Source: an uncultured Haliea sp. (GTDB taxonomy: Bacteria > Pseudomonadota > Gammaproteobacteria > Pseudomonadales > Halieaceae). Taken from it: DNA of 64,000 bases. Made by a program: the position numbers and the translations under genes. The notes under the pieces were generated by a model. The model worked only from the letters and a program-made list of their open reading frames with translations, did not search any database and was not told the origin of the DNA. The stretch spans positions 1 through 64,000 of the forward strand of contig CAJXWP010000002.1 in assembly GCA_913062625.1 (NCBI GenBank), given 5' to 3'. The first letter of the stretch is position 1; the number at the start of each line of letters is the position of its first letter. Positions 1 to 64,000 of this stretch are shown piece after piece.

Positions 1-423
1 CTAACTATGAATACAGCACAGACGGGGTTAACTTCACCCCCTTAAGCCCAGTAAGTAAAGCTAGCCCCATTACAATAACCGGGCTGGAAAGTGGCAAGGA
101 TTATTCGATAACGCTAAAAGCCGTCAATAGCAAAGGTAAAAGCGGTCCTTCCAAGGTCGTAACGTTTACTACTCCTGCCTCTGCCCCAGGCGCACCGACC
201 AGCCTCTCTGCAACGCCAAGCAATGGACAGGCCAAAATCACGTTCACTGCAGGCGCAGACAACGGTGCGAACATTACTAACTATGAATACAGCACAGACG
301 GGGTTAACTTCACCCCCTTAAGCCCAGTAAGTAAAGCTAGCCCCATTACAATATCAGGGCTGCTCAATGGGATGGTGTATTCGATAACGCTAAAAGCCGT
401 CAATAGCAAAGGTAAAAGCGGTG
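1..423 (+). repeat. Near-identical 276-bp tandem FN3-coding repeat
   Basis: Bases 1-79 recur exactly at 277-355, and the block from 102 to about 147 recurs from 378. The period is 276 bp, which is 92 codons, or one FN3 unit. Identity is preserved at DNA level, pointing to recent duplication or ongoing recombination between units. More copies may lie upstream of the window. Confidence 0.9.
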
Positions 424-2192
424 CTTCCAAGGTCGTAAAGGTTACTACCTCTCCGATTCAATTTGATGGTCTGAGCTATAAAGTCATTAAAGTGGGTCAA
501 GTCGCAGTGACGGGTCGGGTAGTAGGTGACGCCAAAACTGCCATCATCATCCCTGCTACTGTTACCGATATCGACAGCGGAATAAAGTACAGCGTCACGA
601 CCATTGAGGAGCGTGCTTTCTACAAGAACGACCTCACCAGCGTGATTATTCCAGACAGCGTGACGACCATTGGGGAAGGTGCTTTCGCAAACAACGCCCT
701 CATCAGCGTGATTATTCCAGACAGCGTGACGACCATTGGGGATAAAGCTTTCGCGAGCAACAACAACGCCTCCGCCACACCACCGTTCGGCGGCCCCACC
801 CTCACCAGCGCCACTTTTTTGGGGAATTTCGGAACATTCAACCTCGGCATGTTTGAAGGAAATGCCAACCTAGCGACCATCACTTATGTTCGAGACGCCA
901 CGGACTGGGATGCCCGAACCTTCACTAACACTGGCCCCACAGGAAAAGTCACCGCGTCCGTAGCAGATTCTGGGCCTAAACCGGAACCTCCTCCCACGTT
1001 CTGCTCGCGTTTAGGGCAGGGGTGCGTTCCCACGGCACCAGCACCAGCACCAGCAACGTTTGACGTTGGTGGCCTCAAGTATTCTGTGATCGACTCGAAT
1101 GTCAAAGTGGTTGGCCAATCAGACAAAAAGCTTGCATCGGACATCGTCATCCCAGAAACAGTCACCAATAACGAAACAGGTAAAGTCTACCGTGTCACTG
1201 CCATAGCGATTAGCGCTTTCGAAGATAACAATCTCAAGAGCGTGACCATCGGAACCAACGTTATCGTTCTTGAAGAGAAAGCGTTCAAAGGCAACAAACT
1301 CGTCAGAGTGCTTATTCCCGGCAGTATCACGACCATTGGGGAAAAGGCATTCCAACAGAACAAGTTTGCCAGCCTAAATATTCCATCCAGCGTTACGACT
1401 ATTGGAGATAACGCTTTTAATGACAACGAACTTACCAGCGTTGCCTTCAAAGGAAGTTATGGCACGTTTAACAGTGACACGATGTTCGCAAAAAATGAGT
1501 CCTTATCCACTATTACCTACTGCACAGGCGCTGCGGGTTGGTCTGAGCAGCCATTTTTTAATGGTCAAGATAGCGTTAAATCGGCTCCGATTAGTTGCCC
1601 AGCTACAGTCAATCTAAGCGGTAAAGTTCAGACTACCTTCTTTTTTCCTGATGGAGGCGCCGAGGTTGTACCGGTTTGCGCAATCGTGCTGGCCAGCGGC
1701 CAGTTCATGTTTAGCTGTGACCCTATTGGACCCTTTTCACTTAATAACTTGCCGCGCGAAGCCGATGGTACTGTTGTTCGTCAAATCTATGCGGATGGCT
1801 TTTTCCCCTCTGTTACGACTCTAGCCGAGTCTGGTGTTGAAACAATCACTATGGAGCGAGCGTTTGATTGTAAAGACTACAACCCGACCTCGAACCCACT
1901 TGAGGTTCCCGCTTCTGCCGGCAAGGTGCAGACGCTATCAGGCAGGGTGTTGTTGCAAGCCACCGACACGCCACTGTGCGCTCTAGTGCTTGCCAATGGT
2001 CAGTATATGTTCTCATGTGGTGATGAAGGCGCGTACTCACTAGAGTTCCCGCTTGATGGCAAAGGACAATACAAGCTGCAAGTATATGCGGATGGTTTTG
2101 CACCGGCCGTGCAGACGTTCAATGAATTCGATAGCCCGTCCGATGTTCGGATGGCGAGGTCTTCAGAGTGTCAGGCTGCACCGCCTCAGTGA
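1..2192 (+). CDS. Secreted FN3 / BspA-type leucine-rich-repeat protein, 5' truncated by window edge
   Basis: The reading frame is open from base 3 to the stop at 2190-2192, so the true start lies outside the window; the ATG at 372 is internal. Order of parts: two fibronectin type III-like units of 92 codons (about 3-450), then BspA/LRR_5-type repeats built on IPDSVTTIG and AF..N.L patterns (about 540-900 and 1200-1500), then two related C-terminal modules (about 1610-1850 and 1925-2180) sharing the patterns LSG.V, PxCAxVLA.GQ.MFSC and YADGF.P. The repeats imply an extracellular or surface adhesive or scaffold role. This architecture is known in large exported proteins of environmental gammaproteobacteria; no catalytic motif is visible. 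A terminator-like hairpin follows at 2225. The binding partner is unknown. Confidence 0.85.
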   Translation, partial: NYEYSTDGVNFTPLSPVSKASPITITGLESGKDYSITLKAVNSKGKSGPSKVVTFTTPASAPGAPTSLSATPSNGQAKITFTAGADNGANITNYEYSTDGVNFTPLSPVSKASPITISGLLNGMVYSITLKAVNSKGKSGASKVVKVTTSPIQFDGLSYKVIKVGQVAVTGRVVGDAKTAIIIPATVTDIDSGIKYSVTTIEERAFYKNDLTSVIIPDSVTTIGEGAFANNALISVIIPDSVTTIGDKAFASNNNASATPPFGGPTLTSATFLGNFGTFNLGMFEGNANLATITYVRDATDWDARTFTNTGPTGKVTASVADSGPKPEPPPTFCSRLGQGCVPTAPAPAPATFDVGGLKYSVIDSNVKVVGQSDKKLASDIVIPETVTNNETGKVYRVTAIAISAFEDNNLKSVTIGTNVIVLEEKAFKGNKLVRVLIPGSITTIGEKAFQQNKFASLNIPSSVTTIGDNAFNDNELTSVAFKGSYGTFNSDTMFAKNESLSTITYCTGAAGWSEQPFFNGQDSVKSAPISCPATVNLSGKVQTTFFFPDGGAEVVPVCAIVLASGQFMFSCDPIGPFSLNNLPREADGTVVRQIYADGFFPSVTTLAESGVETITMERAFDCKDYNPTSNPLEVPASAGKVQTLSGRVLLQATDTPLCALVLANGQYMFSCGDEGAYSLEFPLDGKGQYKLQVYADGFAPAVQTFNEFDSPSDVRMARSSECQAAPPQ
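639..742 (+). repeat. 66-bp direct repeat within the LRR region
   Basis: A 38-base block at 639-676 recurs at 705-742. The 66-bp spacing equals one 22-residue BspA-type leucine-rich repeat. Later repeats (about 1310-1400) are more diverged. Confidence 0.8.
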
Positions 2193-2224
2193 ACTAAGTC
2201 GAGAAATTTTTCAGCAATACACAG

Positions 2225-2245
2225 CGGCTCCTTCGGGGCCGTTTT
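2225..2245 (+). terminator. Rho-independent terminator after the FN3/LRR gene
   Basis: A 7-bp GC-rich stem (CGGCTCC with GGGGCCG, one T-G pair, three-base loop) at 2225-2241 is followed directly by TTTT and a T-rich run. It lies 33 bases after the stop codon at 2192. Confidence 0.75.
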
Positions 2246-2327
2246 GCTTTCAGGCATTTTCAGTTTCGTACCACCCGCGCTGTGGCCATTGGCGCTGACG
2301 AGACGTCCGGTATCCTGTGCCTAAACC

Positions 2328-2570
2328 ATGAACGAGATGCTTCCACTAAACAACACTGCAACAGCTCTAAAACGCCACCTGCTGGCTCCTGCAGTATTAA
2401 TGCTCTAAATGCTGCTATCAGAAAATGTGTTAGCACAAGAGACGGTGACACCCGCTCAAGACAATAATGCAAGCGACCCTGTTAAAATGGAGGTCACTCT
2501 CAAAGAGGTTGTGAAGTTCAATGGGGGCTTCCAAGGCGCCACACAAGGTGCAGGCACACCCAACCGCTAG
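2328..2570 (+). pseudogene. Remnant of an exported-protein gene, interrupted by an in-frame stop
   Basis: Reading from ATG 2328, the frame gives a signal-peptide-like stretch (basic KRH, hydrophobic LLAPAVLML, then LLSENVLA ending in an AQ-type cleavage site) and a polar mature start, ending at TAG 2568-2570. A TAA at 2406-2408 interrupts the hydrophobic core. The protein-like composition on both sides of the stop suggests a decayed N-terminal gene fragment. The family is not recognised. It could also be chance, since it is only 80 codons. Confidence 0.35.
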
Positions 2571-2607
2571 CACCCGCTTGCTTTCATGGTACTTGGAGAT
2601 CTGCTGG

Positions 2608-3402
2608 TTAGGGTTGGTCTTCAAGTCGAGTTGTGCTCCAGGGCCGATTGATACGGTCGACAACAAACCCCGGCAGGTTGATGACGATTCGGGTAATTAG
2701 AATCATTTGCCAGGGGAATGTAATGCGCGGTTTATTGCGCGCAAGGCCTTTGGCGATAATCGCTGCGGCTTTAGGTGCGCTGATCAGAAATGGCATAATA
2801 GAAGTGTCGCTGGCGGTCATGGCACTGCGAATATAGCCCGGACAGATAACGGAGACGCCGATACCCATGGCGCGAAAAGTGCCGCGTAGCGCCTGGCCAT
2901 AATGTTTCAGAGCGGCCTTGGAGGACGAGTAGGCAGGTGAGCGGGCTACTCCAGCATAGCCCATGATCGAGCTCATAATAGCAACCTGTGCATTAATAAC
3001 CGGGTAAGGTCTGCGCGTGGACATGACTTCTAATGCAGGATGAACGGTATTGAATACGCCATGGACATTAATATTAAACGAGTCGACAGCAGCCTGATGT
3101 AAACCATTTACCACGCTGGCGCCAAGAGCAACACCAGCGTTGGCAATGACTAAGTTCAAGGGGGATTCAGCGTCGCAGGCGTAGATCCATTTTTTGAGGC
3201 CTTCAGCGTCGGTGACGTCGCCAACCCAGCATGCTGCTGACGCGCCTGCATCCGTGCATTGGTGGGCAACTGTCTGGAGACGCTCTCGGTCGCGCCCAGT
3301 GATGAACAGGGTGATGCCCGGCGCGGCGTAATGTAGCGCAAGTGCGGCACCGATGCCGCTGGAGGCGCCGGTAATAAGAATAGACTTTGGGGCAGAAAAC
3401 AT
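2608..3402 (-). CDS. Short-chain dehydrogenase/reductase (SDR)
   Basis: A 264-residue classical SDR. The nucleotide-binding TGASSGIG motif lies at residues 11-18, NAG at 88-90, the catalytic Ser near 144-145 and the YxxxK pair at Tyr158/Lys162. These mark an NAD(P)-dependent oxidoreductase acting on an alcohol or carbonyl substrate in the cytoplasm. The substrate cannot be read from the sequence. The length is typical of the family, with a C-terminal tail rich in basic and hydrophobic residues that may touch the membrane. It is transcribed divergently from the 3833 lipoprotein gene and has no operon partner. Some SDRs of this kind act on fatty acyl or sterol substrates, but that is only one possibility. 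Confidence 0.85.
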   Translation of the reverse strand: MFSAPKSILITGASSGIGAALALHYAAPGITLFITGRDRERLQTVAHQCTDAGASAACWVGDVTDAEGLKKWIYACDAESPLNLVIANAGVALGASVVNGLHQAAVDSFNINVHGVFNTVHPALEVMSTRRPYPVINAQVAIMSSIMGYAGVARSPAYSSSKAALKHYGQALRGTFRAMGIGVSVICPGYIRSAMTASDTSIMPFLISAPKAAAIIAKGLARNKPRITFPWQMILITRIVINLPGFVVDRINRPWSTTRLEDQP

Positions 3403-3832
3403 ACAAAACGCTCATCGTTAGCCTGTAAAGGCGAGTATTAATAACATAGAGGTCGCGTGGAATAAACGAGCAAAAAACATATCGCGATTTTCAGAGTTTT
3501 CCTGTCAGGATTTGCTTGATCAAGAGTCTCGGCTGGTGCCGAAATCACTGCGAGAAAGTACAGAGACACACCTAAGCTTCGAGCCGTTGTCAGTACCCTG
3601 CAAGGCGCATCTCAGGTCATCACGTGGGCATTTCGTGAATGTATTCAGTCCAGTTATCCGTACCAGTAAGGGAATCTTCTCTCAACAGGCCGCTTGTCTG
3701 TACTACACTGGCAGTAGTCGGATCGCCAACTTCTTTGGTGTCACGTTACCGTACTATGAACCGCCATGAACTTTCGATGGCGAATGGAGCGACTGCTTAT
3801 AGCGGCAGCGAAGCTGCGGAGAGCCACAGGAA
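3403..3832. other. Divergent intergenic region, no gene seen
   Basis: About 430 bases separate the minus-strand SDR gene from the plus-strand lipoprotein gene. Short ORFs here have no recognisable composition or ribosome-binding context. The region should hold promoters for both directions, but I could not pick a convincing -35/-10 pair. Confidence 0.5.
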
Positions 3833-6094
3833 ATGATTCATCGATTGTTGACCGCCGGCTCTTGCTTTGCATTCAGTTTGTCATTCCTGATGGTGGTGGG
3901 GTGCGCTTCGGTCAAGCCGGCAGTGCACAAGGGTGCGCCCCAGACAATTTCGGATCGTGGGGTTCAGGAGCACGGCAAGATTTGGCCCCGCAGTATCGAT
4001 TCTGCCTACATGGGGACGTGGGGGGATAACCGAAACTCCGGCACGACTCTGGTTACGAGTTTCGAGAGACGCAAGCTCGCAGGACAGAGTGAGTACCTAA
4101 GCTGGACACAGCCCAATTCTCCACCCGTTTCGGCCCTGCTGACCAACGGCAGCACCGAGGCGCCGAATGGCCTGATTATTGCGGTGTCCCCTCGGGGTGG
4201 AGGTACCTCGACGGTGGTCGCTCTCGACCCGACCGGGAAGGTTGTGTGGCGAACCGAAGAGTGGACTGGCGAAGACAAAGACGGAGACGGTATTCCCGAT
4301 CGTGCAGGGATGGGCAATGCGGTTGCGTCGAGCGCCGGAATCCAGGCGCCGATGGTGGATGAAGAAGGCGCCCTTTATGTGGGTGACAATTATGGCGTTT
4401 GGAAGTTGGACCAGAATACCGGTGAACGCATCTGGTTTTCGCGCTTCTCGGACTACAGTGGCAACACGCTTGCTTCCAATGATCTGCGACTCCTCAATGC
4501 GGGGTACGACGGGCTGGTGGGAAATGTCTTCTCTTCGGGATGGCATATCTGGCTCGATCGCCGCGATGGCTCTCCGGTCATCGTCAAGGAGCCTGACCCG
4601 TTCTCCGCGAATGATTGCCCCCTGCGCTCACGTCTTTATCTGAGTGTCAGCGGTGGGGAGATGGACAAGTCCGGCGAATTGGATGAACTTGTTTGTCTGG
4701 CCTACGACGCAAACAACACGACGCCACAGCCCAACAATTTGGCTGTCCGTCCTGCCATCCCCGGTGTTTCCGAACATGCCCGCTATATTTTCACGTACGC
4801 GGGACCTGTCGGTAAGCCCGATTCGTCGCGGCTGATCGCCTATGACTTTACCCACAGCGACGAGTCGGGCTGGGGAATCGAGAAGGCCTGGGAGCGTGTG
4901 GTTGCCGGATTGACGGCTGCTTCTCCGACTATGAATCCAGACTATACCGTGGTCAACGGTTCCGATGCCGATGGGAGTGTGAACTTTACCGACGTGGAAA
5001 CCGGGGATTCGCTTCCTAAATTCCCCACCGACTTCAACAGCTTTGGCTCCCCTTTCAATAACATCGATGGCTTGTTCTGTGATGCTTGGTCTCTCACTTG
5101 TATTTCAACAGATGGGGAAATCTCCATTCAGGCCGATCATTCCCGAACGGAAGAAATCGCAGCTCAGGTATTGCCCGAGTTGGATAACCACGCAATCCCT
5201 TTTCTGTGGGGGACAACGCCGGATGCAGACTATATCGGCGGGATGGTTCTCGATCCTGCCCGATGGACGGTCACCGCCAGTATTGGCTACCCGTATTTTC
5301 TGGGCAAGGTTCTGGGAACCTTCACCCGGCTCGGCGGTTTGACCCCGACGGCCATGATTCCCGTCACGTTCGATGCGAAAACGGGCAATTTGATGCCGGG
5401 GCAGATCTTCAGCCCTGAGTTGGCTCGGCCCGGTATTTCGCAGGCGAATGCCATGGTGACCACACACGGTCGCTACGTCGTGCAGAAAGCCGAACTGCTC
5501 ACCTTGTTCTACTACTATCTCTTTCAGGGGAACTATAATTTCTTTAATGCCAACGCTATCTCGCGTGATGATGTGACGGAAGAGGAGATGAAGGAATTGC
5601 GCGAAACGAGTGCGCAGCTCAATTACTTTGGTCTCTTTGGCCCGATCGACGAAGAGGGCATTGTGCCGGCAGCATGGAAAGTTCCGCAGCCCGAAGCGGG
5701 GTTGACCATCTACGAACCAGTATCTTTCCGCGAGAGCGTCCGTAACCAGGTTGAAATGAATCTCGATCTGGTGCGTTTCTCGCGCAAGAACATCTGCCTT
5801 ACGGAAGGGTGCCAATTAGAGGAAGCCGCCGCGCGGCTGGGGTATGCCGCGTGGAATCTCGACAAGGCTGTACCGAAGCAGTTGGCCGAGGCGGTCACTC
5901 GAAGCGAATTGAGCGAGCAAGAGGGCGAGAGTCTGACCGCGGCCGCATCTGTCGCGGAGTCCGAGTGCCGCCGCTCGCGCGGGGGACTGCTGGCCAAACA
6001 ACCGCGACTCCCTGACCGCAATGCAATTCAGGAAGCACAGCGGGCGGCGGCGACCTGCGAAAAACATCTCCAAGCGCTGCTCTTGAAACTATGA
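3833..6094 (+). CDS. Large lipoprotein with PQQ-like beta-propeller features, function unknown
   Basis: A 753-residue protein with a lipoprotein signal peptide: hydrophobic segment then VVGC, giving lipidated Cys24. Repeated segments such as ALDPTGKVVWR, YVGDNYGVWKLDQNTGERIWF and VNFTDVETGD resemble PQQ-type propeller blades (BamB-like). Residues about 147-156 form a DxDGDGxxD calcium-binding-type loop. The C-terminal 130 residues are helical and charged. It therefore probably sits on the periplasmic face of a membrane as a scaffold or ligand binder. The stop codon overlaps the next start (ATGA, 6091-6094), so it is translationally coupled to the PDZ protein. I know no named family with this full arrangement, and the catalytic residues of true quinoprotein dehydrogenases are not evident. 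Confidence 0.75.
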   Translation: MIHRLLTAGSCFAFSLSFLMVVGCASVKPAVHKGAPQTISDRGVQEHGKIWPRSIDSAYMGTWGDNRNSGTTLVTSFERRKLAGQSEYLSWTQPNSPPVSALLTNGSTEAPNGLIIAVSPRGGGTSTVVALDPTGKVVWRTEEWTGEDKDGDGIPDRAGMGNAVASSAGIQAPMVDEEGALYVGDNYGVWKLDQNTGERIWFSRFSDYSGNTLASNDLRLLNAGYDGLVGNVFSSGWHIWLDRRDGSPVIVKEPDPFSANDCPLRSRLYLSVSGGEMDKSGELDELVCLAYDANNTTPQPNNLAVRPAIPGVSEHARYIFTYAGPVGKPDSSRLIAYDFTHSDESGWGIEKAWERVVAGLTAASPTMNPDYTVVNGSDADGSVNFTDVETGDSLPKFPTDFNSFGSPFNNIDGLFCDAWSLTCISTDGEISIQADHSRTEEIAAQVLPELDNHAIPFLWGTTPDADYIGGMVLDPARWTVTASIGYPYFLGKVLGTFTRLGGLTPTAMIPVTFDAKTGNLMPGQIFSPELARPGISQANAMVTTHGRYVVQKAELLTLFYYYLFQGNYNFFNANAISRDDVTEEEMKELRETSAQLNYFGLFGPIDEEGIVPAAWKVPQPEAGLTIYEPVSFRESVRNQVEMNLDLVRFSRKNICLTEGCQLEEAAARLGYAAWNLDKAVPKQLAEAVTRSELSEQEGESLTAAASVAESECRRSRGGLLAKQPRLPDRNAIQEAQRAAATCEKHLQALLLKL

Positions 6095-7521
6095 ACTGTC
6101 GCATCCGGCAAACTCGCCAGTCGAAGATGTTGACCAGAGTTGTGGGCGTTGTTTTGCTGGTCGCGTCGAGTCTTGTGCCCGTTTGGGCTGAGGTCGATGG
6201 GCCCGATGCGTCTGCGGTTGTTGACCTTTCCTCGCGTTGGGTAGCGAGTGTTTCGGAAAAGTCGCCGGAGCTCACGGACCTCGTCACCGAGGATGCGGCC
6301 GCCTATTATGCCAACCTTCGTGATTTGGCTCTACGCGGTTCGATGGGGGCGATTGATGACCTTCACCCGATTGAACAATTGCAGGTCATGTTCCTTCGGC
6401 TCACGGTCCCATCGGATCGTCTGGCGACGCTGTCGGGAAACGAAATTCTCCTGCTTGCCGTACAAGAGGGATGGATCGGTCAGGACCTGCGTCGTAGCGA
6501 CGAGCTTCGTGAGGTTGTCGTCGAAGGCGACACCGCCACTGGGCGCCTGTTCAAATTTGGCCTCGATGATCGCCCTGATCGAGGACGGCAATATTTTTCG
6601 TACGAGAACGGCAGTTGGCGTGTGGAATTGCGCGGCGAGACGGAGCGCCTCGAGAAAGACTTCCGTTCGTTTACCAGGCGCACGGAGTTGTCCGACTCGG
6701 AGGCAGCATTTTTCATTCTGGAGACACGCCTCTTGCGAAAGGTTATACCTGCGGATTTTGTTGCCCCTGAAGCCTCACCCGTCGCGACGGTGCCGGATTT
6801 ACGGTATGTGCCAAGTGCTTCGGGCCTCCCAGACCACGACGCCTCCCAGGACCGAGTCGGCGCGTCACCTGGCAGTGCGCACACACTCATTGCTGTCCGA
6901 GAATCTCCTGATCTCCCGGGGTTCGCCGCGGCAACGATTGCGGATGTCGGGCGATCGCTGCGCTATGTGGTTGTGGTCGGAGACCTTCTGGGGGATGGGG
7001 CGGGCTATCGACTTGAGCGGGTAGCGGGAGATCGCGTCTGGTTGCGGCGCGGAAGCGACCTGGTGGTTCTGGTTCTGGATCCCAACAGCTCACCTCTGGC
7101 TGAACTTCGCACCATTGCCAAGGGGTCGGGTGAGGAGAGTTCGCTTCTGGATCATGCAGAACTTGGCAAGGATCGGTTCGGTATGATGTCCCAGTGGCGT
7201 AATATGGGGTTGCGTGGTCGGCCTCAGTTACTGCAGCAAGGGTCGCTTGTGCCTCAAGTGATCCCTGGTCGGGATGTGATAGGCGGCTTACGTGTGGGCC
7301 GGATTCTTCCCGGTAGCTTCTGGGATCAGATGGGTCTTTCCGAAGGTGACGTCATCGAACAGGTGAACAATAAGAAAATGGATTCGATAATGCGTTGGAG
7401 GGAGTTCATGAATATCGCAGAAAGCGCACAGGAAATATCGCTGGTCGTGGAGCGTGGCGGGGAACAGATTCGGTTGATTATCCGAACCATTCCAACGCAC
7501 AGGGAGGGGGCACGAGCGTGA
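6091..7521 (+). CDS. Exported protein with C-terminal GspC-like PDZ domain
   Basis: A 476-residue protein. An N-terminal hydrophobic segment (LTRVVGVVLLVASSLVPVWA) after a basic start acts as signal peptide or anchor. The middle is unassigned. The last 90 residues (about 390-470) have a PDZ fold pattern: GGLRVGRILPGSFWDQMGL, then EGDVIEQVNN, then a beta-strand pair LVVERGGEQIRLIIR. This resembles the PDZ of type II secretion protein GspC and of HtrA-like proteins, but the Ser-protease domain is absent. It starts inside the stop codon of the lipoprotein gene, implying stoichiometric co-production and probably a shared envelope complex. Its role is inferred from context only. Confidence 0.75.
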   Translation: MNCRIRQTRQSKMLTRVVGVVLLVASSLVPVWAEVDGPDASAVVDLSSRWVASVSEKSPELTDLVTEDAAAYYANLRDLALRGSMGAIDDLHPIEQLQVMFLRLTVPSDRLATLSGNEILLLAVQEGWIGQDLRRSDELREVVVEGDTATGRLFKFGLDDRPDRGRQYFSYENGSWRVELRGETERLEKDFRSFTRRTELSDSEAAFFILETRLLRKVIPADFVAPEASPVATVPDLRYVPSASGLPDHDASQDRVGASPGSAHTLIAVRESPDLPGFAAATIADVGRSLRYVVVVGDLLGDGAGYRLERVAGDRVWLRRGSDLVVLVLDPNSSPLAELRTIAKGSGEESSLLDHAELGKDRFGMMSQWRNMGLRGRPQLLQQGSLVPQVIPGRDVIGGLRVGRILPGSFWDQMGLSEGDVIEQVNNKKMDSIMRWREFMNIAESAQEISLVVERGGEQIRLIIRTIPTHREGARA

Positions 7522-7637
7522 ATAAAAATGCAGCGACCGATGACCCTAATGATAGGAAAAATAAAAGGGCTATCGTGAGTAGGTCTTCTTATGGATACGC
7601 GCCACAAGGCCTGAAAAGAGCGCGAACAGCCGGTTGA
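7518..7637 (+). CDS. Possible 39-residue coupled small ORF
   Basis: A GTG at 7518 overlaps the PDZ gene stop by four bases (GTGA), mirroring the ATGA junction upstream. The frame runs 39 codons to TGA at 7635-7637. The product is basic and polar (KNKR, RSSYGYAP, LKRAR) with no hydrophobic segment. It may be a real coupled micro-protein, the surviving 5' stub of a third operon gene, or chance. No homologous family is recognised. Confidence 0.3.
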   Translation: MNKNAATDDPNDRKNKRAIVSRSSYGYAPQGLKRARTAG

Positions 7638-7825
7638 TCACTGTGAAGTCCTGCCGGCCTCAGTCATCGAACAATTCACATCCGTCTATTGCTGAACTGT
7701 CGAACGCAGGGAGGTGAGCCAGAATTCTATCGATGAGCTCCCGGTCTTCAATACAGGACGTGATGGGTTATAGCACTAACGTGCACTTATTCAAGCATGC
7801 CTTGATGTTTCTAGATTTAGGTCGA

Positions 7826-8353
7826 TCATGAACTGGAATTAGCACGAAGCAGAATCAGCCTGCGGCCGCAGAGGAGCCCGCAGTATGTTGCGGCATACCC
7901 TAATGTCACTGAACCGAGCACATTGATCAGCAGTGCGAGGTGGTTTCCTGACTGCTCCAGATTGAGGCTGATCAGGCTAAACAGGCTAAATGTGGTCATC
8001 CCGCCAAGAATGCCTGTAATGATGAAACCTGCAAACAGTTCGGCGCGAAGGTCTGCCCTGAAATCACGCACCACGGGTTGAGTAGGGTTAGATTCCGGCC
8101 ACCAGCCCCGTTGGGTCAATGGTTTTGAAAGATCAGAGGCCGTTAGCGGGCTATCCAGATCCTTTTTAAGCACCCCTTCCAGAACGAAGAAGACGAACCC
8201 GATTAAAAAACAGCCAGTGATGTTGACGATCATTATTGCCACGTATTCCGGAAGCCCCATAAGTCCATGAAAAAGACTCGCCAAAAGGTGCCGAATGATG
8301 ACCCCGATAGCGCCGCCGAAACCAACGGCAAGTATCATAATGAATAGTCTCAC
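7826..8353 (-). CDS. crcB: CrcB/Fluc fluoride channel subunit 2
   Basis: About 175 residues with four hydrophobic segments. CrcB signatures are visible: GFGGAIGVIIRH near the start, the IVNITGCFLIGF segment, and GILGGMTTFSLFS, the Phe/Thr-lined pore region. CrcB (Fluc) proteins form small dual-topology fluoride exporters. The second segment contains a long polar insert (about residues 60-100), which is unusual. I choose GTG 8353, whose first bases overlap the stop of the upstream crcB copy (GTGA); an in-frame GTG at 8383 would lengthen it by ten residues. It is expected to pair with the neighbouring subunit in the inner membrane. Confidence 0.85.
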   Translation of the reverse strand: MRLFIMILAVGFGGAIGVIIRHLLASLFHGLMGLPEYVAIMIVNITGCFLIGFVFFVLEGVLKKDLDSPLTASDLSKPLTQRGWWPESNPTQPVVRDFRADLRAELFAGFIITGILGGMTTFSLFSLISLNLEQSGNHLALLINVLGSVTLGYAATYCGLLCGRRLILLRANSSS

Positions 8354-8790
8354 GAGGTTGCCGCCAGAGAACCAAGGAACCATCCAAACGTCACACCACC
8401 GTAGGCCAGCAGCGTAGTCCCGAAAATGTTCAGGAGCATCTGTCCTTTGTTGTTAATGCTCAGTAAGAAGTTGTCGAGTGAAAAGCTGCTAAATGTTGTG
8501 AATGCACCACAGAAACCGATGACCAGCAGTGATATGAGGTCGTTAAGGTTCAGTTTGTTGATCGCCTCATCCGTTGGGGTGAGATTCTTAAGATGCAAAT
8601 CCTTTAGATCAATAGATAACCAGGCAACGGCGACACCGATCATGACACTGCCCACGACGTTAATGATGAGAACCGGTATCCAGCCAGGCCAGGATGTGTA
8701 GTTTGCTGCAAGCTTCTGGCTTAGAAACCGAGCAACCGCCCCCAGCGACCCCCCAGTCATTAGTAGTAGCAATGTGAGCAGCATATTCAT
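8350..8790 (-). CDS. crcB: CrcB/Fluc fluoride channel subunit 1
   Basis: A 146-residue, four-helix membrane protein. GGSLGAVARF lies near the N-terminus, INVVGSVMIG in the second helix and GFCGAFTTFSSFS in the third, all diagnostic of CrcB/Fluc fluoride channels that export fluoride passively. It is the first gene of a two-gene unit; the downstream copy begins at its stop codon. Two different CrcB genes side by side imply a heterodimer with fixed opposite topologies, as in Gram-positive pairs. The upstream region does not show the fluoride riboswitch core, so its regulation is unclear. Confidence 0.88.
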   Translation of the reverse strand: MNMLLTLLLLMTGGSLGAVARFLSQKLAANYTSWPGWIPVLIINVVGSVMIGVAVAWLSIDLKDLHLKNLTPTDEAINKLNLNDLISLLVIGFCGAFTTFSSFSLDNFLLSINNKGQMLLNIFGTTLLAYGGVTFGWFLGSLAATS

Positions 8791-9459
8791 TTTTCGCCAG
8801 TAACGCCTAAAGCACGTGTTGCGTTTTTTTGCTTAGGATGAATCATGGTCGCCCGTAGCTATAATGAGTTAATAGCGGTGAAGATAACACAGTCGCCCGT
8901 CCCAGAGGTAGCGCGCAGCCTGAGGGTCCTAGGAGTCTCAACGAATAGGCAGCACCGTCAACAGACTATCACCAGGGTGTGCCATTCGCCTTATGACTAT
9001 TGTATTTGCTGGCAGTTGCACGCTGCAGACATTTTCAATGGGCACTGGTTTGCACGGTCTGAACACTCGGTCAGACAACCATCCTGACACCGTCAAGGAT
9101 AGGGATCTTAGGGCGCACGATTGCAAAACGTTGGTGTGCGATTTCGGCTGTCGCCCTTGTCAGTTGCCGGATAATATTTTGTTTTTACAGGTGTCAACCC
9201 GCGATAATTGAGCACCTCCTAGCCTCAAGCAAGTACTTGAAAAAAGACTAACGTCCGCTCTTATAGTGGGCGAGCTTTGGTATCCGTTATGTTGCGTGTG
9301 TTTATGACGTATAGCCAAAACTGTTGAAAGCCATTACGTTGATCGATCAAACCTCGCAATCCGCTGCGATGCCAATGAACTCGCCTCTGCACAGACTGCC
9401 GCAACCGATTGGCATCGGCTGTTTGCTCATAAAGATGGCGAGCATGATTTAAGAGTGAT
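8791..9459. other. Long intergenic region without a recognised gene
   Basis: About 670 bases upstream of the crcB pair. On the minus strand an imperfect hairpin (CCTAAGC pairing with GCTTTAGG, about 8804-8838) precedes the crcB start, but no fluoride-riboswitch core is present. The remaining short ORFs look random. No repeat or RNA gene was seen. Confidence 0.4.
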
Positions 9460-9825
9460 TTACCTCTTTATTCGCCGTTTGCGAACGATGCTTATGGCTG
9501 TCGCCAGCGCGATACCACACGCCACCCCCGCCGTATTGGCCAGCAGGTCTGACCATTCACCATAGCGATTGACATGAGGTTGTACTAATTCGATTAATCC
9601 GCTGTAGGCTATGAAAAATGCAGCGAACAACATCCATCGCCGAGGATGACGTAACGCGACAGGAAAGACTAGAGCGGCATAGGCCATTAAGTGATGCGTT
9701 TTATCAGAGCCAGGGACTGAGGGTAGGCTGGTGAGAGGCCACAATGACAATGCCGTTATGGCCAGCAAGATACACAGACTTAATGCAAACCAGTATTTTT
9801 CAATAGACTGTAACGCGTAAATCAT
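9460..9825 (-). CDS. VanZ-like family membrane protein
   Basis: A 121-residue inner-membrane protein with about four transmembrane helices. The VanZ-like pattern is visible: SDKTHHLMAYAAL in the second segment, then the conserved acidic/polar signature SGLIELVQPHVNRYGEWSD, in which Glu, Gln and the GR-type EWSD segment are typical. VanZ-type proteins occur widely in proteobacteria as small orphan membrane proteins of unclear biochemical role; glycopeptide resistance should not be assumed. It is a single gene followed by a lipoprotein gene on the same strand. Confidence 0.8.
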   Translation of the reverse strand: MIYALQSIEKYWFALSLCILLAITALSLWPLTSLPSVPGSDKTHHLMAYAALVFPVALRHPRRWMLFAAFFIAYSGLIELVQPHVNRYGEWSDLLANTAGVACGIALATAISIVRKRRIKR

Positions 9826-9929
9826 GCGGCTAACGGTATCTTTAGTGAGTTGATAAACGCCGGTAGCGAGCGAGGCCGGAGCTACCGTTTGCAGTTATAG
9901 ACACTTTGGCGCCTAACAAGCCATTCCAC

Positions 9930-10337
9930 TTAATACATCATGGGCCGGGGCCACGCGCCCCACGCATTCCAGTTCATTTCATTTGCCTGCGCGGATTCCA
10001 CGGTCATCCGCTGCTCGTTTACGATATTTTGCTGTATTGAAAGGCGCTGATATTCCTGATAGTTTTTCTCTGAACCGACATAGACGCATTTACAGGATAT
10101 GGTATCCGCATACACGAACGCCGTATTCCCATCTATTGTCGTCGGTACGAGCTTGCGTTCAGTCAGTGTTTTAAGCCGCGCCATTTTTTCCGGTGTGTCC
10201 GCCAGTTTCATCTGAAACCCTGCAGCGGACAATCGTCTTTCTGTATCCATCGCAGATTGGTTGGAAATGGAGGCGCAGCCGCTGATCGCGATAGCCGCCA
10301 CTGCGACTCCCAAGCCTTTTATCAGTGTGTTGTTCAT
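9930..10337 (-). CDS. Small lipoprotein of unknown function
   Basis: A 135-residue protein with a clear lipoprotein signal: basic start, hydrophobic VAVAAIAI, and ISGC giving lipidated Cys21. The mature part has a helical region (MDTERRLSAAGF, TPEKMARLKTL), a short CKC pair near residue 83-85, and a Trp/Pro-rich C-terminus (WNAWGAWPRPMMY). Such proteins are widespread hypothetical lipoproteins in gammaproteobacteria. A ribosome site AGGAGA precedes the ATG. It probably sits in the outer membrane; no function is proposed. Confidence 0.8.
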   Translation of the reverse strand: MNNTLIKGLGVAVAAIAISGCASISNQSAMDTERRLSAAGFQMKLADTPEKMARLKTLTERKLVPTTIDGNTAFVYADTISCKCVYVGSEKNYQEYQRLSIQQNIVNEQRMTVESAQANEMNWNAWGAWPRPMMY

Positions 10338-10568
10338 AATGTTCTCCTGTGATGTAGTGGGCGGTACAAATCAATACTTCTTTCTTAGCATAACACCTTT
10401 ACTGGCGGGGAGCATGCCGATGTATTCGAATCGCAGGTTGTGATGTGAGCAAGATAATTGAGTTTGACCCTGCATTCAGCCGCTCAGAAAATCAGGGTCT
10501 ATTGCTACTGATGTTAGGTATGCATAAGACTTGGTACAGTGCGCGGTTGAGTATTTTTTGCTGTGTCC

Positions 10569-11702
10569 TCACATTGCGGCCCTGAACAGCTGCTCGAAAT
10601 CCGTCGCAGTGCAGATGCGGGGGTTAGTCTGATGACAGATGTCATTATTGGCAATGGCTGCCAATTGCAAAATTTGTTCATGTTTAACGCCGTGGGTGGC
10701 AAGTCCGCCCACTATACCGACGTCGGTCTTGAGCTGGCGCAGCCAATCAATAAAGGCTTCACCACCGCCGGCGACGCCTGATACATGCGCCAACTCGTCA
10801 AACTTTGCAGCTACCATTGGCTGGTTCCACGCTAACACCGTATCAATCATTAAGGCGTTGGCAAGGCCGTGGTGCAGATCGCAAACCGCTCCCAATGCGT
10901 GTGCACAGGCATGGACGGCACCAAGGTCCTTTTGGAAAGCGATTGCGCCTAGCATGGAGGACATCATCATATCGGACCGCGCCTCTAGGTTGTTCGGCTC
11001 GTTTACGGCCGTCAGTAATGCTTTGGCTGCAAGGCGCGTGCCCTCCAGCGCAATGCCGTCGCACAGTGGGTGATAATTTGGCGACAGGTAGCTTTCAATG
11101 TTGTGCGTGAGTGCATCAATACCCGTGGCAGCGGTGATATGAGGCGGCAACGATAGCGTGAGTTCTGGGTCGGCAAAAACACATTTAGCAAGAAGTTTTG
11201 GGTTAAATACCACGCGCTTTATATGGCTGCCATTTTCGCTGATCACGCTGGCGCGGCCAACTTCCGAACCCGTGCCAGCAGTGGTGGGTAGCGCCACTAA
11301 GTAGGGTAGGGCGTGCTCAATGATGCGTGACTGTGGATGGTCCCATACGTACTCTATAATGTTACCCGCATGGGTTGCCGCGACACCTACGAGCTTGGCA
11401 ACATCAAGTGCTGCGCCGCCACCAAATCCGATAATGCAATCGGCGCGGTGATCGGCGAATGCCGCGGCCCCTGCCATTACCTGGCTGCTGGTTGGATTGC
11501 CAAAAATGCCGGAAAATATTGCGAGATCAAGATCGTTCAAATGGCTTTTGAATTCGTCCAGGACCGGCAGCGCAGAAAGTGCTTTGTCGGTGACCAGCAG
11601 TGGTCGCTGATAGCCAGCATCGCGAAGATGTGCTGCCACTAAACGGCGCGCGCCCGCCCCAAAGTGTATATTGGTTGGAAAACTGAAAGTGGTAATACTC
11701 AT
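10569..11702 (-). CDS. Iron-containing alcohol dehydrogenase
   Basis: A 377-residue group III Fe-dependent alcohol dehydrogenase. GGGAALDVAKLVG marks the NAD-binding region, TAGTGSEVGRASVI the conserved central motif, and HACAHALGAVCDLHHGLANA carries the metal-ligand histidines. It oxidises a primary alcohol or reduces an aldehyde in the cytoplasm. I choose ATG 11702, preceded by GGAG; a GTG at 11723 would add seven residues. It lies 38 bases downstream of the glutamine-synthetase-like gene and follows the permease, suggesting a shared amino-alcohol or glutamylated alcohol substrate, as in the isopropylamine and alaninol pathways. This substrate is inferred. Confidence 0.88.
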   Translation of the reverse strand: MSITTFSFPTNIHFGAGARRLVAAHLRDAGYQRPLLVTDKALSALPVLDEFKSHLNDLDLAIFSGIFGNPTSSQVMAGAAAFADHRADCIIGFGGGAALDVAKLVGVAATHAGNIIEYVWDHPQSRIIEHALPYLVALPTTAGTGSEVGRASVISENGSHIKRVVFNPKLLAKCVFADPELTLSLPPHITAATGIDALTHNIESYLSPNYHPLCDGIALEGTRLAAKALLTAVNEPNNLEARSDMMMSSMLGAIAFQKDLGAVHACAHALGAVCDLHHGLANALMIDTVLAWNQPMVAAKFDELAHVSGVAGGGEAFIDWLRQLKTDVGIVGGLATHGVKHEQILQLAAIANNDICHQTNPRICTATDFEQLFRAAM

Positions 11703-11740
11703 GGAATGGGCTCCGAGTTGCACAGCGCACTGGCGACGTA

Positions 11741-13129
11741 TTAGATGATCTCAAGGTAACGTTTCAATTCCCAGTCAGTCACACTGTCCAGCCACTGGCG
11801 CCACTCCCAATCGCGGCTGGCACTGAAGTGGTCGACGAAAGTATCACCCAGCCAATCTCGGGCAATCTCAGACTGTTGGAATAAGCGCGTGGCGTCTATC
11901 AACGTGCGTGGAACACCTGTTGTGTTTTCCGCCCCGCGGTTGGTGCCGGTAATAGGAGGCGACGTTAATTTCAGTCCTTTTTCAACGCCATCGAGACCTG
12001 CCGCGATCACTGCTGCCATGGCCAGATAAGGATTGACGTCTGAGCCAGGGCAACGCGTCTCCAAACGCGTCGCTTTTGGCGAGGCGTTAATAACACGAAA
12101 ACTGGCAGTGCGATTATCTACGCCCCAAGTGGGCTTGACGGGTGCCCAATAGCCATCGACCAGTCGCTTATAGCTGTTAATGGTGGGCCACAATAGTGGC
12201 GCGAAGTCCATCATGAAAGCCAGTTGGCCCGCGAGATAACTTTCAAACAGCGGGCTCATGTTGTGTGCGCCTTTAGCATCGTAAAATACATTGGTTTTAC
12301 CATCACAGAGGCTCTGGTGAATATGCCCACTGCAGCCCGGTAGTTGCTGGTTTGGCTTGGCCATAAAGCTCGGCATGATGCCAAATCCGGCAGCAATTTC
12401 TTTGATGCCGGCCTTAAATAATACCGCCCGATCGGCTTGCTCTAGAGCCCTAGAAAATTGAATCGCAGCTTCGTAAACCCCTGGCCCGGTTTCGGTATGA
12501 AGCCCCTCCAGCGGCACTTTAAAGGCTAACATTTGATCCATGATAGCGTTAAAATAATCCTGATGTTGACTGACTCGCAACAGCGAATAACCAAACATAC
12601 CTTGTGTGAGAGGTTCAGGATCGAGACCTTTCTTGGCCGCCCAACTCTGCGGCGTTTCGCAGAAGTTATACCACTCGAACTCCATGCCGGTCATTACCTG
12701 AAAGCCCTGTTTTTCAGCGCGTTTGAGTACCCTTTGCAAAGTCTGACGCGCGCATGCTGCATGCCCAGTACCATCAGCGTTCACAAATTCGCCTAACACT
12801 AAAGGGATATCACTATCCCACGGAACCCGGCGCAGTGTGTCAAGATCGAGTCGCGCCAGCGCATCGGGGTAGCCGTGTTGCCAACCGGTGAGCTCGGTGT
12901 TGTCGTAAGGTTGGTCCATCATGTCCCACCCCATTACCACATCGCAAAATCCGAAGCCGCCAGCAGGGAAGGGCTGGGCCGCACTCAGAAACTTATCAAT
13001 GTGCAGGTATTTGCCGCGTAAAATGCCATCTATGTCAGCAACAGCCACTTTTACTTTGGTTGCGCCAGATTTTTTAAGTGCGATCAGTGCCGGATGCGAG
13101 CCTGACGTATTTTTCTTTGCTGTTGCCAT
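11741..13129 (-). CDS. Glutamine-synthetase-like gamma-glutamyl-amine ligase
   Basis: A 462-residue member of the class III-like glutamine synthetase family (PuuA/IpuC/GlnT type). An N-terminal beta-grasp segment ADIDGILRGKYL is followed by the catalytic domain with GMEFEWYNF, TGPGVYEAAI, FMAKPNQQLPGCSGHIHQSL and RLETRCPGSDVNPYLAMAA. These enzymes use ATP to join glutamate to ammonia or, more often in catabolic settings, to an amine such as putrescine, isopropylamine or ethanolamine. It sits between an ethanolamine-permease-like gene and an iron alcohol dehydrogenase, favouring an amine substrate. A canonical ammonium-assimilating GlnA is less likely given length and context. Confidence 0.85.
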   Translation of the reverse strand: MATAKKNTSGSHPALIALKKSGATKVKVAVADIDGILRGKYLHIDKFLSAAQPFPAGGFGFCDVVMGWDMMDQPYDNTELTGWQHGYPDALARLDLDTLRRVPWDSDIPLVLGEFVNADGTGHAACARQTLQRVLKRAEKQGFQVMTGMEFEWYNFCETPQSWAAKKGLDPEPLTQGMFGYSLLRVSQHQDYFNAIMDQMLAFKVPLEGLHTETGPGVYEAAIQFSRALEQADRAVLFKAGIKEIAAGFGIMPSFMAKPNQQLPGCSGHIHQSLCDGKTNVFYDAKGAHNMSPLFESYLAGQLAFMMDFAPLLWPTINSYKRLVDGYWAPVKPTWGVDNRTASFRVINASPKATRLETRCPGSDVNPYLAMAAVIAAGLDGVEKGLKLTSPPITGTNRGAENTTGVPRTLIDATRLFQQSEIARDWLGDTFVDHFSASRDWEWRQWLDSVTDWELKRYLEII

Positions 13130-13174
13130 AAAAAAGTCTCGTCGAGTTATTCAAAAGAGGCGATTGACTATGCG

Positions 13175-14659
13175 TTATTGTGTTGAGGTGCTGTCGTGCT
13201 CCAGTGCAAACTCTTCTTCGGGCGACAAGATTAAGCGGTGGCGTCCTACTAGGGTGAAGTACAAAATTGCCACCGCAAACCAGGCGGCTACCCACAGTAC
13301 GCCCTGCCGATAGACTGGGTCAGTGAGCTGAAAAAACAAGGTTACACTGGCAATGAAAATGGTTAAACCGGCGCCTACTACGCCGAACGGACTGCGATAG
13401 GGACGCGCTAACTGCGGCAACTTACGGCGCAGTAAAATAAACGACAGGGCCTGCATGATGTAGGAGAACATGGCGCCAAAGACCGCCATATTTAACAGCG
13501 TACCGCCAATGGCCGCAGCGCCCTGGTCGGCGCCCATACTAAACCACAGAATAAACATGACGGTAAGTGCCAGTAACGCGCCGGCGATCATGGCGCGATG
13601 CGGTGTCTTCCGGCTGCCGTGCGTTATCGATAAGCTGGAAGGAAAGTAACCCGCACGGCTAAGCGAATATATTTGCCGCCCGTTAGCAAAAATGATGGTG
13701 TGGAAGCTGGCGACTAGGCCCAATACCGCTACCGTGGCAAGCAGTTTGGCAATACCGTCGCCATAGATTGCCTTAAAGCCATCAAGCAGTGGTTCGCCGG
13801 AGCTGGCCAATTGATACGAGCCGACGCCTGCAATTGATGGGTTCAGCCATAAAATCATGAATGCGGACAACAGCAAGGTGAAAAACCCAGCCAGAATGCC
13901 GCGGGGCATATCGCGTTTGGGGTCAACAGATTCTTCGGCCGCCAGCGGCAATTGTTCAATGGCTAGGAAAAGCCACACGGCAAATGGCAGGCAGGCTAGA
14001 ATGCCGCCGAATCCGAACGGTAAAAATGGCCCATTACCGTCGGCCAGTAGCGCGCCGTCGGCACCGACATTCAGCGCCCATTTGTCAAAGTCTATCGAAG
14101 GCAGGGCGCTGGCCCAGAATACCAATAGACACGACAGTGCCAGCAAAGTGACGACCAGCGTTAGCTTGAATGACAGCTCTACTCCCACAATATTTAGGCT
14201 GATAAATACGACATAAAAGCCCACCCACCACAGCGGCAGAGTTGCCATGCTGGTATCGAAAATACCGGCCATGTAGCTACTGATAAAGTAGACGATCACT
14301 GCAGGCGTCAGCACATATTCGACATTTTCAGATAAACCGGTCAGGAACCCGCCCCAACGACCCATCGCGGTCCGTGCAAAAGAATAGGCGCCACCGGTGT
14401 GAGGCAGAGCTGGGGACATTTCCGCCAATGAAAAACACAAGCCCAGATACATAATGGCAATAATAATGGTGGCCACAAACATACTGCCCCAGCCGTTGGC
14501 CAGGCCAAGATTCCAACCGGAGAAATGTCCCGAAATAACCGCCCCTACGCCTAGGGCCCATAGAGACCAAACGCCGGCATAACGTTTTAAGCCGCGCTTA
14601 TCAAAATAGCTCTGGTCGACCTTTGCATAGTGAGCGCCAGTAGGTTCCTGCATTGTCAT
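13175..14659 (-). CDS. APC-family amine/amino-acid permease, ethanolamine-permease-like
   Basis: A 494-residue inner-membrane transporter with about 12 hydrophobic segments. The N-terminus WSLWALGVGAVISGHFSGWN and the following CFSLAEMSPALPHTGGAYSFAR closely resemble the ethanolamine permease branch of the APC superfamily, including the unwound GxGxxISG helix 1. It probably imports a small amine or amino acid with protons. It leads a three-gene minus-strand unit (45-base gap to the ligase, then alcohol dehydrogenase). No ammonia-lyase or microcompartment genes are nearby, so a gamma-glutamyl route rather than the Eut lyase route is suggested. Confidence 0.85.
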   Translation of the reverse strand: MTMQEPTGAHYAKVDQSYFDKRGLKRYAGVWSLWALGVGAVISGHFSGWNLGLANGWGSMFVATIIIAIMYLGLCFSLAEMSPALPHTGGAYSFARTAMGRWGGFLTGLSENVEYVLTPAVIVYFISSYMAGIFDTSMATLPLWWVGFYVVFISLNIVGVELSFKLTLVVTLLALSCLLVFWASALPSIDFDKWALNVGADGALLADGNGPFLPFGFGGILACLPFAVWLFLAIEQLPLAAEESVDPKRDMPRGILAGFFTLLLSAFMILWLNPSIAGVGSYQLASSGEPLLDGFKAIYGDGIAKLLATVAVLGLVASFHTIIFANGRQIYSLSRAGYFPSSLSITHGSRKTPHRAMIAGALLALTVMFILWFSMGADQGAAAIGGTLLNMAVFGAMFSYIMQALSFILLRRKLPQLARPYRSPFGVVGAGLTIFIASVTLFFQLTDPVYRQGVLWVAAWFAVAILYFTLVGRHRLILSPEEEFALEHDSTSTQ

Positions 14660-14974
14660 TCTCCATTATTTGTTTTTTCAGAGTGTCGACATGGCCGTAT
14701 TGTCCCCTCGTTCTTCGAAAGGGGCAAGCTGTCGTAGCTTCTTCCTATTCATCTGTGCGCAGGGACACCATTTGCATTGCAATAAAGGCTGATGGTTTTC
14801 CACTTTCGTCTCAGACATACTATAACTGGCGACAGCACATGGATAGCGTCCTGAGTGCTGAGGCTAGGATAAGAAAAGTGGCTGGAGTGCATAGCGTGAT
14901 AGTGGTGAAGAGATTTCACGACGATTTTCTTGCGGCTCGCCGTCCATGGCGATGATCATTAATGGATAGAGGGG
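14660..14974. other. Divergent promoter region, no gene seen
   Basis: About 315 bases between the minus-strand permease operon and the plus-strand SnoaL-like gene. Promoters for both are expected, but no convincing operator or small gene was identified. Confidence 0.4.
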
Positions 14975-14980
14975 ATGGCG

Positions 14981-15436
14981 ATGAACTTGGAAGACATCGA
15001 GTTAATAAAACAACTGAAGGCAAAGTATTTTCGGCTTCTTGACACAAATGCTTGGTCGGAGTTGACAGAAATTTTTGTGCCCGATGCCACCGCCAGCTAC
15101 AGCGATGGCGACAACAGCTTTGACAGCCGCGACGAGATCGTCAGCTTCCTATCGCGATCGATGCGCGGGCGTCAGTTTTTGTCTATGCACACCGCACATC
15201 ACCCCGAAATAACACTGACCGGTGCAGACACCGCCGAGGGTATTTGGTACCTCCATGATATTGTTTACGCACTGAAGTATAAACTGCAGATTAGTGGTAA
15301 CGGTATTTATCATGACCGTTATCAAAAGATAGATGGCCAATGGCTGATTGTTCACACGGGTTATGATCGAATGTTCGAGGTGCACGACACGCTTGGTGAG
15401 CATTTCAAAGTGGTAAAAAACAATTACAAGGACTGA
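14981..15436 (+). CDS. SnoaL/NTF2-like protein
   Basis: About 151 residues matching the SnoaL-like NTF2-fold family: an N-terminal helix pair (LIKQLKAKYFRLLDTNAWSEL), then FVPDATASYS and alternating strands ending IDGQWLIVHTGYDRMFEV. Members include small hydrolyases, isomerases and dehydratases, often acting on aromatic or polyketide substrates; residues near His61 and the Tyr/Asp patterns could line the cavity. ATG 14981, after AGAGGGGATGGCG, is preferred over the overlapping ATG at 14975. The stop TGA at 15434-15436 lies two bases before the ABM gene start, so the two are one transcription unit and may act on the same metabolite. Confidence 0.8.
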   Translation: MNLEDIELIKQLKAKYFRLLDTNAWSELTEIFVPDATASYSDGDNSFDSRDEIVSFLSRSMRGRQFLSMHTAHHPEITLTGADTAEGIWYLHDIVYALKYKLQISGNGIYHDRYQKIDGQWLIVHTGYDRMFEVHDTLGEHFKVVKNNYKD

Positions 15437-15438
15437 CT

Positions 15439-15756
15439 ATGTTTGCCTTCATTACCAATATTCGGGCTCGGCCCGGACAGCGAGCTGCGCTCGCGGCATT
15501 AACTCAGACTATGATGGAACAAACTGCGACGGAGAGGGGGGTGCCGGTGTATGTGTTTCACCAGGCACAGGATGATCTCGACGAGTTTTGGTTTTACGAC
15601 CTGTATACGTCAGAGCAGGCCTATCGCGAGCATTGCAGCAGTGATGCCTTTAACGACATGATTAGTCAGGTGGGCGAATTGGGTGAAATCAAAGTCATGC
15701 ACAGGCTCATTCCCTACGGCCCAGTAAAAAGCGCAGAAATACCCACTGATACTTAG
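15439..15756 (+). CDS. Antibiotic-biosynthesis-monooxygenase (ABM) domain protein
   Basis: A 105-residue dimeric alpha-beta-barrel-type protein. The pattern FITNIRARPGQRAAL, then VPVYVFHQAQDDLDEFWFYDLYTSEQAYREH, and a C-terminal strand is typical of ABM domain proteins (YgiN-like). They act as small cofactor-independent oxygenases or as sensors; the actual substrate is unknown. It begins two bases after the SnoaL-like gene stop, so it is tightly coupled. Confidence 0.8.
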   Translation: MFAFITNIRARPGQRAALAALTQTMMEQTATERGVPVYVFHQAQDDLDEFWFYDLYTSEQAYREHCSSDAFNDMISQVGELGEIKVMHRLIPYGPVKSAEIPTDT

Positions 15757-16133
15757 CGGTCGATGGCCGCTCGCGAAGGTCAGAGAAAGTAAATGTTGGA
15801 ACAATACGCTGTTTTAGAGTCATACTGGCGTCAAAAACAGATAATTTACGGAGCGTGCCACTACAGCGCCGAACGGGATCGGTGAGAGGCAAAAAAGCGT
15901 CTTTGAAAGCTACGTAAGGTGGTTTCGACTGGACTCACAATGTACACTATACTCCACTATATCGTGATAGCTCGGCCTATGTTGAATCGTTTATATCATG
16001 GAATGTTTAGTAGTGAATGTGTACACATTATGAATTTTTTTGCGGCTGCCGCCAGGCCTTTATAAGTTTGGGGTTGCGCTTCGATCAATAGGGAATAACT
16101 GGAAACTCCCGTAAACAACATAGAGAGGTATTT
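15757..16133. other. Intergenic region upstream of glutamate decarboxylase
   Basis: About 380 bases. The part at 15940-16000 is AT-rich with TATA-like elements that may serve the gadB promoter. AGAGAGG lies just before the gadB ATG. No gene was recognised. Confidence 0.4.
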
Positions 16134-17531
16134 ATGGCAGTACATGATAAGGACTCCATCCGTCATAAGCTTGAGGATGATATTTACGGCTCGTCTGATG
16201 TGACCGTTAGTCTGCCGAAATACCAAATGCCGCAAGAAGAGCACGATCCAAGGCTTATCTACGCGTTGGTGCACGATGAACTGATGCTGGATGGCAATTC
16301 ACGGCAGAATCTTGCGACCTTCTGCCAGACCTGGATCGAGCCGGAAGTTCACCAACTGATGAATGACTGCATCGACAAGAATATGGTCGACAAAGACGAA
16401 TACCCACAGATTGCCGAACTTGAGTCGCGCTGCGTGCACATGCTGGGTGATCTCTGGAACTCTCCGGAAACTGCTAACACAGCCGGCTGTTCCACCACAG
16501 GCTCCAGTGAGGCCGCGATGCTTGGTGGCATGGCTATGAAGCGGCGTTGGGAAGCCAAACGCAAAGCGGCCGGCCTATCTATCGACAAGCCCAACTTGGT
16601 CACTGGCCCGGTGCAAGTTTGTTGGCATAAATTCGCTCGTTACTGGGACATCGAGCTGCGCGAAATACCCGTAGAGAGCGATCGATTGCTGATGACGCCA
16701 GAAGAGGTGTTAAAGCGGTGTGACGAAAACACTATTGGCGTAGTACCCACTTTAGGTGTCACGTTCACTTGCCAGTATGAACCGGTGCAGGCAGTAGCGC
16801 TGGCCCTTGACAAGCTCGAGGCGGAACAGGGCTTAGATATACCGATTCACGTTGATGGCGCCAGTGGCGGGTTTCTCGCGCCCTTTTGCGCGCCAGAGCT
16901 AGTGTGGGATTTTCGCATTCCGAGGGTAAAATCGATCAACGCGTCTGGGCATAAGTTTGGACTGGCGCCACTTGGGGTGGGCTGGGTCATCTGGCGCGAG
17001 GCATCAGATCTCCCTGAGGATTTGATTTTCTGGGTGAATTATCTGGGTGGCAACATGCGTGATATTGCCCTCAACTTCTCTCGACCGGGAGGACAGGTTG
17101 CCTGTCAATACTACAACCTCCTGCGCCTGGGCCGTGAAGGCTACCGCAGAATTCATAGCAATTGTTATGAAACCGCCGTTCATCTGGCCTCAGAAATCGA
17201 GAAACTCGGTCCCTTTGAGATTATCTACAACGGCGACATGAAAGTAGGCATTCCGGCGTTGTGTTGGAAAATTAAGGAGGGTACGGATCCGGGGTTCAAT
17301 CTCTATGACCTGGCAGATCGCTTGCGGGCCCGAGGTTGGCAAGTCCCAGCTTATACCCTGCCTGCTAATAGCCAGGAGCAAGTGATTCAACGTATTCTCG
17401 TGCGCCATGGGGTTACTAGAGATCTTGGCTCGCTGCTCATGGAAGACATCCGGCGGGCACTTGAGCACTTCGTCAAGCATCCGGTGCAGTCTCAGTTGGA
17501 TTCGTCCGATGCCTCTGGCTTTAGTCATTAG
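16134..17531 (+). CDS. gadB: Glutamate decarboxylase
   Basis: A 465-residue PLP-dependent group II decarboxylase, almost the length of E. coli Gad[11 protein letters not shown] places the pyridine-nitrogen Asp at 241, and [15 protein letters not shown] carries the Schiff-base Lys274. It converts glutamate to GABA and CO2, consuming a proton. No GadC antiporter neighbours it, so it may feed GABA into the aminotransferase pathway at 57.9 kb rather than serve acid resistance; that is inference. It stands alone on the plus strand with its own upstream region. The C-terminus lacks the HKTDSEVQ-type E. coli tail with its conserved His, which may alter pH gating. Confidence 0.93.
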
Positions 17532-17672
17532 AGCAAGAGCGACATATGAGTCCACGCTCATCGTCGAAAGACTGCCGATTTCAACGCGCCGCCTAACAAT
17601 AAAAAGTCTGTTTACGCGCGTTGATAAAGGCCCTTATCCTCTCAAAATGTGGTCCGGATGTGTCTTGGCGTC

Positions 17673-18548
17673 ATGACGAATGAGAGAGAAAAGGCGGCAC
17701 TTCGCGAACGGGCGATGACTGCCTTGGTGACGGCGGACTATCCGTTTGACGTCGAGGCTAAGTTACTCAGATCTGTTGTTGTAGAATCTTCAGTGATGCT
17801 CGATATTGGAGCCAACACGGGGGTATATAGCATCATTATGGAAGACTTAGTCGGGTCCCAGAATTTGTATATCTTCGAGCCCCTTCCGCACTTGTATCGG
17901 CTTCTGAAAAATCGTTTCGAAAACGCTCATGTTTTCAATTTTGCGCTGTCCGATAAGGAAGAAAAACGCAATATACGGGTGCCTTTTATCGGCGGAACGC
18001 GAGTGGATGCACGAGCGACCTTTAATGCACATACCGAATCAAATCAAACGGGGACGGATGAGGTTGCGGTGCAGCTGTTTTCTTTGGATTCTTTTGCAAA
18101 AAAAGCCCGTTTCGAATCGATAGGATTAATAAAAATTGATGTTGAAGGACATGAATTAGAGGTGCTCAATGGTGGAGCCGCGACCATCTGTCAGTTTAAG
18201 CCTCTGATACTGATTGAGATTGAGTCGCGGCATCATCAATTCCCCATCACAGAGATTTTCTCTAAGCTTGAAAGCTATGGATATAAGGGTTTTTACTTGA
18301 ATCCCTCAGAGTTTACGTTATTTGATGTGGCTAAATTCAATAGCGATCGAGACCAGAATCAGATGAATCTGAATGCGAAAGATCTGTTTTGCTATTTGAA
18401 TAATTTCTTTTTCGTACACGAGGCATCAGCCGAACACTTTGTTTCAAGCACGCTCGAGTTCCTAGAGCGAGAAAAGCAACAGGTTGAACAGGTTGAACAG
18501 TTGGGACAAGCCGTTGCGGCAGAAACCGAAGCGGCTACACCAACTTAG
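17673..18548 (+). CDS. FkbM-family SAM-dependent methyltransferase
   Basis: About 291 residues. MLDIGANTGVYSIIMEDLVG is the SAM-binding motif I, YIFEPLPHLYRLLKNRF motif II, and LIKIDVEGHELEVLNGG the FkbM signature. FkbM enzymes O-methylate sugars or secondary metabolites, often cell-surface glycans. The C-terminus has a short acidic, Gln/Glu-rich repeat (EQVEQ twice) and an Ala-rich tail not typical of the domain. Several starts are possible; ATG 17673 is chosen because the protein-like part begins there, although no clear ribosome site precedes it. It has no obvious glycan-biosynthesis neighbours. Confidence 0.8.
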   Translation: MTNEREKAALRERAMTALVTADYPFDVEAKLLRSVVVESSVMLDIGANTGVYSIIMEDLVGSQNLYIFEPLPHLYRLLKNRFENAHVFNFALSDKEEKRNIRVPFIGGTRVDARATFNAHTESNQTGTDEVAVQLFSLDSFAKKARFESIGLIKIDVEGHELEVLNGGAATICQFKPLILIEIESRHHQFPITEIFSKLESYGYKGFYLNPSEFTLFDVAKFNSDRDQNQMNLNAKDLFCYLNNFFFVHEASAEHFVSSTLEFLEREKQQVEQVEQLGQAVAAETEAATPT

Positions 18549-18628
18549 GTTACTCGTGAGCGCCTGTTAAGGCGATCTGTACTGACAATCGCGTGGCACT
18601 GAATACACAAGGCAATAGGAGTTTGATA

Positions 18629-19924
18629 ATGAAGAAAACAATTGTTCGCGGCGTGTCCGCACTCTTGCTTGTGGCTGCGTCCGTCGCCGGTGCGGATAGC
18701 ACTGATGCCAGTCAGGTTGAGGCCCTGAAAAAAAATCGGTTGTCGTATACTGACGGCTTTGTCGACGCATTGAAGGTGGCTCTGGACGCATCCCCTGCGC
18801 AACCGCAGCCTCCTGCTACGGGAAAGTCATGCGACTGGTCGGTGACGGCAACACCCGATGCTCAAAATATTCAGTTTCTTGCCTTTGCAGGATCTCAAAA
18901 GCTGAAATATGAGGTGGCTCTCATTGGATACGATGTGTATTACAAAGCTCGGTTAGCCGCTGAAGGGACCTCTGCCGATTCCGAGGCTTCGCGGAAGTTG
19001 CGTTTTATACAGTACATACTCGGTTTGAGCGGATACTGGGAAGCCTTAGCCGCCGATCACGAAAAGACTCTGCTGTCCCCAGCCTGTGAAGGAATCGTCA
19101 GAAACTGGCGGGAAGGAAATATTGTGAACGCGCGTGCCAATTTTGCGCCTGCGACCTCCGCCATGGGCGATGTGCTACTCGGACTTCTGACCGCTGACAT
19201 TGATCGTACACTGGGGACGAAAGCGGCTTTTGTATGGGGAGCCTATCAGGAAGCACTCGCCCAATTTGGCGTTGAGCAGTCGAGTTCCGGTTGGTTCTAC
19301 ACCACGGACTTGGACCCACGTGGGCCCATAAACTGGACGTCAACACTGACCGCGCCAATGTGCCGCAGTGGCCAGGCGTGTCCTTCGATTACAAAAGCGC
19401 AAAGCTATATCCCCCAGATGGTATGGCTCACACTGCCGGTAGATATACTCTCCTACACAGGGGACGCGACCAAAGAGAACCTTTTGATTGAGGCAAGAGG
19501 GAAACACTATATGGAAGAATTTGAAAATGAGGTAGGCGATCAGGACTCGCTTCTCGTTGCTACTCGCAATATGTTACGCATAGCGCAGGCGTCTCAGGGC
19601 GTTGCACCCGATCAGCGCACGGGAAGGTTGGCTTTATGGTTGAAACGCCACTCGTTGCCGCTTGCTTCAAACTTGGTTGGTGGGGTCTTGCCAGGCCCCC
19701 GGTCTGTTTCTTCGCAAAATAAGGAAATGGGAAAAGCACTGCTTTTTGCCCAACAGGTTGAACGAGACCTCCTAAAGTTTCCCGAGTCTAGACACATTGA
19801 TCAGATGGTCGTCACGCGTTCTGTCGAAAATGCGCCGGCCACAATGACGATCTGTGAGCTTTATGATGGCGGTATTGAAGGCTGGCTTCTTTCTGAGCAT
19901 TTCACCTGCATTGCTGCTGACTAG
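18629..19924 (+). CDS. Exported protein of unknown function
   Basis: About 431 residues from ATG 18629, which is preceded by AGGAG at seven bases; the longer frame start at 18593 is rejected. The N-terminus MKKTIVRGVSALLLVAASVAGA is a Sec signal peptide with an AGA-D type cleavage. The mature protein is largely helical (e.g. LRFIQYILGLSGYWEALAADHEKTLL) with two Cys pairs (around CRSGQACP and CEGI/C-terminal C) that could form disulfides in the periplasm. No domain is recognised, and the neighbouring genes do not indicate a role. Confidence 0.75.
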   Translation: MKKTIVRGVSALLLVAASVAGADSTDASQVEALKKNRLSYTDGFVDALKVALDASPAQPQPPATGKSCDWSVTATPDAQNIQFLAFAGSQKLKYEVALIGYDVYYKARLAAEGTSADSEASRKLRFIQYILGLSGYWEALAADHEKTLLSPACEGIVRNWREGNIVNARANFAPATSAMGDVLLGLLTADIDRTLGTKAAFVWGAYQEALAQFGVEQSSSGWFYTTDLDPRGPINWTSTLTAPMCRSGQACPSITKAQSYIPQMVWLTLPVDILSYTGDATKENLLIEARGKHYMEEFENEVGDQDSLLVATRNMLRIAQASQGVAPDQRTGRLALWLKRHSLPLASNLVGGVLPGPRSVSSQNKEMGKALLFAQQVERDLLKFPESRHIDQMVVTRSVENAPATMTICELYDGGIEGWLLSEHFTCIAAD

Positions 19925-20029
19925 GTCCTTGCAAGACAACAATGGTGACGCGGCAAGCGGCAAGCACCTACTTTCGCCTCAGCGTCTAACAGCCTGCGGC
20001 ACGGTCTACGTGGCCTAGCCGCGGTAAGC

Positions 20030-20710
20030 TTATTTTGTACGTTCTGGGCTGGCCGAACCTTCCATGGCTATGGTGACAACTTTTTGTGCCAGTGCGATGA
20101 ATGAATCTAGTGAACCAGAATCCGTTCTAAAAGATTCACCCTCAACGACTACTAGGCCATCGCCAATGAGCTCATCGGTCTGGCTGTCAGTGATTTTACT
20201 TTCTACCACTAGTGCAGGTGTTTTTGCATTCACATCACCGGCATAAGCCGCGGCATTGACGGCAAGGCCAATGGGCGTGAAGTTCCATGGTTTAAGGCCA
20301 TCCGCTGAACTTTGAGCGCCGGTAATGCCGACTTTTATCCGCGCGACGCCAGGCCCAGGCTGAGTGACAATCTTAATATTACCTCTATTCTGCACGGCCT
20401 TCACCATCGCAGCTTTCAGCGCGTCTCGTGTTTTTTGGATCGTTTCCGTCGACACGTCCTTGCTAACCTTTTGCTTTAAAAAAATAGGGTCTAAAATAAC
20501 GGCAGTATATTGCCCTGCATCAACGCCCGGCTTCCGATAGGTCCACATGCGTGCGTCAGCGTCACTCATTGGCGCCGAAACAAGGGCTGGGTAGTTCGGC
20601 AAAAACCCAGATTCTGGCATTGGCTGAGTCGCCACTTCTGGCGTAGAGCTGCAGGCAGCCATCAGTGTTGTCAGTGCGACTGCTGTGGCAAGTGCGACTA
20701 CGGTTTTCAT
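20030..20710 (-). CDS. DUF3313 lipoprotein
   Basis: A 226-residue protein with lipoprotein signal (LMAAC, lipidated Cys20). The start of the mature part, SGFLPNYPALVSAP, and the central MWTYRKPGVDAGQYTAVILDPIFL are typical of DUF3313, a family of outer-membrane lipoproteins of unknown function in proteobacteria. The later VARIKVGITGAQ strand and the C-terminal amphipathic helix fit the family. AAGGAT precedes the ATG. It is a monocistronic gene. Confidence 0.85.
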   Translation of the reverse strand: MKTVVALATAVALTTLMAACSSTPEVATQPMPESGFLPNYPALVSAPMSDADARMWTYRKPGVDAGQYTAVILDPIFLKQKVSKDVSTETIQKTRDALKAAMVKAVQNRGNIKIVTQPGPGVARIKVGITGAQSSADGLKPWNFTPIGLAVNAAAYAGDVNAKTPALVVESKITDSQTDELIGDGLVVVEGESFRTDSGSLDSFIALAQKVVTIAMEGSASPERTK

Positions 20711-20822
20711 TATCTGATCCTTTTCATTGTGATGTTTTAAGTGTGTGAAGCATAAACGACATCAATTATGGCAAAAACTACACGAAAATTTTTGACCTGT
20801 CTAATTATAGAGCCGGCGTAAC

Positions 20823-20848
20823 GCCTCCAGACGTGAAGAGCTGGAGGC
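20823..20848. other. Perfect 8-bp inverted repeat with 10-base loop
   Basis: GCCTCCAG at 20823-20830 pairs exactly with CTGGAGGC at 20841-20848. It lies between dinB and the DUF3313 gene. There is no adjacent T-run in either direction, so it is not a classical terminator; it could be a transcript 3' structure of dinB or a binding site. Confidence 0.4.
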
Positions 20849-21006
20849 TGTCGGAAACCTGTTTTCTAGTTCGAACCTGACGGCACACTCCAACTGGGCA
20901 TCGCCGGTAATCGTGGTGCAGTTAAAATCCCGCTGGAAATCACTGTGGGAGGGGTGGGAGGCCCGCAGGAGCCTGACGGCCTAAGTGCTCGTTAAAATTT
21001 AGCGCG

Positions 21007-22122
21007 TTAAAAGTCGAATTGACGTTGCGAAGTGATGTTTTGGTTGATTAAGCTGGGCGCCTGCGGTGATTCTATCGGTGAGAGATTCGATAGTGTCAGG
21101 CCCACTAGCCGCACGCCAAGGGGCACAGGCAACAGCTGTGCGAGTAACACTCGGGCCGCAGCGCCAAACTGGCTCTTATCGGTGAGGCATTCTTCACAAG
21201 ACTTGCTGCGTGTTATCTGCCGAAAATCTGCGTACTTGACCTTGAGGGTGACAGTGCGCCCCGCAACACGACTAGTCTCAATACTATGCCACACACTGTC
21301 AATGGCATCTTCAAGCGCTGCACTCAGTGCCACGTCCGTAGAAAGATCTTCACTGAACGTTCTTTCACGGCCCACTGATTTACGTGTCCGGTCAGAGCGA
21401 ACCAGTCTTTGGTCTACCCCTCGAGACGCATGATATAAATAGTCTGCTGACTTCCCGAAGTGCGCAATCATAAAATCCATACTTTTAGTACACAGGTCTG
21501 CTCCCTCATGAATTCCTAGACGTCCCATACGCTCAGACGTTTTAGGCCCCACGCCATGGAAGCGACGCACGGGTAAAGACGCGACAAATTCCGCGCCCTC
21601 GTGAGGCCGCACCACAAAAATTCCGTCGGGCTTATTCTGGTCGGAAGCAATCTTAGCCAGAAATTTGTTATAGCTTACTCCGGCACTAGCAGTCAGCCCG
21701 GTCTCTTGCCGTATGGCAAGCCGTATGAGTTCGGCTATACGAATTGCGCTACCCACCTGTGGCTTGTCCGCCGTGACATCCAAATAGGCTTCATCCAGTG
21801 AGAGGGGCTCAAGCAGGTCGCTATAGCGACTGAATATTTCTCTAATTTGTTGCGATACTGCGCGATAGACCTCAAAACGCGGCGGTACAAAAATCAGAGA
21901 AGGACATCGCCGTGCAGCGGTCACTGAGGGCATCGCCGAGCGCACACCAAACCGGCGCGCCTCATAGCTTGCTGCCGCAACGACGCCTCTCTGTGCAGAC
22001 CCACCTACGGCTACCGGCTGCCCCCTTAGCGCAGGATTGTCTCTTTGCTCCACACTGGCAAAAAAAGCATCCATATCCACGTGGATGATTTTTCGGGGTG
22101 GGGTGTTGCTGTTGTCATTCAT
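21007..22122 (-). CDS. dinB: DNA polymerase IV (Y-family)
   Basis: A 371-residue translesion polymerase. HVDMDAFFASVEQ holds the first catalytic Asp and the steric-gate region, and SLDEAYLDVT holds the Asp-Glu pair. Then come the thumb (FHGVGPKTSERMGRLG helix-hairpin-helix) and little-finger domains. The C-terminus IISQRQFDF-like end (QRQFDF) is a beta-clamp-binding motif. It performs error-prone bypass synthesis during the SOS response. I could not confirm a LexA box in the short upstream region. Confidence 0.95.
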   Translation of the reverse strand: MNDNSNTPPRKIIHVDMDAFFASVEQRDNPALRGQPVAVGGSAQRGVVAAASYEARRFGVRSAMPSVTAARRCPSLIFVPPRFEVYRAVSQQIREIFSRYSDLLEPLSLDEAYLDVTADKPQVGSAIRIAELIRLAIRQETGLTASAGVSYNKFLAKIASDQNKPDGIFVVRPHEGAEFVASLPVRRFHGVGPKTSERMGRLGIHEGADLCTKSMDFMIAHFGKSADYLYHASRGVDQRLVRSDRTRKSVGRERTFSEDLSTDVALSAALEDAIDSVWHSIETSRVAGRTVTLKVKYADFRQITRSKSCEECLTDKSQFGAAARVLLAQLLPVPLGVRLVGLTLSNLSPIESPQAPSLINQNITSQRQFDF

Positions 22123-22296
22123 GGCACGATAGTAAATTGAGGGCGCCTCGGCGACAAGTTCGCCATCAAGATTTCGAGCAATTCACTAACAGAGAAATTA
22201 ATTTAACGCTGACGGTAGTAAATAGGAGACCCAGCGGCAAAAAGCCCTATACTTAGTCAAAATTGCTAAACATTATTATTGTCCTGCGAACTTTTC

Positions 22297-23724
22297 ATGC
22301 GATTTACGACTCAGCAATCTTCAAGACTAGGTATCGGAATAGATTTCGGTACCAGTAACAGCGCCGCCGCGGTATTTGATGGCGAGCAGATAACGCTAGT
22401 AAAATTGGCCGCCCCAGACAGCGTCATGCCGTCGGCTAACTATATCGATAGGGCTTTTCAAAGCTCTATCGGTCAGCCTGCCATAGAGGATTACATTAGT
22501 GGCAACCGGGGCCGCAAGGTGGAACTCAGCCTCGAAATCCTAGGTGAAGCGCGCTCAGGAGCCGGCGGCGGCGAGAGTGCGATGGGAGGCGTGGGGGAGG
22601 GAGATACGGCCAATGTCTATGGCCAGGCATTCGATGATTCGACGTTGCCGGGAAGACTATTTCGCGGCACAAAGCGGCTTTTGGGTAATACAACAACGGA
22701 TAGGACAGCCGTGTTTGAAAAGACCTTTCGGTTGGTCGCGCTGGTAGTTCCCATTTTAGTAGGGATTCGAAAGTCTATTGAGAATACTGTTGGCGAAAAG
22801 GTTAAGTACGCCTGTTTGGGCCACCCAGTGAATTTTGAGGGTATGAAAAGTGGGCGTAATAAGATTGCGTTAGAGCGCCTAGGCGAATCGTATGGACACG
22901 CGGGTATTTCTGAACAGTCTTTTTGCCCCGAGCCCACGGCGGCAACTATCAGTTTTTTGCATAATCATCCGCACAGCAGCGATGAACTAGTGCTAACCGT
23001 GGATTTTGGCGGTGGCACTTTAGACTTTAGCGTGTTGCGACGTGATAGTTCGACCTTTCAGGTACAGGCCACCCATGGCATTGCTTTGGGTGGTGATCGA
23101 ATTGACCAAACAATTTTTAGAAAGCTAATTTTTCCGCTGTTAGGACAAGGCGAGCGTTGGCGTCGAATGATAGATGGCGCGGAAGTGGATACGTTGTTTC
23201 CGTTTGGAGAGCTTGAAGAGATGCTAATCAATTGGCCGATTAGCTATATGCTCAATCAAAATAAATACACCACCGCTGTTATGCAGCGTATGTCTGAGTC
23301 TGATTCAGGGGCTGACAAATTTAAACGCCTCTACGATCTGATTCAACAAAACTACAGCTATCAAGTGTTTGAAGCGATAAAGGAGTTTAAAGCGCAGCTC
23401 TCAGTCGAGGAGTCAGCCCTGTTGGATATTCCGGAGATAGACATTCAGATTGTGGTTGAGCGCTGGGAGTTTGAAGCGATGATTTCTGATTTGCTATTTG
23501 AGTTTGAGCAGGGGATTGCAGAGGTGCTTAAAAGAGCCAATTGCCGAGCCGATGATATAGACCTCGTTCTTCGCACTGGGGGCTCTTCACTCATTCCGGC
23601 AGTAAAAGAGATTCTCGATAATCAGTTTAGGGGTAAAGTGGTTGAGCACGATCCGTTCACCAGCGTAGCGGCAGGGTTGGCCATCGCCAGTTATTACCAG
23701 TACGCAGAAAGCGATCTTTGCTAG
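22297..23724 (+). CDS. Hsp70-like ATPase (YegD type)
   Basis: About 475 residues. GIGIDFGTSNSAAAVFDG (phosphate 1), LTVDFGGGTLDFSVLR (phosphate 2) and LRTGGSSLIPAV (adenosine motif) mark an actin/Hsp70 ATPase domain. Like E. coli YegD, it lacks the full DnaK substrate-binding domain and carries a helical insertion. A Gly/Glu-rich loop near residues 90-105 (GAGGGESAMGGVGEG) is unusual. ATG 22297 is preferred over an in-frame TTG at 22279. The nuclease gene starts nine bases after its stop, so they are probably one operon. Function is unproven; chaperone-like activity is presumed. Confidence 0.85.
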   Translation: MRFTTQQSSRLGIGIDFGTSNSAAAVFDGEQITLVKLAAPDSVMPSANYIDRAFQSSIGQPAIEDYISGNRGRKVELSLEILGEARSGAGGGESAMGGVGEGDTANVYGQAFDDSTLPGRLFRGTKRLLGNTTTDRTAVFEKTFRLVALVVPILVGIRKSIENTVGEKVKYACLGHPVNFEGMKSGRNKIALERLGESYGHAGISEQSFCPEPTAATISFLHNHPHSSDELVLTVDFGGGTLDFSVLRRDSSTFQVQATHGIALGGDRIDQTIFRKLIFPLLGQGERWRRMIDGAEVDTLFPFGELEEMLINWPISYMLNQNKYTTAVMQRMSESDSGADKFKRLYDLIQQNYSYQVFEAIKEFKAQLSVEESALLDIPEIDIQIVVERWEFEAMISDLLFEFEQGIAEVLKRANCRADDIDLVLRTGGSSLIPAVKEILDNQFRGKVVEHDPFTSVAAGLAIASYYQYAESDLC

Positions 23725-23733
23725 TAACGCTCT

Positions 23734-24237
23734 ATGCGTAGATTAATATTAGCCCTATTTGCTATCCCCCTGGTTGCCCTTGGGGACATTGTAGGGAAAG
23801 TCGTCTCGGTGACTGATGGCGACACGATCAAAGTCCTTGATCGCAGCAGCATGCATTACACGGTGCGGCTTAAGGGTATAGATGCGCCGGAGCAGGATCA
23901 ACCGTATGGCAAATCTTCCAAAGAGCATTTAGCTTCGATGGTGGCGGGAAAGGAGGTCTTTGTAGCGTCGGACACTAGCGACCGCTATGGCAGGCTTTTA
24001 GGAAAAGTCTGGGTGCAATCAAGCGACTGTGCCTCCTGTGGCAAAACGCTTGACGCTAATCATGCTCAGCTAGTAGCCGGGATGGCATGGTGGTATCGCT
24101 ACTATGCGTCTCAGCAGTCGCCTGAGGATCGTGGGCGTTATGAGTCGGGCGAAGATGAAGCTAGAAGGTGGAAACGGGGCTTGTGGGCAGCCCCGAATGC
24201 AATTAATCCATATCAGTGGCGAAAGAGTGCGCGGTAA
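23734..24237 (+). CDS. Exported thermonuclease-family (SNase-like) nuclease
   Basis: A 167-residue protein with signal peptide (LILALFAIPLVALG) and an SNase/TNase fold. VSVTDGDTIKVLD, RLKGIDAPE and SDRYGRLLGKVWV contain the conserved Asp, Arg, Glu and Arg of staphylococcal nuclease. It is a calcium-dependent phosphodiesterase acting on DNA or RNA, probably in the periplasm. An internal CxxC pair (CASCGK) may form a disulfide. It lies directly after the Hsp70-like gene, an unexpected partner. Confidence 0.88.
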   Translation: MRRLILALFAIPLVALGDIVGKVVSVTDGDTIKVLDRSSMHYTVRLKGIDAPEQDQPYGKSSKEHLASMVAGKEVFVASDTSDRYGRLLGKVWVQSSDCASCGKTLDANHAQLVAGMAWWYRYYASQQSPEDRGRYESGEDEARRWKRGLWAAPNAINPYQWRKSAR

Positions 24238-24402
24238 TCGCCCGCCTTGGCAATATCAGCGAGTGAGATCTAGCTTCGGGGGTCAATAGCGCGGATTTTT
24301 ATGGCTCTTCTGAATTCAATAATTTTGGCTTGAGGAGCTGAGGCGCAAAAATTTGTGTATCCTTAGGGCTCAAAATATCAGCAGGACAACTTGGAGAAAG
24401 AT

Positions 24403-24930
24403 ATGAATGAGAAAATGCAATCAGGGTGTAATGTTGTATTACTGGTGGTTGCCGGGCTATGGGCATCCGGTGTGAATGCGGACGGATTCTATATTGGAGC
24501 GGGTGCTTACAAGACAGACGTGAGCATCGATAATTTCGACGATCATGCTTATACTCCAGCGGCATTCGTTGGCTATCAATTCATTGACACCAATTTGCTG
24601 ATGCTGTCGGCTGAGCTTGGTTATTATGACCTCGGCAGCTATGACAGTGATAATATTGAAGTTGATGCCTCTGCATTTACGTTAGCAGGCGTCGCTTATC
24701 TACCTATTGGGCCCTTATTCGAAGTTTATGCTAAGGCGGGCATGGCGTCTGGAGATATTGAAGTGAAGGAGGCCGGCATTCAAGATGATTTTGATGGAGA
24801 AAAAGTCTTTGGCGGCATTGGCTTCTCCTTTGACATTCTGGATACGGTAGACCTCTATGCCGAATATCTGAAGTTTGACAATGAGGTGGATTCTGAAATG
24901 GTTGGTGTTGGAGTCCGGCTGGATTTCTAG
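24403..24930 (+). CDS. Small outer-membrane beta-barrel protein
   Basis: About 175 residues. After a signal peptide (VVLLVVAGLWASGVNA) the mature part begins GFYIGAGAYK and shows alternating strand patterns (AFVGYQFIDTNLLMLSAELGYYDLG, VYAKAGMASG, LYAEYLKFDN), ending in VGVGVRLDF with a terminal Phe. This is the OmpW/OMP_b-brl type eight-stranded barrel. GGAGAAAG precedes ATG 24403; a TTG at 24391 would add four residues. It may act as a small-molecule channel or structural barrel, with no specific ligand evident. Confidence 0.85.
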   Translation: MNEKMQSGCNVVLLVVAGLWASGVNADGFYIGAGAYKTDVSIDNFDDHAYTPAAFVGYQFIDTNLLMLSAELGYYDLGSYDSDNIEVDASAFTLAGVAYLPIGPLFEVYAKAGMASGDIEVKEAGIQDDFDGEKVFGGIGFSFDILDTVDLYAEYLKFDNEVDSEMVGVGVRLDF

Positions 24931-25000
24931 TGCGTTTTCCGACGACCCTTAACACTATGGAGCCATCATAGGCTGTTGTTGGGCAATTCTTTAGTGATGT

Positions 25001-26104
25001 TTAAAAAGCGGCTGAAGGTTGTCGACATTTAAAGGTAACTAGCCCCGATCGAGTATTAATAATAGCATTGGATACCGTGTTTCGCCCGTGAGCTTTTCCA
25101 TGAAGTAGCGCATCATCAGCGAGTTTAACAAGGTGTTCAGGACTTTTGATCGCGCGCCCACGCAAGCTGGCTATCCCCAGTGTCAAGCTGACCTTGTCTT
25201 GGCCTTCGTTGTCATAATACAGCGACCGGCTAAGCATTTCGCTCCTCACCTGTTCAGCAATGACAGCGGCAGCAGATGCATCCGTGCTAGGCAAAAGCAT
25301 AATAAATTCGTCCCCTCCGTAGCGTCCAATCACATCGATAGATCGCTTCGCAGCGACTTTAAGCACCTCAGCTACGGTAGCAAGGCACTGATCGCCAGCT
25401 TGGTGTCCATTTGTGTCGTTAAACCGTTTAAAAAAATCGATATCAATCAGTATGACGGACAAGTGATTATCGGCACGTCCCGCCCTGTCTGTTTCTTGTT
25501 TCAGAGTGTCGTTAATCCGTCGACGATTCGCCACGCCAGTGACAAAATCGGTCTGCGAATGTTCAAGAATAGTCGCCGCAAATGTGTTCGATTTTTGGGC
25601 AAAGTCAGCGACTACCCAAGCAACCACTATGGAAGCAAATGCTATGACAAAGTACTGTAGGACGACAAGACCCGCAGCACTAATTGGTAAGGGCTGCGTG
25701 AATCCAAAAGACTGTAAGAGCGCCACCACGGATAACAAAGACAAGGTTGCAGCTGTGCCAATCCAGCCCGCATTAGCGTTGACCAGCAGTATCACCAGGA
25801 CGGGAAGGAAAGGTGCTAGTGCGACGATTGGGCCTTCAAACCCCCCCGTATAAATTGCTGACACCATAAAGCCACTAAAGAATGATGCAATGGCAACCCA
25901 GACAGCGATTTTTACACTCCCGCCACGGCGCAGATAGACAACGATTGCGGCAAGGATCGTCCACACTACAAGGGCAGGCCAGGGGAAGCGTGCAGTCCCC
26001 ATGAGATAAATGTTTACAACAATGCCTACCGCCAGCACGATAAGCAAAATCCGAAGCAGTGCCATGAGGAGCTTTCTTAGATTTGGGCTATTCGTAGTAT
26101 CCAT
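25001..26104 (-). CDS. Membrane diguanylate cyclase (GGDEF)
   Basis: A 367-residue protein. The first half contains about six transmembrane helices forming a sensory membrane region. The second half is a GGDEF domain with an intact GRYGGDEFIMLLP active site, so it should make cyclic di-GMP. An RxxD inhibitory site (RSID) lies exactly five residues upstream of GGDEF, predicting product feedback inhibition. GGGAA precedes the ATG. It is a single gene with no EAL partner; its stimulus is unknown. Confidence 0.92.
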   Translation of the reverse strand: MDTTNSPNLRKLLMALLRILLIVLAVGIVVNIYLMGTARFPWPALVVWTILAAIVVYLRRGGSVKIAVWVAIASFFSGFMVSAIYTGGFEGPIVALAPFLPVLVILLVNANAGWIGTAATLSLLSVVALLQSFGFTQPLPISAAGLVVLQYFVIAFASIVVAWVVADFAQKSNTFAATILEHSQTDFVTGVANRRRINDTLKQETDRAGRADNHLSVILIDIDFFKRFNDTNGHQAGDQCLATVAEVLKVAAKRSIDVIGRYGGDEFIMLLPSTDASAAAVIAEQVRSEMLSRSLYYDNEGQDKVSLTLGIASLRGRAIKSPEHLVKLADDALLHGKAHGRNTVSNAIINTRSGLVTFKCRQPSAAF

Positions 26105-26731
26105 ATGTTCCCAATATCAAACATTATTCGGTGCGGTGTTCCTGCACTCAGTAGGATGCAAATATTAATGCTGCTTTGTTTCAGTGTTGCTTTCGTCTAA
26201 TGATAAGTAAACCGCATAACAAGCAGTGAAAGACGCCTATCAAGACTCTTGAACCTGTGACCAACCTATCGTTAAAAGGTTCCCGACTGTCTCTAATTAT
26301 ATTTGGGCCGCAATAAGCACATGGGGACGCGGTCTCACCGATATCAACCGACCTAGAGCAATAATTAAACATGTGCTGCCCAACACGCAACACCGATTAA
26401 ATGGTATTTGCGAGCTACCTATTACCACTGTCCGGCTGCGAAGAGTAGCATACGCCGTACATTAGGGGTGCACACGCCATCGTATCCACTCAATACTAGC
26501 GTATGTCAGCTATAGTGCATAATGACAAACTTGACTGAGTGTCATTGTTAGTAATTTTTTCAGTCGACCCATCCAAGTCTCTCTGGATCAGTATTTCGTG
26601 GACAAATGCGGTGCCGGTAGGGTTAGCGGGAAACGCCGGAAGTTGCATCACTCGAGTCACAACTGACCCGCCTTTGAGTGGAGATATTGCGTTAAAAAAT
26701 TGCTTGGAGAGGCCTTACAGGCTAAAGCTAT
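26105..26731. other. Long intergenic region without a recognised gene
   Basis: About 630 bases between the diguanylate cyclase and the 3' end of the MFS gene. On the minus strand around 26540-26700 a protein-like open stretch (LPAFPANPTGTAFVHE) has no good start or family and may be a gene remnant. No repeats or RNA were seen. Confidence 0.35.
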
Positions 26732-28045
26732 TCAGTGAGCGACAGGCGTGTTGTCTTCGCGTGGTGCCGTGTCCCGAACGAAGAATGCAATTACCGTACC
26801 AACAATCATGAGCGCGACGACAAGCCCGTAACCTCTGAGCTCTTGCACGTCCGACGGTAAGCCACTCCTGGCGACGCCGATGTCGGCAAGGAACCCAACA
26901 CTGGGTTGTGCCACGACCGGTAAAAGCATCACCACGAAATTGACAAACGCCAGTTTCATACCGCGGTTGTGTCGCGCAGCATTATCAGCAGTCATCACGA
27001 ACGATAGTGCCTGGCCTCCGGTGGTGAAACCGAGCATTCCCAGCAGTACGACGGTGAACCATGTGGGCTGGATGCTTGCAAACATGATACCTGACGCAAT
27101 AATAGTCGAGGCAATGGCGCAGCCTAGATAGAGAATCTTTCGGCGTCCAAGGCGGTCGGCAAGGTATCCGAAGCCTACGCCACCAACAGCGAATCCGATG
27201 AAGACGAAGGTCGTCGCGAGACTTGCGCCCTTAATTGAGAGTCCAGATTCGATCTGCAGGAACGCATCGCCCCAGAGATCCCCGATGACAGAGATTGGGA
27301 GATACAGTCCTGCTGACGATAGGGCAATCAGCCAGAGTTGGCGGTCCTTGGCAACGTTCATGATCGTGGTGAGAATGGGTACAGGAAAATCTGGATCGTA
27401 GCCGTCCTCCCTCATCAGCTCAATAAACCACGAAGGTCGGCGCGGCAGCAAAAACCACAGCATAATTGCAATGCCGAAACCTACGATGGCGCAGGTGAAT
27501 ATTGGCACACGCCAGCCAAAGGACTCAGCCATCACACTGAGAGGATATTGTGCCGTAGAGGCGCCCAGAGTACCCATAGCGACGGTTAAACCCGGGATGA
27601 TTCCGTGACGTTGCGGGGGAAACCAAACCATCGCCAGGTAGACTACGCCCAGGTACGCTACTGCGCTGCCCAACCCCTGCAGGAAGCGCCCGATACCCAT
27701 GGCCACGATGCTGTCTGAGGAGGCGAGGATTAGACAGCCCAGCGCGACAAAAATTGCCGCAGGTGCGACGACGAATCGTGTTCCAAAACGATCCAATAGT
27801 CGGCCAACGACAAGTTGTGCGGGGGCATAGGCGAGAAAATACATACTCATGGACAGCCCGAATGCGCCTTCAGTTGCGCCAGTGACCTCAAGAATATCTT
27901 TCTTAAGCACGCCAGGGGCAACCCTAGCAAAGAACTCATAAAAATAGAAAAGCGCCGCTACGAGGAAAAAAATCCATGGACGTATCCCGCTGCGGGCGGC
28001 TTGGGCTTCATCGCGGACGGCGTTGGTAATGTGATGGTGGGTCAT
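26732..28045 (-). CDS. Major facilitator superfamily transporter
   Basis: About 437 residues with twelve predicted helices. The A-like motif between helices 2 and 3 (GRLLDRFGTRFVV) and its repeat between 8 and 9 (GYLADRLGRRKILYLG) are clear. The helix 1 segment FYFYEFFARVAPGVLKKDI resembles hexuronate/glucarate and D-galactonate-type or NNP-related organic-acid carriers. It is probably a proton-coupled solute symporter. ATG 28045 starts the aligned part; a longer frame from 28084 lacks support. No adjacent catabolic gene points to the substrate. Confidence 0.85.
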   Translation of the reverse strand: MTHHHITNAVRDEAQAARSGIRPWIFFLVAALFYFYEFFARVAPGVLKKDILEVTGATEGAFGLSMSMYFLAYAPAQLVVGRLLDRFGTRFVVAPAAIFVALGCLILASSDSIVAMGIGRFLQGLGSAVAYLGVVYLAMVWFPPQRHGIIPGLTVAMGTLGASTAQYPLSVMAESFGWRVPIFTCAIVGFGIAIMLWFLLPRRPSWFIELMREDGYDPDFPVPILTTIMNVAKDRQLWLIALSSAGLYLPISVIGDLWGDAFLQIESGLSIKGASLATTFVFIGFAVGGVGFGYLADRLGRRKILYLGCAIASTIIASGIMFASIQPTWFTVVLLGMLGFTTGGQALSFVMTADNAARHNRGMKLAFVNFVVMLLPVVAQPSVGFLADIGVARSGLPSDVQELRGYGLVVALMIVGTVIAFFVRDTAPREDNTPVAH

Positions 28046-28084
28046 GATGGTGCGGAGTCGACAGTCCGCAAGAGGCGCGAGCAA

Positions 28085-28576
28085 CGTTCACAATAGCGGC
28101 AAAAAATAGGTATCACGAGAAAAATTGTCAACTCAGGCGAAATCGGGTGATGACCTTTCCTCATGAGACACGCCTCTTACATGTGACTGACGCCATTCAC
28201 TGCAGATGTTCGATGCCAGTATGACTACGAATACATCATCATTGAGTGCTCGCGTGATTCAGTTTATTTTTTCTTCTTAATAGCAATTACTACTCTCTTA
28301 GTATAAGAAGTATTAGCAGATTGTCGAGAGTAATTTTTTGACTATAAGTGCAGTAATCAGCTTATAGGCAGAGACAGGCATTAAATGGCAATGGCCCTCA
28401 TCATTAATGTGCAGCACTGACAATCTCGATCGTGCAGGGTTGCGGCGATCGATAAAGCTGATATTCAGTCGGGGATGAAAGAGCGGATTAACAGAGTAAA
28501 GAAAGGGGCGTCTGGACCATAGCCCTATGCGTCAGGGGAAAAGCCTACTCCGCTGATGGAATAGGCTACAAGTGCT
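28085..28576. other. Intergenic region, no gene seen
   Basis: About 490 bases between two minus-strand genes; it should hold the MFS promoter. The section 28260-28340 is AT-rich. No ORF with coding character, repeat or RNA gene was recognised. Confidence 0.4.
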
Positions 28577-29017
28577 TTACTTTAAAGTGTAAGCCTTGAT
28601 CACAAAGGTGTCTTTGAGCATATCAATGTCAATAACATCTAAGTTCTGAGTGCCATCACTGATTTGAACCAACTCCCGTATCTTTACGATTGAGCCATCC
28701 CGGGTCCAAATCCCGTTAAATGCACCGGCTAAAACAGTATCGGCATCAACTGCTCCACGTCCACTACCCGTCACAAAGCCGCTTTTAAGATCCGCGTTAT
28801 AACGTAGGTGATAAGTAACATAGACTGTTCCATACTCACCCATTTTTCCCTTAGCGCTAATAGTTGTTATATCATCACCGAGGTCTACATTGGTAATCGT
28901 CATGACGGCATCAGCCTGACGTTTTTCTAGGGTGAGTGCTTCGTCCCCCCCATGATGTGCGCCAAAAGCAGTGTGTGCGAATGCGAGTAGTGCAAACGTG
29001 ATAAGAACTTTTTTCAT
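28577..29017 (-). CDS. Small exported protein of unknown function
   Basis: About 146 residues from ATG 29017, which is preceded by GGAG. The longer frame to 29104 is rejected because a signal peptide (MKKVLITFALLAFAHTAFG) begins here. The mature protein has an HHGGDEA start, then beta-strand patterns (VMTITNVDLGDDITTISAKGKMGEYGTVYVTYHL) ending in VIKAYTLK. It looks like a periplasmic beta-sandwich of about 125 residues. The family is not recognised with certainty. Confidence 0.7.
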   Translation of the reverse strand: MKKVLITFALLAFAHTAFGAHHGGDEALTLEKRQADAVMTITNVDLGDDITTISAKGKMGEYGTVYVTYHLRYNADLKSGFVTGSGRGAVDADTVLAGAFNGIWTRDGSIVKIRELVQISDGTQNLDVIDIDMLKDTFVIKAYTLK

Positions 29018-29218
29018 TTTATTCTCCAAGTATGGTTTTTGTATCGCGACCAAAACAATATATTGTCTAGTGACATTTGTATAGAAAACAAGCGATACAG
29101 ACAAATTTACTGCAGGTTAAACCGCATAGTCTCCCGTTTTTGCTACCCGACCCTGTGGTCCACAGCCCAGAGCAAGCGGTAGTGCTGAGTTGGCTCTGGG
29201 CGAAGGACAAGCATTATG

Positions 29219-30304
29219 TTATTCGTCGATTAACTGGAATCCGGGTGTAGACGCTGACAGCGCCACCTCCTCTTCGTTCATCGCCTCGCCTACACCCTCG
29301 AACAGCGCTGAAGAAAGATAGCGTTCACCCGTATCGGGTAACATGCACAGGATGACTGTGCCCGGCGCTGCGGACTCCGCTATTTTAAGTGCCACCGCAA
29401 AGGTACAGCCGCCAGATATTCCGGTAAAAATGCCTTCTTTTTGAGCCAGCAGTTTCGACGCGTTGATGCCTTCTTGCCCATCGACAGGCGCCAACTCATC
29501 AAAGCGCTTGGCGTCAACTGACTTTTGTAAAACGGCGGGAATAAAATCTGGCGTCCAGCCCTGAATCAAATGTGGCTGAAAGGCAGGATGACTGCTTGCG
29601 GGCGCACCGATGGCGTTACGTTCTTGCGCCTCGCCACTTTGCAGTAGTTGCGCATTAATGGGTTCGCTGAGGATAATCTTGGTTTCTGGTCGCTCGCGCC
29701 TTAGGACCTTGGCAACCCCAGAAAATGTCCCACCCGTACCGTACCCTGTTACCCAGTAATCTAATCGATCACCGGCGAAGTCTGCCAAAATTTCTCGTGC
29801 TGTGGTGTTCTCGTGAATCTTGGCATTCGCATCAGTTTCAAACTGGCGCGCCAAAAACCAACCATTAGCGTCTGCTAGCTCTACTGCTTTTATATAGCAG
29901 CCCATGGCTTTGTCTGCTTTAGGTGTCAGAATCACTTTAGCGCCAAAAAAGCGCATTAGTTTGCGCCGTTCAACCGAGACGCTAGTCGGCATCGTTGCAA
30001 CAAATGGATAACCTTTAGCTGCACAGACCATCGCTAATCCAATGCCTGTATTACCACTGGTTGCCTCAACGACGGTTTGGCCGGGCTTAAGGTCACCACT
30101 GCGCTCTGCCTCTTCGATGATGCTTATGGCCAAGCGATCTTTCACTGATCCTGCTGGATTAAAAAATTCAGTTTTGACATAAAGCCGTACATTAGGCGGG
30201 ACTGACTTTTTAACCTGCACAACCGGTGTATCGCCGATAGTATCCAAAATGCTGCTATAGAGCTTGCCGCGCCCTTCTGTGGTGCGTGCCGATGTTTCTG
30301 ACAT
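29219..30304 (-). CDS. cysK: Cysteine synthase (O-acetylserine sulfhydrylase)
   Basis: About 361 residues. FFNPAGSVKDRLA carries the PLP lysine, TSGNTGIGLAM the substrate-binding loop and GTGGTFSGVAKVL the phosphate cup. It condenses O-acetylserine with sulfide to cysteine. It is longer than typical CysK (about 310-325) by an N-terminal lead and a C-terminal acidic tail (EEEVALSASTPGF). ATG 30304 with AGGAG is chosen. Cystathionine beta-synthase-like activity is an alternative, but no CBS regulatory domain is present. Confidence 0.88.
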   Translation of the reverse strand: MSETSARTTEGRGKLYSSILDTIGDTPVVQVKKSVPPNVRLYVKTEFFNPAGSVKDRLAISIIEEAERSGDLKPGQTVVEATSGNTGIGLAMVCAAKGYPFVATMPTSVSVERRKLMRFFGAKVILTPKADKAMGCYIKAVELADANGWFLARQFETDANAKIHENTTAREILADFAGDRLDYWVTGYGTGGTFSGVAKVLRRERPETKIILSEPINAQLLQSGEAQERNAIGAPASSHPAFQPHLIQGWTPDFIPAVLQKSVDAKRFDELAPVDGQEGINASKLLAQKEGIFTGISGGCTFAVALKIAESAAPGTVILCMLPDTGERYLSSALFEGVGEAMNEEEVALSASTPGFQLIDE

Positions 30305-30596
30305 ACTCTTTCTCCTGTTGATAGATGGCCTATACATCCAGTTGATCGCTTAGGGTTTATCATTATCGAATCACAGAACTATGTCAATTACAGGCTTCGT
30401 CCCCGTCGCCTAATAACAACGGTAGGCCGTCGCTTGCTGTATTTATGTCTGGGCAGTGTGAGGCTGATAGCTCAGGCAAATTGATAACGGATAGCATAGG
30501 AATTGGCGATAACGTTTGATTGAATAAACCCTGTCGAGCAACGGATTGGCGTGCGTTCAGATGTACTATTTAATCAATATAGCTGGTTTATAACCA

Positions 30597-31667
30597 TCAT
30601 TGGGCCACGCGAGTCACTTGCATTGTTAGATCTGCGCCTCCGACAGGGACGTAGGCGCGCAATACAGCATAAAAGGCCTCGCCAGTAGGAATACCGTTGG
30701 AGCCTGCGCCCGACGGGTTCAATTCGAGGGTGTATGTGCCATCGGTATTGGGGGTAGAGGAAAAGGTAGTGCGGTCATAGCGCTTCTGAGGGTTGGGCAT
30801 CAAAGCTTTGTCTTCCGTGCCATAAAGTGTGATCGAATAATAACCTTCATCGTGCACAATATTGGCCGGCACTGTCAGTGTGTAGCTGTCTTCGCCGTTC
30901 AATGGCGCGCCGGCATCGTCGGTAAACCTGACACTGTAGCGCACAGAATCTGGTGGTGTTCCCAGCTGTCCTAGGTTGACCGCGCGCGCGAGTACTAAAG
31001 GATCAACATCGCCGGATTTTTTGCCAAATGCAATATCCGGATTCATTGGGATGCCAGTACGCTGAATTTCAGCCAAAGCTGCGTTCTCCACTGCCGGAGA
31101 AAAAGTGTGGATGACGCGGTTCATAGTGCCGTTGCCGCCTGTCATAGTAATAGCCCGGCTGAGTTCGCGTACCTCGTCCATGTTATTGACCACCACCATG
31201 CGGGTGAAGGCCAGCCCCTGATCTGTTTCGATCTCAACCACGGTAAAATCACCCTGCGGGATAATCTGCCCCGGACGCATGATAATGATCGGTAGCTGCG
31301 GGTTAACGATTACCGCAGGAATATTGTGTTTCATATCAAATATAGACACCGAGAAAAAGCGGCTATAAGACGGGGTGCGAATGATGGCCGGCCCGTTAGA
31401 TACGCTGAACCAGTTTGAGCCGTAGTCGACCGTTGCTTGCGGCGTCACCACGGTGGTGTTGTTGGGATCCACCAGGCCACTGAAGATAAAGGTCCCTGGC
31501 AGATTAGTTTTTAGCCACGCAGTCATCATGCGAGCCTGTTGCTGGTTGGGGAATTCCTCTATGTAACTGTCGACGGTATCCGCTGCTGATACACCCAGAC
31601 TCAGGACAATCGTGGCGACAAATAGGCCCAACCGTCTTGCCGCTTTTTTCTTAAAAATAATATGCAT
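30597..31667 (-). CDS. Exported DUF1254/DUF1214 domain protein
   Basis: About 356 residues with a signal peptide (LGLFVATIVLSLGVSA then AD). The first half (NNTTVVTPQATVDYGSNWF, RFFSVSIFDMKHN) fits DUF1254, and the C-terminal half (GYYSITLYGTEDKALMPNPQKRYD, GEAFYAVLRAYVP) fits DUF1214. The pair is common in exported proteins of uncertain function, often annotated as cell-envelope proteins. It lies 80 bases downstream of the amidohydrolase gene on the same strand and may be co-transcribed. ATG 31667 is chosen with upstream GAGGG; ATG 31682 is also possible. Confidence 0.8.
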   Translation of the reverse strand: MHIIFKKKAARRLGLFVATIVLSLGVSAADTVDSYIEEFPNQQQARMMTAWLKTNLPGTFIFSGLVDPNNTTVVTPQATVDYGSNWFSVSNGPAIIRTPSYSRFFSVSIFDMKHNIPAVIVNPQLPIIIMRPGQIIPQGDFTVVEIETDQGLAFTRMVVVNNMDEVRELSRAITMTGGNGTMNRVIHTFSPAVENAALAEIQRTGIPMNPDIAFGKKSGDVDPLVLARAVNLGQLGTPPDSVRYSVRFTDDAGAPLNGEDSYTLTVPANIVHDEGYYSITLYGTEDKALMPNPQKRYDRTTFSSTPNTDGTYTLELNPSGAGSNGIPTGEAFYAVLRAYVPVGGADLTMQVTRVAQ

Positions 31668-31748
31668 AATGTGTGCCCTCATTCCAAATTTACCCTGCCA
31701 AGGTCCACAGCGTATTTTAGAAATATTAAGTTTTTAGTCATTCGCCGA

Positions 31749-33476
31749 TCAATCAAAGAGTGCTGGCGACTGATTATCCGCGGGGTAAATTTGTTGCCCC
31801 TCTTTGTAGGTGGCAAGCACCTGAATATCCTTGATCAACATTGGGTCCACCGTGAGTGGATTGCCGCTGAGCACTACGAGGTCTGCCAGTTTGCCTGGTG
31901 AAATTGATCCCTTACTGCTCTCTTCACCGTACTGCCAGGCACCGTCCAACGTAATGGCTTTTAGAGCCTGTTCTGGGCTGATGCGTTGTTCTGGGCCGAT
32001 GATTTTGCCGGTGCGTGATACGCGGTTAACCGCCGACCAAACAGTGAAGAGCTGATCCATGGGCGTCACAATATAATCATTATGATTGGTGAAATGAAGG
32101 CCCAGGTCAGCGGCCGATTTCATTGGGCTCAGGTAATAGGCGCGTTCTTCGCCCAAGTTCTCCACATGCACATCACCCCAAAAGAATGCGTGATTACTGA
32201 AAAACGAAGGCACCATGCCATAGCGGGCATAGGCCGCTAACTGGTCTGGACGAATAAACTGTGAGTGAATGATCACGGTACGCGGATCGGAGCCTGCCAA
32301 TTTCACGTGCTTCGCATGTGCGCTCAGTACCATATCGACGGCTGCATCTGCATTGGCGTGGATGAAGCCTCGCATGCCGGCACCGTATACGGCCTGCACG
32401 AGGCTATCCATGTCGGCCTGTTGCATCATGGGTTCTCCACGCCAGTCTTCCTCGCCTCCTGGCCCCCCTGTCAAATAAGGCTGGGTGAAATAGGCAGTCT
32501 TTCCTTGCGGCGAGCCGTCCGCCAGAATCTTGATGCCACCAAGCTTCAAGCGGCCATTGTAATCCTGATACTGTGCTTTTTCGGCAACAAAGCCAGGGAT
32601 GCTGTCAAAGCTTCCCACTGCAACGAGGTCGAGGTAGAGTTCTCCTCGCGATGCGGCTTCCTTGTAAAAGTTAAAATCTTTTAGGCTAGTGGCACCATCC
32701 TGTGCTGTGGTGACTCCGCTCTTCGCATAAAAGGCTTGGGCCAGTCTCAGGTTTTCTAACCGTGCTGCCCCTTCCGGTTTAGGTAGCGACCGTGCGGCGG
32801 GGAACCAAGCAGTTTCCATCACTAGGCCCAAAGGCTCATTAGTCCCTTCTTTGCGCACGATAATGCCACCCTCGGGTGTCAGAGTCGTTTCGTCATAGCC
32901 AATAGCGGCAAGCGCTCGACTGTTCAGCACTGCGCCATGAAAAGACACGTGAATTGCGATCACAGGAATGTCTGGGAATGCCACATCGAGGTCGTACCGG
33001 GTCATTTGGCGACCATTTGTGAGCGTATCTGCATCGTAGCCATAACCCACCAGCCACTCACCGGGGGCAGTGCCATTAAGCTTGGACTGCGCCTGCAGTT
33101 CGGCAACGACATCAGCGATATTCGAAACAGCGCCCACCGGTGCGCCCGAGAGGTTGGCCCAAGTGGCAGCACTAACCGCCATAGAAAAATGGCTGTGGCC
33201 GTCAATAAACCCCGGCACGAGGGTGTTGCCGTCTAGGTCCAGATCCCGGGTTGAAATTCCTCGTAGCGCCTCGATCTGCTGCCGCTGCCCCGTGGCGAGT
33301 ATCCTGCCATTTGCTACGGCCACCGCTTCCAGCTTTGGCAGCGCTGGATCCATACTGATGATGGGGCCGCCGTGAATAATAAGGTCCGCATAGACTATCG
33401 GCGGCGCACCGGAATCGTCCGAATACACAGCCGGCATAAAACACAATAACAACAGTGCGATGGAAAAATATCTCAT
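31749..33476 (-). CDS. Exported amidohydrolase (YtcJ-like)
   Basis: A 575-residue protein with signal peptide (FSIALLLLCFMPAVYS). VPGFIDGHSHFSMAV supplies the first metal-binding HxH-type motif, and later FIHANADAAVDM, IIHSQF and GKLADLVVLSGNPL fit the YtcJ/amidohydrolase_3 family. Members hydrolyse amide or related C-N bonds; the substrate is unknown. The metal ligands appear present, so it should be active in the periplasm. It is followed by the DUF1254 gene. Confidence 0.87.
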   Translation of the reverse strand: MRYFSIALLLLCFMPAVYSDDSGAPPIVYADLIIHGGPIISMDPALPKLEAVAVANGRILATGQRQQIEALRGISTRDLDLDGNTLVPGFIDGHSHFSMAVSAATWANLSGAPVGAVSNIADVVAELQAQSKLNGTAPGEWLVGYGYDADTLTNGRQMTRYDLDVAFPDIPVIAIHVSFHGAVLNSRALAAIGYDETTLTPEGGIIVRKEGTNEPLGLVMETAWFPAARSLPKPEGAARLENLRLAQAFYAKSGVTTAQDGATSLKDFNFYKEAASRGELYLDLVAVGSFDSIPGFVAEKAQYQDYNGRLKLGGIKILADGSPQGKTAYFTQPYLTGGPGGEEDWRGEPMMQQADMDSLVQAVYGAGMRGFIHANADAAVDMVLSAHAKHVKLAGSDPRTVIIHSQFIRPDQLAAYARYGMVPSFFSNHAFFWGDVHVENLGEERAYYLSPMKSAADLGLHFTNHNDYIVTPMDQLFTVWSAVNRVSRTGKIIGPEQRISPEQALKAITLDGAWQYGEESSKGSISPGKLADLVVLSGNPLTVDPMLIKDIQVLATYKEGQQIYPADNQSPALFD

Positions 33477-33880
33477 CTGAAGACCCCATTATGAATTTCC
33501 GCGTTACGCGGTTGTTTCCTCAAACGCCTATTATACTTCAGGTTAAGCCTGCGCCGTTACTGAGCATTGAGCAGGGAAAAAATGGAATTCTGGGGCGAAG
33601 GGAGATGAATTTTTTCGATTATCATCGGATATTATGCGCTATGCAGTGCGCTCTGCTGTGTCGGCCATCGTCTCGTTGGCGACATCAAAGCCCTGTTGGC
33701 CACAGGCCAGGGTAGCTCGGCTATTCATGAAGGTTGCAGTGGCCTGCACACTAAGGGCTGAATTAACCCGTTTGCGGAGGGTTTATTTGTCAGACCGTGT
33801 CGGACTGCACCCGCGCAGACAATGTGTTCACTTCCGCGTATTTAGATTTTTTATACGGTGCATATTTGTTAAGCTAGGAT
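33477..33880. other. Intergenic region, no clear gene
   Basis: About 400 bases between divergent genes. The minus strand at about 33640-33770 has a protein-like open stretch (ATFMNSRATLACGQQGFDV) without a start or recognised family, perhaps a remnant. No repeats were seen. Confidence 0.35.
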
Positions 33881-34327
33881 ATGACCGACAGTAATCCCGC
33901 TATGCGTCGAGTTCGCTCTCTTGCTGAAAGTGAAATCACGACATTATTGAGCGACCTTGCCAGCCCTGTGCGGCTGGCATCGCAGTCTCCAAATGGCTTT
34001 CCGCTCATTTCCACATTATGGTCCCTTTACGAAGACGGTGTTTTTTGGTGTATCACGCAACATCGCACGTTGCTTCGCCGTAATCTGGCGGCAAACCCGC
34101 GCTGCGCGTTTGAGATCGCGCTCAAGGGCCAGCGCTTTAAACTGTTGCGTGGCCAAGGACTTGCGTCGCTCGATCTTGCAGACGGTGAACGGATGACGGA
34201 ACGCATCATCAATCGTTATTTAGTTGACCCGAACGGGCCGATTGCTGCCGGTATGCGCAAGCAGGTCGTTACCGAATATGCCATTGCTATACGGCCACGC
34301 TGGGTGCGCGGGCAGGGCGCGCGATAA
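33881..34327 (+). CDS. Pyridoxamine 5'-phosphate oxidase-fold protein
   Basis: A 148-residue split-barrel flavin-binding-type protein. The pattern VRLASQSPNGFPLISTLWSLYEDGVFWCIT, then RRNLAANPRCAFEI and a C-terminal IAIRPRWVRG matches the PPOX-like family. Such proteins bind FMN, F420 or heme and reduce small metabolites; the exact cofactor cannot be read. It is a single gene converging on the MOSC-domain gene. Confidence 0.82.
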   Translation: MTDSNPAMRRVRSLAESEITTLLSDLASPVRLASQSPNGFPLISTLWSLYEDGVFWCITQHRTLLRRNLAANPRCAFEIALKGQRFKLLRGQGLASLDLADGERMTERIINRYLVDPNGPIAAGMRKQVVTEYAIAIRPRWVRGQGAR

Positions 34328-34380
34328 AGATTGAGGCGGCTTAACGCGTTAGTAACGGTTAACGCGCGTCTAGCTATGCT

Positions 34381-34899
34381 CTAGAAGAGATCCAAGTTCT
34401 GACCGTCTTGCCTGACGGCAAGACGATCACCCAGACTGATGTAACCCGTGCTGAGAACGCGTGCACAAAGACCGCCATGGCCAATCATCGCGGCTACGGT
34501 GCCTTTACCAAGCGCAGTTTCCATGCGTGAGCACGGATGGCATAAAGCGGTAGCCTCGAAAATAGCCTCGCCAATCTGGAAGCGCTGGTGTCGCAGCGCG
34601 TTAAGGTTGATGCCGCGGACTACAAGATTACGGCGCAGCAGTGCCGGATCGATGCTAGCGATTCCGGTGAAGTGTGTAATCTGCTGAATGAACTCTTCTG
34701 ATATAAGCGTAACCTGCCTTGCGGAGCCGGGGGTCTTGCTCATTCTGTGATCGCCCTCTAGTCCTTGGTTCACTATCGCTCTTGCGCGTTCAGCCAAGAG
34801 CATTTCGCCACGTCTTTCTGTGCGCAGTCCTATCCAGGTGAGTGTTCCGACGGTTAGATCACGTGCAAATCTGTCGAGAGGGCTACTGCGCTTGGTCAT
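34381..34899 (-). CDS. MOSC domain protein
   Basis: About 172 residues from ATG 34899; the longer frame to 35028 is rejected for its lack of domain-like composition. GTLTWIGLRTERRGEM, GLEGDHRMSK, RQVTLISEEFIQ and LRRNLVVRGINL match the MOSC (MoCo sulfurase C-terminal) fold, and LCHPCSRME supplies the conserved Cys for sulfur or molybdenum cofactor handling. It resembles stand-alone MOSC proteins (YiiM-like) involved in detoxifying N-hydroxylated compounds or in cofactor trafficking. Confidence 0.85.
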   Translation of the reverse strand: MTKRSSPLDRFARDLTVGTLTWIGLRTERRGEMLLAERARAIVNQGLEGDHRMSKTPGSARQVTLISEEFIQQITHFTGIASIDPALLRRNLVVRGINLNALRHQRFQIGEAIFEATALCHPCSRMETALGKGTVAAMIGHGGLCARVLSTGYISLGDRLAVRQDGQNLDLF

Positions 34900-35087
34900 A
34901 GTGTATTTATCCAATAACGCTAGAGCATAAAAAAATTGTGGACGCAGCGTCCACGCCAGATAAGGATTTAAACAGCAGCGAAGGAATTTTTCTAGTCGCT
35001 TATTACGATCAGCATGACAATAAGGCATTCTATTAGCATCCCATGCTGTCAGCGAACTCCACCAGCGCCGCTTGTTTTGACTCTGGT

Positions 35088-35834
35088 CTAACGTGTACCG
35101 TTCAGGCGCCAGTCGTACCTGCGGTAGCTGATGTTGAACGCGTCTTGCTCCAGAAGATCTGCTACGTCCTTGTCGTCGACCATAGACGCCAAATATGCCT
35201 GTAGTGAGCCACTGGCAGCCACAAAATCTTCCTCAAACCATTTGAAGATACTGGAGAGTTGCGCGCGCCGGTTGGCTGGGTTGAACTGGTTGTGTTGTGC
35301 GCTGTTGATGAAGCCCATTGCGGCAACGGTAAGCTGCTGATCTAGGCGCTGCAGAGTGTAGGCCTCAGATTGCAGAATCGGACAAGACTTGCTTGCGCAC
35401 ACAATTGCGAAGTGAATGCGCGGTTCCTGCAGCGCACGGATCAGATCGTGCTCCAGTTCATGCAGGGTGATGCGATTTCCAGCCACAAGGTATTTGTCAC
35501 GTTTGAAATACACATGGCGACCCAGCAGCGTGCTAGGCGAGCTGCCATCGAGTATGCCGCGGGCCGCAAGAATGTTATAGGCATTAATGTAGAAGACCAG
35601 TTTTTGTTGGCGAGTCATTGCGCTCGTATCTACAGTACCAATCTGGTCCACCAGTGCATCAAAGCGGGGGTTGTGCTGCCACTGGGTATAGTCCACGTTG
35701 CCGTCGATTACCGCCTCTTTGAGCAGTGCGTCCCACGTTGCTAAGTCAAGCTCGGCGGCGGCCGGAAACGGCATAAGCAGTATGGCTGCGAGCAGTATTT
35801 TTTGTACACTAAATCGGAACGATAATCTGCACAT
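35088..35834 (-). CDS. Exported DUF547 protein
   Basis: About 248 residues with a signal peptide (KILLAAILLMPFPAAA). VDYTQWQ, KLVFYINAYNILAARGIL, TLHELEHDLIR and HFAIVCASKSCPIL are hallmarks of DUF547, a papain-fold-like family with a conserved Cys and His. It may be a periplasmic protease-like or ligand-binding protein. AGGAG precedes ATG 35834. It is divergent from the DUF1499 lipoprotein gene, only 47 bases away, so the two promoters overlap. Confidence 0.85.
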   Translation of the reverse strand: MCRLSFRFSVQKILLAAILLMPFPAAAELDLATWDALLKEAVIDGNVDYTQWQHNPRFDALVDQIGTVDTSAMTRQQKLVFYINAYNILAARGILDGSSPSTLLGRHVYFKRDKYLVAGNRITLHELEHDLIRALQEPRIHFAIVCASKSCPILQSEAYTLQRLDQQLTVAAMGFINSAQHNQFNPANRRAQLSSIFKWFEEDFVAASGSLQAYLASMVDDKDVADLLEQDAFNISYRRYDWRLNGTR

Positions 35835-35881
35835 AATTGAAACTCCTAATATCACTTTGCACAGGAAAGGGTTAAGGTAAT

Positions 35882-36328
35882 ATGATGAAAAAACAGCACC
35901 TTTGTATCCCCTTGTTAACGATTATATTGTTCGGTTGCACTAGCGCGCCGGAACAACCCGGCGCCAATGCGGTATTACCTCCCTGCGGGATGCTACCCAA
36001 CTGTGTCAACAGCGACAGTGGCATCGGTGGAAGCGCTATTGCACCCCTGCAGGCCACAGTTGACCAGTGGCAAGCGTTAAAGCGATGGCTGGCCCAACAG
36101 GACGATTGGACAATTACAGCGGAAACAGCCGATTTTGTACAGGCTGTCGTCAAAACCCCGCTGATGCAGTTTCGTGACGACGTACAGTTGTCATTTAAGC
36201 AACAGGCCGGTGATATCCAAGTGCGGTCGTCTTCTCGGCTCGGAATTAGCGATATGGGGGCCAATCGTAGACGGATAGAGAGTTTGCGAGCTCATCTGGC
36301 CAGCGAAGCTGCTCCGGCGGAGGACTGA
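35882..36328 (+). CDS. DUF1499 lipoprotein
   Basis: A 148-residue protein with lipoprotein signal (ILFGC, lipidated Cys19). PNCVNSD and the C-terminal DIQVRSSSRLGISDMGANRRRIE are diagnostic of DUF1499. The family is widespread and uncharacterised. It is transcribed divergently from DUF547 and ends ten bases before the convergent Lon-N gene. Confidence 0.88.
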   Translation: MMKKQHLCIPLLTIILFGCTSAPEQPGANAVLPPCGMLPNCVNSDSGIGGSAIAPLQATVDQWQALKRWLAQQDDWTITAETADFVQAVVKTPLMQFRDDVQLSFKQQAGDIQVRSSSRLGISDMGANRRRIESLRAHLASEAAPAED

Positions 36329-36337
36329 CGCTGTTGG

Positions 36338-36991
36338 CTAGCTGAGTGCCGTCCCCATGGTGTTGATCATCTCCAGTACCGTATCTAGGCGCACTTGTGC
36401 GCTGGTCATTTCCAGTAGTGCCTGCGAAGTCTCCGGTGGCATTCCCAGCAGTCCAGCGATGGCAAAGCTGAACGTCTGCGACGGCATCGCTTGCCAGTGG
36501 GCGCTATTGAGCATGTCCTGAGCGTCTTCATGGCCGTGGGTGATTGCCAGCAGTCGCTGTAAGATTTTCGATTGGCTTTGTTGCAATGCCAGTTCGCCAG
36601 TTTCGTCGAGAGCCTCGTCCAAAAGTTCCTCGCAGGCCCATATGCCAAACGGCAGCGTCTGTTTTTCCTCTCCCAACTTAAGGCGTATCGCGTTATCTAC
36701 CTGAATCAGCATCCGTCCATCGGCCAGTTCCTCCAGCAGTTCCACAGGACCGGCGGAAAAGATGCCTTGGGGTTTATAGGTGGTCTGATTACTGTTGAGC
36801 GCTTCCTCGACCGTTTGTTCACGGTCTTTGCGGTGCAGTACTTTTTCGGTATGACAAACACCCATCAGTAAGCTCTGATCGATACAGTGGCGCACCATCT
36901 GGCGATAGCGAGGTTCGAACACATGCAAAGAGCAGGGGACCCCGGGGAAATTTACGGAGTCGGGAATCGGGAACAGGGCAACATCTACCAT
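36338..36991 (-). CDS. Lon N-terminal (substrate-binding) domain protein
   Basis: A 217-residue stand-alone LON substrate-binding domain. It begins with VALFPIPDSVNFPGVPCSLHVFEPRYRQMVRHC, the classic start of this domain, followed by a C-terminal helical bundle. There is no ATPase or protease domain. Such proteins may act as adaptors; their clients are unknown. Confidence 0.85.
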   Translation of the reverse strand: MVDVALFPIPDSVNFPGVPCSLHVFEPRYRQMVRHCIDQSLLMGVCHTEKVLHRKDREQTVEEALNSNQTTYKPQGIFSAGPVELLEELADGRMLIQVDNAIRLKLGEEKQTLPFGIWACEELLDEALDETGELALQQSQSKILQRLLAITHGHEDAQDMLNSAHWQAMPSQTFSFAIAGLLGMPPETSQALLEMTSAQVRLDTVLEMINTMGTALS

Positions 36992-37341
36992 TGGCTTACT
37001 CTACGCGGTTACAGGTCAGCCATTATATACGTTAGTACCGAGGGAACAGATTAACAGACAGGGTGGCTAACGTCGTATTTTGAAGGCATCGCAGTTCACG
37101 GGCGCCAGCGTGTAAGTGACAGTGTAAAGCAGCCTCGCCGTGGTTATACCCTGACAATATTGCCTTGATGCTCTCGCTGTGAGCATTGGGCTTGCTGGCC
37201 TGATTCCTGGAGGACTGCGGATAGCTGTAGGCAGGTAAGCTGGTCTGCGGAGTTGGCCGCAGCAGCTATAATTGATTGCACGGTATTGTCAGGTATGAAC
37301 GAGCACTTTAAGGTTGCAGTAGGCATCGTTGACCCCGTCTG
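36992..37341. other. Intergenic region, no clear gene
   Basis: About 350 bases. A 60-codon minus-strand ORF at 37144-37326 has no recognisable signal or domain and is not called. Some bases may belong to the decayed gene that follows. Confidence 0.35.
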
Positions 37342-37695
37342 ATGTCCTGGAGTATCGCGATGCCCGGCTCAACAGGTCCGCTGCTGGCGGCGGATGAACA
37401 GTTTACCCATCAAGTAGTAGAAACCTTTGCTACCGTTGGCCAAAGTGACCCTGCCTGGGCAGAAAAAGTCTGTGGCATGGCCGCGGCCAGAGACGGCTCC
37501 CTGCAGATTGGCTTTGGTTTTGGCAAATATACCAATCGCAATGTCGTGGATGCTTTCGCCGGCGTGAGCCATGGTGCAGAGCAGTGGGCAGTGGACGGCT
37601 TACGTAGCAAAGTCGCGGAAGACAGCTGGATTGCCACCCGAGACAAATCCCGGGGCATTCGCCCGCGGGTAGGATTGTCCATGGCCCGAATTTGA
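37342..37695 (+). pseudogene. Truncated, internally deleted gene fragment (DUF7064/7065-like)
   Basis: A 117-codon ORF. Its first part (FATVGQSDPAWAEKVCGMAA, LQIGFGFGKYTNRNVVDAFAG) looks like the N-terminus of a roughly 350-residue family related to DUF7064/7065 proteins. Its end (WIATRDKSRGIRP) resembles a segment normally found far downstream in that family (W.TRDxSWGVR). The two parts are fused without the expected intervening region, so an internal deletion is likely. The family assignment is from memory of the pattern and moderate. Confidence 0.45.
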
Positions 37696-37855
37696 CCTCA
37701 GCGGCGACGAGCGTTCTCTTTAGGAGGGATAGGCTCTTCTGCGCAGAGGGAATGCCTGAAGCATCCAAGGAGTGGGGGAATAATTATTTCGTGCGCACTC
37801 CCGGCCATCAGTTGAGTACACTATGACGATTGAAACCGTCGCGGATAAGTGATCA

Positions 37856-38707
37856 ATGAAAGTATTGTTTGTCATCGCCATTTTTGCCCTAGTGATTACA
37901 GTGTCCGGAAGCTGGGGCGGCTTGATGCTGTATACGCTGCCCATCATGTCCTGGGCAGTGTTGGGTATTTTCGCCATTCAAGGTCTCAGTTTTATACCGG
38001 CTTTCCTGTGCCAGACAGAGCGTTACTACGATTTGATCGGCAGCCTGACCTATATCAGTGTAGTTGTCCTCGTTCTGCTAGGCAGTGGCGAGGTTGACTT
38101 GCGACAAATGTTGATTGCACTGTTCATTCTTATTTGGGCGGGTCGGCTTGGTAGCTTTCTTTTTATTCGCATTGCACAGGATGGCAGTGACTCCCGCTTT
38201 GATAAGATCAAACCTTCGGCGCTCCTCTTTTTTCGCACATGGATGCTGCAGGGACTTTGGGTCACGGTGACAGCTGGAGCGGCGCTGGCGGCGCTGAGTA
38301 GTGGTAGGTCTGTGCAGTTGAACATTGTTGATGGCGTAGCCATTGCACTTTGGCTATCTGGCTTTGGTATAGAAGTCATCGCCGACAGGCAGAAACGTCA
38401 GTTTAGGCAGGCACACGGTAGCGATGCCTTTATTACTGCGGGCTTGTGGTCCCTTTCTCGCCACCCCAACTATTTTGGTGAGATCATGCTTTGGTCAGGT
38501 GTGGCGTTACTGGCGCTTCCCGTATTGGATAGTTGGCAGTATCTAACACTGATATCACCCGTGTTTGTTTATCTGTTGCTGGTGCGCATTAGCGGCATCC
38601 CCTTGCTCGAGAAAAAATCTAATCGCCGTTGGGGGGTGGACCCGGCTTACATCGCCTACAGGAAGAACACACCGGTGCTTATTCCCAAATTGAAGAAATT
38701 TAGGTGA
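37856..38707 (+). CDS. DUF1295 membrane protein (steroid 5-alpha-reductase-like)
   Basis: A 283-residue inner-membrane protein with about seven helices. The C-terminal SLSRHPNYFGEIMLWSG, followed by LLEKKSNRRWG and YIAYRKNTPVLIP, is diagnostic of DUF1295 and the isoprenylcysteine methyltransferase/steroid reductase superfamily. It probably reduces or methylates a lipid substrate using NADPH or SAM. It stands alone on the plus strand. Confidence 0.87.
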   Translation: MKVLFVIAIFALVITVSGSWGGLMLYTLPIMSWAVLGIFAIQGLSFIPAFLCQTERYYDLIGSLTYISVVVLVLLGSGEVDLRQMLIALFILIWAGRLGSFLFIRIAQDGSDSRFDKIKPSALLFFRTWMLQGLWVTVTAGAALAALSSGRSVQLNIVDGVAIALWLSGFGIEVIADRQKRQFRQAHGSDAFITAGLWSLSRHPNYFGEIMLWSGVALLALPVLDSWQYLTLISPVFVYLLLVRISGIPLLEKKSNRRWGVDPAYIAYRKNTPVLIPKLKKFR

Positions 38708-38759
38708 TTTGACAGGCAGAGGCTGAGGCGAGTGATCCTTGCCATCGAGGAGCGAAAAG

Positions 38760-39884
38760 GTGATTCATTTAAAAAAGACTAAATCCGCGATAAACCCTTC
38801 GATAGTGTTAGCGGTTATGTCGACCTGCGCTGTTTTATCGGGTTGTCATTCAGATCAATCTTCATCCATCGATCTTTGCCAGCCATTCGAAGGGTTAACG
38901 CCCATCTGCGGCTTTCAGTCACCAGAAGACTTAGCCGTGTTACCCGATAAAAGCGGTCTATTGGTCAGCGAATATGGGCAAATGGGTGACGAGGAGGGGC
39001 AACTATCGATGCTTTCTATTAGCGACAATAAACGGACGGTACTATATTCCGCAGACATGCACAGTCCGTCGCACGCAAGAACTGCGGTTTGGGGCGATCC
39101 GAGCTGCCCCGAGCCAGAACGATTCTCACCTCATGGCTTCGATTTAGCGCAAAGATCAGATAGTCGTTGGCAGCTGTTAGTGGTAAACCATGCAGAGCAT
39201 GAGCGCATTGAATTTTTTCAGTTGGTTAGAAACAAAGAGGCTGTTTGGTCTTTGGTGTGGCGGGGCTGTGTGCAGTCTACGGATGACAGCGTGTATAACG
39301 ATGTTGCGGCTGTGAATGATGGGTTCATTGTCAGTCGCATGATGTCCAATCAAAATACTGGCCTGGCAATGGTCGATTATTTTCTTGGCCGCGATACGGG
39401 TCACGTATTGCGCTGGAGCTTAGCCACAGGGCTTGAGCCAGTGGCTAATACTCAAGGCGTTATGCCTAACGGTGTTGTTGCGACGGCCAACGGCTCGCAT
39501 ATATTTGTGAATTTGTATGGCGAGAACAAAGTCAGAGTGGTCGACACAAATAGCCAAACTGTTTTGGCGGATCTAGATATTACGAGTGCAGACAACACTA
39601 ACTGGGATGTTAGTCGGAAAAATAGATTACTGATCGCTTCTCACGACTTTCATTTTTTTAGCATGATTCAGTGCATGACCGGTGGAACCGATAATTGCCC
39701 GTCGCCCTTTGAAATTATTGAGCTTGACACTACGAACTACAGTCAACGTTCGTTAATCATTAATGACGGTCAGTTTTTTGGTGCTGCTACGTCTGCTGTC
39801 AGACTGGGCGACAAATTGTATATTGGCTCTTTTTCTGGAAATCGCATTCTAATCGCTCCGGTTGGCTATGGTGTTATTCTGTAA
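38760..39884 (+). CDS. Lipoprotein with arylesterase/SMP-30-like beta-propeller
   Basis: About 374 residues. GTG 38760 is chosen because AGGAG lies seven bases upstream; the TTG at 38739 is rejected. LSGC gives lipidated Cys29. The rest has repeating propeller strands: GFQSPEDLAVLPDKSGLLVSEYG, HGFDLAQRSDSRWQLLVVNHAEHERIEFF, PNGVVATANGSHIFVNLYGENKV and RLGDKLYIGSFSGNRI. The pattern resembles strictosidine-synthase-like, paraoxonase or SMP-30 lactonases, with calcium-site-like Asn/Asp and His residues. It may be a surface lactonase or esterase. Confidence 0.75.
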   Translation: MIHLKKTKSAINPSIVLAVMSTCAVLSGCHSDQSSSIDLCQPFEGLTPICGFQSPEDLAVLPDKSGLLVSEYGQMGDEEGQLSMLSISDNKRTVLYSADMHSPSHARTAVWGDPSCPEPERFSPHGFDLAQRSDSRWQLLVVNHAEHERIEFFQLVRNKEAVWSLVWRGCVQSTDDSVYNDVAAVNDGFIVSRMMSNQNTGLAMVDYFLGRDTGHVLRWSLATGLEPVANTQGVMPNGVVATANGSHIFVNLYGENKVRVVDTNSQTVLADLDITSADNTNWDVSRKNRLLIASHDFHFFSMIQCMTGGTDNCPSPFEIIELDTTNYSQRSLIINDGQFFGAATSAVRLGDKLYIGSFSGNRILIAPVGYGVIL

Positions 39885-40008
39885 TCCCACAGAGCGGCCG
39901 AACACAATGACCCGTCACGCCAAACGGGGATTGGAAAAAATTGAGTCAAAGTCGTGGCTTGGTGTCTTGCCTCAGTAGCAAGGGTATGAAAAAACTTGCC
40001 AAGGTGAG

Positions 40009-40983
40009 TTATTTGGACTGCTGGCTGGCAAAAAATAGTATTGCGAGCGAGTTTAAAATATCGGCCCTCTCCCATTGTAAAAAGTGACCGCAATCGGGCA
40101 GCATTAAAGGACCAACTCGGTCGGTAAAAGCAATTTCACAGCGCTTGGTGAAATCTTTCGGCACAACCTCGTCATCGGGCCCATATAAAATCATAGTCGG
40201 CACATCGACTGCCTGCAATACCATAGGTATTTCTTCCATCGCGCGGCCAAAAACTTGCTGATAGGGTGCCCAGCTCGCGGCCAATCGCTCTGCATCAGCA
40301 AAAGGTTCGGTCATAAAATCGTAATCTGAATCAGTAAAGCTAAACGGTGAAGCCCATAGCCGATGCTCGTAGAAATCGCGCACATAACGACGGCGACGCG
40401 TCGGGGTGTCAAGCTCTTCTAGCAGCTCTTTCCAGTCTCGCCCCTGGCGAAAACGGTATTCTCCTGTGGGATGATTATCTAGAGGATCCAGCGGCATCTC
40501 TCTGTCCGCATACCAGTCCGGCTGATCCCATATCATGGGTGGAATACTATTAAAGAAGATGAGCTTGTCTACGAAGCCCGGGAAGCGATTGGCCAGATCA
40601 CAACTCACTGCACCACCCACATCGCCGGCGATGACGCCGCAAGCCGGATGGCCTAATACATCGTGAACCAAAGCGTATAAATCCTTAGAGTAATACACTA
40701 AATCGTAGTGGTCATCCGCGCAAAGATCGGAATCACCATAGCCCCGCAAATCAGGTACTATCACCTCGAAACCAGCCTCTACTAACGGCTGGATATTACG
40801 CCACCAAATCCGTTTGGATTCGGGGTAGCCGTGTATCAACAGTAGTGGATAGCCTCCAATGCCTTCGCGAATAAACCCCAGCTGTAAATCCCCGTCAACC
40901 TTGGCGCGACAAATACGAAATTCTTCAGCGGACGGTGTGGGGGGTTGTGGGGCACGATGCTTTAAAGAATAAGGCTTAACCAT
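40009..40983 (-). CDS. Alpha/beta hydrolase, epoxide-hydrolase/dehalogenase-like
   Basis: A 324-residue hydrolase. HGYP (51-54) forms the oxyanion motif, GDVGG gives nucleophile Asp121, and PDCGHFLQWE supplies the catalytic His near the C-terminus. The Asp nucleophile with HGxP is typical of epoxide hydrolases and fluoroacetate or haloacetate dehalogenases; the large cap domain (about 160-250) decides the substrate. Soluble and cytoplasmic. It lies alone on the minus strand. Confidence 0.82.
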   Translation of the reverse strand: MVKPYSLKHRAPQPPTPSAEEFRICRAKVDGDLQLGFIREGIGGYPLLLIHGYPESKRIWWRNIQPLVEAGFEVIVPDLRGYGDSDLCADDHYDLVYYSKDLYALVHDVLGHPACGVIAGDVGGAVSCDLANRFPGFVDKLIFFNSIPPMIWDQPDWYADREMPLDPLDNHPTGEYRFRQGRDWKELLEELDTPTRRRRYVRDFYEHRLWASPFSFTDSDYDFMTEPFADAERLAASWAPYQQVFGRAMEEIPMVLQAVDVPTMILYGPDDEVVPKDFTKRCEIAFTDRVGPLMLPDCGHFLQWERADILNSLAILFFASQQSK

Positions 40984-41241
40984 AAAAAAATATCCGCAGA
41001 AAATAAGCTAGATTAAAAAAACAGACGTCGTCGTATGTCAGTTTCAATCCTAACACCACCTCGACAGGTGCCACCCAGTGAATCGGTTGTGACTGAGTGG
41101 GCTGGCAGGAAATCCGGTACATTGAAGATATGGCTGTGGATTGAATCCAAACCGGGTTCAAGATCGTAAAGAGCATATAAGCATAGAGAATACAAAGTCT
41201 CTAGCAAAGTTTATCGAAACCAGTAAAAGCGGAGTAAAGCC

Positions 41242-42048
41242 ATGAGACTTACCCTTGACGAGGTGGCCGCATTGTTCGATGTTGCTAATGTGACTATCCA
41301 CTCCATGGTCAGGCTCGGTGTCCTTGCTGCTGCGCTTGCTGTCACACTGTTCAACGCCCCAGCGATTGGCGCTCCGGGAGCATATGGCGAATACTACAGC
41401 TATAATCCTCCTAGTCGCGATGGGACAGGAAAAGTCTATATGGGTAGGGAAATCGCCCATGTGATGGGCCACCGTGGCGCAAACTGGCTGGAAAGGCCTG
41501 AGAGAGAACAGAAGGAGCGAACGGATCTGCTTATAGAGCTGCTGGCGCTGCGCGTCGGCGAAACCGTCGCCGATATTGGTGCCGGCACCGGTTACTTCGC
41601 GCTGCCCATGGCTACAATGGTAGGCCCGACAGGCGTTGTATTGGCCGTTGACATACAACCTGAGATGCTTGGAATCATTGAGGAAAGAGCGCGCGCGGAT
41701 AATATTGCCAATGTGGAACTGATTCTGGCTACCGAAACCGACCCAATGCTTCCGGCAAATGCAGTTGATCTAGTGCTCATGGTTGATGCCTACCATGAAT
41801 TTTCAGGCCCGCGCGAAGTCATGGAGCACATCGTGGATGCGCTATCCGAGGACGGAAGAATTGTGCTGGTGGAGTATCGCGAAGAAGACCGCGCTGTGCC
41901 GATTAAGCGACTGCATAAGATGAGTGTAGTTCAGGCCACACGAGAGATGGCCGCCGTCGGATTAGTCCTCGACGAGGTTCATGACAACCTACCTTGGCAG
42001 CACATTATGGTATTCCGCCCGGGTAGCGATGCGGCGCCAGGCAGCTAA
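41242..42048 (+). CDS. SAM-dependent methyltransferase, probably exported or anchored
   Basis: A 268-residue class I methyltransferase. VADIGAGTGYFALPMA is motif I, VVLAVDIQPEML motif II and DLVLMVDAYHEF motif IV. A hydrophobic stretch (MVRLGVLAAALAVTLFNAPAIGAPG) at residues 22-46 looks like a signal peptide or anchor. GGAG precedes ATG 41242, yet translation could begin at ATG 41305 with a standard signal peptide. The first 21 residues (LTLDEVAALFDVANVTI) have an odd HTH-like pattern. The methyl acceptor is unknown. Confidence 0.8.
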   Translation: MRLTLDEVAALFDVANVTIHSMVRLGVLAAALAVTLFNAPAIGAPGAYGEYYSYNPPSRDGTGKVYMGREIAHVMGHRGANWLERPEREQKERTDLLIELLALRVGETVADIGAGTGYFALPMATMVGPTGVVLAVDIQPEMLGIIEERARADNIANVELILATETDPMLPANAVDLVLMVDAYHEFSGPREVMEHIVDALSEDGRIVLVEYREEDRAVPIKRLHKMSVVQATREMAAVGLVLDEVHDNLPWQHIMVFRPGSDAAPGS

Positions 42049-42316
42049 AACGGATGATTAAAGAATATCTGCACTTCGCTCCCCTAGCGGCTGACAACGG
42101 TTCCAGAATACCGTTTCTCACGTTGAAGGTGCGGGGCGCAGATTCATGCCCGTCACCGAGGGGCTGCAGGTATTTGAAGTTTAAGTAGGCGAGCAGCACG
42201 TCCCCTTCCGCCTCAAGGAAATGGCCTGCAGCGTAGCTATTGGAGCCTGCCTGTTGAGATAGGAATTCAAAATTTTCATTTTGGTAGCTGCCGATCGCGT
42301 CTCAGTCAGAATACAT
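42005..42316 (-). pseudogene. Possible decayed gene fragment with in-frame stop
   Basis: On the minus strand, ATG 42316 is followed by TGA at 42302-42304, then an open frame to the stop at 42005. The protein-like text (NENFEFLSQQAGSNSYAAG, HFLEAEGDVLLAYLNFKYL) suggests a former gene. The last 40 bases overlap the methyltransferase 3' end. The family is not recognised, and chance cannot be excluded. Confidence 0.3.
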
Positions 42317-42448
42317 GGCTACCCAATCTACAGACAGTTGATTCGTCCAACGTCTCTTCATATCTGTGTTTACTATTGCCAGTTTTTCTTTCATAGCGTT
42401 TAATATTGTGCACTATTACCCCCATTTGGACCGAGAAGAGACCCCCTG

Positions 42449-44083
42449 ATGACGATCATGCAAAAGTTTTACTGGTGTGTCGCCAGTGTAGGCAATGTAC
42501 TGGCATTGAGCTATTTTGTGTCGGTAGGGGGTGTCTTTTCCAGCCTGATTCTTATTGCAAGCCTGGCGTATACGGTGATCGGCTTTCACGATATTTTTGC
42601 CAGTAAACACACCCTCAATCGCCTGTATCCTGTGGTGGCGTATCTCCGCTATTTTCTCGAATCTTATCGCGTGGAAATTCAGCAATATTTTGTTGCCAAT
42701 GACTTAGAGGAACGCCCATTCAACCGTGAACAGCGCTCGCTGGTTTATCAACGGGCAAAAAATGTTCGGGACACCATCGCTTTTGGCACCCAAAGAGATC
42801 TATTGGAAGATAACTACCTGAGCCTGTGGCACTCCCTGCACCCCAGAACCGTTTTGGACAGTGCTAAAAAGGTTACCATCGGCGGTCCCGACTGCACGCG
42901 GCCTTATGAGGCCTCCTACCTTAATATTTCTGCCATGAGTTTCGGTTCTCTGAGCGCAAATGCTATCGAAGCACTCAACTTGGGCGCACTGAAGGCCGGT
43001 TGTTTCCACAATACGGGGGAAGGCGGTGCTAGTCCGTATCACCTTAAGCACGGTGGTGATGTTGTGTGGCAAATTGGTACGGGGCTATTTGGTTGCCGCG
43101 ACATTGAAGGTAATTTTTGCGCCGATAGTTTTTCAGTGATGGCGCAGAAGCCACAGATCAAGATGATTGAAATTAAATTATCGCAGGGGGCCAAGCCCGG
43201 CCATGGGGGGGTATTACCCGCGGCTAAAGTTACCGCAGAAATCGCCGCCATTCGCCATGTCGCTACCGATCGAGATTGCAATTCGCCGGCGGTTAACCCC
43301 GAGTGCACCACCCCGATGCAATTGCTTCAGTTTATCACCACGCTGCGGCAATTAAGTGGCGGAAAACCTATTGGCTTTAAGCTCTGCATTGGTAACCCTG
43401 TGGAGTTTCTCAATATCTGTAAGGCTATGCTGGAATCTGGCATAACACCGGACTTCATCACTGTGGATGGCGCCGAAGGTGGCACCGGTGCAGCACCGGT
43501 TGAGTTTACCAACCGCCTTGGAATGATGTGCCTAGAGAGCGTTTTTGTTGTTCATAATGCCCTTGTGGGTGCTGGGCTAAGAGACCGGATAAAAATTATC
43601 GCAGCCGGGAAAACGGCCTCTAGCTTTGACCTGCTATCGAAAATTGCAGTGGGCGCAGATAGCGTTAATGCAGCGCGAACCATGATGATGGCGTTGGGAT
43701 GCATTCAGTCGCGGCACTGTAATACGAATATGTGTCCCACCGGTATCGCCACGCAAGACCCTGCGAGGAGCAAGGCAATAAACGTGCAAGAGAAAAGTGA
43801 ACGGGTCAAAAATTTCCACCGCAATACACTGGAGAGTTTCTTTGAACTCGTGGGAAGTATGGGTCTGGATGATCCAGCAAAGCTTATGCCACAAATGCTA
43901 AAGCGTCGAACACCGTATGGCCAGCTGATGCCAAGCGGTAGCTTATTGCCGCCTTTACAAGACAAAGATCTGCTGCGCGATTCTGGCACTAGCGAGACGT
44001 GGAAAGAGTGGTGGCAGCAAGCGCAGAGTGCCGACTTTTATGCCCAAGATAACATAGCGATTGCCCCGTCGGAGCTACTGTAG
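42449..44083 (+). CDS. FMN-binding glutamate-synthase-like protein
   Basis: A 544-residue protein. Two N-terminal membrane-type helices (about residues 1-50) precede a glutamate-synthase FMN barrel: SAMSFGSLSANAIEALN, NTGEGGASPYH, IEIKLSQGAKPGHGGVLPA, DGAEGGTGAAP and the Cys-rich GCIQSRHCNTNMCPTGIATQDP for a 3Fe-4S-type cluster. It lacks the glutaminase domain, so it cannot by itself make glutamate from glutamine. This family is widespread and of uncertain role, perhaps a membrane-linked redox enzyme. It is monocistronic. Confidence 0.88.
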   Translation: MTIMQKFYWCVASVGNVLALSYFVSVGGVFSSLILIASLAYTVIGFHDIFASKHTLNRLYPVVAYLRYFLESYRVEIQQYFVANDLEERPFNREQRSLVYQRAKNVRDTIAFGTQRDLLEDNYLSLWHSLHPRTVLDSAKKVTIGGPDCTRPYEASYLNISAMSFGSLSANAIEALNLGALKAGCFHNTGEGGASPYHLKHGGDVVWQIGTGLFGCRDIEGNFCADSFSVMAQKPQIKMIEIKLSQGAKPGHGGVLPAAKVTAEIAAIRHVATDRDCNSPAVNPECTTPMQLLQFITTLRQLSGGKPIGFKLCIGNPVEFLNICKAMLESGITPDFITVDGAEGGTGAAPVEFTNRLGMMCLESVFVVHNALVGAGLRDRIKIIAAGKTASSFDLLSKIAVGADSVNAARTMMMALGCIQSRHCNTNMCPTGIATQDPARSKAINVQEKSERVKNFHRNTLESFFELVGSMGLDDPAKLMPQMLKRRTPYGQLMPSGSLLPPLQDKDLLRDSGTSETWKEWWQQAQSADFYAQDNIAIAPSELL

Positions 44084-44549
44084 TCATAGCGTTTCTCGCC
44101 AGGCTAGCTGTTAGCCCAGCGCTGGAACAAAACACCCAACCGCGCAGCACTCGCGCTGGCCGTCGTCATTAAGTAGTCCGATAGCACCCTAATATAATAG
44201 GGGCTCTAAAACCGACAAAGGATCGAGAGGATTTACAGGTCGGTAAAAAGCCGCCGCAAATATCATTAACCTCGATAAGATATGCCTGCGAACACTCGAA
44301 GCTGTAAGCTACCCGTCGACAGGCGCTTTGCGGATCATACAGGAAGCGGATGGCTATGATGCAGGCTTGTGTAGTGAAAAACGCAACTTAAACAGGGCCT
44401 CGGGCCGCCTGAGAGGCTCGGTCTTCTTATACGTGATGCAGGGTAATTACAGGACTCTTATGATCAAAAAAACTGAACCTGAGTTGGTCACAGATATCAG
44501 GGCGACACGCTTGCCCGTGGGCCAGCGAAGGTTAGGTGCTGCTCCCGCA
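44084..44549. other. Intergenic region, no gene seen
   Basis: About 470 bases between convergent genes. ORFs here lack coding character or ribosome sites. No repeats or RNA genes were recognised. Confidence 0.4.
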
Positions 44550-44882
44550 TCAGTTAACGCTGCTGCTGTCAGCTGAAAATGTGTGGGACACCTGTTCGGC
44601 GTGGGCCAGTATTTGGTCCGCCAGCATGCTTGCCATCGGATCTAACCTAAAATTTTGGAAAGCCATCATGGACATCATAATGAACACCTCCAATAACGCC
44701 TCCTCATTGGTTACTTGACCAAGGCATCGTTGAACGTGGCTGAAGAAATCAAATGCCTCTGACTGCGATGAAACAGCTAGGTAGGCCACTAACTCTTTCA
44801 AGACGGGCGTCAATTCTGCAACAACATCGTTAATAGTAGACATGTTGTGTTTACGTATATTCGGCTGAGGTAGATCAGCCAT
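44550..44882 (-). CDS. Small helical hypothetical protein
   Basis: About 110 residues from ATG 44882, which is preceded by GAGGG; ATG 44843 without a ribosome site would shorten it to 97. The product is helical (INDVVAELTPVLKELVAYLAV, FDFFSHVQRCLGQV) with a methionine-rich segment (MMSMMAFQNF). No domain is recognised. Coding-like composition favours a real gene, but the evidence is limited. Confidence 0.5.
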   Translation of the reverse strand: MADLPQPNIRKHNMSTINDVVAELTPVLKELVAYLAVSSQSEAFDFFSHVQRCLGQVTNEEALLEVFIMMSMMAFQNFRLDPMASMLADQILAHAEQVSHTFSADSSSVN

Positions 44883-44966
44883 CGTGCAAACCCTCAACTG
44901 ACCCTCTTCTCGGGAGGCGTCACTGTATTTCTCGTTCACTCGTCATTTCGACCAGCTAGGATGCCA

Positions 44967-45420
44967 CTAAAAAAGTCTGGATCGGTTTTCTGCGTTCGCC
45001 AGTTCAGCAATGGACGGATGTGAAGTGTTCGAGGACTGAGGCCAGCAAGATTCCACAGTGATAGCCCGGTTTTCCGTGTTCAACCGTGAAAACGCCACCC
45101 GTAATCGCTCTAGACACCAGACTCTGTAGCGCGAAACAGGCAACTGGGTATACACTTGCCCCTGAATAACGACATTAAACCTGTTTTCATTCTTACCATA
45201 ACCACTCGTCAGCATAATCTTCAATCAACAAGCTAATAAAATTTTGCAACGGGTGATCAAGTATTACATTCGGCCCAGTCAGTTCGGATTCAAGAAATTG
45301 TATCATCGGCGTTGTATCCGACATCCAGCGACCATCACTCATTTCAACTACGGGCATTTGCAACGCGCCAGTGTCAAAAAAATTTTTCTGCTGTTTTGGG
45401 ATGGTGCGATCACTTGATAT
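44967..45420 (-). pseudogene. Decayed glutathione S-transferase family gene
   Basis: Reading 45420 to a TAA at 45193-45195 on the minus strand gives GALQMPVVEMSDGRWM, SDTTPMIQFLE and FISLLIEDYADEWLW, a clear GST N-terminal thioredoxin-fold segment including the SDTTPMI glutathione-binding loop. It is preceded directly by an in-frame TAG, so the true N-terminus is lost. After DEWLW the frame stops, where intact relatives continue into the C-terminal domain. A second frame (44967-45224) holds RYRVWCLERLRVAFSRL, which may be a displaced C-terminal piece. Two or more lesions make it non-functional. Confidence 0.6.
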
Positions 45421-45523
45421 CTAATGCCGCGATAACGGAGATAAGATTTGTGAAATAGGAGATTTTGGAACCGTATACTTTTATCAAAATATTACCCGAC
45501 AAACATTAGGCCGCGTGTGTAGT

Positions 45524-48016
45524 TTACGCGAGTTTTAGTTTGCGCAGGCGTAATGAGTTACTGATTACGGATACCGAGCTTAAACTCATCGCTACTGCCG
45601 CAGTCATCGGGGACAGTAAAACGCCAAAGGTTGGAAATAATATCCCGGCCGCTATAGGGACTCCCAGTGCGTTATAAATAAAGGCAAAGAACAAATTCTG
45701 CCGGATGTTAGTCATTACTGCATGACTGAGTTGTACCGCTTTGAGAATGCCCGATAGATCACCGCTAACCAAGGTGATTTCGGCACTCTCCATCGCTACA
45801 TCGGTGCCGGTGCCCATAGCGATGCCAATGTTGGCCTGCGCCAGTGCGGGGGAATCATTGATACCGTCGCCGGTCATGGCGACGATTTTGCCCTCGGATT
45901 GTAAGTCTTTCACTCTATTAAGTTTGTTTTCGGGCAGGCACTCGGCCTCGAAGTTACTGAGTCCCAGTTCGTTGGCCACCGCTGCTGCAGTATTGGCATT
46001 GTCGCCAGTCATCATGATGACCTCGATGCCCTGACTCATTAGCGCAGCAATGACCTGATGGCTACTCGCCTTAATGGCATCAGAGATGGCGATAAACCCT
46101 TTACACGATCCATCCACGGCAATATAGGAGACGGTGTGTCCCAATCTCTGTTGCTGTTCGACTTTGTATTTCAGTCCCGATTCGATGCTGATTGCCAGTT
46201 GTTCAAGCAATCCAGCGTTTCCCAGAGCGACCTGGTGATTGTCGATCAGGCCGAGAATACCTTTGCCCGGAAGAGCCTCAAAGTGATTGGCTTCAGGTAG
46301 GTTCGCCTGCTGATTTTTTGCACATTGCACTATCGCCTCTGACAGTGGGTGCTCGCTGTGTCGACTGAGGGAGGCCGCCATTCCCAGCAGGGTATCTTCC
46401 TCGCCTTCGTGTTGCGAATAGACTAGATTTACCGAGGGTCTACCCTCAGTAATCGTGCCGGTCTTGTCCGTGATTAGAACGTCGATTTTTTGCAGAGTTT
46501 CCAAGGCTTCCGCATTTTTAATGAGAATCCCTGACTGCGCGCCTTTGCCCACACCTACCATCACCGACATCGGTGTGGCTAGACCCAGGGCGCAGGGGCA
46601 GGAAATAATCAACACTGCAATGGCATTTACAAAGCCATACACCAGAGCAGGCTCTGGACCATAGAGGGCCCAGACGATAAATGTGATAAGAGAAATCCCG
46701 ATCACCACGGGAACAAAATACTTGGCGATGCTGTCCGCCAGTTTTTGAATTGGTGCGCGCGAGCGACTGGCGTCGTTGACCATCTGTATAATTTGGGAGA
46801 GCAGGGTATCGGCGCCAACCTTTTCCGCCAACATAACAAAGGATCTGGAGCCATTGATGGTGCCGGAAGTGACGGTGTCGCCCACTGCTTTATCGACCGG
46901 TATCGGTTCGCCAGTAATCATAGACTCATCCACGCTACTGCCGCCCTCCGTGATTTTTCCATCGACCGGTATTTTGTCGCCGGGTTTTACCCGCAATCGA
47001 TTCCCGGCGACCACGTCGTGGATGGAGATCACTCGATCGATATCATTTTCTACCAGCGTGGTCTCAGAGGGAGTCAGATTCAGCAGGGCCTTAATCGCGC
47101 CGCTCGTCTGGCTATGGGCTCTGGCCTCGAGTAGTTGGCCCAGTAACGCCAGCGTTAGGATAACTGTAGTGGCTTCAAAGTAGAGGTGTACGCTGCCCGC
47201 TTCGGTTTTAAATTCTTCAGGGAAAACGCTTGGATACAATAGCCCAAAAACACTGAAGGCAAAGGCTACACCGGTACCGATGCCGATCAGGGTAAACATA
47301 TTCAGATTCATACTGATGATGGATTGCCAGGCACGCTGAAAAAACATGTTGCCGGCATAAAAGACCACCGGTAGGGTAAGCAGAAATTGCAGCCAGTTCC
47401 AATAGTTTTGGCTCATCAAACTGGGCAGGGGGTTACCCGGGATCATCTCGCCCATGGCGATAATAAATACCGGCAATGAACAGGCTGCGGCTAGCTTCAT
47501 CTTTTGCAGCAGATCCCTGTACGCTTTTTGCTCCGCCCCTTCATCGGGTTCTCTGGCTACTAAGTCCATGCCGCAAATGCGGCAGTCACCGGGTTTGCCT
47601 TCAATAACCTCTGGGTGCATAGGGCAGGTGTACAGGGCACTGGGCAACAGGCTTGGCTGCTCCAGCAAATCCATACCGCAGATGAGGCAGCTGGTAGGCT
47701 GTGCATAGGTCTTTTCGCCTTCGCAGTGCATGGGACAGTAATAAATACCGTTCCCGTTAACGACAGGCTTAGAGGCCGTATTTTCGTGGTACTCACCAGT
47801 CTTTCCAGGAAGATATATACGGTAGCTTAGATTAGCATCCAGTAGCGCTTGTTGCAGGGCCTCCAGCGTGACATGGGCGTTCATCTTGACGGTGGTCGTG
47901 TGGTCGGATAACGCAACGTTTGCATCGACCACCGCTTCTATAGCGTTGAGGGCCGTTTCAATTTTTTCTTTGCAGGCGCCGCATTGAATCCCTGAGATTT
48001 TATACGCATGTTCCAC
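45524..48016 (-). CDS. copA: Copper-type P1B ATPase with extra metal-binding modules
   Basis: An 830-residue heavy-metal exporter. Its order is an HMA domain ([12 protein letters not shown]), two Cys-rich YHS-like modules (YYCPMHCEG with [17 protein letters not shown] with CRICGMDL), six N-terminal-side and core helices, an actuator [17 protein letters not shown] in the transport helix, the phosphorylation motif DKTGTITEG and the hinge [11 protein letters not shown] with these modules indicates Cu(I) export; Ag(I) is also likely. GTG 48016 is chosen because AAGGAG lies just upstream. The upstream dyad at 48072-48108 may be its control site. No CopZ or CueR gene is adjacent. Confidence 0.93.
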
Positions 48017-48071
48017 CCACCGAACTCCTTTAAGTCGTTATGAACTGCAATGGAAATAAAGCTACTGACAA

Positions 48072-48108
48072 GTTAACTTATTTTCAAGTACAAGAAAAAT
48101 AAAGTTAC
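48072..48108. promoter_or_regulatory. Imperfect dyad upstream of copA, candidate operator
   Basis: On the plus strand, GTTAACTTATTTTC is mirrored by GAAAAATAAAGTTAC around AAGTACAA, with single-base gaps. It lies 56-92 bases upstream of the copA GTG, where a copper regulator would bind. It does not match a classical CueR GACCTTCC site, so the regulator is unknown. Confidence 0.45.
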
Positions 48109-48788
48109 TATCGGCAGAACATTGACCCGCATCCTCCCGCTTTCATGACTCAAGAGGGTACTCTAGCGTCATTGATTGTGGCGTAATCACGCTCGTAGCG
48201 TGCTTGTTGCAGACCTATCCCGGTCATCCCTGCACTGGGGTCCTTATCGGCTGCGCCGTCAGAAAGGTGAGGACACTAGGCACGAGTGTGGCAGGAAAAG
48301 TGGGCTCGCGCCGACAAGTGAATTCCCCGGGTCTACGAAGTGACCTTGCTGTCGATCCCCGTGGTGTAGGCCATCTGATCAGTGGGCGTCATAGCAACCG
48401 TCGCTGCGCCGGCTGCGATGTCAGCGACTGTCCTCACAGCGAGTGTCCTCACAGCGAGTGCAACGAACGCCACCCCATCGAAGGTCACCGCATCAGACAG
48501 TGGCAGCGACGCGACCCCCACGCCATCATCGACCGTCTCGATTTCGATCTGCATGAGATACGCCAAAGGCATCGTCAGAATAATATTGGGGTCACTCCTC
48601 GAGCGTCTGGAAGGGTTCGTGGACAGGCACCGTTGAAACCATAGCCTCAGTCGGGTTGGAGTCGAAGCCTGTCACGTCAAGCCGGAGGGGAAGGTGAGGT
48701 AGAATGGGGTTGATTCTTTACTTACAGGGACGTCTGATATTATTGGATTTCTTACCCTTGTGTTTGAGCTGAATTCACTTTTATTTAA
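48109..48788. other. Intergenic region with a 15-bp tandem duplication
   Basis: About 680 bases between copA and the dehalogenase stop. It contains TGTCCTCACAGCGAG at 48429-48443, repeated exactly at 48444-48458. ORFs on both strands overlap here but none has a ribosome site or domain. A remnant gene is possible. Confidence 0.4.
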
Positions 48789-49667
48789 TCAAATGTTTGT
48801 CAACCAGGTGGCTACAGCTTGACCAATTTCAACCGGCGAGTCTTCCTGAATAAAATGCAAACCTTTCACAGTGACCTCCTGCTGGTTTGGCCAGCTGCGG
48901 CAAAACTCCCTTTGCGGACCAACCAGAATTGAACCCGGGTCTGCGTTGATGAATAGCTTGGGTAGTTCGCTCCCTGCCATAAAGGCACCGTATTCATTCG
49001 CCAGTGCGACAATATTTTCGGGTTCGCCTTCGATGGGTATTTGTCGAGGCCAATTCAGTAGCGGCTGGCGATCGTCGGCGCTAAGGTGGGGCGCGCGATA
49101 GGCATCCATTTCCGTCTCGCTAAGGTCCCGAATCACGGAGGTGGGTAGTACCGCCTCGATAAACATATTGCGCTCGAGGATTAGGTCCTCGCCCTTGTCG
49201 GAGCGGAAGCCCTTGAAAATTCCAACAGCGCCCTCGGGCCAGTCTGCCCACTTCACCGGCTTAACAATGCCCTCCAGGTAGGCGACACCCTTGACGGCGG
49301 CGGCGTGACGCATAGCCCAAAGAAAGCCAATGCCACTCCCCCAGTCGTGAATAACCAGGGTGACATTTTCATCGGCACCAATGGTTTCTAACAGGCCATC
49401 TACGTAGTTGTAGGCCACTTCCAACGAGTAGCGGCTGGGGCCTTCACTGGCGGGAAGCTTTTCCGAATCACCTTGACCGATCAGATCGGGGACGATGACT
49501 CGGCCAGATTGGACAAGTTCAGGTATAACGTTGCGCCACAGAAAGGATGAGGTGGGGTTGCCGTGCAGCAACACAATAGGGTCTCCACTGCCCTCCTCAA
49601 CATAGGCAATTTGCTTGCCGTTTACCGTGGCAAATTTTTTGTCGTATGGCATGGTTTCAGACAGCAT
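48789..49667 (-). CDS. Haloalkane dehalogenase, subfamily II (DhaA/LinB-like)
   Basis: A 292-residue alpha/beta hydrolase with the complete HLD-II catalytic set: Asn37 in HGNPTSSFLW, nucleophile Asp108 and halide-binding Trp109 in VIHDWGSG, acid Glu132 in YLEGI, and His271 in GLHFIQED. It hydrolyses carbon-halogen bonds of haloalkanes to alcohol and halide, in the cytoplasm or possibly exported. ATG 49667 has AAGGAAG upstream; ATG 49652 is an alternative. It follows the alternative oxidase gene on the same strand (gap 329 bases), so co-transcription is uncertain. Confidence 0.93.
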   Translation of the reverse strand: MLSETMPYDKKFATVNGKQIAYVEEGSGDPIVLLHGNPTSSFLWRNVIPELVQSGRVIVPDLIGQGDSEKLPASEGPSRYSLEVAYNYVDGLLETIGADENVTLVIHDWGSGIGFLWAMRHAAAVKGVAYLEGIVKPVKWADWPEGAVGIFKGFRSDKGEDLILERNMFIEAVLPTSVIRDLSETEMDAYRAPHLSADDRQPLLNWPRQIPIEGEPENIVALANEYGAFMAGSELPKLFINADPGSILVGPQREFCRSWPNQQEVTVKGLHFIQEDSPVEIGQAVATWLTNI

Positions 49668-49996
49668 AATTAGGCTTCCTTAAAAGCTTCGTTAGTGAAT
49701 GGACAGATAAGGGCCAAGCGGCCAGTCCGAGCCTGGACAGGCTATTGTCGATAATGGGTTGCATCGATTGCTGAGATAGCCGTTGGCGGCTCTGTACGCG
49801 CAGAGAAAAGTTGGCCGTCATTACTAGGCTCGCAAGTTCTCGCGGGCTATATGTTTTTTCGAGTTCGCCGCCGCGTTACGCCTGCGTAAACACAACACCA
49901 AAGGTGTTTTCAATGGTGTTGAGATTTTGCAAGAATACTGCAATGATTTTTTTACGCGCTTTTCCTCATCTGCTATCTCGCGAGACATCGTATGCT
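49668..49996. other. Intergenic region upstream of the dehalogenase
   Basis: About 330 bases between alternative oxidase and dehalogenase genes. It should hold the dehalogenase promoter. No gene or clear operator was recognised. Confidence 0.4.
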
Positions 49997-50629
49997 CTAC
50001 TGATCCGCCATTTCGACCGAATTGTCGGCGTTGTCTTTCACTGCAAATTGCGTAGCCTGCGAGCCGCCGTCCGCATAGCGGTGGTTGACCTCGCTGTGCC
50101 GCTGTTCATCGGCGCGCACATGCTTTATGAGATCGACCAACTTGGCGTTAGCACTCATGCCGTAGTAGTCGATGGCCAACTGCGGGGCTGGCACGTTTTC
50201 CATAACGCCTCTCTCCACCAAGTCCAAGTATTCGGTGTAACTGTACACCGCTTCCTCTTCAAAATAGGCGACCATTCTGTGAGCGGTGCGGCTGTCCGCC
50301 AAGTATAACATCGAATAAAAAACGCTAAAAGTAAATTGCGCAATCAGCACTAACCACCGCTCGAACCAATTAGGCTTGGCAATCTCGATAAAAAACATCA
50401 GGTGCATTCTTTCGTTCTCTGCCTCGGCCAGCAGTTCCCTGATATCCGCACCATAGCCAGTCTTCATTTTCCGTAGGCTCGCAAAGTGCAATAACATCCC
50501 CGCCACCATGCCAGGGACTCCGGCAACTGTTTCCAGCACCACTGCCCGATGACCATACCTTTTCGCAAAAAATGTATCGGCGATTAATCTAAAAAACTTG
50601 GTCATCGACCTAGCCACTATATCTCTCAT
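49997..50629 (-). CDS. aox: Alternative oxidase (AOX)
   Basis: About 210 residues, the core length of bacterial AOX. LETVAGVPGM, EAENERMHLM, FEEEAVYSYTEYL and RADEQRHSEVNH contain the conserved Glu and His ligands of the di-iron centre. AOX oxidises ubiquinol with four-electron reduction of oxygen to water without proton pumping, bound to the cytoplasmic membrane face. ATG 50629 is chosen; a GTG at 50650 would add seven residues. AOX is uncommon in bacteria. Its promoter is not obvious, and the next gene downstream is the dehalogenase. Confidence 0.92.
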   Translation of the reverse strand: MRDIVARSMTKFFRLIADTFFAKRYGHRAVVLETVAGVPGMVAGMLLHFASLRKMKTGYGADIRELLAEAENERMHLMFFIEIAKPNWFERWLVLIAQFTFSVFYSMLYLADSRTAHRMVAYFEEEAVYSYTEYLDLVERGVMENVPAPQLAIDYYGMSANAKLVDLIKHVRADEQRHSEVNHRYADGGSQATQFAVKDNADNSVEMADQ

Positions 50630-50865
50630 AAAAATCTCAAGTGCGCGCACGTGTGTTTAAAAAACTAATTTAGACGCGAGTTGTATTTACGTTGTCAGCA
50701 CGCTTTTGGATTAGCCTCAGTGTCGTATCGAATAGGTGCCAGCAGCTAGGGAGGCGCTGAGGGCTTTAACTGACACACTAGCAGCTGTTTTACAGGCTCT
50801 GACACGTTATCTCTTCAAGGCTTGGAAAATCGCGCCCTCAGGTCTCAAGCAACTGCCATTCCCCA

Positions 50866-51233
50866 TTCCGCTTGGCCTTTAGATAAACATCAACGAGATC
50901 ACCATCCTGATCCACGGCTCTTTACAGGTAATGCTGCTTGCCGTTTATCTTTATGAAGACTTCATCGATGTAGAAGGTATCGCTATAGCCCCGATGTTTT
51001 CGCTTGAGTCTTCTAGCGTACAGGGCACCGAACTTTATACACTAGAGGCGGATTGATTCTCGAGTGACGATAATTCCCCGTTCAGCGAGTAGATCTTCGA
51101 TATCCCGGTAGCTAAGATTGAAGCGATAGTAGCGCCAGACGGCGTAACTGACGATATCGGGTGGGAATCTGTGTCGTTTGTAAGTAGTCATCGCCTCATA
51201 GTACCCAGTATGCTGATTTAACGTGGCAATACC
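50866..51233 (-). pseudogene. Truncated, stop-broken IS6-family transposase remnant
   Basis: The minus strand from 51192 reads MTTYKRHRFPPDI, SYAVWRYYRFNLSYRDIEDLLAERG, FYIDEVFIKI and KQHYL, aligning residue by residue with the intact transposase at 56049. A TAG replaces the Trp codon after SIRL, a TAA follows HYL, and homology ends near 50866, about one third into the element. The left inverted-repeat end (GGTATTGCCA) is intact at 51224-51233, directly next to the stop codon of the CMD gene. Confidence 0.9.
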
Positions 51234-51821
51234 TTATTCGTGCTTGCCTGTAACCCAACCGTGCGAGGCAAGCTGGTCCGCTGCAAAGCTCTTAGGAGCG
51301 CTTTCTAAGGTGGTTGCCATTGTGTCGTTCCAGCGATTCAGAAAACCGAACAGTGAAATGACGGCCACAACTTCTATCGCCTGCTTCTCACTAAAGTATC
51401 TAGACAATTCTGTCATGTGCTCAGCTTCCACGGCATTAGGTGCCATGCCCGCATGCACCGCGACTCTGAGCGCCGCTTTCTCCTGTTCGGAAAATAAGTC
51501 GTTCTTCTCAAACTCAAATACCGCTTTTATTTTCTCTGCGCTGACATTATTTTTTTCTGCTGAGTTAGCCGTATGTGCTTGGCAATAACGGCAACCCGCT
51601 GCATTACTCACCGCGAATGCAATCATTTGCTTTAGCCCAGCGTCTAGTTCACCACTGTGCAGAACCGTTGCGCCAAGGCCCCCAAAAGCTTGAGTAAGTT
51701 CTGGCCAATGCGCCATCGTCATCATTGATGTTGGCAGAAAGCCCATAGATGCCTCCACCATTTGCAACATCGGTTCTAACTCAGGTACTTCCTCGCGCTG
51801 TTTGGGTGTTATGTGTGTCAT
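51234..51821 (-). CDS. Carboxymuconolactone decarboxylase-family (AhpD-like) protein
   Basis: A 195-residue helical protein. FAVSNAAGCRYCQAHTAN carries the CxxC and His of AhpD-like CMD proteins, which act as thiol peroxidase partners or hydroperoxide-handling enzymes. The first half (LEPMLQMVEASMGFLPTSMMTMAHWPELTQAF) is typical of two-repeat members. Its stop codon TAA touches the end of the decayed IS6 element, so the C-terminus may have been shaped by the insertion. It ends the five-gene minus-strand cassette, 20 bases after the MDR reductase gene. Confidence 0.85.
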   Translation of the reverse strand: MTHITPKQREEVPELEPMLQMVEASMGFLPTSMMTMAHWPELTQAFGGLGATVLHSGELDAGLKQMIAFAVSNAAGCRYCQAHTANSAEKNNVSAEKIKAVFEFEKNDLFSEQEKAALRVAVHAGMAPNAVEAEHMTELSRYFSEKQAIEVVAVISLFGFLNRWNDTMATTLESAPKSFAADQLASHGWVTGKHE

Positions 51822-51841
51822 TGCAATCCTTATGGTTATTT

Positions 51842-52855
51842 CTATGAGCCTATTTTGAGTAGCTGCTTACCAAGATTTTGCCCAGAATAAAGCCGCTGTA
51901 AAGTGGTAGGGATATTTTCAAAGCCTTCCTGTAAGTCAACTTGGTAAATTAATTGGCCCCCTGAAATCCAGCCCATTAAGTCTTGAATGGCTTCCATCGC
52001 TCGCGGCATGTAATCCAAAATAACGAATCCTTCCATGCGCGCTCGGTTAATGGTCAGGTTCGCCAAATTTGAGGGTCCAGGTATAGGTCCAGTCGCGTTA
52101 TAACCCGAGATACTCCCACATAAAACAACCCGAGAGCGCAGATTAACGTGATCTAGGGCTGCCTCGAGGATGGGGCCGCCTACGTTATCGAAGAATACGT
52201 CCCACTTGTCGGGGCAGTGATGAGCAATTTGCGCATTAACATCCTCATTCTTGTAGTCGATGACGGCGTCGAAGCCAGCAGTCTCTTTTAACCATCGACA
52301 CTTATCTGGACCGCCAGCAATACCTACGACACGGCAACCCTTAATTTTTGCGATCTGACCAACAAACGAGCCAGTAGAACCTGCAGCACCAGAAATAAGA
52401 ACGGTTTCACCGGCTTTAGGCTGACCAATCTCCAGCAATCCAAAATATGCCGTAAGCCCGGTTATACCGAGCACAGATAACATCATTTCAGGCGACACTC
52501 CTGCTGGCAATTTAACCAATCCCATTGGGCCTTCACCGGGCGATGCAACCACATAATCTTGCCAATAGCCGGTCGTTTGCACTAGATCGCCCACTTGAAA
52601 ATCCGCATGATGCGAATTTATTACTTCACCAACAGAACCTGCCCGCATGGGCTCTCCGATGGCCACTGGCGGCAGATAAGCCTTACGGTCAACCATCCAG
52701 TTTCGTTGGGCCGGATCAAATGATAAGAAAAGATTCTTTATCAGCACCTCACCACTTTTCGGCTCAGGAATCGGGGTTTCCGCGTACTTGAAATTGTGCG
52801 GACCAACCATTCCAGTAGGTCGCTCGGCTAATAGCCATTGTCGATTTATGATCAC
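51842..52855 (-). CDS. NADP-dependent zinc-independent MDR reductase
   Basis: A 337-residue medium-chain reductase of the leukotriene B4 12-hydroxydehydrogenase/CurA type. FLSFDPAQRNWM, QTTGYWQDYVVA, TGLTAYFGLLEIG, the Rossmann VLISGAAGSTGSFVGQIAK and FFDNVGG are all family landmarks. It reduces the double bond of alpha,beta-unsaturated ketones or aldehydes with NADPH. Its position between a CMD protein and an aldehyde dehydrogenase suggests processing of an unsaturated aldehyde or terpenoid. Confidence 0.9.
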   Translation of the reverse strand: MIINRQWLLAERPTGMVGPHNFKYAETPIPEPKSGEVLIKNLFLSFDPAQRNWMVDRKAYLPPVAIGEPMRAGSVGEVINSHHADFQVGDLVQTTGYWQDYVVASPGEGPMGLVKLPAGVSPEMMLSVLGITGLTAYFGLLEIGQPKAGETVLISGAAGSTGSFVGQIAKIKGCRVVGIAGGPDKCRWLKETAGFDAVIDYKNEDVNAQIAHHCPDKWDVFFDNVGGPILEAALDHVNLRSRVVLCGSISGYNATGPIPGPSNLANLTINRARMEGFVILDYMPRAMEAIQDLMGWISGGQLIYQVDLQEGFENIPTTLQRLYSGQNLGKQLLKIGS

Positions 52856-53029
52856 GATAACTCTTCCAGTGCTGTTCTCATATTTGCCTCTCCTGTCTAG
52901 AAATACCTGTGATTATTCGTCAGCCACACAACTTATTGGCTGCCGTGAGTGCGTAACACCAAGTCAATTTCATGTCTTTGAAGTTCAAGCTCAACCGTTT
53001 AGCCTAGATAAAATACTCTGGCCTTGCCT

Positions 53030-54490
53030 TTAGATTGGGCCAAGAATTTTTCTTATATTCTTTCGGAACTTTTCGCCAAAGGGCGGGCGCGCACCAATAA
53101 TAGGCAAGACATCGATCATAGTTTGACTGTAAATCGCGCGGGCGTGGCTCATGCTTTTAAACCCTTCGGGACCGTGATAGGACCCCATGCCAGAGGCACC
53201 AATACCACCAAATGGCAGGTCCTCCTGTACATAGTGAAGCGTAATATCATTGATACAAACACCACCACTTTGTACATTATTCAGTAAATATTCCTGCTCA
53301 TGCTTATCTTTGCCGAAGTAATACATGGCAAGAGGGTTTCGGCGGGGTTCAATCATACTTGGAACTTCAGCCACATCAGAATAGGTCATCACTGGAAGAA
53401 TAGGACCAAATATTTCCTCGTGCATAACCAGCATATCTTCATTAACGTTTTGTAAAATATGTAATGGCATACGGCGATTGTCCTCAGACGCACGCGTCTT
53501 GTCAGCACCAACAATCGTGAGCTTGGCCCCCTTGGCAACTGCGTCATCAATGTAATTCTGTAACCTGGCAAAGTGCCTTTCGTTGATAACACCTGCGTAA
53601 TCCGCATTTTCAGTGATGTTTGGATACATCGACTGCGTCTCATGAACTACCCGGGCAATGAGCGGCTCTTCTAGCTCATTTGGCACGACAACGTAGTCTG
53701 GCGACAAGCATAATTGACCACCATTCAAAAGCTTGCCGAATGTCAGGCGGGTTCCGGCCAGATCAAGCTTAGCGCTACGACCAATAATGACAGGTGACTT
53801 GCCGCCAAGTTCTAGCGTGACGGGAACCAAGTTTTTTGAGGCTGATTGCATTACTTTTGCGCCGATATTAGTAGAACCGGTAAACAGAAGATGGTCAAAA
53901 GGCAATTCCGCAAAACGTTGACTGATTTCTGCGCCACCGGTTACGACCGCGACTTCATCTTCTGAGAAATAGTTGGGGACAACGTCGGCGAACAACGCCG
54001 CGGTTTCAGGAACGAACTCTGAAGGCTTTAGTAACGCTCGGTTACCTGCAGCAAGCGCACTTGTCAGAGGCGCAACAGTCAAACCAAAGGGTAGGTTCCA
54101 AGGAGAAATGATGCCAACAACGCCCTTGGGGAAATGCCTAACCTGGCTGTTTCCGCCCAAAAAATTCATCGGTTTGTTAGTTTTTCGTTTTTCAGGCTTC
54201 ATCCACTCTTTCAAATGTTTCATTGAATAGTCGATAGCTTCGACCTTTGACGCAAACTCTGAGAACAAACTGAACTCATAGGACCGTGCACCACCAAATT
54301 CGCGTTTGGTTGTTTTTGCAAACTCTATTTTATTTTCAATAATCAGGGCCTTGAGCCTCTTAAGACGGTCAATTCTGGTCGAATAGGTGACGTCGCCCTC
54401 AGCACGAAATTTGCTTCTCTGCAGTTTGACTAGTGCTTCCAGATTCTGAGCGTCGAACTTAGCGACTTTTTCGTATTCAGCTTTGCTCAT
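53030..54490 (-). CDS. Coniferyl-aldehyde-type aldehyde dehydrogenase
   Basis: A 486-residue class 3-like aldehyde dehydrogenase. PKGVVGIISPWNLPFGLTVAPL, LLFTGSTNIGAKVM, VTLELGGKSPVII and the catalytic NGGQLCLSPDYVVVP loop with nucleophile Cys are visible. It resembles the CalB branch, oxidising aryl or medium-chain aldehydes to acids with NAD(P). The C-terminus ends in a hydrophobic/basic tail. It is transcribed from the cassette after TetR. Confidence 0.9.
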   Translation of the reverse strand: MSKAEYEKVAKFDAQNLEALVKLQRSKFRAEGDVTYSTRIDRLKRLKALIIENKIEFAKTTKREFGGARSYEFSLFSEFASKVEAIDYSMKHLKEWMKPEKRKTNKPMNFLGGNSQVRHFPKGVVGIISPWNLPFGLTVAPLTSALAAGNRALLKPSEFVPETAALFADVVPNYFSEDEVAVVTGGAEISQRFAELPFDHLLFTGSTNIGAKVMQSASKNLVPVTLELGGKSPVIIGRSAKLDLAGTRLTFGKLLNGGQLCLSPDYVVVPNELEEPLIARVVHETQSMYPNITENADYAGVINERHFARLQNYIDDAVAKGAKLTIVGADKTRASEDNRRMPLHILQNVNEDMLVMHEEIFGPILPVMTYSDVAEVPSMIEPRRNPLAMYYFGKDKHEQEYLLNNVQSGGVCINDITLHYVQEDLPFGGIGASGMGSYHGPEGFKSMSHARAIYSQTMIDVLPIIGARPPFGEKFRKNIRKILGPI

Positions 54491-54553
54491 AATTTCATTC
54501 TCTGGTTGGTTTGTATTCGTTCTATTTTGTTATTGGCTAGGGGTTTGATTCGC

Positions 54554-55222
54554 TTAAATATTGGATAAAGCTTCCGTCCGAATGCCCTCTATGATGCGAA
54601 CAGCATTCTTAATGAAGAGAGGCTCGGACGAAAAACTCGCGATAAGATCTTGAACATCTTCAGGCAACTCTTCGTGATCCAGTGATGGACCCTGGTCCCC
54701 TTGGGTTGCACCAATCAGGAGAACGCCCATTGTTTTTACTACTTCTATCGCTTGCGCTTTACTTAAACTGAGTGAGTTCGACGTGACCTCGGCAAGCGCC
54801 TCCACCTGATTTATGAACACTTGCTTAGAACTGACGAGCCGAGGGATGGCAACATTGTGTTCGATCATATGTTCAAGTCTGATAAGTAACGGTAAGAAAG
54901 TGCCATCTGCCGAGGCAGTGCTAAATAGCTTTTGGGAATACGCCTTACTCGTCATAGCATCAGATAAGTCATCGATAAAAACCTGACTCCATCGAATCAA
55001 GCTTTGCTCATAGAGAGTCAAAAAAAGCTCTTCTCTAGTTTGAAAGTAAAGGTACAGCGTACCCTTGGCTAACCCAATGTTCTTGGCGAGTTTAGACATA
55101 GAGAATGCCTCATACCCAACCTCAAGAAAGTACGTTTCGGCAGTCTCTAGTACTGCGCGTCGCCGCAGCGCCTTTTGTTCTGCGCTTCTCGCTCTCTGAT
55201 TAATCGCAACGACTGAACTCAT
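54554..55222 (-). CDS. TetR-family regulator of the IS6-bounded cassette
   Basis: About 222 residues from ATG 55222; the longer frame to 55321 overlaps its own candidate operator and is rejected. The N-terminal helix-turn-helix reads RRRAVLETAETYFLEVGYEAFSMSKLAKNIGLAKGTLYLYF. The ligand-binding domain is typical of TetR. A 13-bp palindrome lies 93 bases upstream, and two related copies lie upstream of the DUF1330 gene. The inducer is unknown, possibly an aldehyde or acyl compound used by the downstream enzymes. Confidence 0.88.
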   Translation of the reverse strand: MSSVVAINQRARSAEQKALRRRAVLETAETYFLEVGYEAFSMSKLAKNIGLAKGTLYLYFQTREELFLTLYEQSLIRWSQVFIDDLSDAMTSKAYSQKLFSTASADGTFLPLLIRLEHMIEHNVAIPRLVSSKQVFINQVEALAEVTSNSLSLSKAQAIEVVKTMGVLLIGATQGDQGPSLDHEELPEDVQDLIASFSSEPLFIKNAVRIIEGIRTEALSNI

Positions 55223-55314
55223 GAGTATCCCCAGACGGTTTTTTTGTTGGGATGCCAGGCTAAGATTGATTGACAGATCTCGGCCATTCGCTGATCGCCG
55301 AATCACTATATAAC

Positions 55315-55327
55315 TGACCACCGGTCA
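55315..55327. promoter_or_regulatory. Candidate TetR operator, site 1
   Basis: TGACCACCGGTCA is a 5-3-5 palindrome (TGACC, GGTCA) upstream of tetR. Sites 2 and 3 differ by one and two bases. It fits autoregulation. Confidence 0.6.
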
Positions 55328-55487
55328 TTACAATCTCTTTCTTGAGATGGGATATGAGTGATGGGTCACTTTCTCATTGGATGACAAAACTAACCAATAG
55401 AAAACGTGATATAAGCCTCGGTTATGTCAGATAGGTGTCTTGTCCGCGTTACGCACTCTGGGAACAGCATGATGTCTCTATCTTCTA

Positions 55488-55778
55488 TTATCCTAAGCCC
55501 TCCACTAATATCGAGTTTGCGGTGCTCCCAGCATTACGGTGTTTCGCGATCGATTGATAGTCGTCGGAGTTCAACCAAGCCAGCGCAGATTCTTTTGATG
55601 GGAACTCAATAATCACCGACCTCGTATCATCCCAGACGCCCGCTAATACCATGGGGTCTTCGTCAACACTCAACATCTTGCCATCGAACTTTTTGAACAC
55701 TTCTGGGAAACCAGCTGAGTATTCATCGTATTCACTTCGATCATGGATCTTGAATCTAGCAACGATATAAACGGACAT
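55488..55778 (-). CDS. DUF1330 protein
   Basis: A 96-residue ferredoxin-like-fold protein. YIVARFKIHDRSEYDEYSAGFPEVFKKFDGKML and VIIEFPSKESALAWLNSDDYQSIAKHRNAGSTAN match DUF1330, a small dimeric family of unknown function found near catabolic genes. It is the first gene of the five-gene minus-strand set. Two candidate operators precede it. Confidence 0.85.
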   Translation of the reverse strand: MSVYIVARFKIHDRSEYDEYSAGFPEVFKKFDGKMLSVDEDPMVLAGVWDDTRSVIIEFPSKESALAWLNSDDYQSIAKHRNAGSTANSILVEGLG

Positions 55779-55887
55779 CCTGTTTAACTCCTAATGTTGT
55801 TGTAGTCTTGAGTGCCGATTGCGAGCAAAAAGTAGTCAGGTCTGTAAATTCTGAGATTTTGCTACTTTAACCGACTTAACATTGCAA

Positions 55888-55926
55888 TGACCACCGTTCA
55901 TTTATATACTGACCATCGTTCATTTA
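55888..55926. promoter_or_regulatory. Tandem candidate TetR operators, sites 2 and 3
   Basis: TGACCACCGTTCATTTA at 55888-55904 and TGACCATCGTTCATTTA at 55910-55926 are 22 bp apart, about two helical turns, and match the site upstream of tetR. They lie 110-148 bases upstream of the DUF1330 start. Confidence 0.65.
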
Positions 55927-56006
55927 AGATCACTTGCCTAAAAATAAAATCAATATAAAGCAGCTCGGATTTATCAGGCGCAGCCTCAAAGCATAGCGAG
56001 ATAGAC

Positions 56007-56781
56007 GGTATTGCCAAGTTAAATCAGCATCCTTGTTACTATGAGGCGATGAATACTTATAAACGTCACCGATTCCCACCCGATATTATCAGTTACGCCG
56101 TCTGGCTCTGCTATTACTTCAATCTCAGCCACCGAGACATCGAAGATCTGCTCGCTGAGCGAGGCATCACCGTCAGCCGCGAAGCCATCCGGCTGTGGTG
56201 CATCAAATTTGGAGTAATCTATACTCGCCGTTTGAAACGAAAGCATCGAGGCTACGGCGATACCTTTTACATTGACGAAGTCTTCGTCAAGATAAACGAC
56301 AGGCGGCATTACCTGTGGCGGGCTGTTGATCAGGATGGCGAAGTGGTTGATGTGTATCTGCAGGGGAAGAGAGATGTGGCTGCTGCAAAGCGTTTCTTCA
56401 GGCGATTGCTACGAAGCCATGGGGCCGCGCTCAGGAAGATCGTGACAGATAAACTGCGCAGTTGTGGAGTGGCTCACCGTGAGTTGATCCCTGAGACGAT
56501 CCACAGTACTGAGCAGTATGAGAATAATCGGGCTGAGCAATCTCATGAGGCGACAAGGGTCAGGGAGCGAGGGATGCGGCGGTTCAAATCAGTTGGTCAG
56601 GCTCAGCGTTTTGTGAAAGCCCATGCTGCGGTTAGTAACCTGTTCAACTTAGGAAGGCAGCTGGTATCAGCTGGTCACTATCGTGATCTTAGGGTCAGTG
56701 CGTTTAGCGAATGGAGTAAGGCGGTTGCTTGAACGTAAACAGCAGGTTTCAGTGATCTGGGGAAGTTAATTTGCCAATACC
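56007..56781 (+). mobile_element. Complete IS6-family insertion sequence
   Basis: Terminal inverted repeats GGTATTGCCAAGTTAA (left, 56007) and GGTATTGGCAAATTAA (right, reverse complement ending 56781) flank one transposase gene. The outer two bases (AC) also match on both sides. No 8-bp target duplication is present, which is common when IS6 elements recombine. The left end faces the cassette, as does the left end of the decayed copy at 51233. Confidence 0.85.
56049..56732 (+). CDS. IS6-family transposase
   Basis: A 227-residue DDE transposase. An N-terminal zinc-finger-less helix-turn-helix (FNLSHRDIEDLLAERGITVS) precedes FYIDEVFVKI with the first Asp, IVTDKLRSCG with the second Asp, and NNRAEQSHEATRVRERGMRRFKS with the Glu. 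The D-to-E spacing of 28 residues matches the IS6 subgroup with DKLRSYG. It is full length, so the element may be active. It drives replicative, cointegrate-type transposition. Confidence 0.92.
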   Translation: MNTYKRHRFPPDIISYAVWLCYYFNLSHRDIEDLLAERGITVSREAIRLWCIKFGVIYTRRLKRKHRGYGDTFYIDEVFVKINDRRHYLWRAVDQDGEVVDVYLQGKRDVAAAKRFFRRLLRSHGAALRKIVTDKLRSCGVAHRELIPETIHSTEQYENNRAEQSHEATRVRERGMRRFKSVGQAQRFVKAHAAVSNLFNLGRQLVSAGHYRDLRVSAFSEWSKAVA

Positions 56782-56784
56782 GTA

Positions 56785-57717
56785 TCAACTACTTGTCTGC
56801 TCATTTAGGCATTCAAAAAATGCCTGGTTAACCGGGCTCTGTCCGGCATGCTTTCCCACAATAGCCGCATAGTTATTGCTGTAGTTCAGGCCTCGTTTTT
56901 GCAGCGGCCTCATCTGCTCCTGCCAGCCCATGTGTTCAACGTATTCCTTTGACAGGTAACCGATAAAATTGCCGCTGTGAATCAGCAGCGCACGTGCTTC
57001 ATACTGAAGCGCCGACGCTTGGCGATACCATTTTTCCGCCTCGGGAATCAGCATGCGTCCCGGACGCATTTTGTGCGTCTCAATGTATTTTTGCCGGCCC
57101 AGTTCCTCTAGGGTGATTTGTCTGTCGGGTTTTTTGTACAGGACGTGTTTTTCGCCGCAATACAGTTTCATTGTTTCACTGACGCCGAGAGGGAGGGCGG
57201 TCAGGTTTTTCATCGGCGCGGGAAGCGCAGTGATACCGATGGCCACCACTTCGCTGGTAACCGCTTGGGATACCTTGTCGGCGGCAAACGTATGAATGTT
57301 GATATAAACCTCAGGCGCGATATTGGTAAACCGTTCTATAGCCGCGGCTAGAATTTGTTCGCAGGAGAACAGGCAGAACTCCTCGATACCCAGGTTCAAG
57401 GTTCCCACCAGGGTTTCCTGGGTCTGATGAATGCTGCTTTGAAATTGCTCCAGTGCGGCGAGCAACTCAAGTGTTGCGTTGTAAACTAGCTGCCCCTGAG
57501 GCGTGACTTTGAAGCCTTTCCTGCCGCGTTCGCACAGGGTCATCTGTAGGCGGCGTTCAAGGTCGGCAAGATGATTGCTGATGGTCGAGATGGCGATATT
57601 CAATTCTAGTTCGGCCGCGGCTATACCACCTTGCTCTACGATAATCTTGAAAATACGCAGCAGTCGCAGATCCACATCGGCCAGATTTCCCACCAGGGAT
57701 GCCTTGCGTTTACCCAT
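56785..57717 (-). CDS. LysR-family regulator
   Basis: A 310-residue LTTR. DLRLLRIFKIIVEQGGIAAAELELNIAISTISNHLADLERRLQ is the winged HTH, and the C-terminal two-lobe effector domain follows. It is divergent from the GabT-like gene and likely controls it. It starts beside an AT-rich region with a palindrome. Its stop lies a few bases beyond the right IS6 end, but the frame is intact. Confidence 0.9.
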   Translation of the reverse strand: MGKRKASLVGNLADVDLRLLRIFKIIVEQGGIAAAELELNIAISTISNHLADLERRLQMTLCERGRKGFKVTPQGQLVYNATLELLAALEQFQSSIHQTQETLVGTLNLGIEEFCLFSCEQILAAAIERFTNIAPEVYINIHTFAADKVSQAVTSEVVAIGITALPAPMKNLTALPLGVSETMKLYCGEKHVLYKKPDRQITLEELGRQKYIETHKMRPGRMLIPEAEKWYRQASALQYEARALLIHSGNFIGYLSKEYVEHMGWQEQMRPLQKRGLNYSNNYAAIVGKHAGQSPVNQAFFECLNEQTSS

Positions 57718-57795
57718 TGTTCGATTACCCCCAGAGCGCTCTGTGATCCGCTATATTAGTGTTGTATAAGCAAAATAACTATACCGTATATTATT

Positions 57796-57812
57796 ATATA
57801 TTTTAAATATAT
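57796..57812. promoter_or_regulatory. AT-rich 8-1-8 palindrome before gabT
   Basis: ATATATTT and AAATATAT flank a central T exactly. It lies 46 bases upstream of the aminotransferase ATG in the divergent region with lysR. It is a candidate LysR operator or AT-rich promoter element. Confidence 0.4.
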
Positions 57813-57858
57813 CCCTGTGCCAACATGATTAGTTATTCTATCGTTGCCGGGAGTCCGC

Positions 57859-59139
57859 ATGAGCAAGAATGATGAATTATTGGCACGACGCGCGGCGGCG
57901 GTAGCCCCTGGGGTTTCCTCTGCTGCCCCTGTATTTACCGCAAAGGGAGAGAACGCCCAGATATGGGATGTGGATGGTAAGCGTTATATCGACTTTGCCA
58001 TGGGTATTGCAGTGTGCAATACAGGGCATTGCCACCCGGAAGTTATGGCGGCTGCCAAGGCGCAGATCGAGGCGTTTTCCCACACCTCGTTTCAGGTCTC
58101 AATGTACGAACCGTATATCGAACTGGCGGAGAAAATTAATCAGCTAGCCCCTATCAGCGACGCCAAGTCAGTGTTCTTTTCAACCGGTGCTGAGGCCGTG
58201 GAGAATACGGTGCGTATTGCTCGCATCGCTACCGACAGGCCCGCTGTCATCAGTTTTCGCGGCGGCTTTCATGGGCGCACCGAGCTGACAGTTACCATGA
58301 CCGGAAAGATTGCCCCCTACAGCTCGGGACTGGGAGCACGTGCTGCCAATATCTATCACGCCCCTTTTCCGGTGCCTCACCACGGCATCTCTGTCGCTGA
58401 TGCCATGGCTGGTTTGCAGAGCGTTTTCAAGACGGACGTGGAACCGGGTGATGTGGCTGCCATCGTTATTGAGCCGGTTCAAGGGGAGGGTGGTTTCTAT
58501 CAGGCGCCGCCAGAATTCATGCGCTATTTGCGTGCGGAATGCGACGAGCACGGCATCCTGCTGGTTTGTGATGAGGTGCAAACCGGTTTTGCCCGTACGG
58601 GAAAAATGTTTGCGACAGAATACTCCGGCATCGAGCCGGATCTGATGAGTATTGCCAAGGCCATGGGCAGTGGCTACCCCATCTCCGGTGTGGTTGGCAA
58701 AGCGCAAGTGATGGACAAGGTAGGCCCCGGAGGCCTGGGCGGTACGTATGGTGGTAACCCCATCGCCTGCGCAGCTTCCCTGGCGACGATTAGAGTTATA
58801 GAGCAGGAGGGGCTGGTGGAGCGCAGTAATGTGATTGGAGAGCGCATGATCGCGCGCATTACTGCAATGCGCGCCGCGCCCGCTAGCGCCCCCATTGGCA
58901 ACATACGCGGCCTTGGCGCGATGGTCGCCTTTGAAATGGTGACAGAAAAAGGCGGCAACATCCCTGACCCGAAAGCAACCGCAGCCGTAATTGCCGCAGC
59001 AAGAGAGCGAGGGCTTATCCTGTTGTCTTGTGGCTACTGGGGGAATACGGTCAGGCTGTTAGCGCCGCTTACCGTACCTGATGAGCATCTGGAAGAAGCG
59101 TTGGATATCCTGCGCGCCGCCGTCGAATTTGTAAATTGA
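57859..59139 (+). CDS. gabT: 4-aminobutyrate-type class III aminotransferase
   Basis: About 426 residues from ATG 57859, preceded by GGGAG; an upstream TTG is rejected. FSTGAEAVENTVRIAR, FRGGFHGRTELTVTMTGK, VIEPVQGEGGF, LVCDEVQTGFARTGKMFA and IAKAMGSGYPISGVVG (PLP Lys) match GabT. It transfers the amino group of GABA or a related omega-amino acid to 2-oxoglutarate or pyruvate. The alanine dehydrogenase gene begins ten bases after its stop, favouring pyruvate as acceptor. Confidence 0.93.
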   Translation: MSKNDELLARRAAAVAPGVSSAAPVFTAKGENAQIWDVDGKRYIDFAMGIAVCNTGHCHPEVMAAAKAQIEAFSHTSFQVSMYEPYIELAEKINQLAPISDAKSVFFSTGAEAVENTVRIARIATDRPAVISFRGGFHGRTELTVTMTGKIAPYSSGLGARAANIYHAPFPVPHHGISVADAMAGLQSVFKTDVEPGDVAAIVIEPVQGEGGFYQAPPEFMRYLRAECDEHGILLVCDEVQTGFARTGKMFATEYSGIEPDLMSIAKAMGSGYPISGVVGKAQVMDKVGPGGLGGTYGGNPIACAASLATIRVIEQEGLVERSNVIGERMIARITAMRAAPASAPIGNIRGLGAMVAFEMVTEKGGNIPDPKATAAVIAAARERGLILLSCGYWGNTVRLLAPLTVPDEHLEEALDILRAAVEFVN

Positions 59140-59149
59140 GGGGAACGTC

Positions 59150-60268
59150 ATGCTAATAGGAACGCCAAAAGAAATCAAAACCCTGGAATTTCGTGTAGGG
59201 CTCACCACGGGTTCGGTGGAGGAGTTGGTTCACCACGGGCACCAAGTCATCGTAGAGACGGGTGCCGGCGAGGGCATTGGTTTGTCTGATGAACGCTATC
59301 GCGCTGCCGGTGCGGAGATTGTTGCTACCGCGTCTGAAATCTTTGAGCGTGCAGAGTTGGTGGTTAAGGTGAAGGAGCCTCAGCCCCAGGAGTGCCCCAT
59401 GCTGCGTCAAGGGCAGGTCCTTTTTACCTACCTACATCTGGCACCCGACCCAGAGCAAACAAGGTTACTGAAGGAATCGGGCTGTATCGCCATTGCTTAC
59501 GAAACGGTGACCGACGACGATCACAGCCTGCCTCTGCTGTCTCCCATGAGCGAAGTAGCGGGCCGCATGTCTATACAAGCCGGCGCCCACGCGTTGGAGA
59601 AACACAAGGGCGGTTCCGGCATGTTGTTAGGCGGAGTTCCGGGTGTGGAGGCTGCGCGGGTCGTGGTAATAGGCGGGGGTGTTGTCGGTACCAACGCAAT
59701 TCGTATGGCCATGGGCATGGAAGCACATGTCACTGTGCTGGATCGTTCACTCAAGCGCTTGAAGGAATTGGACTTCCAATTCGGCTGCAAGCTCAACACT
59801 ATTTATTCTACCCGTGAATCACTATGGCAGCATGTTACCGGCGCGGATTTGGTGATTGGCGCAGTGCTAGTGCCCGGTGCTGCGGCGCCAAAGTTGGTGA
59901 CTCGGGAAATGCTGCGGGCGATGCGCCCCGGTTCCGTGGTGGTTGATGTCGCCATCGACCAGGGCGGATGTTTTGAGACCAGCCGTGCCACCACTCACTC
60001 CGAGCCAACGTATGTGGAGGAGGGTGTGGTGCACTACTGCGTCGCCAACATGCCTGGCGGCGTTGCACGGACCTCGACCTTTGCCCTGAACAATGCCACC
60101 TTGCCCTTTACGCTCGCGCTGGCAGACAAGGGTTATCGTCAGGCGCTGCTGGACGATCCGCACCTGCGCAACGGTCTTAACGTTCATCGGGGCGATATCA
60201 CGTACCAGGCGGTGGCTGAGACACTAGGTTATAATTACCGTCCTGCACAGGAAGTGCTTGCAGGTTGA
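59150..60268 (+). CDS. ald: Alanine dehydrogenase
   Basis: A 372-residue NAD-dependent enzyme. It begins [19 protein letters not shown], and [20 protein letters not shown] is the NAD-binding loop; the length matches family norms. It interconverts L-alanine with pyruvate and ammonia. Placed after the aminotransferase, it would regenerate the pyruvate acceptor and release ammonia. They form one operon. Confidence 0.95.
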
Positions 60269-60447
60269 TCAATCTGTTCCATTGATTCCATTTACTTGAA
60301 GCGTTATGCAGCAGATCAACATCGTTGACATACCGCATTGTTTCTCTATATTAAACCTGCAATATCGCGTCATTTACAAAATCGATCGCGAGAAGGTCTA
60401 TGTTCAAGTTGAGAAAGTGACTCCACATAATTACAGGAGAAACTAGT

Positions 60448-60705
60448 ATGAAAGACTATCGTAAAGCAAAGAAAACCATTGAGGTATCAGTGGGTGATTC
60501 CGTAAGAATTATTCGCAAATTACAAGAATTAAGTCAGAACCAACTGGCTTCTCTTACCGCCATTCCTCAGTCAACCATATCCGCTATTGAAAACAATCGG
60601 GTCAATCTAGGAGTCGAGCGAGCTAAAGTATTGGCAAGCGCTTTAAACTGCCGCCCGGCGGTTTTAGTGTTCCCAGGCTGGGAGCTTGAGAAAGCAGCCG
60701 CATAA
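60448..60705 (+). CDS. XRE-family regulator
   Basis: An 85-residue single-domain HTH protein. IIRKLQELSQNQLASLTAIPQSTISAIENNRVNLGVERAKVLASAL is the Cro/C1-type helix set. AGGAGA precedes the ATG. It ends just before the convergent PuuD-like pseudogene and may regulate the amine genes. Confidence 0.85.
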   Translation: MKDYRKAKKTIEVSVGDSVRIIRKLQELSQNQLASLTAIPQSTISAIENNRVNLGVERAKVLASALNCRPAVLVFPGWELEKAAA

Positions 60706-60726
60706 CCAGTACGGGCTGCTAATAAC

Positions 60727-61448
60727 CTATTGAACAGATTCAGTACCACTCACCCCCAGCGTTCTTTTCATCTTGAAAAAATCTTCAAACTGATCGGCGA
60801 TCGTTTTGGACGACAGGGGCTGCTCCAGGCTGGCGGCTGCAGCATTCGCAATGTCCGCCGGGAGACTGTCACGCCTGGCCGTCATTAGGTCGGCTACGAA
60901 GTCTGCAGTGAACTCCGGATGTGGTTGGATTGTCAGTGCGCGGTCGCCGTAAGCGAGCATGGCATACGGGCAAAAATCCGACTGGCCGATTACCTTGGCG
61001 TCTTGGGGCAACTCTACGATCTGGTCCTGGTGCCATGCCAGGACCGCACTGTTGAACGTATCGTTATCGGACCCGGAAAGCTGCTAGTTAACCGCGCCGG
61101 CAGACCAGCCCCCTGAAAACTGTTCCACCCTGCCGCCCAGTGCCTAGGCGAGAATTTGGTGACCAAAACAGATGCCGATAATGGGAACACCAGCGGAATA
61201 AACTTGGCGCAAGAATTCTTCGAGGGGCGCAATCCAATCGTTGTCTTCGTAAACGCCGAATTTGGAGCCGGAGATTAGCCAACCCTGTGCCGCTTGGGCG
61301 TCAGCTGGAAATACACCGTCGAGTACAGGGTACGTTTCGAACTCGAAGCCGTGACTTGCCAGCAAACGCTTAAACAGACCATCGTAGTCGCCGTGCTTTG
61401 CGCGCATTTCTTCGGGGTTCTGCCGGTATGGAGAATGCCAATTTTCAT
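60727..61448 (-). pseudogene. Broken PuuD-like class I glutamine amidotransferase
   Basis: The ancestral start ATG 61448 reads MKIGILHTGRTP, then a one-base loss near 61412 shifts the frame to EEMRAKHGDYDGLF. The catalytic GICFGHQ is intact, but TAG at 61144-61146 interrupts FGHQILA-ALGGRVEQF and a second TAG at 61084-61086 interrupts AGAVN-QLSG, both in one frame. The downstream part, with TIQPHPEF carrying the catalytic His, remains open to 60727. Both stops would be restored by a single C for T. It would have hydrolysed a gamma-glutamyl amine or amino acid made by the neighbouring ligase. Confidence 0.85.
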
Positions 61449-61480
61449 CTTTGTTGCCTGATCCTGACGTTAAACCCCCG

Positions 61481-62842
61481 TCAGAGACAGGCGTCGTATT
61501 CTAAAGGTGTCACCTGGTTATTGAACTCGTCCATCTCCTGCTGCTTCATCAGCGTGCAAATGTTCTGAAATCCGATGCCAAAGTATTCCGCGATAAATTC
61601 TGAATTTTCAAATGCCGCCAGCGCATCTGGCCAGTAGCGGGGCAGGGTGGGCGGCAGCTGGTCGTAGGCATTGCCTTCCAAGGCTGGCGGCGCCTCCAGT
61701 TTGTTCTCTATCCCGTGCAGCATGCCCGCGAGAATAGCTGACATTACCAGGTAGGGATTAGCGTCTGCGCCAGCTACGCGGTGTTCGATGCGCGTTGCTG
61801 CCGGTGAGTCGGCCGGCACCCGCAGTGAGACCGTACGGTTTTCATATCCCCAACAGGGTGCCAATGGCGCGTGGGTGCCCCGCTGGAAGCGCCGATAAGA
61901 ATTGAGCACAGGTGCGAACAACAGCATGCTGTCCTCCATCCCCACTAGACAGCCGGCAATGGCGTGGCGCAGCATAGGAGTGCCTTTGCCAGTGCCGTCG
62001 TCAAAGACATTGTTGCCCTGCGCATCCAGCACACTGCAATGTACATGCATTCCATTGCCAGCGAGATTGCCAAAGGGTTTGGCCATGAAGGTCGCCCGCA
62101 GCCCCTGTTGCCTGGCCACGCCGCGTACAACGCGCTGCAGCATTATCGCCTGGTCAGCCGCCGCTAGCACATCAGCGCTGTGGTACAGATTAATCTCATA
62201 TTGGGAGGGCGCGGCCTCTTTGACCAGGGTGTCTATAGGCAGGCCCTGAGCGGCGCAGGCATCGCGTACGCCATGCATCAGCTCCGAGAATCCAGACATG
62301 GTATCGATGCAATAGGCATTACCACTGGCCAGGGCTCCACCGATGCGATCAGTTTGTGTGTGGGCTGGCCGGCCCTGAGAATCATCCTCATCGCGCAACA
62401 AATAAAATTCCATTTCACTGGCCATCACTGGCGTGAGGCCGTGCTCTGCCAGCCGCCCGATGAGGTTTTTGAGAATAAAGCGTGGGTCATAGGCGCAGGG
62501 CTCCCCACTGACTTCTCGCATGGACATCAGCACCTGGCCAGTGGGGCGCGTAGCCCACGGCGTCGCTACCAAGGTGCTGATATGTGCTTCACACATGCCG
62601 TCGCCGTCGCCGCGATCAAACACCCAGGCATCGACATCGCGCCCCCAAATATCGAACGCAAGCGCACTCAGGGGCAATTTGAGGCCACCGGCGAAGACTT
62701 TTTCGATTTTATCGCGGGTGATCCACTTACCGCGTAATTTGCCGGCGATATCGGGCAGTATCACTTCGAAAATTTCAATCTTCGGGTGTGATTTCAGGAA
62801 CAGCTGCAAGCGTTCATTGTTAGAAGTATTGTTATCAGACAT
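61481..62842 (-). CDS. puuA: Glutamine-synthetase-like gamma-glutamylpolyamine synthetase
   Basis: About 453 residues from ATG 62842; the longer frame to 62908 is rejected. LPDIAGKLRGKWI begins the N-terminal domain, and MASEMEFYLLRDED, SQYEINLYHSADVLAAADQ, FMAKPFGNLAGNGMHVHCSV and RIEHRVAGADANPYLVMSA form the catalytic domain. It matches PuuA-type enzymes, which glutamylate putrescine or related amines using ATP. It lies 33 bases upstream of the broken PuuD-like gene and diverges from the SpuC-like aminotransferase. Confidence 0.9.
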   Translation of the reverse strand: MSDNNTSNNERLQLFLKSHPKIEIFEVILPDIAGKLRGKWITRDKIEKVFAGGLKLPLSALAFDIWGRDVDAWVFDRGDGDGMCEAHISTLVATPWATRPTGQVLMSMREVSGEPCAYDPRFILKNLIGRLAEHGLTPVMASEMEFYLLRDEDDSQGRPAHTQTDRIGGALASGNAYCIDTMSGFSELMHGVRDACAAQGLPIDTLVKEAAPSQYEINLYHSADVLAAADQAIMLQRVVRGVARQQGLRATFMAKPFGNLAGNGMHVHCSVLDAQGNNVFDDGTGKGTPMLRHAIAGCLVGMEDSMLLFAPVLNSYRRFQRGTHAPLAPCWGYENRTVSLRVPADSPAATRIEHRVAGADANPYLVMSAILAGMLHGIENKLEAPPALEGNAYDQLPPTLPRYWPDALAAFENSEFIAEYFGIGFQNICTLMKQQEMDEFNNQVTPLEYDACL

Positions 62843-63051
62843 TTTTGTAAGCCATAGGTTGTGTCTTGTCTCGTTCTGTTTTGCGCTCCCGCCTCTAAAA
62901 AACACCACTTAAGGGGTAATTCCAAATGCCGGGGGTTATGGGAGACTATACAACATCGAAGCTTTTTTTGGGGCTATAACACTTCGGGGTAGTATGTGAG
63001 TTAGCCCCCGGGCCCTGTGCAGCAGAATTTTTGTTTGGAGATAGCGCGCAA

Positions 63052-64000
63052 ATGAACGTGATAAAAGATACATCTGCCCTGCAAAAGATGGATCGGGAGC
63101 ACCATCTGCACCCTTTTACCGATCTTAAAAGCTATAGCGAGAAGGGTGGCCGTATCGTGTCCGGTGCCGAGCATATCTACATCTACGATAGTGAAGGCAA
63201 CCGTATGTTGGACGGTATGTCGGGACTGTGGTGTTGTAGCCTGGGTTATAGCCAGCGCAGCATCGCGGAGGCGGTATTTGAACAAATGCAGCAACTGCCT
63301 TACTACAATAATTTCTTCGGCTGCTCCAATCAGCCCGCCACGGAACTGGCGAAGCTTCTGGTAGACGTCACCCCTGAGCAGTTCACCCATGTATTTTTCA
63401 CCAACTCCGGCTCCGAAGCCAACGACACCAACCTGCGCCTGGTACACCGCTATTACGACTGCCTAGGTAAGCCCGGCAAGAAACACATCATCAGCCGCAA
63501 AAATGCCTACCATGGCAGTACTATTGCTGCCTCTTCGCTGGGCGGCATGGACGCCATGCACCAGCAGACCCACGGCCTGGATTACGTGCACCATATAGGC
63601 CAACCCCACTGGTTCGAGGCGGGTACTGATGAAGATTTGGATACCTTTGGCCTGCGGTTGGCCGGCGAGCTGGCGGCAAAAATTGCGGAGCTGGGCGAGT
63701 GCAATGTGGCAGCCTTCATCGCGGAGCCCGTGCAGGGTGCCGGTGGTGTCATCATTCCACCGTCGACGTATTGGCCCGAGATTCAGCGGATCTGCGACGC
63801 GCACGATATTCTGCTGATTGCCGATGAAGTAATTTGCGGTTTCGGTCGTACCGGTAACTGGTTTGGTTGTGAAACCTACGGCATCAAGCCCGACTTAATG
63901 ACGTTCGCCAAGGCGGTCACCAACGGCTACATGCCGCTTGGTGGCGTAATGGTGGGTGATAAGGTGGCCAATGTATTAATCACGCATGAGGGTGAGTTTG
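63052..64000 (+). CDS. Class III aminotransferase (SpuC/putrescine-pyruvate type), 3' truncated by window edge
   Basis: The frame opens at ATG 63052 and runs 316 codons without a stop to the end of the window, so the C-terminus is missing. LDGMSGLWCCSLGYSQRSI, FFTNSGSEANDTNLRLV, RKNAYHGSTIAASSLGG, FIAEPVQGAGGVIIPP, LIADEVICGFGRTGNWFG and TFAKAVTNGYMPLGGV (PLP Lys) are typical of omega-amino acid:pyruvate or putrescine:pyruvate aminotransferases. The divergent PuuA-like gene suggests a polyamine substrate. Confidence 0.92.
   Translation, partial: MNVIKDTSALQKMDREHHLHPFTDLKSYSEKGGRIVSGAEHIYIYDSEGNRMLDGMSGLWCCSLGYSQRSIAEAVFEQMQQLPYYNNFFGCSNQPATELAKLLVDVTPEQFTHVFFTNSGSEANDTNLRLVHRYYDCLGKPGKKHIISRKNAYHGSTIAASSLGGMDAMHQQTHGLDYVHHIGQPHWFEAGTDEDLDTFGLRLAGELAAKIAELGECNVAAFIAEPVQGAGGVIIPPSTYWPEIQRICDAHDILLIADEVICGFGRTGNWFGCETYGIKPDLMTFAKAVTNGYMPLGGVMVGDKVANVLITHEGEF

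What the first reader, a model, noticed from the sequence alone, without database searches (positions are those of the whole stretch)
3833..7637. Translationally coupled propeller lipoprotein, GspC-type PDZ protein and tiny ORF
Two unrecognised envelope proteins overlap by ATGA, and the PDZ gene then overlaps a 39-codon ORF by GTGA. A PQQ-like propeller lipoprotein with a calcium-loop motif, paired with a GspC-like PDZ lacking the rest of a secretion system, suggests an undescribed envelope complex, perhaps secretion- or scaffold-related. The segment also seems richer in G and C than its neighbours.
Basis: partly seen in the sequence, partly recalled or inferred. Interest (0 to 1): 0.62.

Follow-up and report, generated by a model that had tools for sequence, protein, structure and literature searches.

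The report
Mobile lipoprotein and GspC-like gene pair
Two tightly coupled genes for a lipoprotein and an off-operon relative of the type II secretion protein GspC, found elsewhere only in a few marine Myxococcota, have been acquired intact by an unrelated bacterium, perhaps as a portable add-on to its protein-export machine.

Summary
The overlaps are real: gene 1 (3833-6094, lipoprotein, 753 aa) and gene 2 (6091-7521, 476 aa) share ATGA. The 39-codon ORF is not a gene: most of it lies in a 175-bp host repeat with at least 11 copies in the genome. The pairing is conserved. All 8 complete homologous loci, nearly all in marine Myxococcota MAGs, carry gene 1 then gene 2; 6 keep a 4-nt ATGA/GTGA overlap, and the two gene trees agree. 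No other genome of the host's family has the pair, so it was acquired horizontally (GC 57-58% against 51%) and is under purifying selection. Gene 2 is an orphan GspC paralogue: a GspC HR domain (Z 8.8, 1.9 A to the ETEC GspC of the GspC-GspD crystal) plus a GspC/DegP-type PDZ. These are fused behind a ~220-aa periplasmic domain that also occurs alone. Its closest GspC relatives lie next to gspD in the same Myxococcota. Host and carriers have gspD elsewhere. Best reading: gene 2 docks on the resident T2SS secretin and presents gene 1 or its cargo. This docking is inferred, not shown.

The parts
3833..6094 (+). gene 1: 753-aa lipoprotein, PQQ/BamB-like repeats in the N-terminal half, Ca-loop motif, C-terminal helical domain; 68-76% identical to Myxococcota homologues
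6091..7521 (+). gene 2: 476-aa orphan GspC-like protein; signal/anchor, ~220-aa N-domain, HR domain (res 257-330), PDZ (res 384-466)
6091..6094 (+). ATGA stop/start overlap; 4-nt ATGA/GTGA overlap also in 6 of 8 homologous loci
6862..7080 (+). GspC homology-region (HR) coding part of gene 2 (residues ~258-330)
7240..7488 (+). PDZ coding part of gene 2 (residues ~384-466)
7518..7637 (+). 39-codon ORF; judged not a gene because it runs into repeat DNA from 7552
7552..7726 (.). right flank: copy of a ~175-bp interspersed host repeat
3612..3709 (.). left flank: second host-genus repeat-like element (hits in G119, G131 and own C64)

Best explanation
A two-gene, translationally coupled envelope module acquired from marine Myxococcota or an unsampled relative. 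Shown: gene 2 is a GspC paralogue (HR + PDZ) behind an extra periplasmic domain, outside any gsp operon, always paired with the gene 1 lipoprotein, in cells that have their own T2SS secretin. Inferred: gene 2 is inner-membrane anchored, its HR domain docks on the N0 domain of the resident GspD, and its PDZ and N-domain hold the gene 1 lipoprotein (or its cargo). In this way the lipoprotein is exported to or displayed on the cell surface through the existing T2SS.
For: Pairing in all 8 complete homologous loci, 4-nt overlap in 6. Gene 1 and gene 2 trees agree on the supported branches. HR: best VIA hit of the gene 2 model is 3oss_C, GspC of the ETEC GspC-GspD complex, Z 8.8, 65/65 residues, 1.9 A; profile match to real GspC proteins at 98.8%. 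Its best local relatives are the gspC genes directly before gspD in the same Myxococcota. PDZ best by Foldseek: EpsC. gspD present in host and in all carriers tested. Lipoproteins reaching the surface by T2SS are known (PMC12802150), and GspC-HR/GspD-N0 contact is essential for T2SS (PMC3169554). SNPs against a second assembly: 9 synonymous, 3 not, P = 0.003.
Against: No physical link to the T2SS locus. Scores lie far below the GspC equivalog cut-offs (49.4 vs 150; 17 vs 101.6). HR alone is weak by sequence against PDB (E 0.26), so conservation of the GspD contact residues could not be judged. The gene 2 model is moderate (pLDDT 58.6) and gene 1 has none usable. In donors the neighbours are a regulator and an F420-type oxidoreductase, not secretion genes. 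T2SS is common in proteobacteria, so co-occurrence with gspD is weak evidence.
Confidence: 0.4

Rival explanations
1. A T2SS-independent envelope scaffold: the GspC-derived HR-PDZ was recruited to bind the gene 1 lipoprotein or peptidoglycan/outer-membrane partners, and no longer touches GspD.
For: Off-operon position, extra N-domain also found alone in other Myxococcota, HR strongly diverged in sequence; PilP-type HR folds bind other partners.
Against: HR fold retained over its whole length and gene 2 still closest to the resident GspC proteins; all tested carriers have gspD.
Confidence: 0.33
2. An accessory or enzyme pair for a small-molecule pathway: gene 1 is a quinoprotein-like or sensing lipoprotein, gene 2 its periplasmic holder, controlled by a ligand-sensing regulator.
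For: In 6 of 8 loci a divergent regulator with a GerE HTH and, in the two scanned, a TetR_C ligand domain sits directly upstream; a TIGR03617 F420-type oxidoreductase lies nearby in 6, one as a fragment.
Against: Neither neighbour was transferred with the pair; no enzyme family reaches its cut-off for gene 1.
Confidence: 0.18
3. The segment is an assembly chimera, not part of this genome.
For: Flanked on both sides by interspersed repeats, foreign GC, 3.8 kb from the contig end; absent from the rest of the family.
Against: A separate assembly (L024, MAG ANT-64) carries the same 3889 bp at 99.67% with 13 SNPs, including 86 bp of the left host-genus repeat. The flanking repeats belong to this genus.
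Confidence: 0.08

Closest known systems
GspC (type II secretion inner-membrane clamp protein; NF041515 GspC_delta, TIGR01713)
   Same: HR domain and C-terminal PDZ in the same order; HR superposes on ETEC GspC at 1.9 A
   Different: extra ~220-aa domain before HR, not in a gsp operon, far below family cut-offs, coupled to a lipoprotein gene
BamB / PQQ_2 (PF13360)
   Same: PQQ-like repeat segment, lipoprotein
   Different: twice the length, extra C-terminal helical domain, Ca-loop; below the gathering score; no BamB equivalog match
T2SS surface lipoproteins (PulA, InvL)
   Same: lipobox protein in a cell with T2SS; works-like hypothesis only
   Different: no sequence relation tested; dependence on T2SS unknown; has a dedicated GspC-like partner gene

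Membership tests
T2SS GspC | HR domain | tested here: met
   VIA Z 8.8 to 3oss_C over 65 residues; hhalign 98.8% to GspC alignment
T2SS GspC | C-terminal PDZ (or coiled coil) | tested here: met
   PF00595 above cut-off; Foldseek best hit EpsC PDZ
T2SS GspC | gene next to gspD in a gsp operon | tested here: not met
   no gsp gene beside it in the window or donor loci; gspD lies elsewhere
T2SS GspC | score above curated equivalog cut-off | tested here: not met
   49.4 vs 150 bits; 17 vs 101.6 bits
T2SS GspC | HR binds GspD N0 domain | tested here: inconclusive
   HR-only profile too diverged to map the contact residues onto 3oss
BamB | TIGR03300/PF13360 over the cut-off, full propeller | tested here: not met
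   15.1 vs 285.2 bits; 25.5 vs 27.6 bits
BamB | eight-bladed propeller fold | tested here: inconclusive
   AF2 model of gene 1 at pLDDT 38
T2SS-exported surface lipoprotein | lipobox signal peptide | tested here: met
   LMVVGC and a cysteine at this place in all 9 sequences (read by eye)
T2SS-exported surface lipoprotein | GspD-dependent surface location | not testable with these tools
   needs an experiment

The most novel reading that the evidence does not exclude
A portable T2SS plug-in: an orphan GspC variant that docks on whatever secretin the cell has and gives it a new, dedicated lipoprotein client, moving between phyla as a two-gene unit.
Probability: 0.2. Interest if true: 0.72.

Novelty: new variant of a known kind. 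Interest (0 to 1): 0.45.

Why it matters
GspC is thought to help set which proteins a T2SS exports. A natural GspC paralogue tied to one lipoprotein and moved between phyla would give a direct, testable handle on how T2SS cargo is chosen and how lipoproteins pass through it.

Tried and rejected
Tiny ORF as a gene: rejected, repeat DNA. Plasmid or viral carriage: no hits in plasmids or viral contigs. Defence system: no PADLOC hit. tRNA or Rfam element as insertion site: none in the window. Empty site: the genus loci with the SDR gene showed no crcB next to it, so no clean pre-insertion site was found. Sequence relatives of gene 1 in PDB: none. Fold of gene 1: model too poor to search. Fold of the gene 2 N-domain: NTF2-like is only an impression from the model; the structure lists are filled by HR and PDZ, and Pfam gave nothing for the standalone forms. 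No paper on orphan GspC paralogues was found in the held library.

Full report
OBSERVATION. Gene 1 (3833-6094) and gene 2 (6091-7521) overlap by ATGA, and a 39-codon GTG ORF overlaps gene 2 by GTGA. The two genes have GC 57-58% and GC3 65 and 61%; the window averages 51.2%. The third ORF enters, at 7552, a ~175-bp interspersed repeat that has at least 11 copies in this genome (82-90% identical) and further copies in other species of the genus. It has no family match, and the sequences after gene 2 in the homologous loci look unrelated. I do not count it as a gene.

RELATIVES. A scan of one genome per species (about 85,000) gave 10 loci. One, L024, a 3889-bp contig filed under an Akkermansiaceae MAG, is 99.67% identical to window 3624-7512 with 13 differences. 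It is most likely the same organism's DNA put in the wrong bin (inference: it starts inside the left host-genus repeat and ends just before the right one). The other nine are 69-81% identical in protein. Seven of them come from Myxococcota or Deltaproteobacteria records, and two from short contigs in Dehalococcoidia and Latescibacterota MAGs, which may be misbinned. Every complete locus (8 of 8) has gene 1 followed by gene 2; six share a 4-nt ATGA/GTGA overlap and two have a start 9-20 nt after the stop (and positions read). Gene 1 is far better conserved (68-76%) than gene 2 (40-50%). In both trees the window row is sister to the same group, with L029, L032 and L033 outside.

DISTRIBUTION. 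No other genome of the host's family has gene 1 (0 of 139, apart from one short weak PQQ-like match), and none was found by profile in 389 other genomes of its order beyond one weak match. In the order of the Myxococcota carriers 6 of 79 genomes have it, one with two loci; no full-length copy turned up elsewhere in 377 genomes of the phylum. Searches of viral contigs and plasmids were empty. With the foreign GC this indicates horizontal acquisition. The neighbouring SDR gene is host-like (about 70% DNA identity across the genus). Twelve coding SNPs between window and L024 are 9 synonymous and 3 not, P = 0.003 against a neutral mix, so the genes seem to be kept by selection.

GENE 2. By sequence, residues 261-462 match GspC_delta at E 5e-13, in all 9 homologues, but far below the equivalog cut-off. 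Against a GspC-only alignment the profile comparison gives 98.8% over HR and PDZ. Among the local GspC proteins, the best scores (about 60 bits) are those lying directly before gspD in the same Myxococcota genomes; the host's own GspC scores 38. The AF2 model (pLDDT 58.6) has an HR-like domain whose best solved match is GspC in the ETEC GspC-GspD complex, Z 8.8, 65 of 65 residues, 1.9 A, and a PDZ closest to EpsC by Foldseek. The N-terminal ~220 residues also occur as separate secreted-looking proteins of 222-254 aa in other genomes of the class; they match no Pfam family. So gene 2 is a fusion of that domain with a GspC HR-PDZ unit. One genome (G566) holds only a PDZ-end fragment without gene 1.

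GENE 1. A lipoprotein with a PQQ-like segment (residues 109-248) slightly below the Pfam cut-off in the window, matched in all 9 members, an invariant DxDGDGxxD loop, and a C-terminal helical part that is the only confident piece of the model. The propeller is likely but not shown.

CONTEXT. In six of eight donor loci a divergent regulator lies directly upstream (GerE HTH plus a TetR-type ligand domain in the two scanned by Pfam), and a TIGR03617 F420-type oxidoreductase is close by in six, one of them a fragment. Neither came with the pair. The host and all carriers tested have gspD-type secretins elsewhere.

MECHANISM. GspC HR binding to the GspD N0 domain is essential for T2SS (PMC3169554). 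T2SS can carry lipoproteins to the surface, and GspC PDZ domains are implicated in handling of specific substrates (PMC12802150). From this I infer, without proof, that gene 2 docks on the resident secretin and presents gene 1 or its cargo. The main rival is a scaffold that has left T2SS. The contact residues could not be checked because the HR is too diverged to map onto 3oss by sequence.

NOVELTY. Both domain types are known; the fusion, the off-operon pairing with a lipoprotein, its narrow spread and its transfer between phyla were not found described in the held papers. The verdict is a new variant of a known kind, of moderate interest.

Noticed in passing
window 7552-7726; inverted part-copy at 44990-45062: About 175-bp interspersed repeat, at least 11 copies in the genome (contigs C1, C3, C24, C38, C62, C64, C80, C101, C111) and more across the genus; ends in a T-run; nature unknown.
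   Followed up: partly
window 9211-9455 and 2210-2437: Two further repeat families shared with other contigs of the genome and genus.
   Followed up: no
L028 7204-7887(-), L026 7245-7910(-), L032 6031-6714(-): Regulator with a GerE/LuxR-type HTH at the N-terminus and, in L028 and L032, a TetR-type C-terminal ligand domain (L026 not scanned by Pfam): an unusual hybrid, divergent from gene 1.
   Followed up: partly
L134 6177-6860, L135 6550-7242, L137 6884-7585(-), L136 201-866: Standalone secreted-looking proteins homologous to the N-terminal domain of gene 2; no Pfam family.
   Followed up: partly
L031 536-1612: Upstream of a gene 1 copy on a short contig filed under Latescibacterota: a protein with DIDGNGE-type and RTX-like calcium repeats, lower GC; possibly another recipient genome or a chimeric contig.
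   Followed up: partly
window 372-2192: BspA/HupY-like leucine-rich repeat protein whose repeat DNA has many similar copies across the genus.
   Followed up: no
window 7826-8790: Two overlapping crcB-like fluoride channel genes on the minus strand, the first with a long internal insertion.
   Followed up: no
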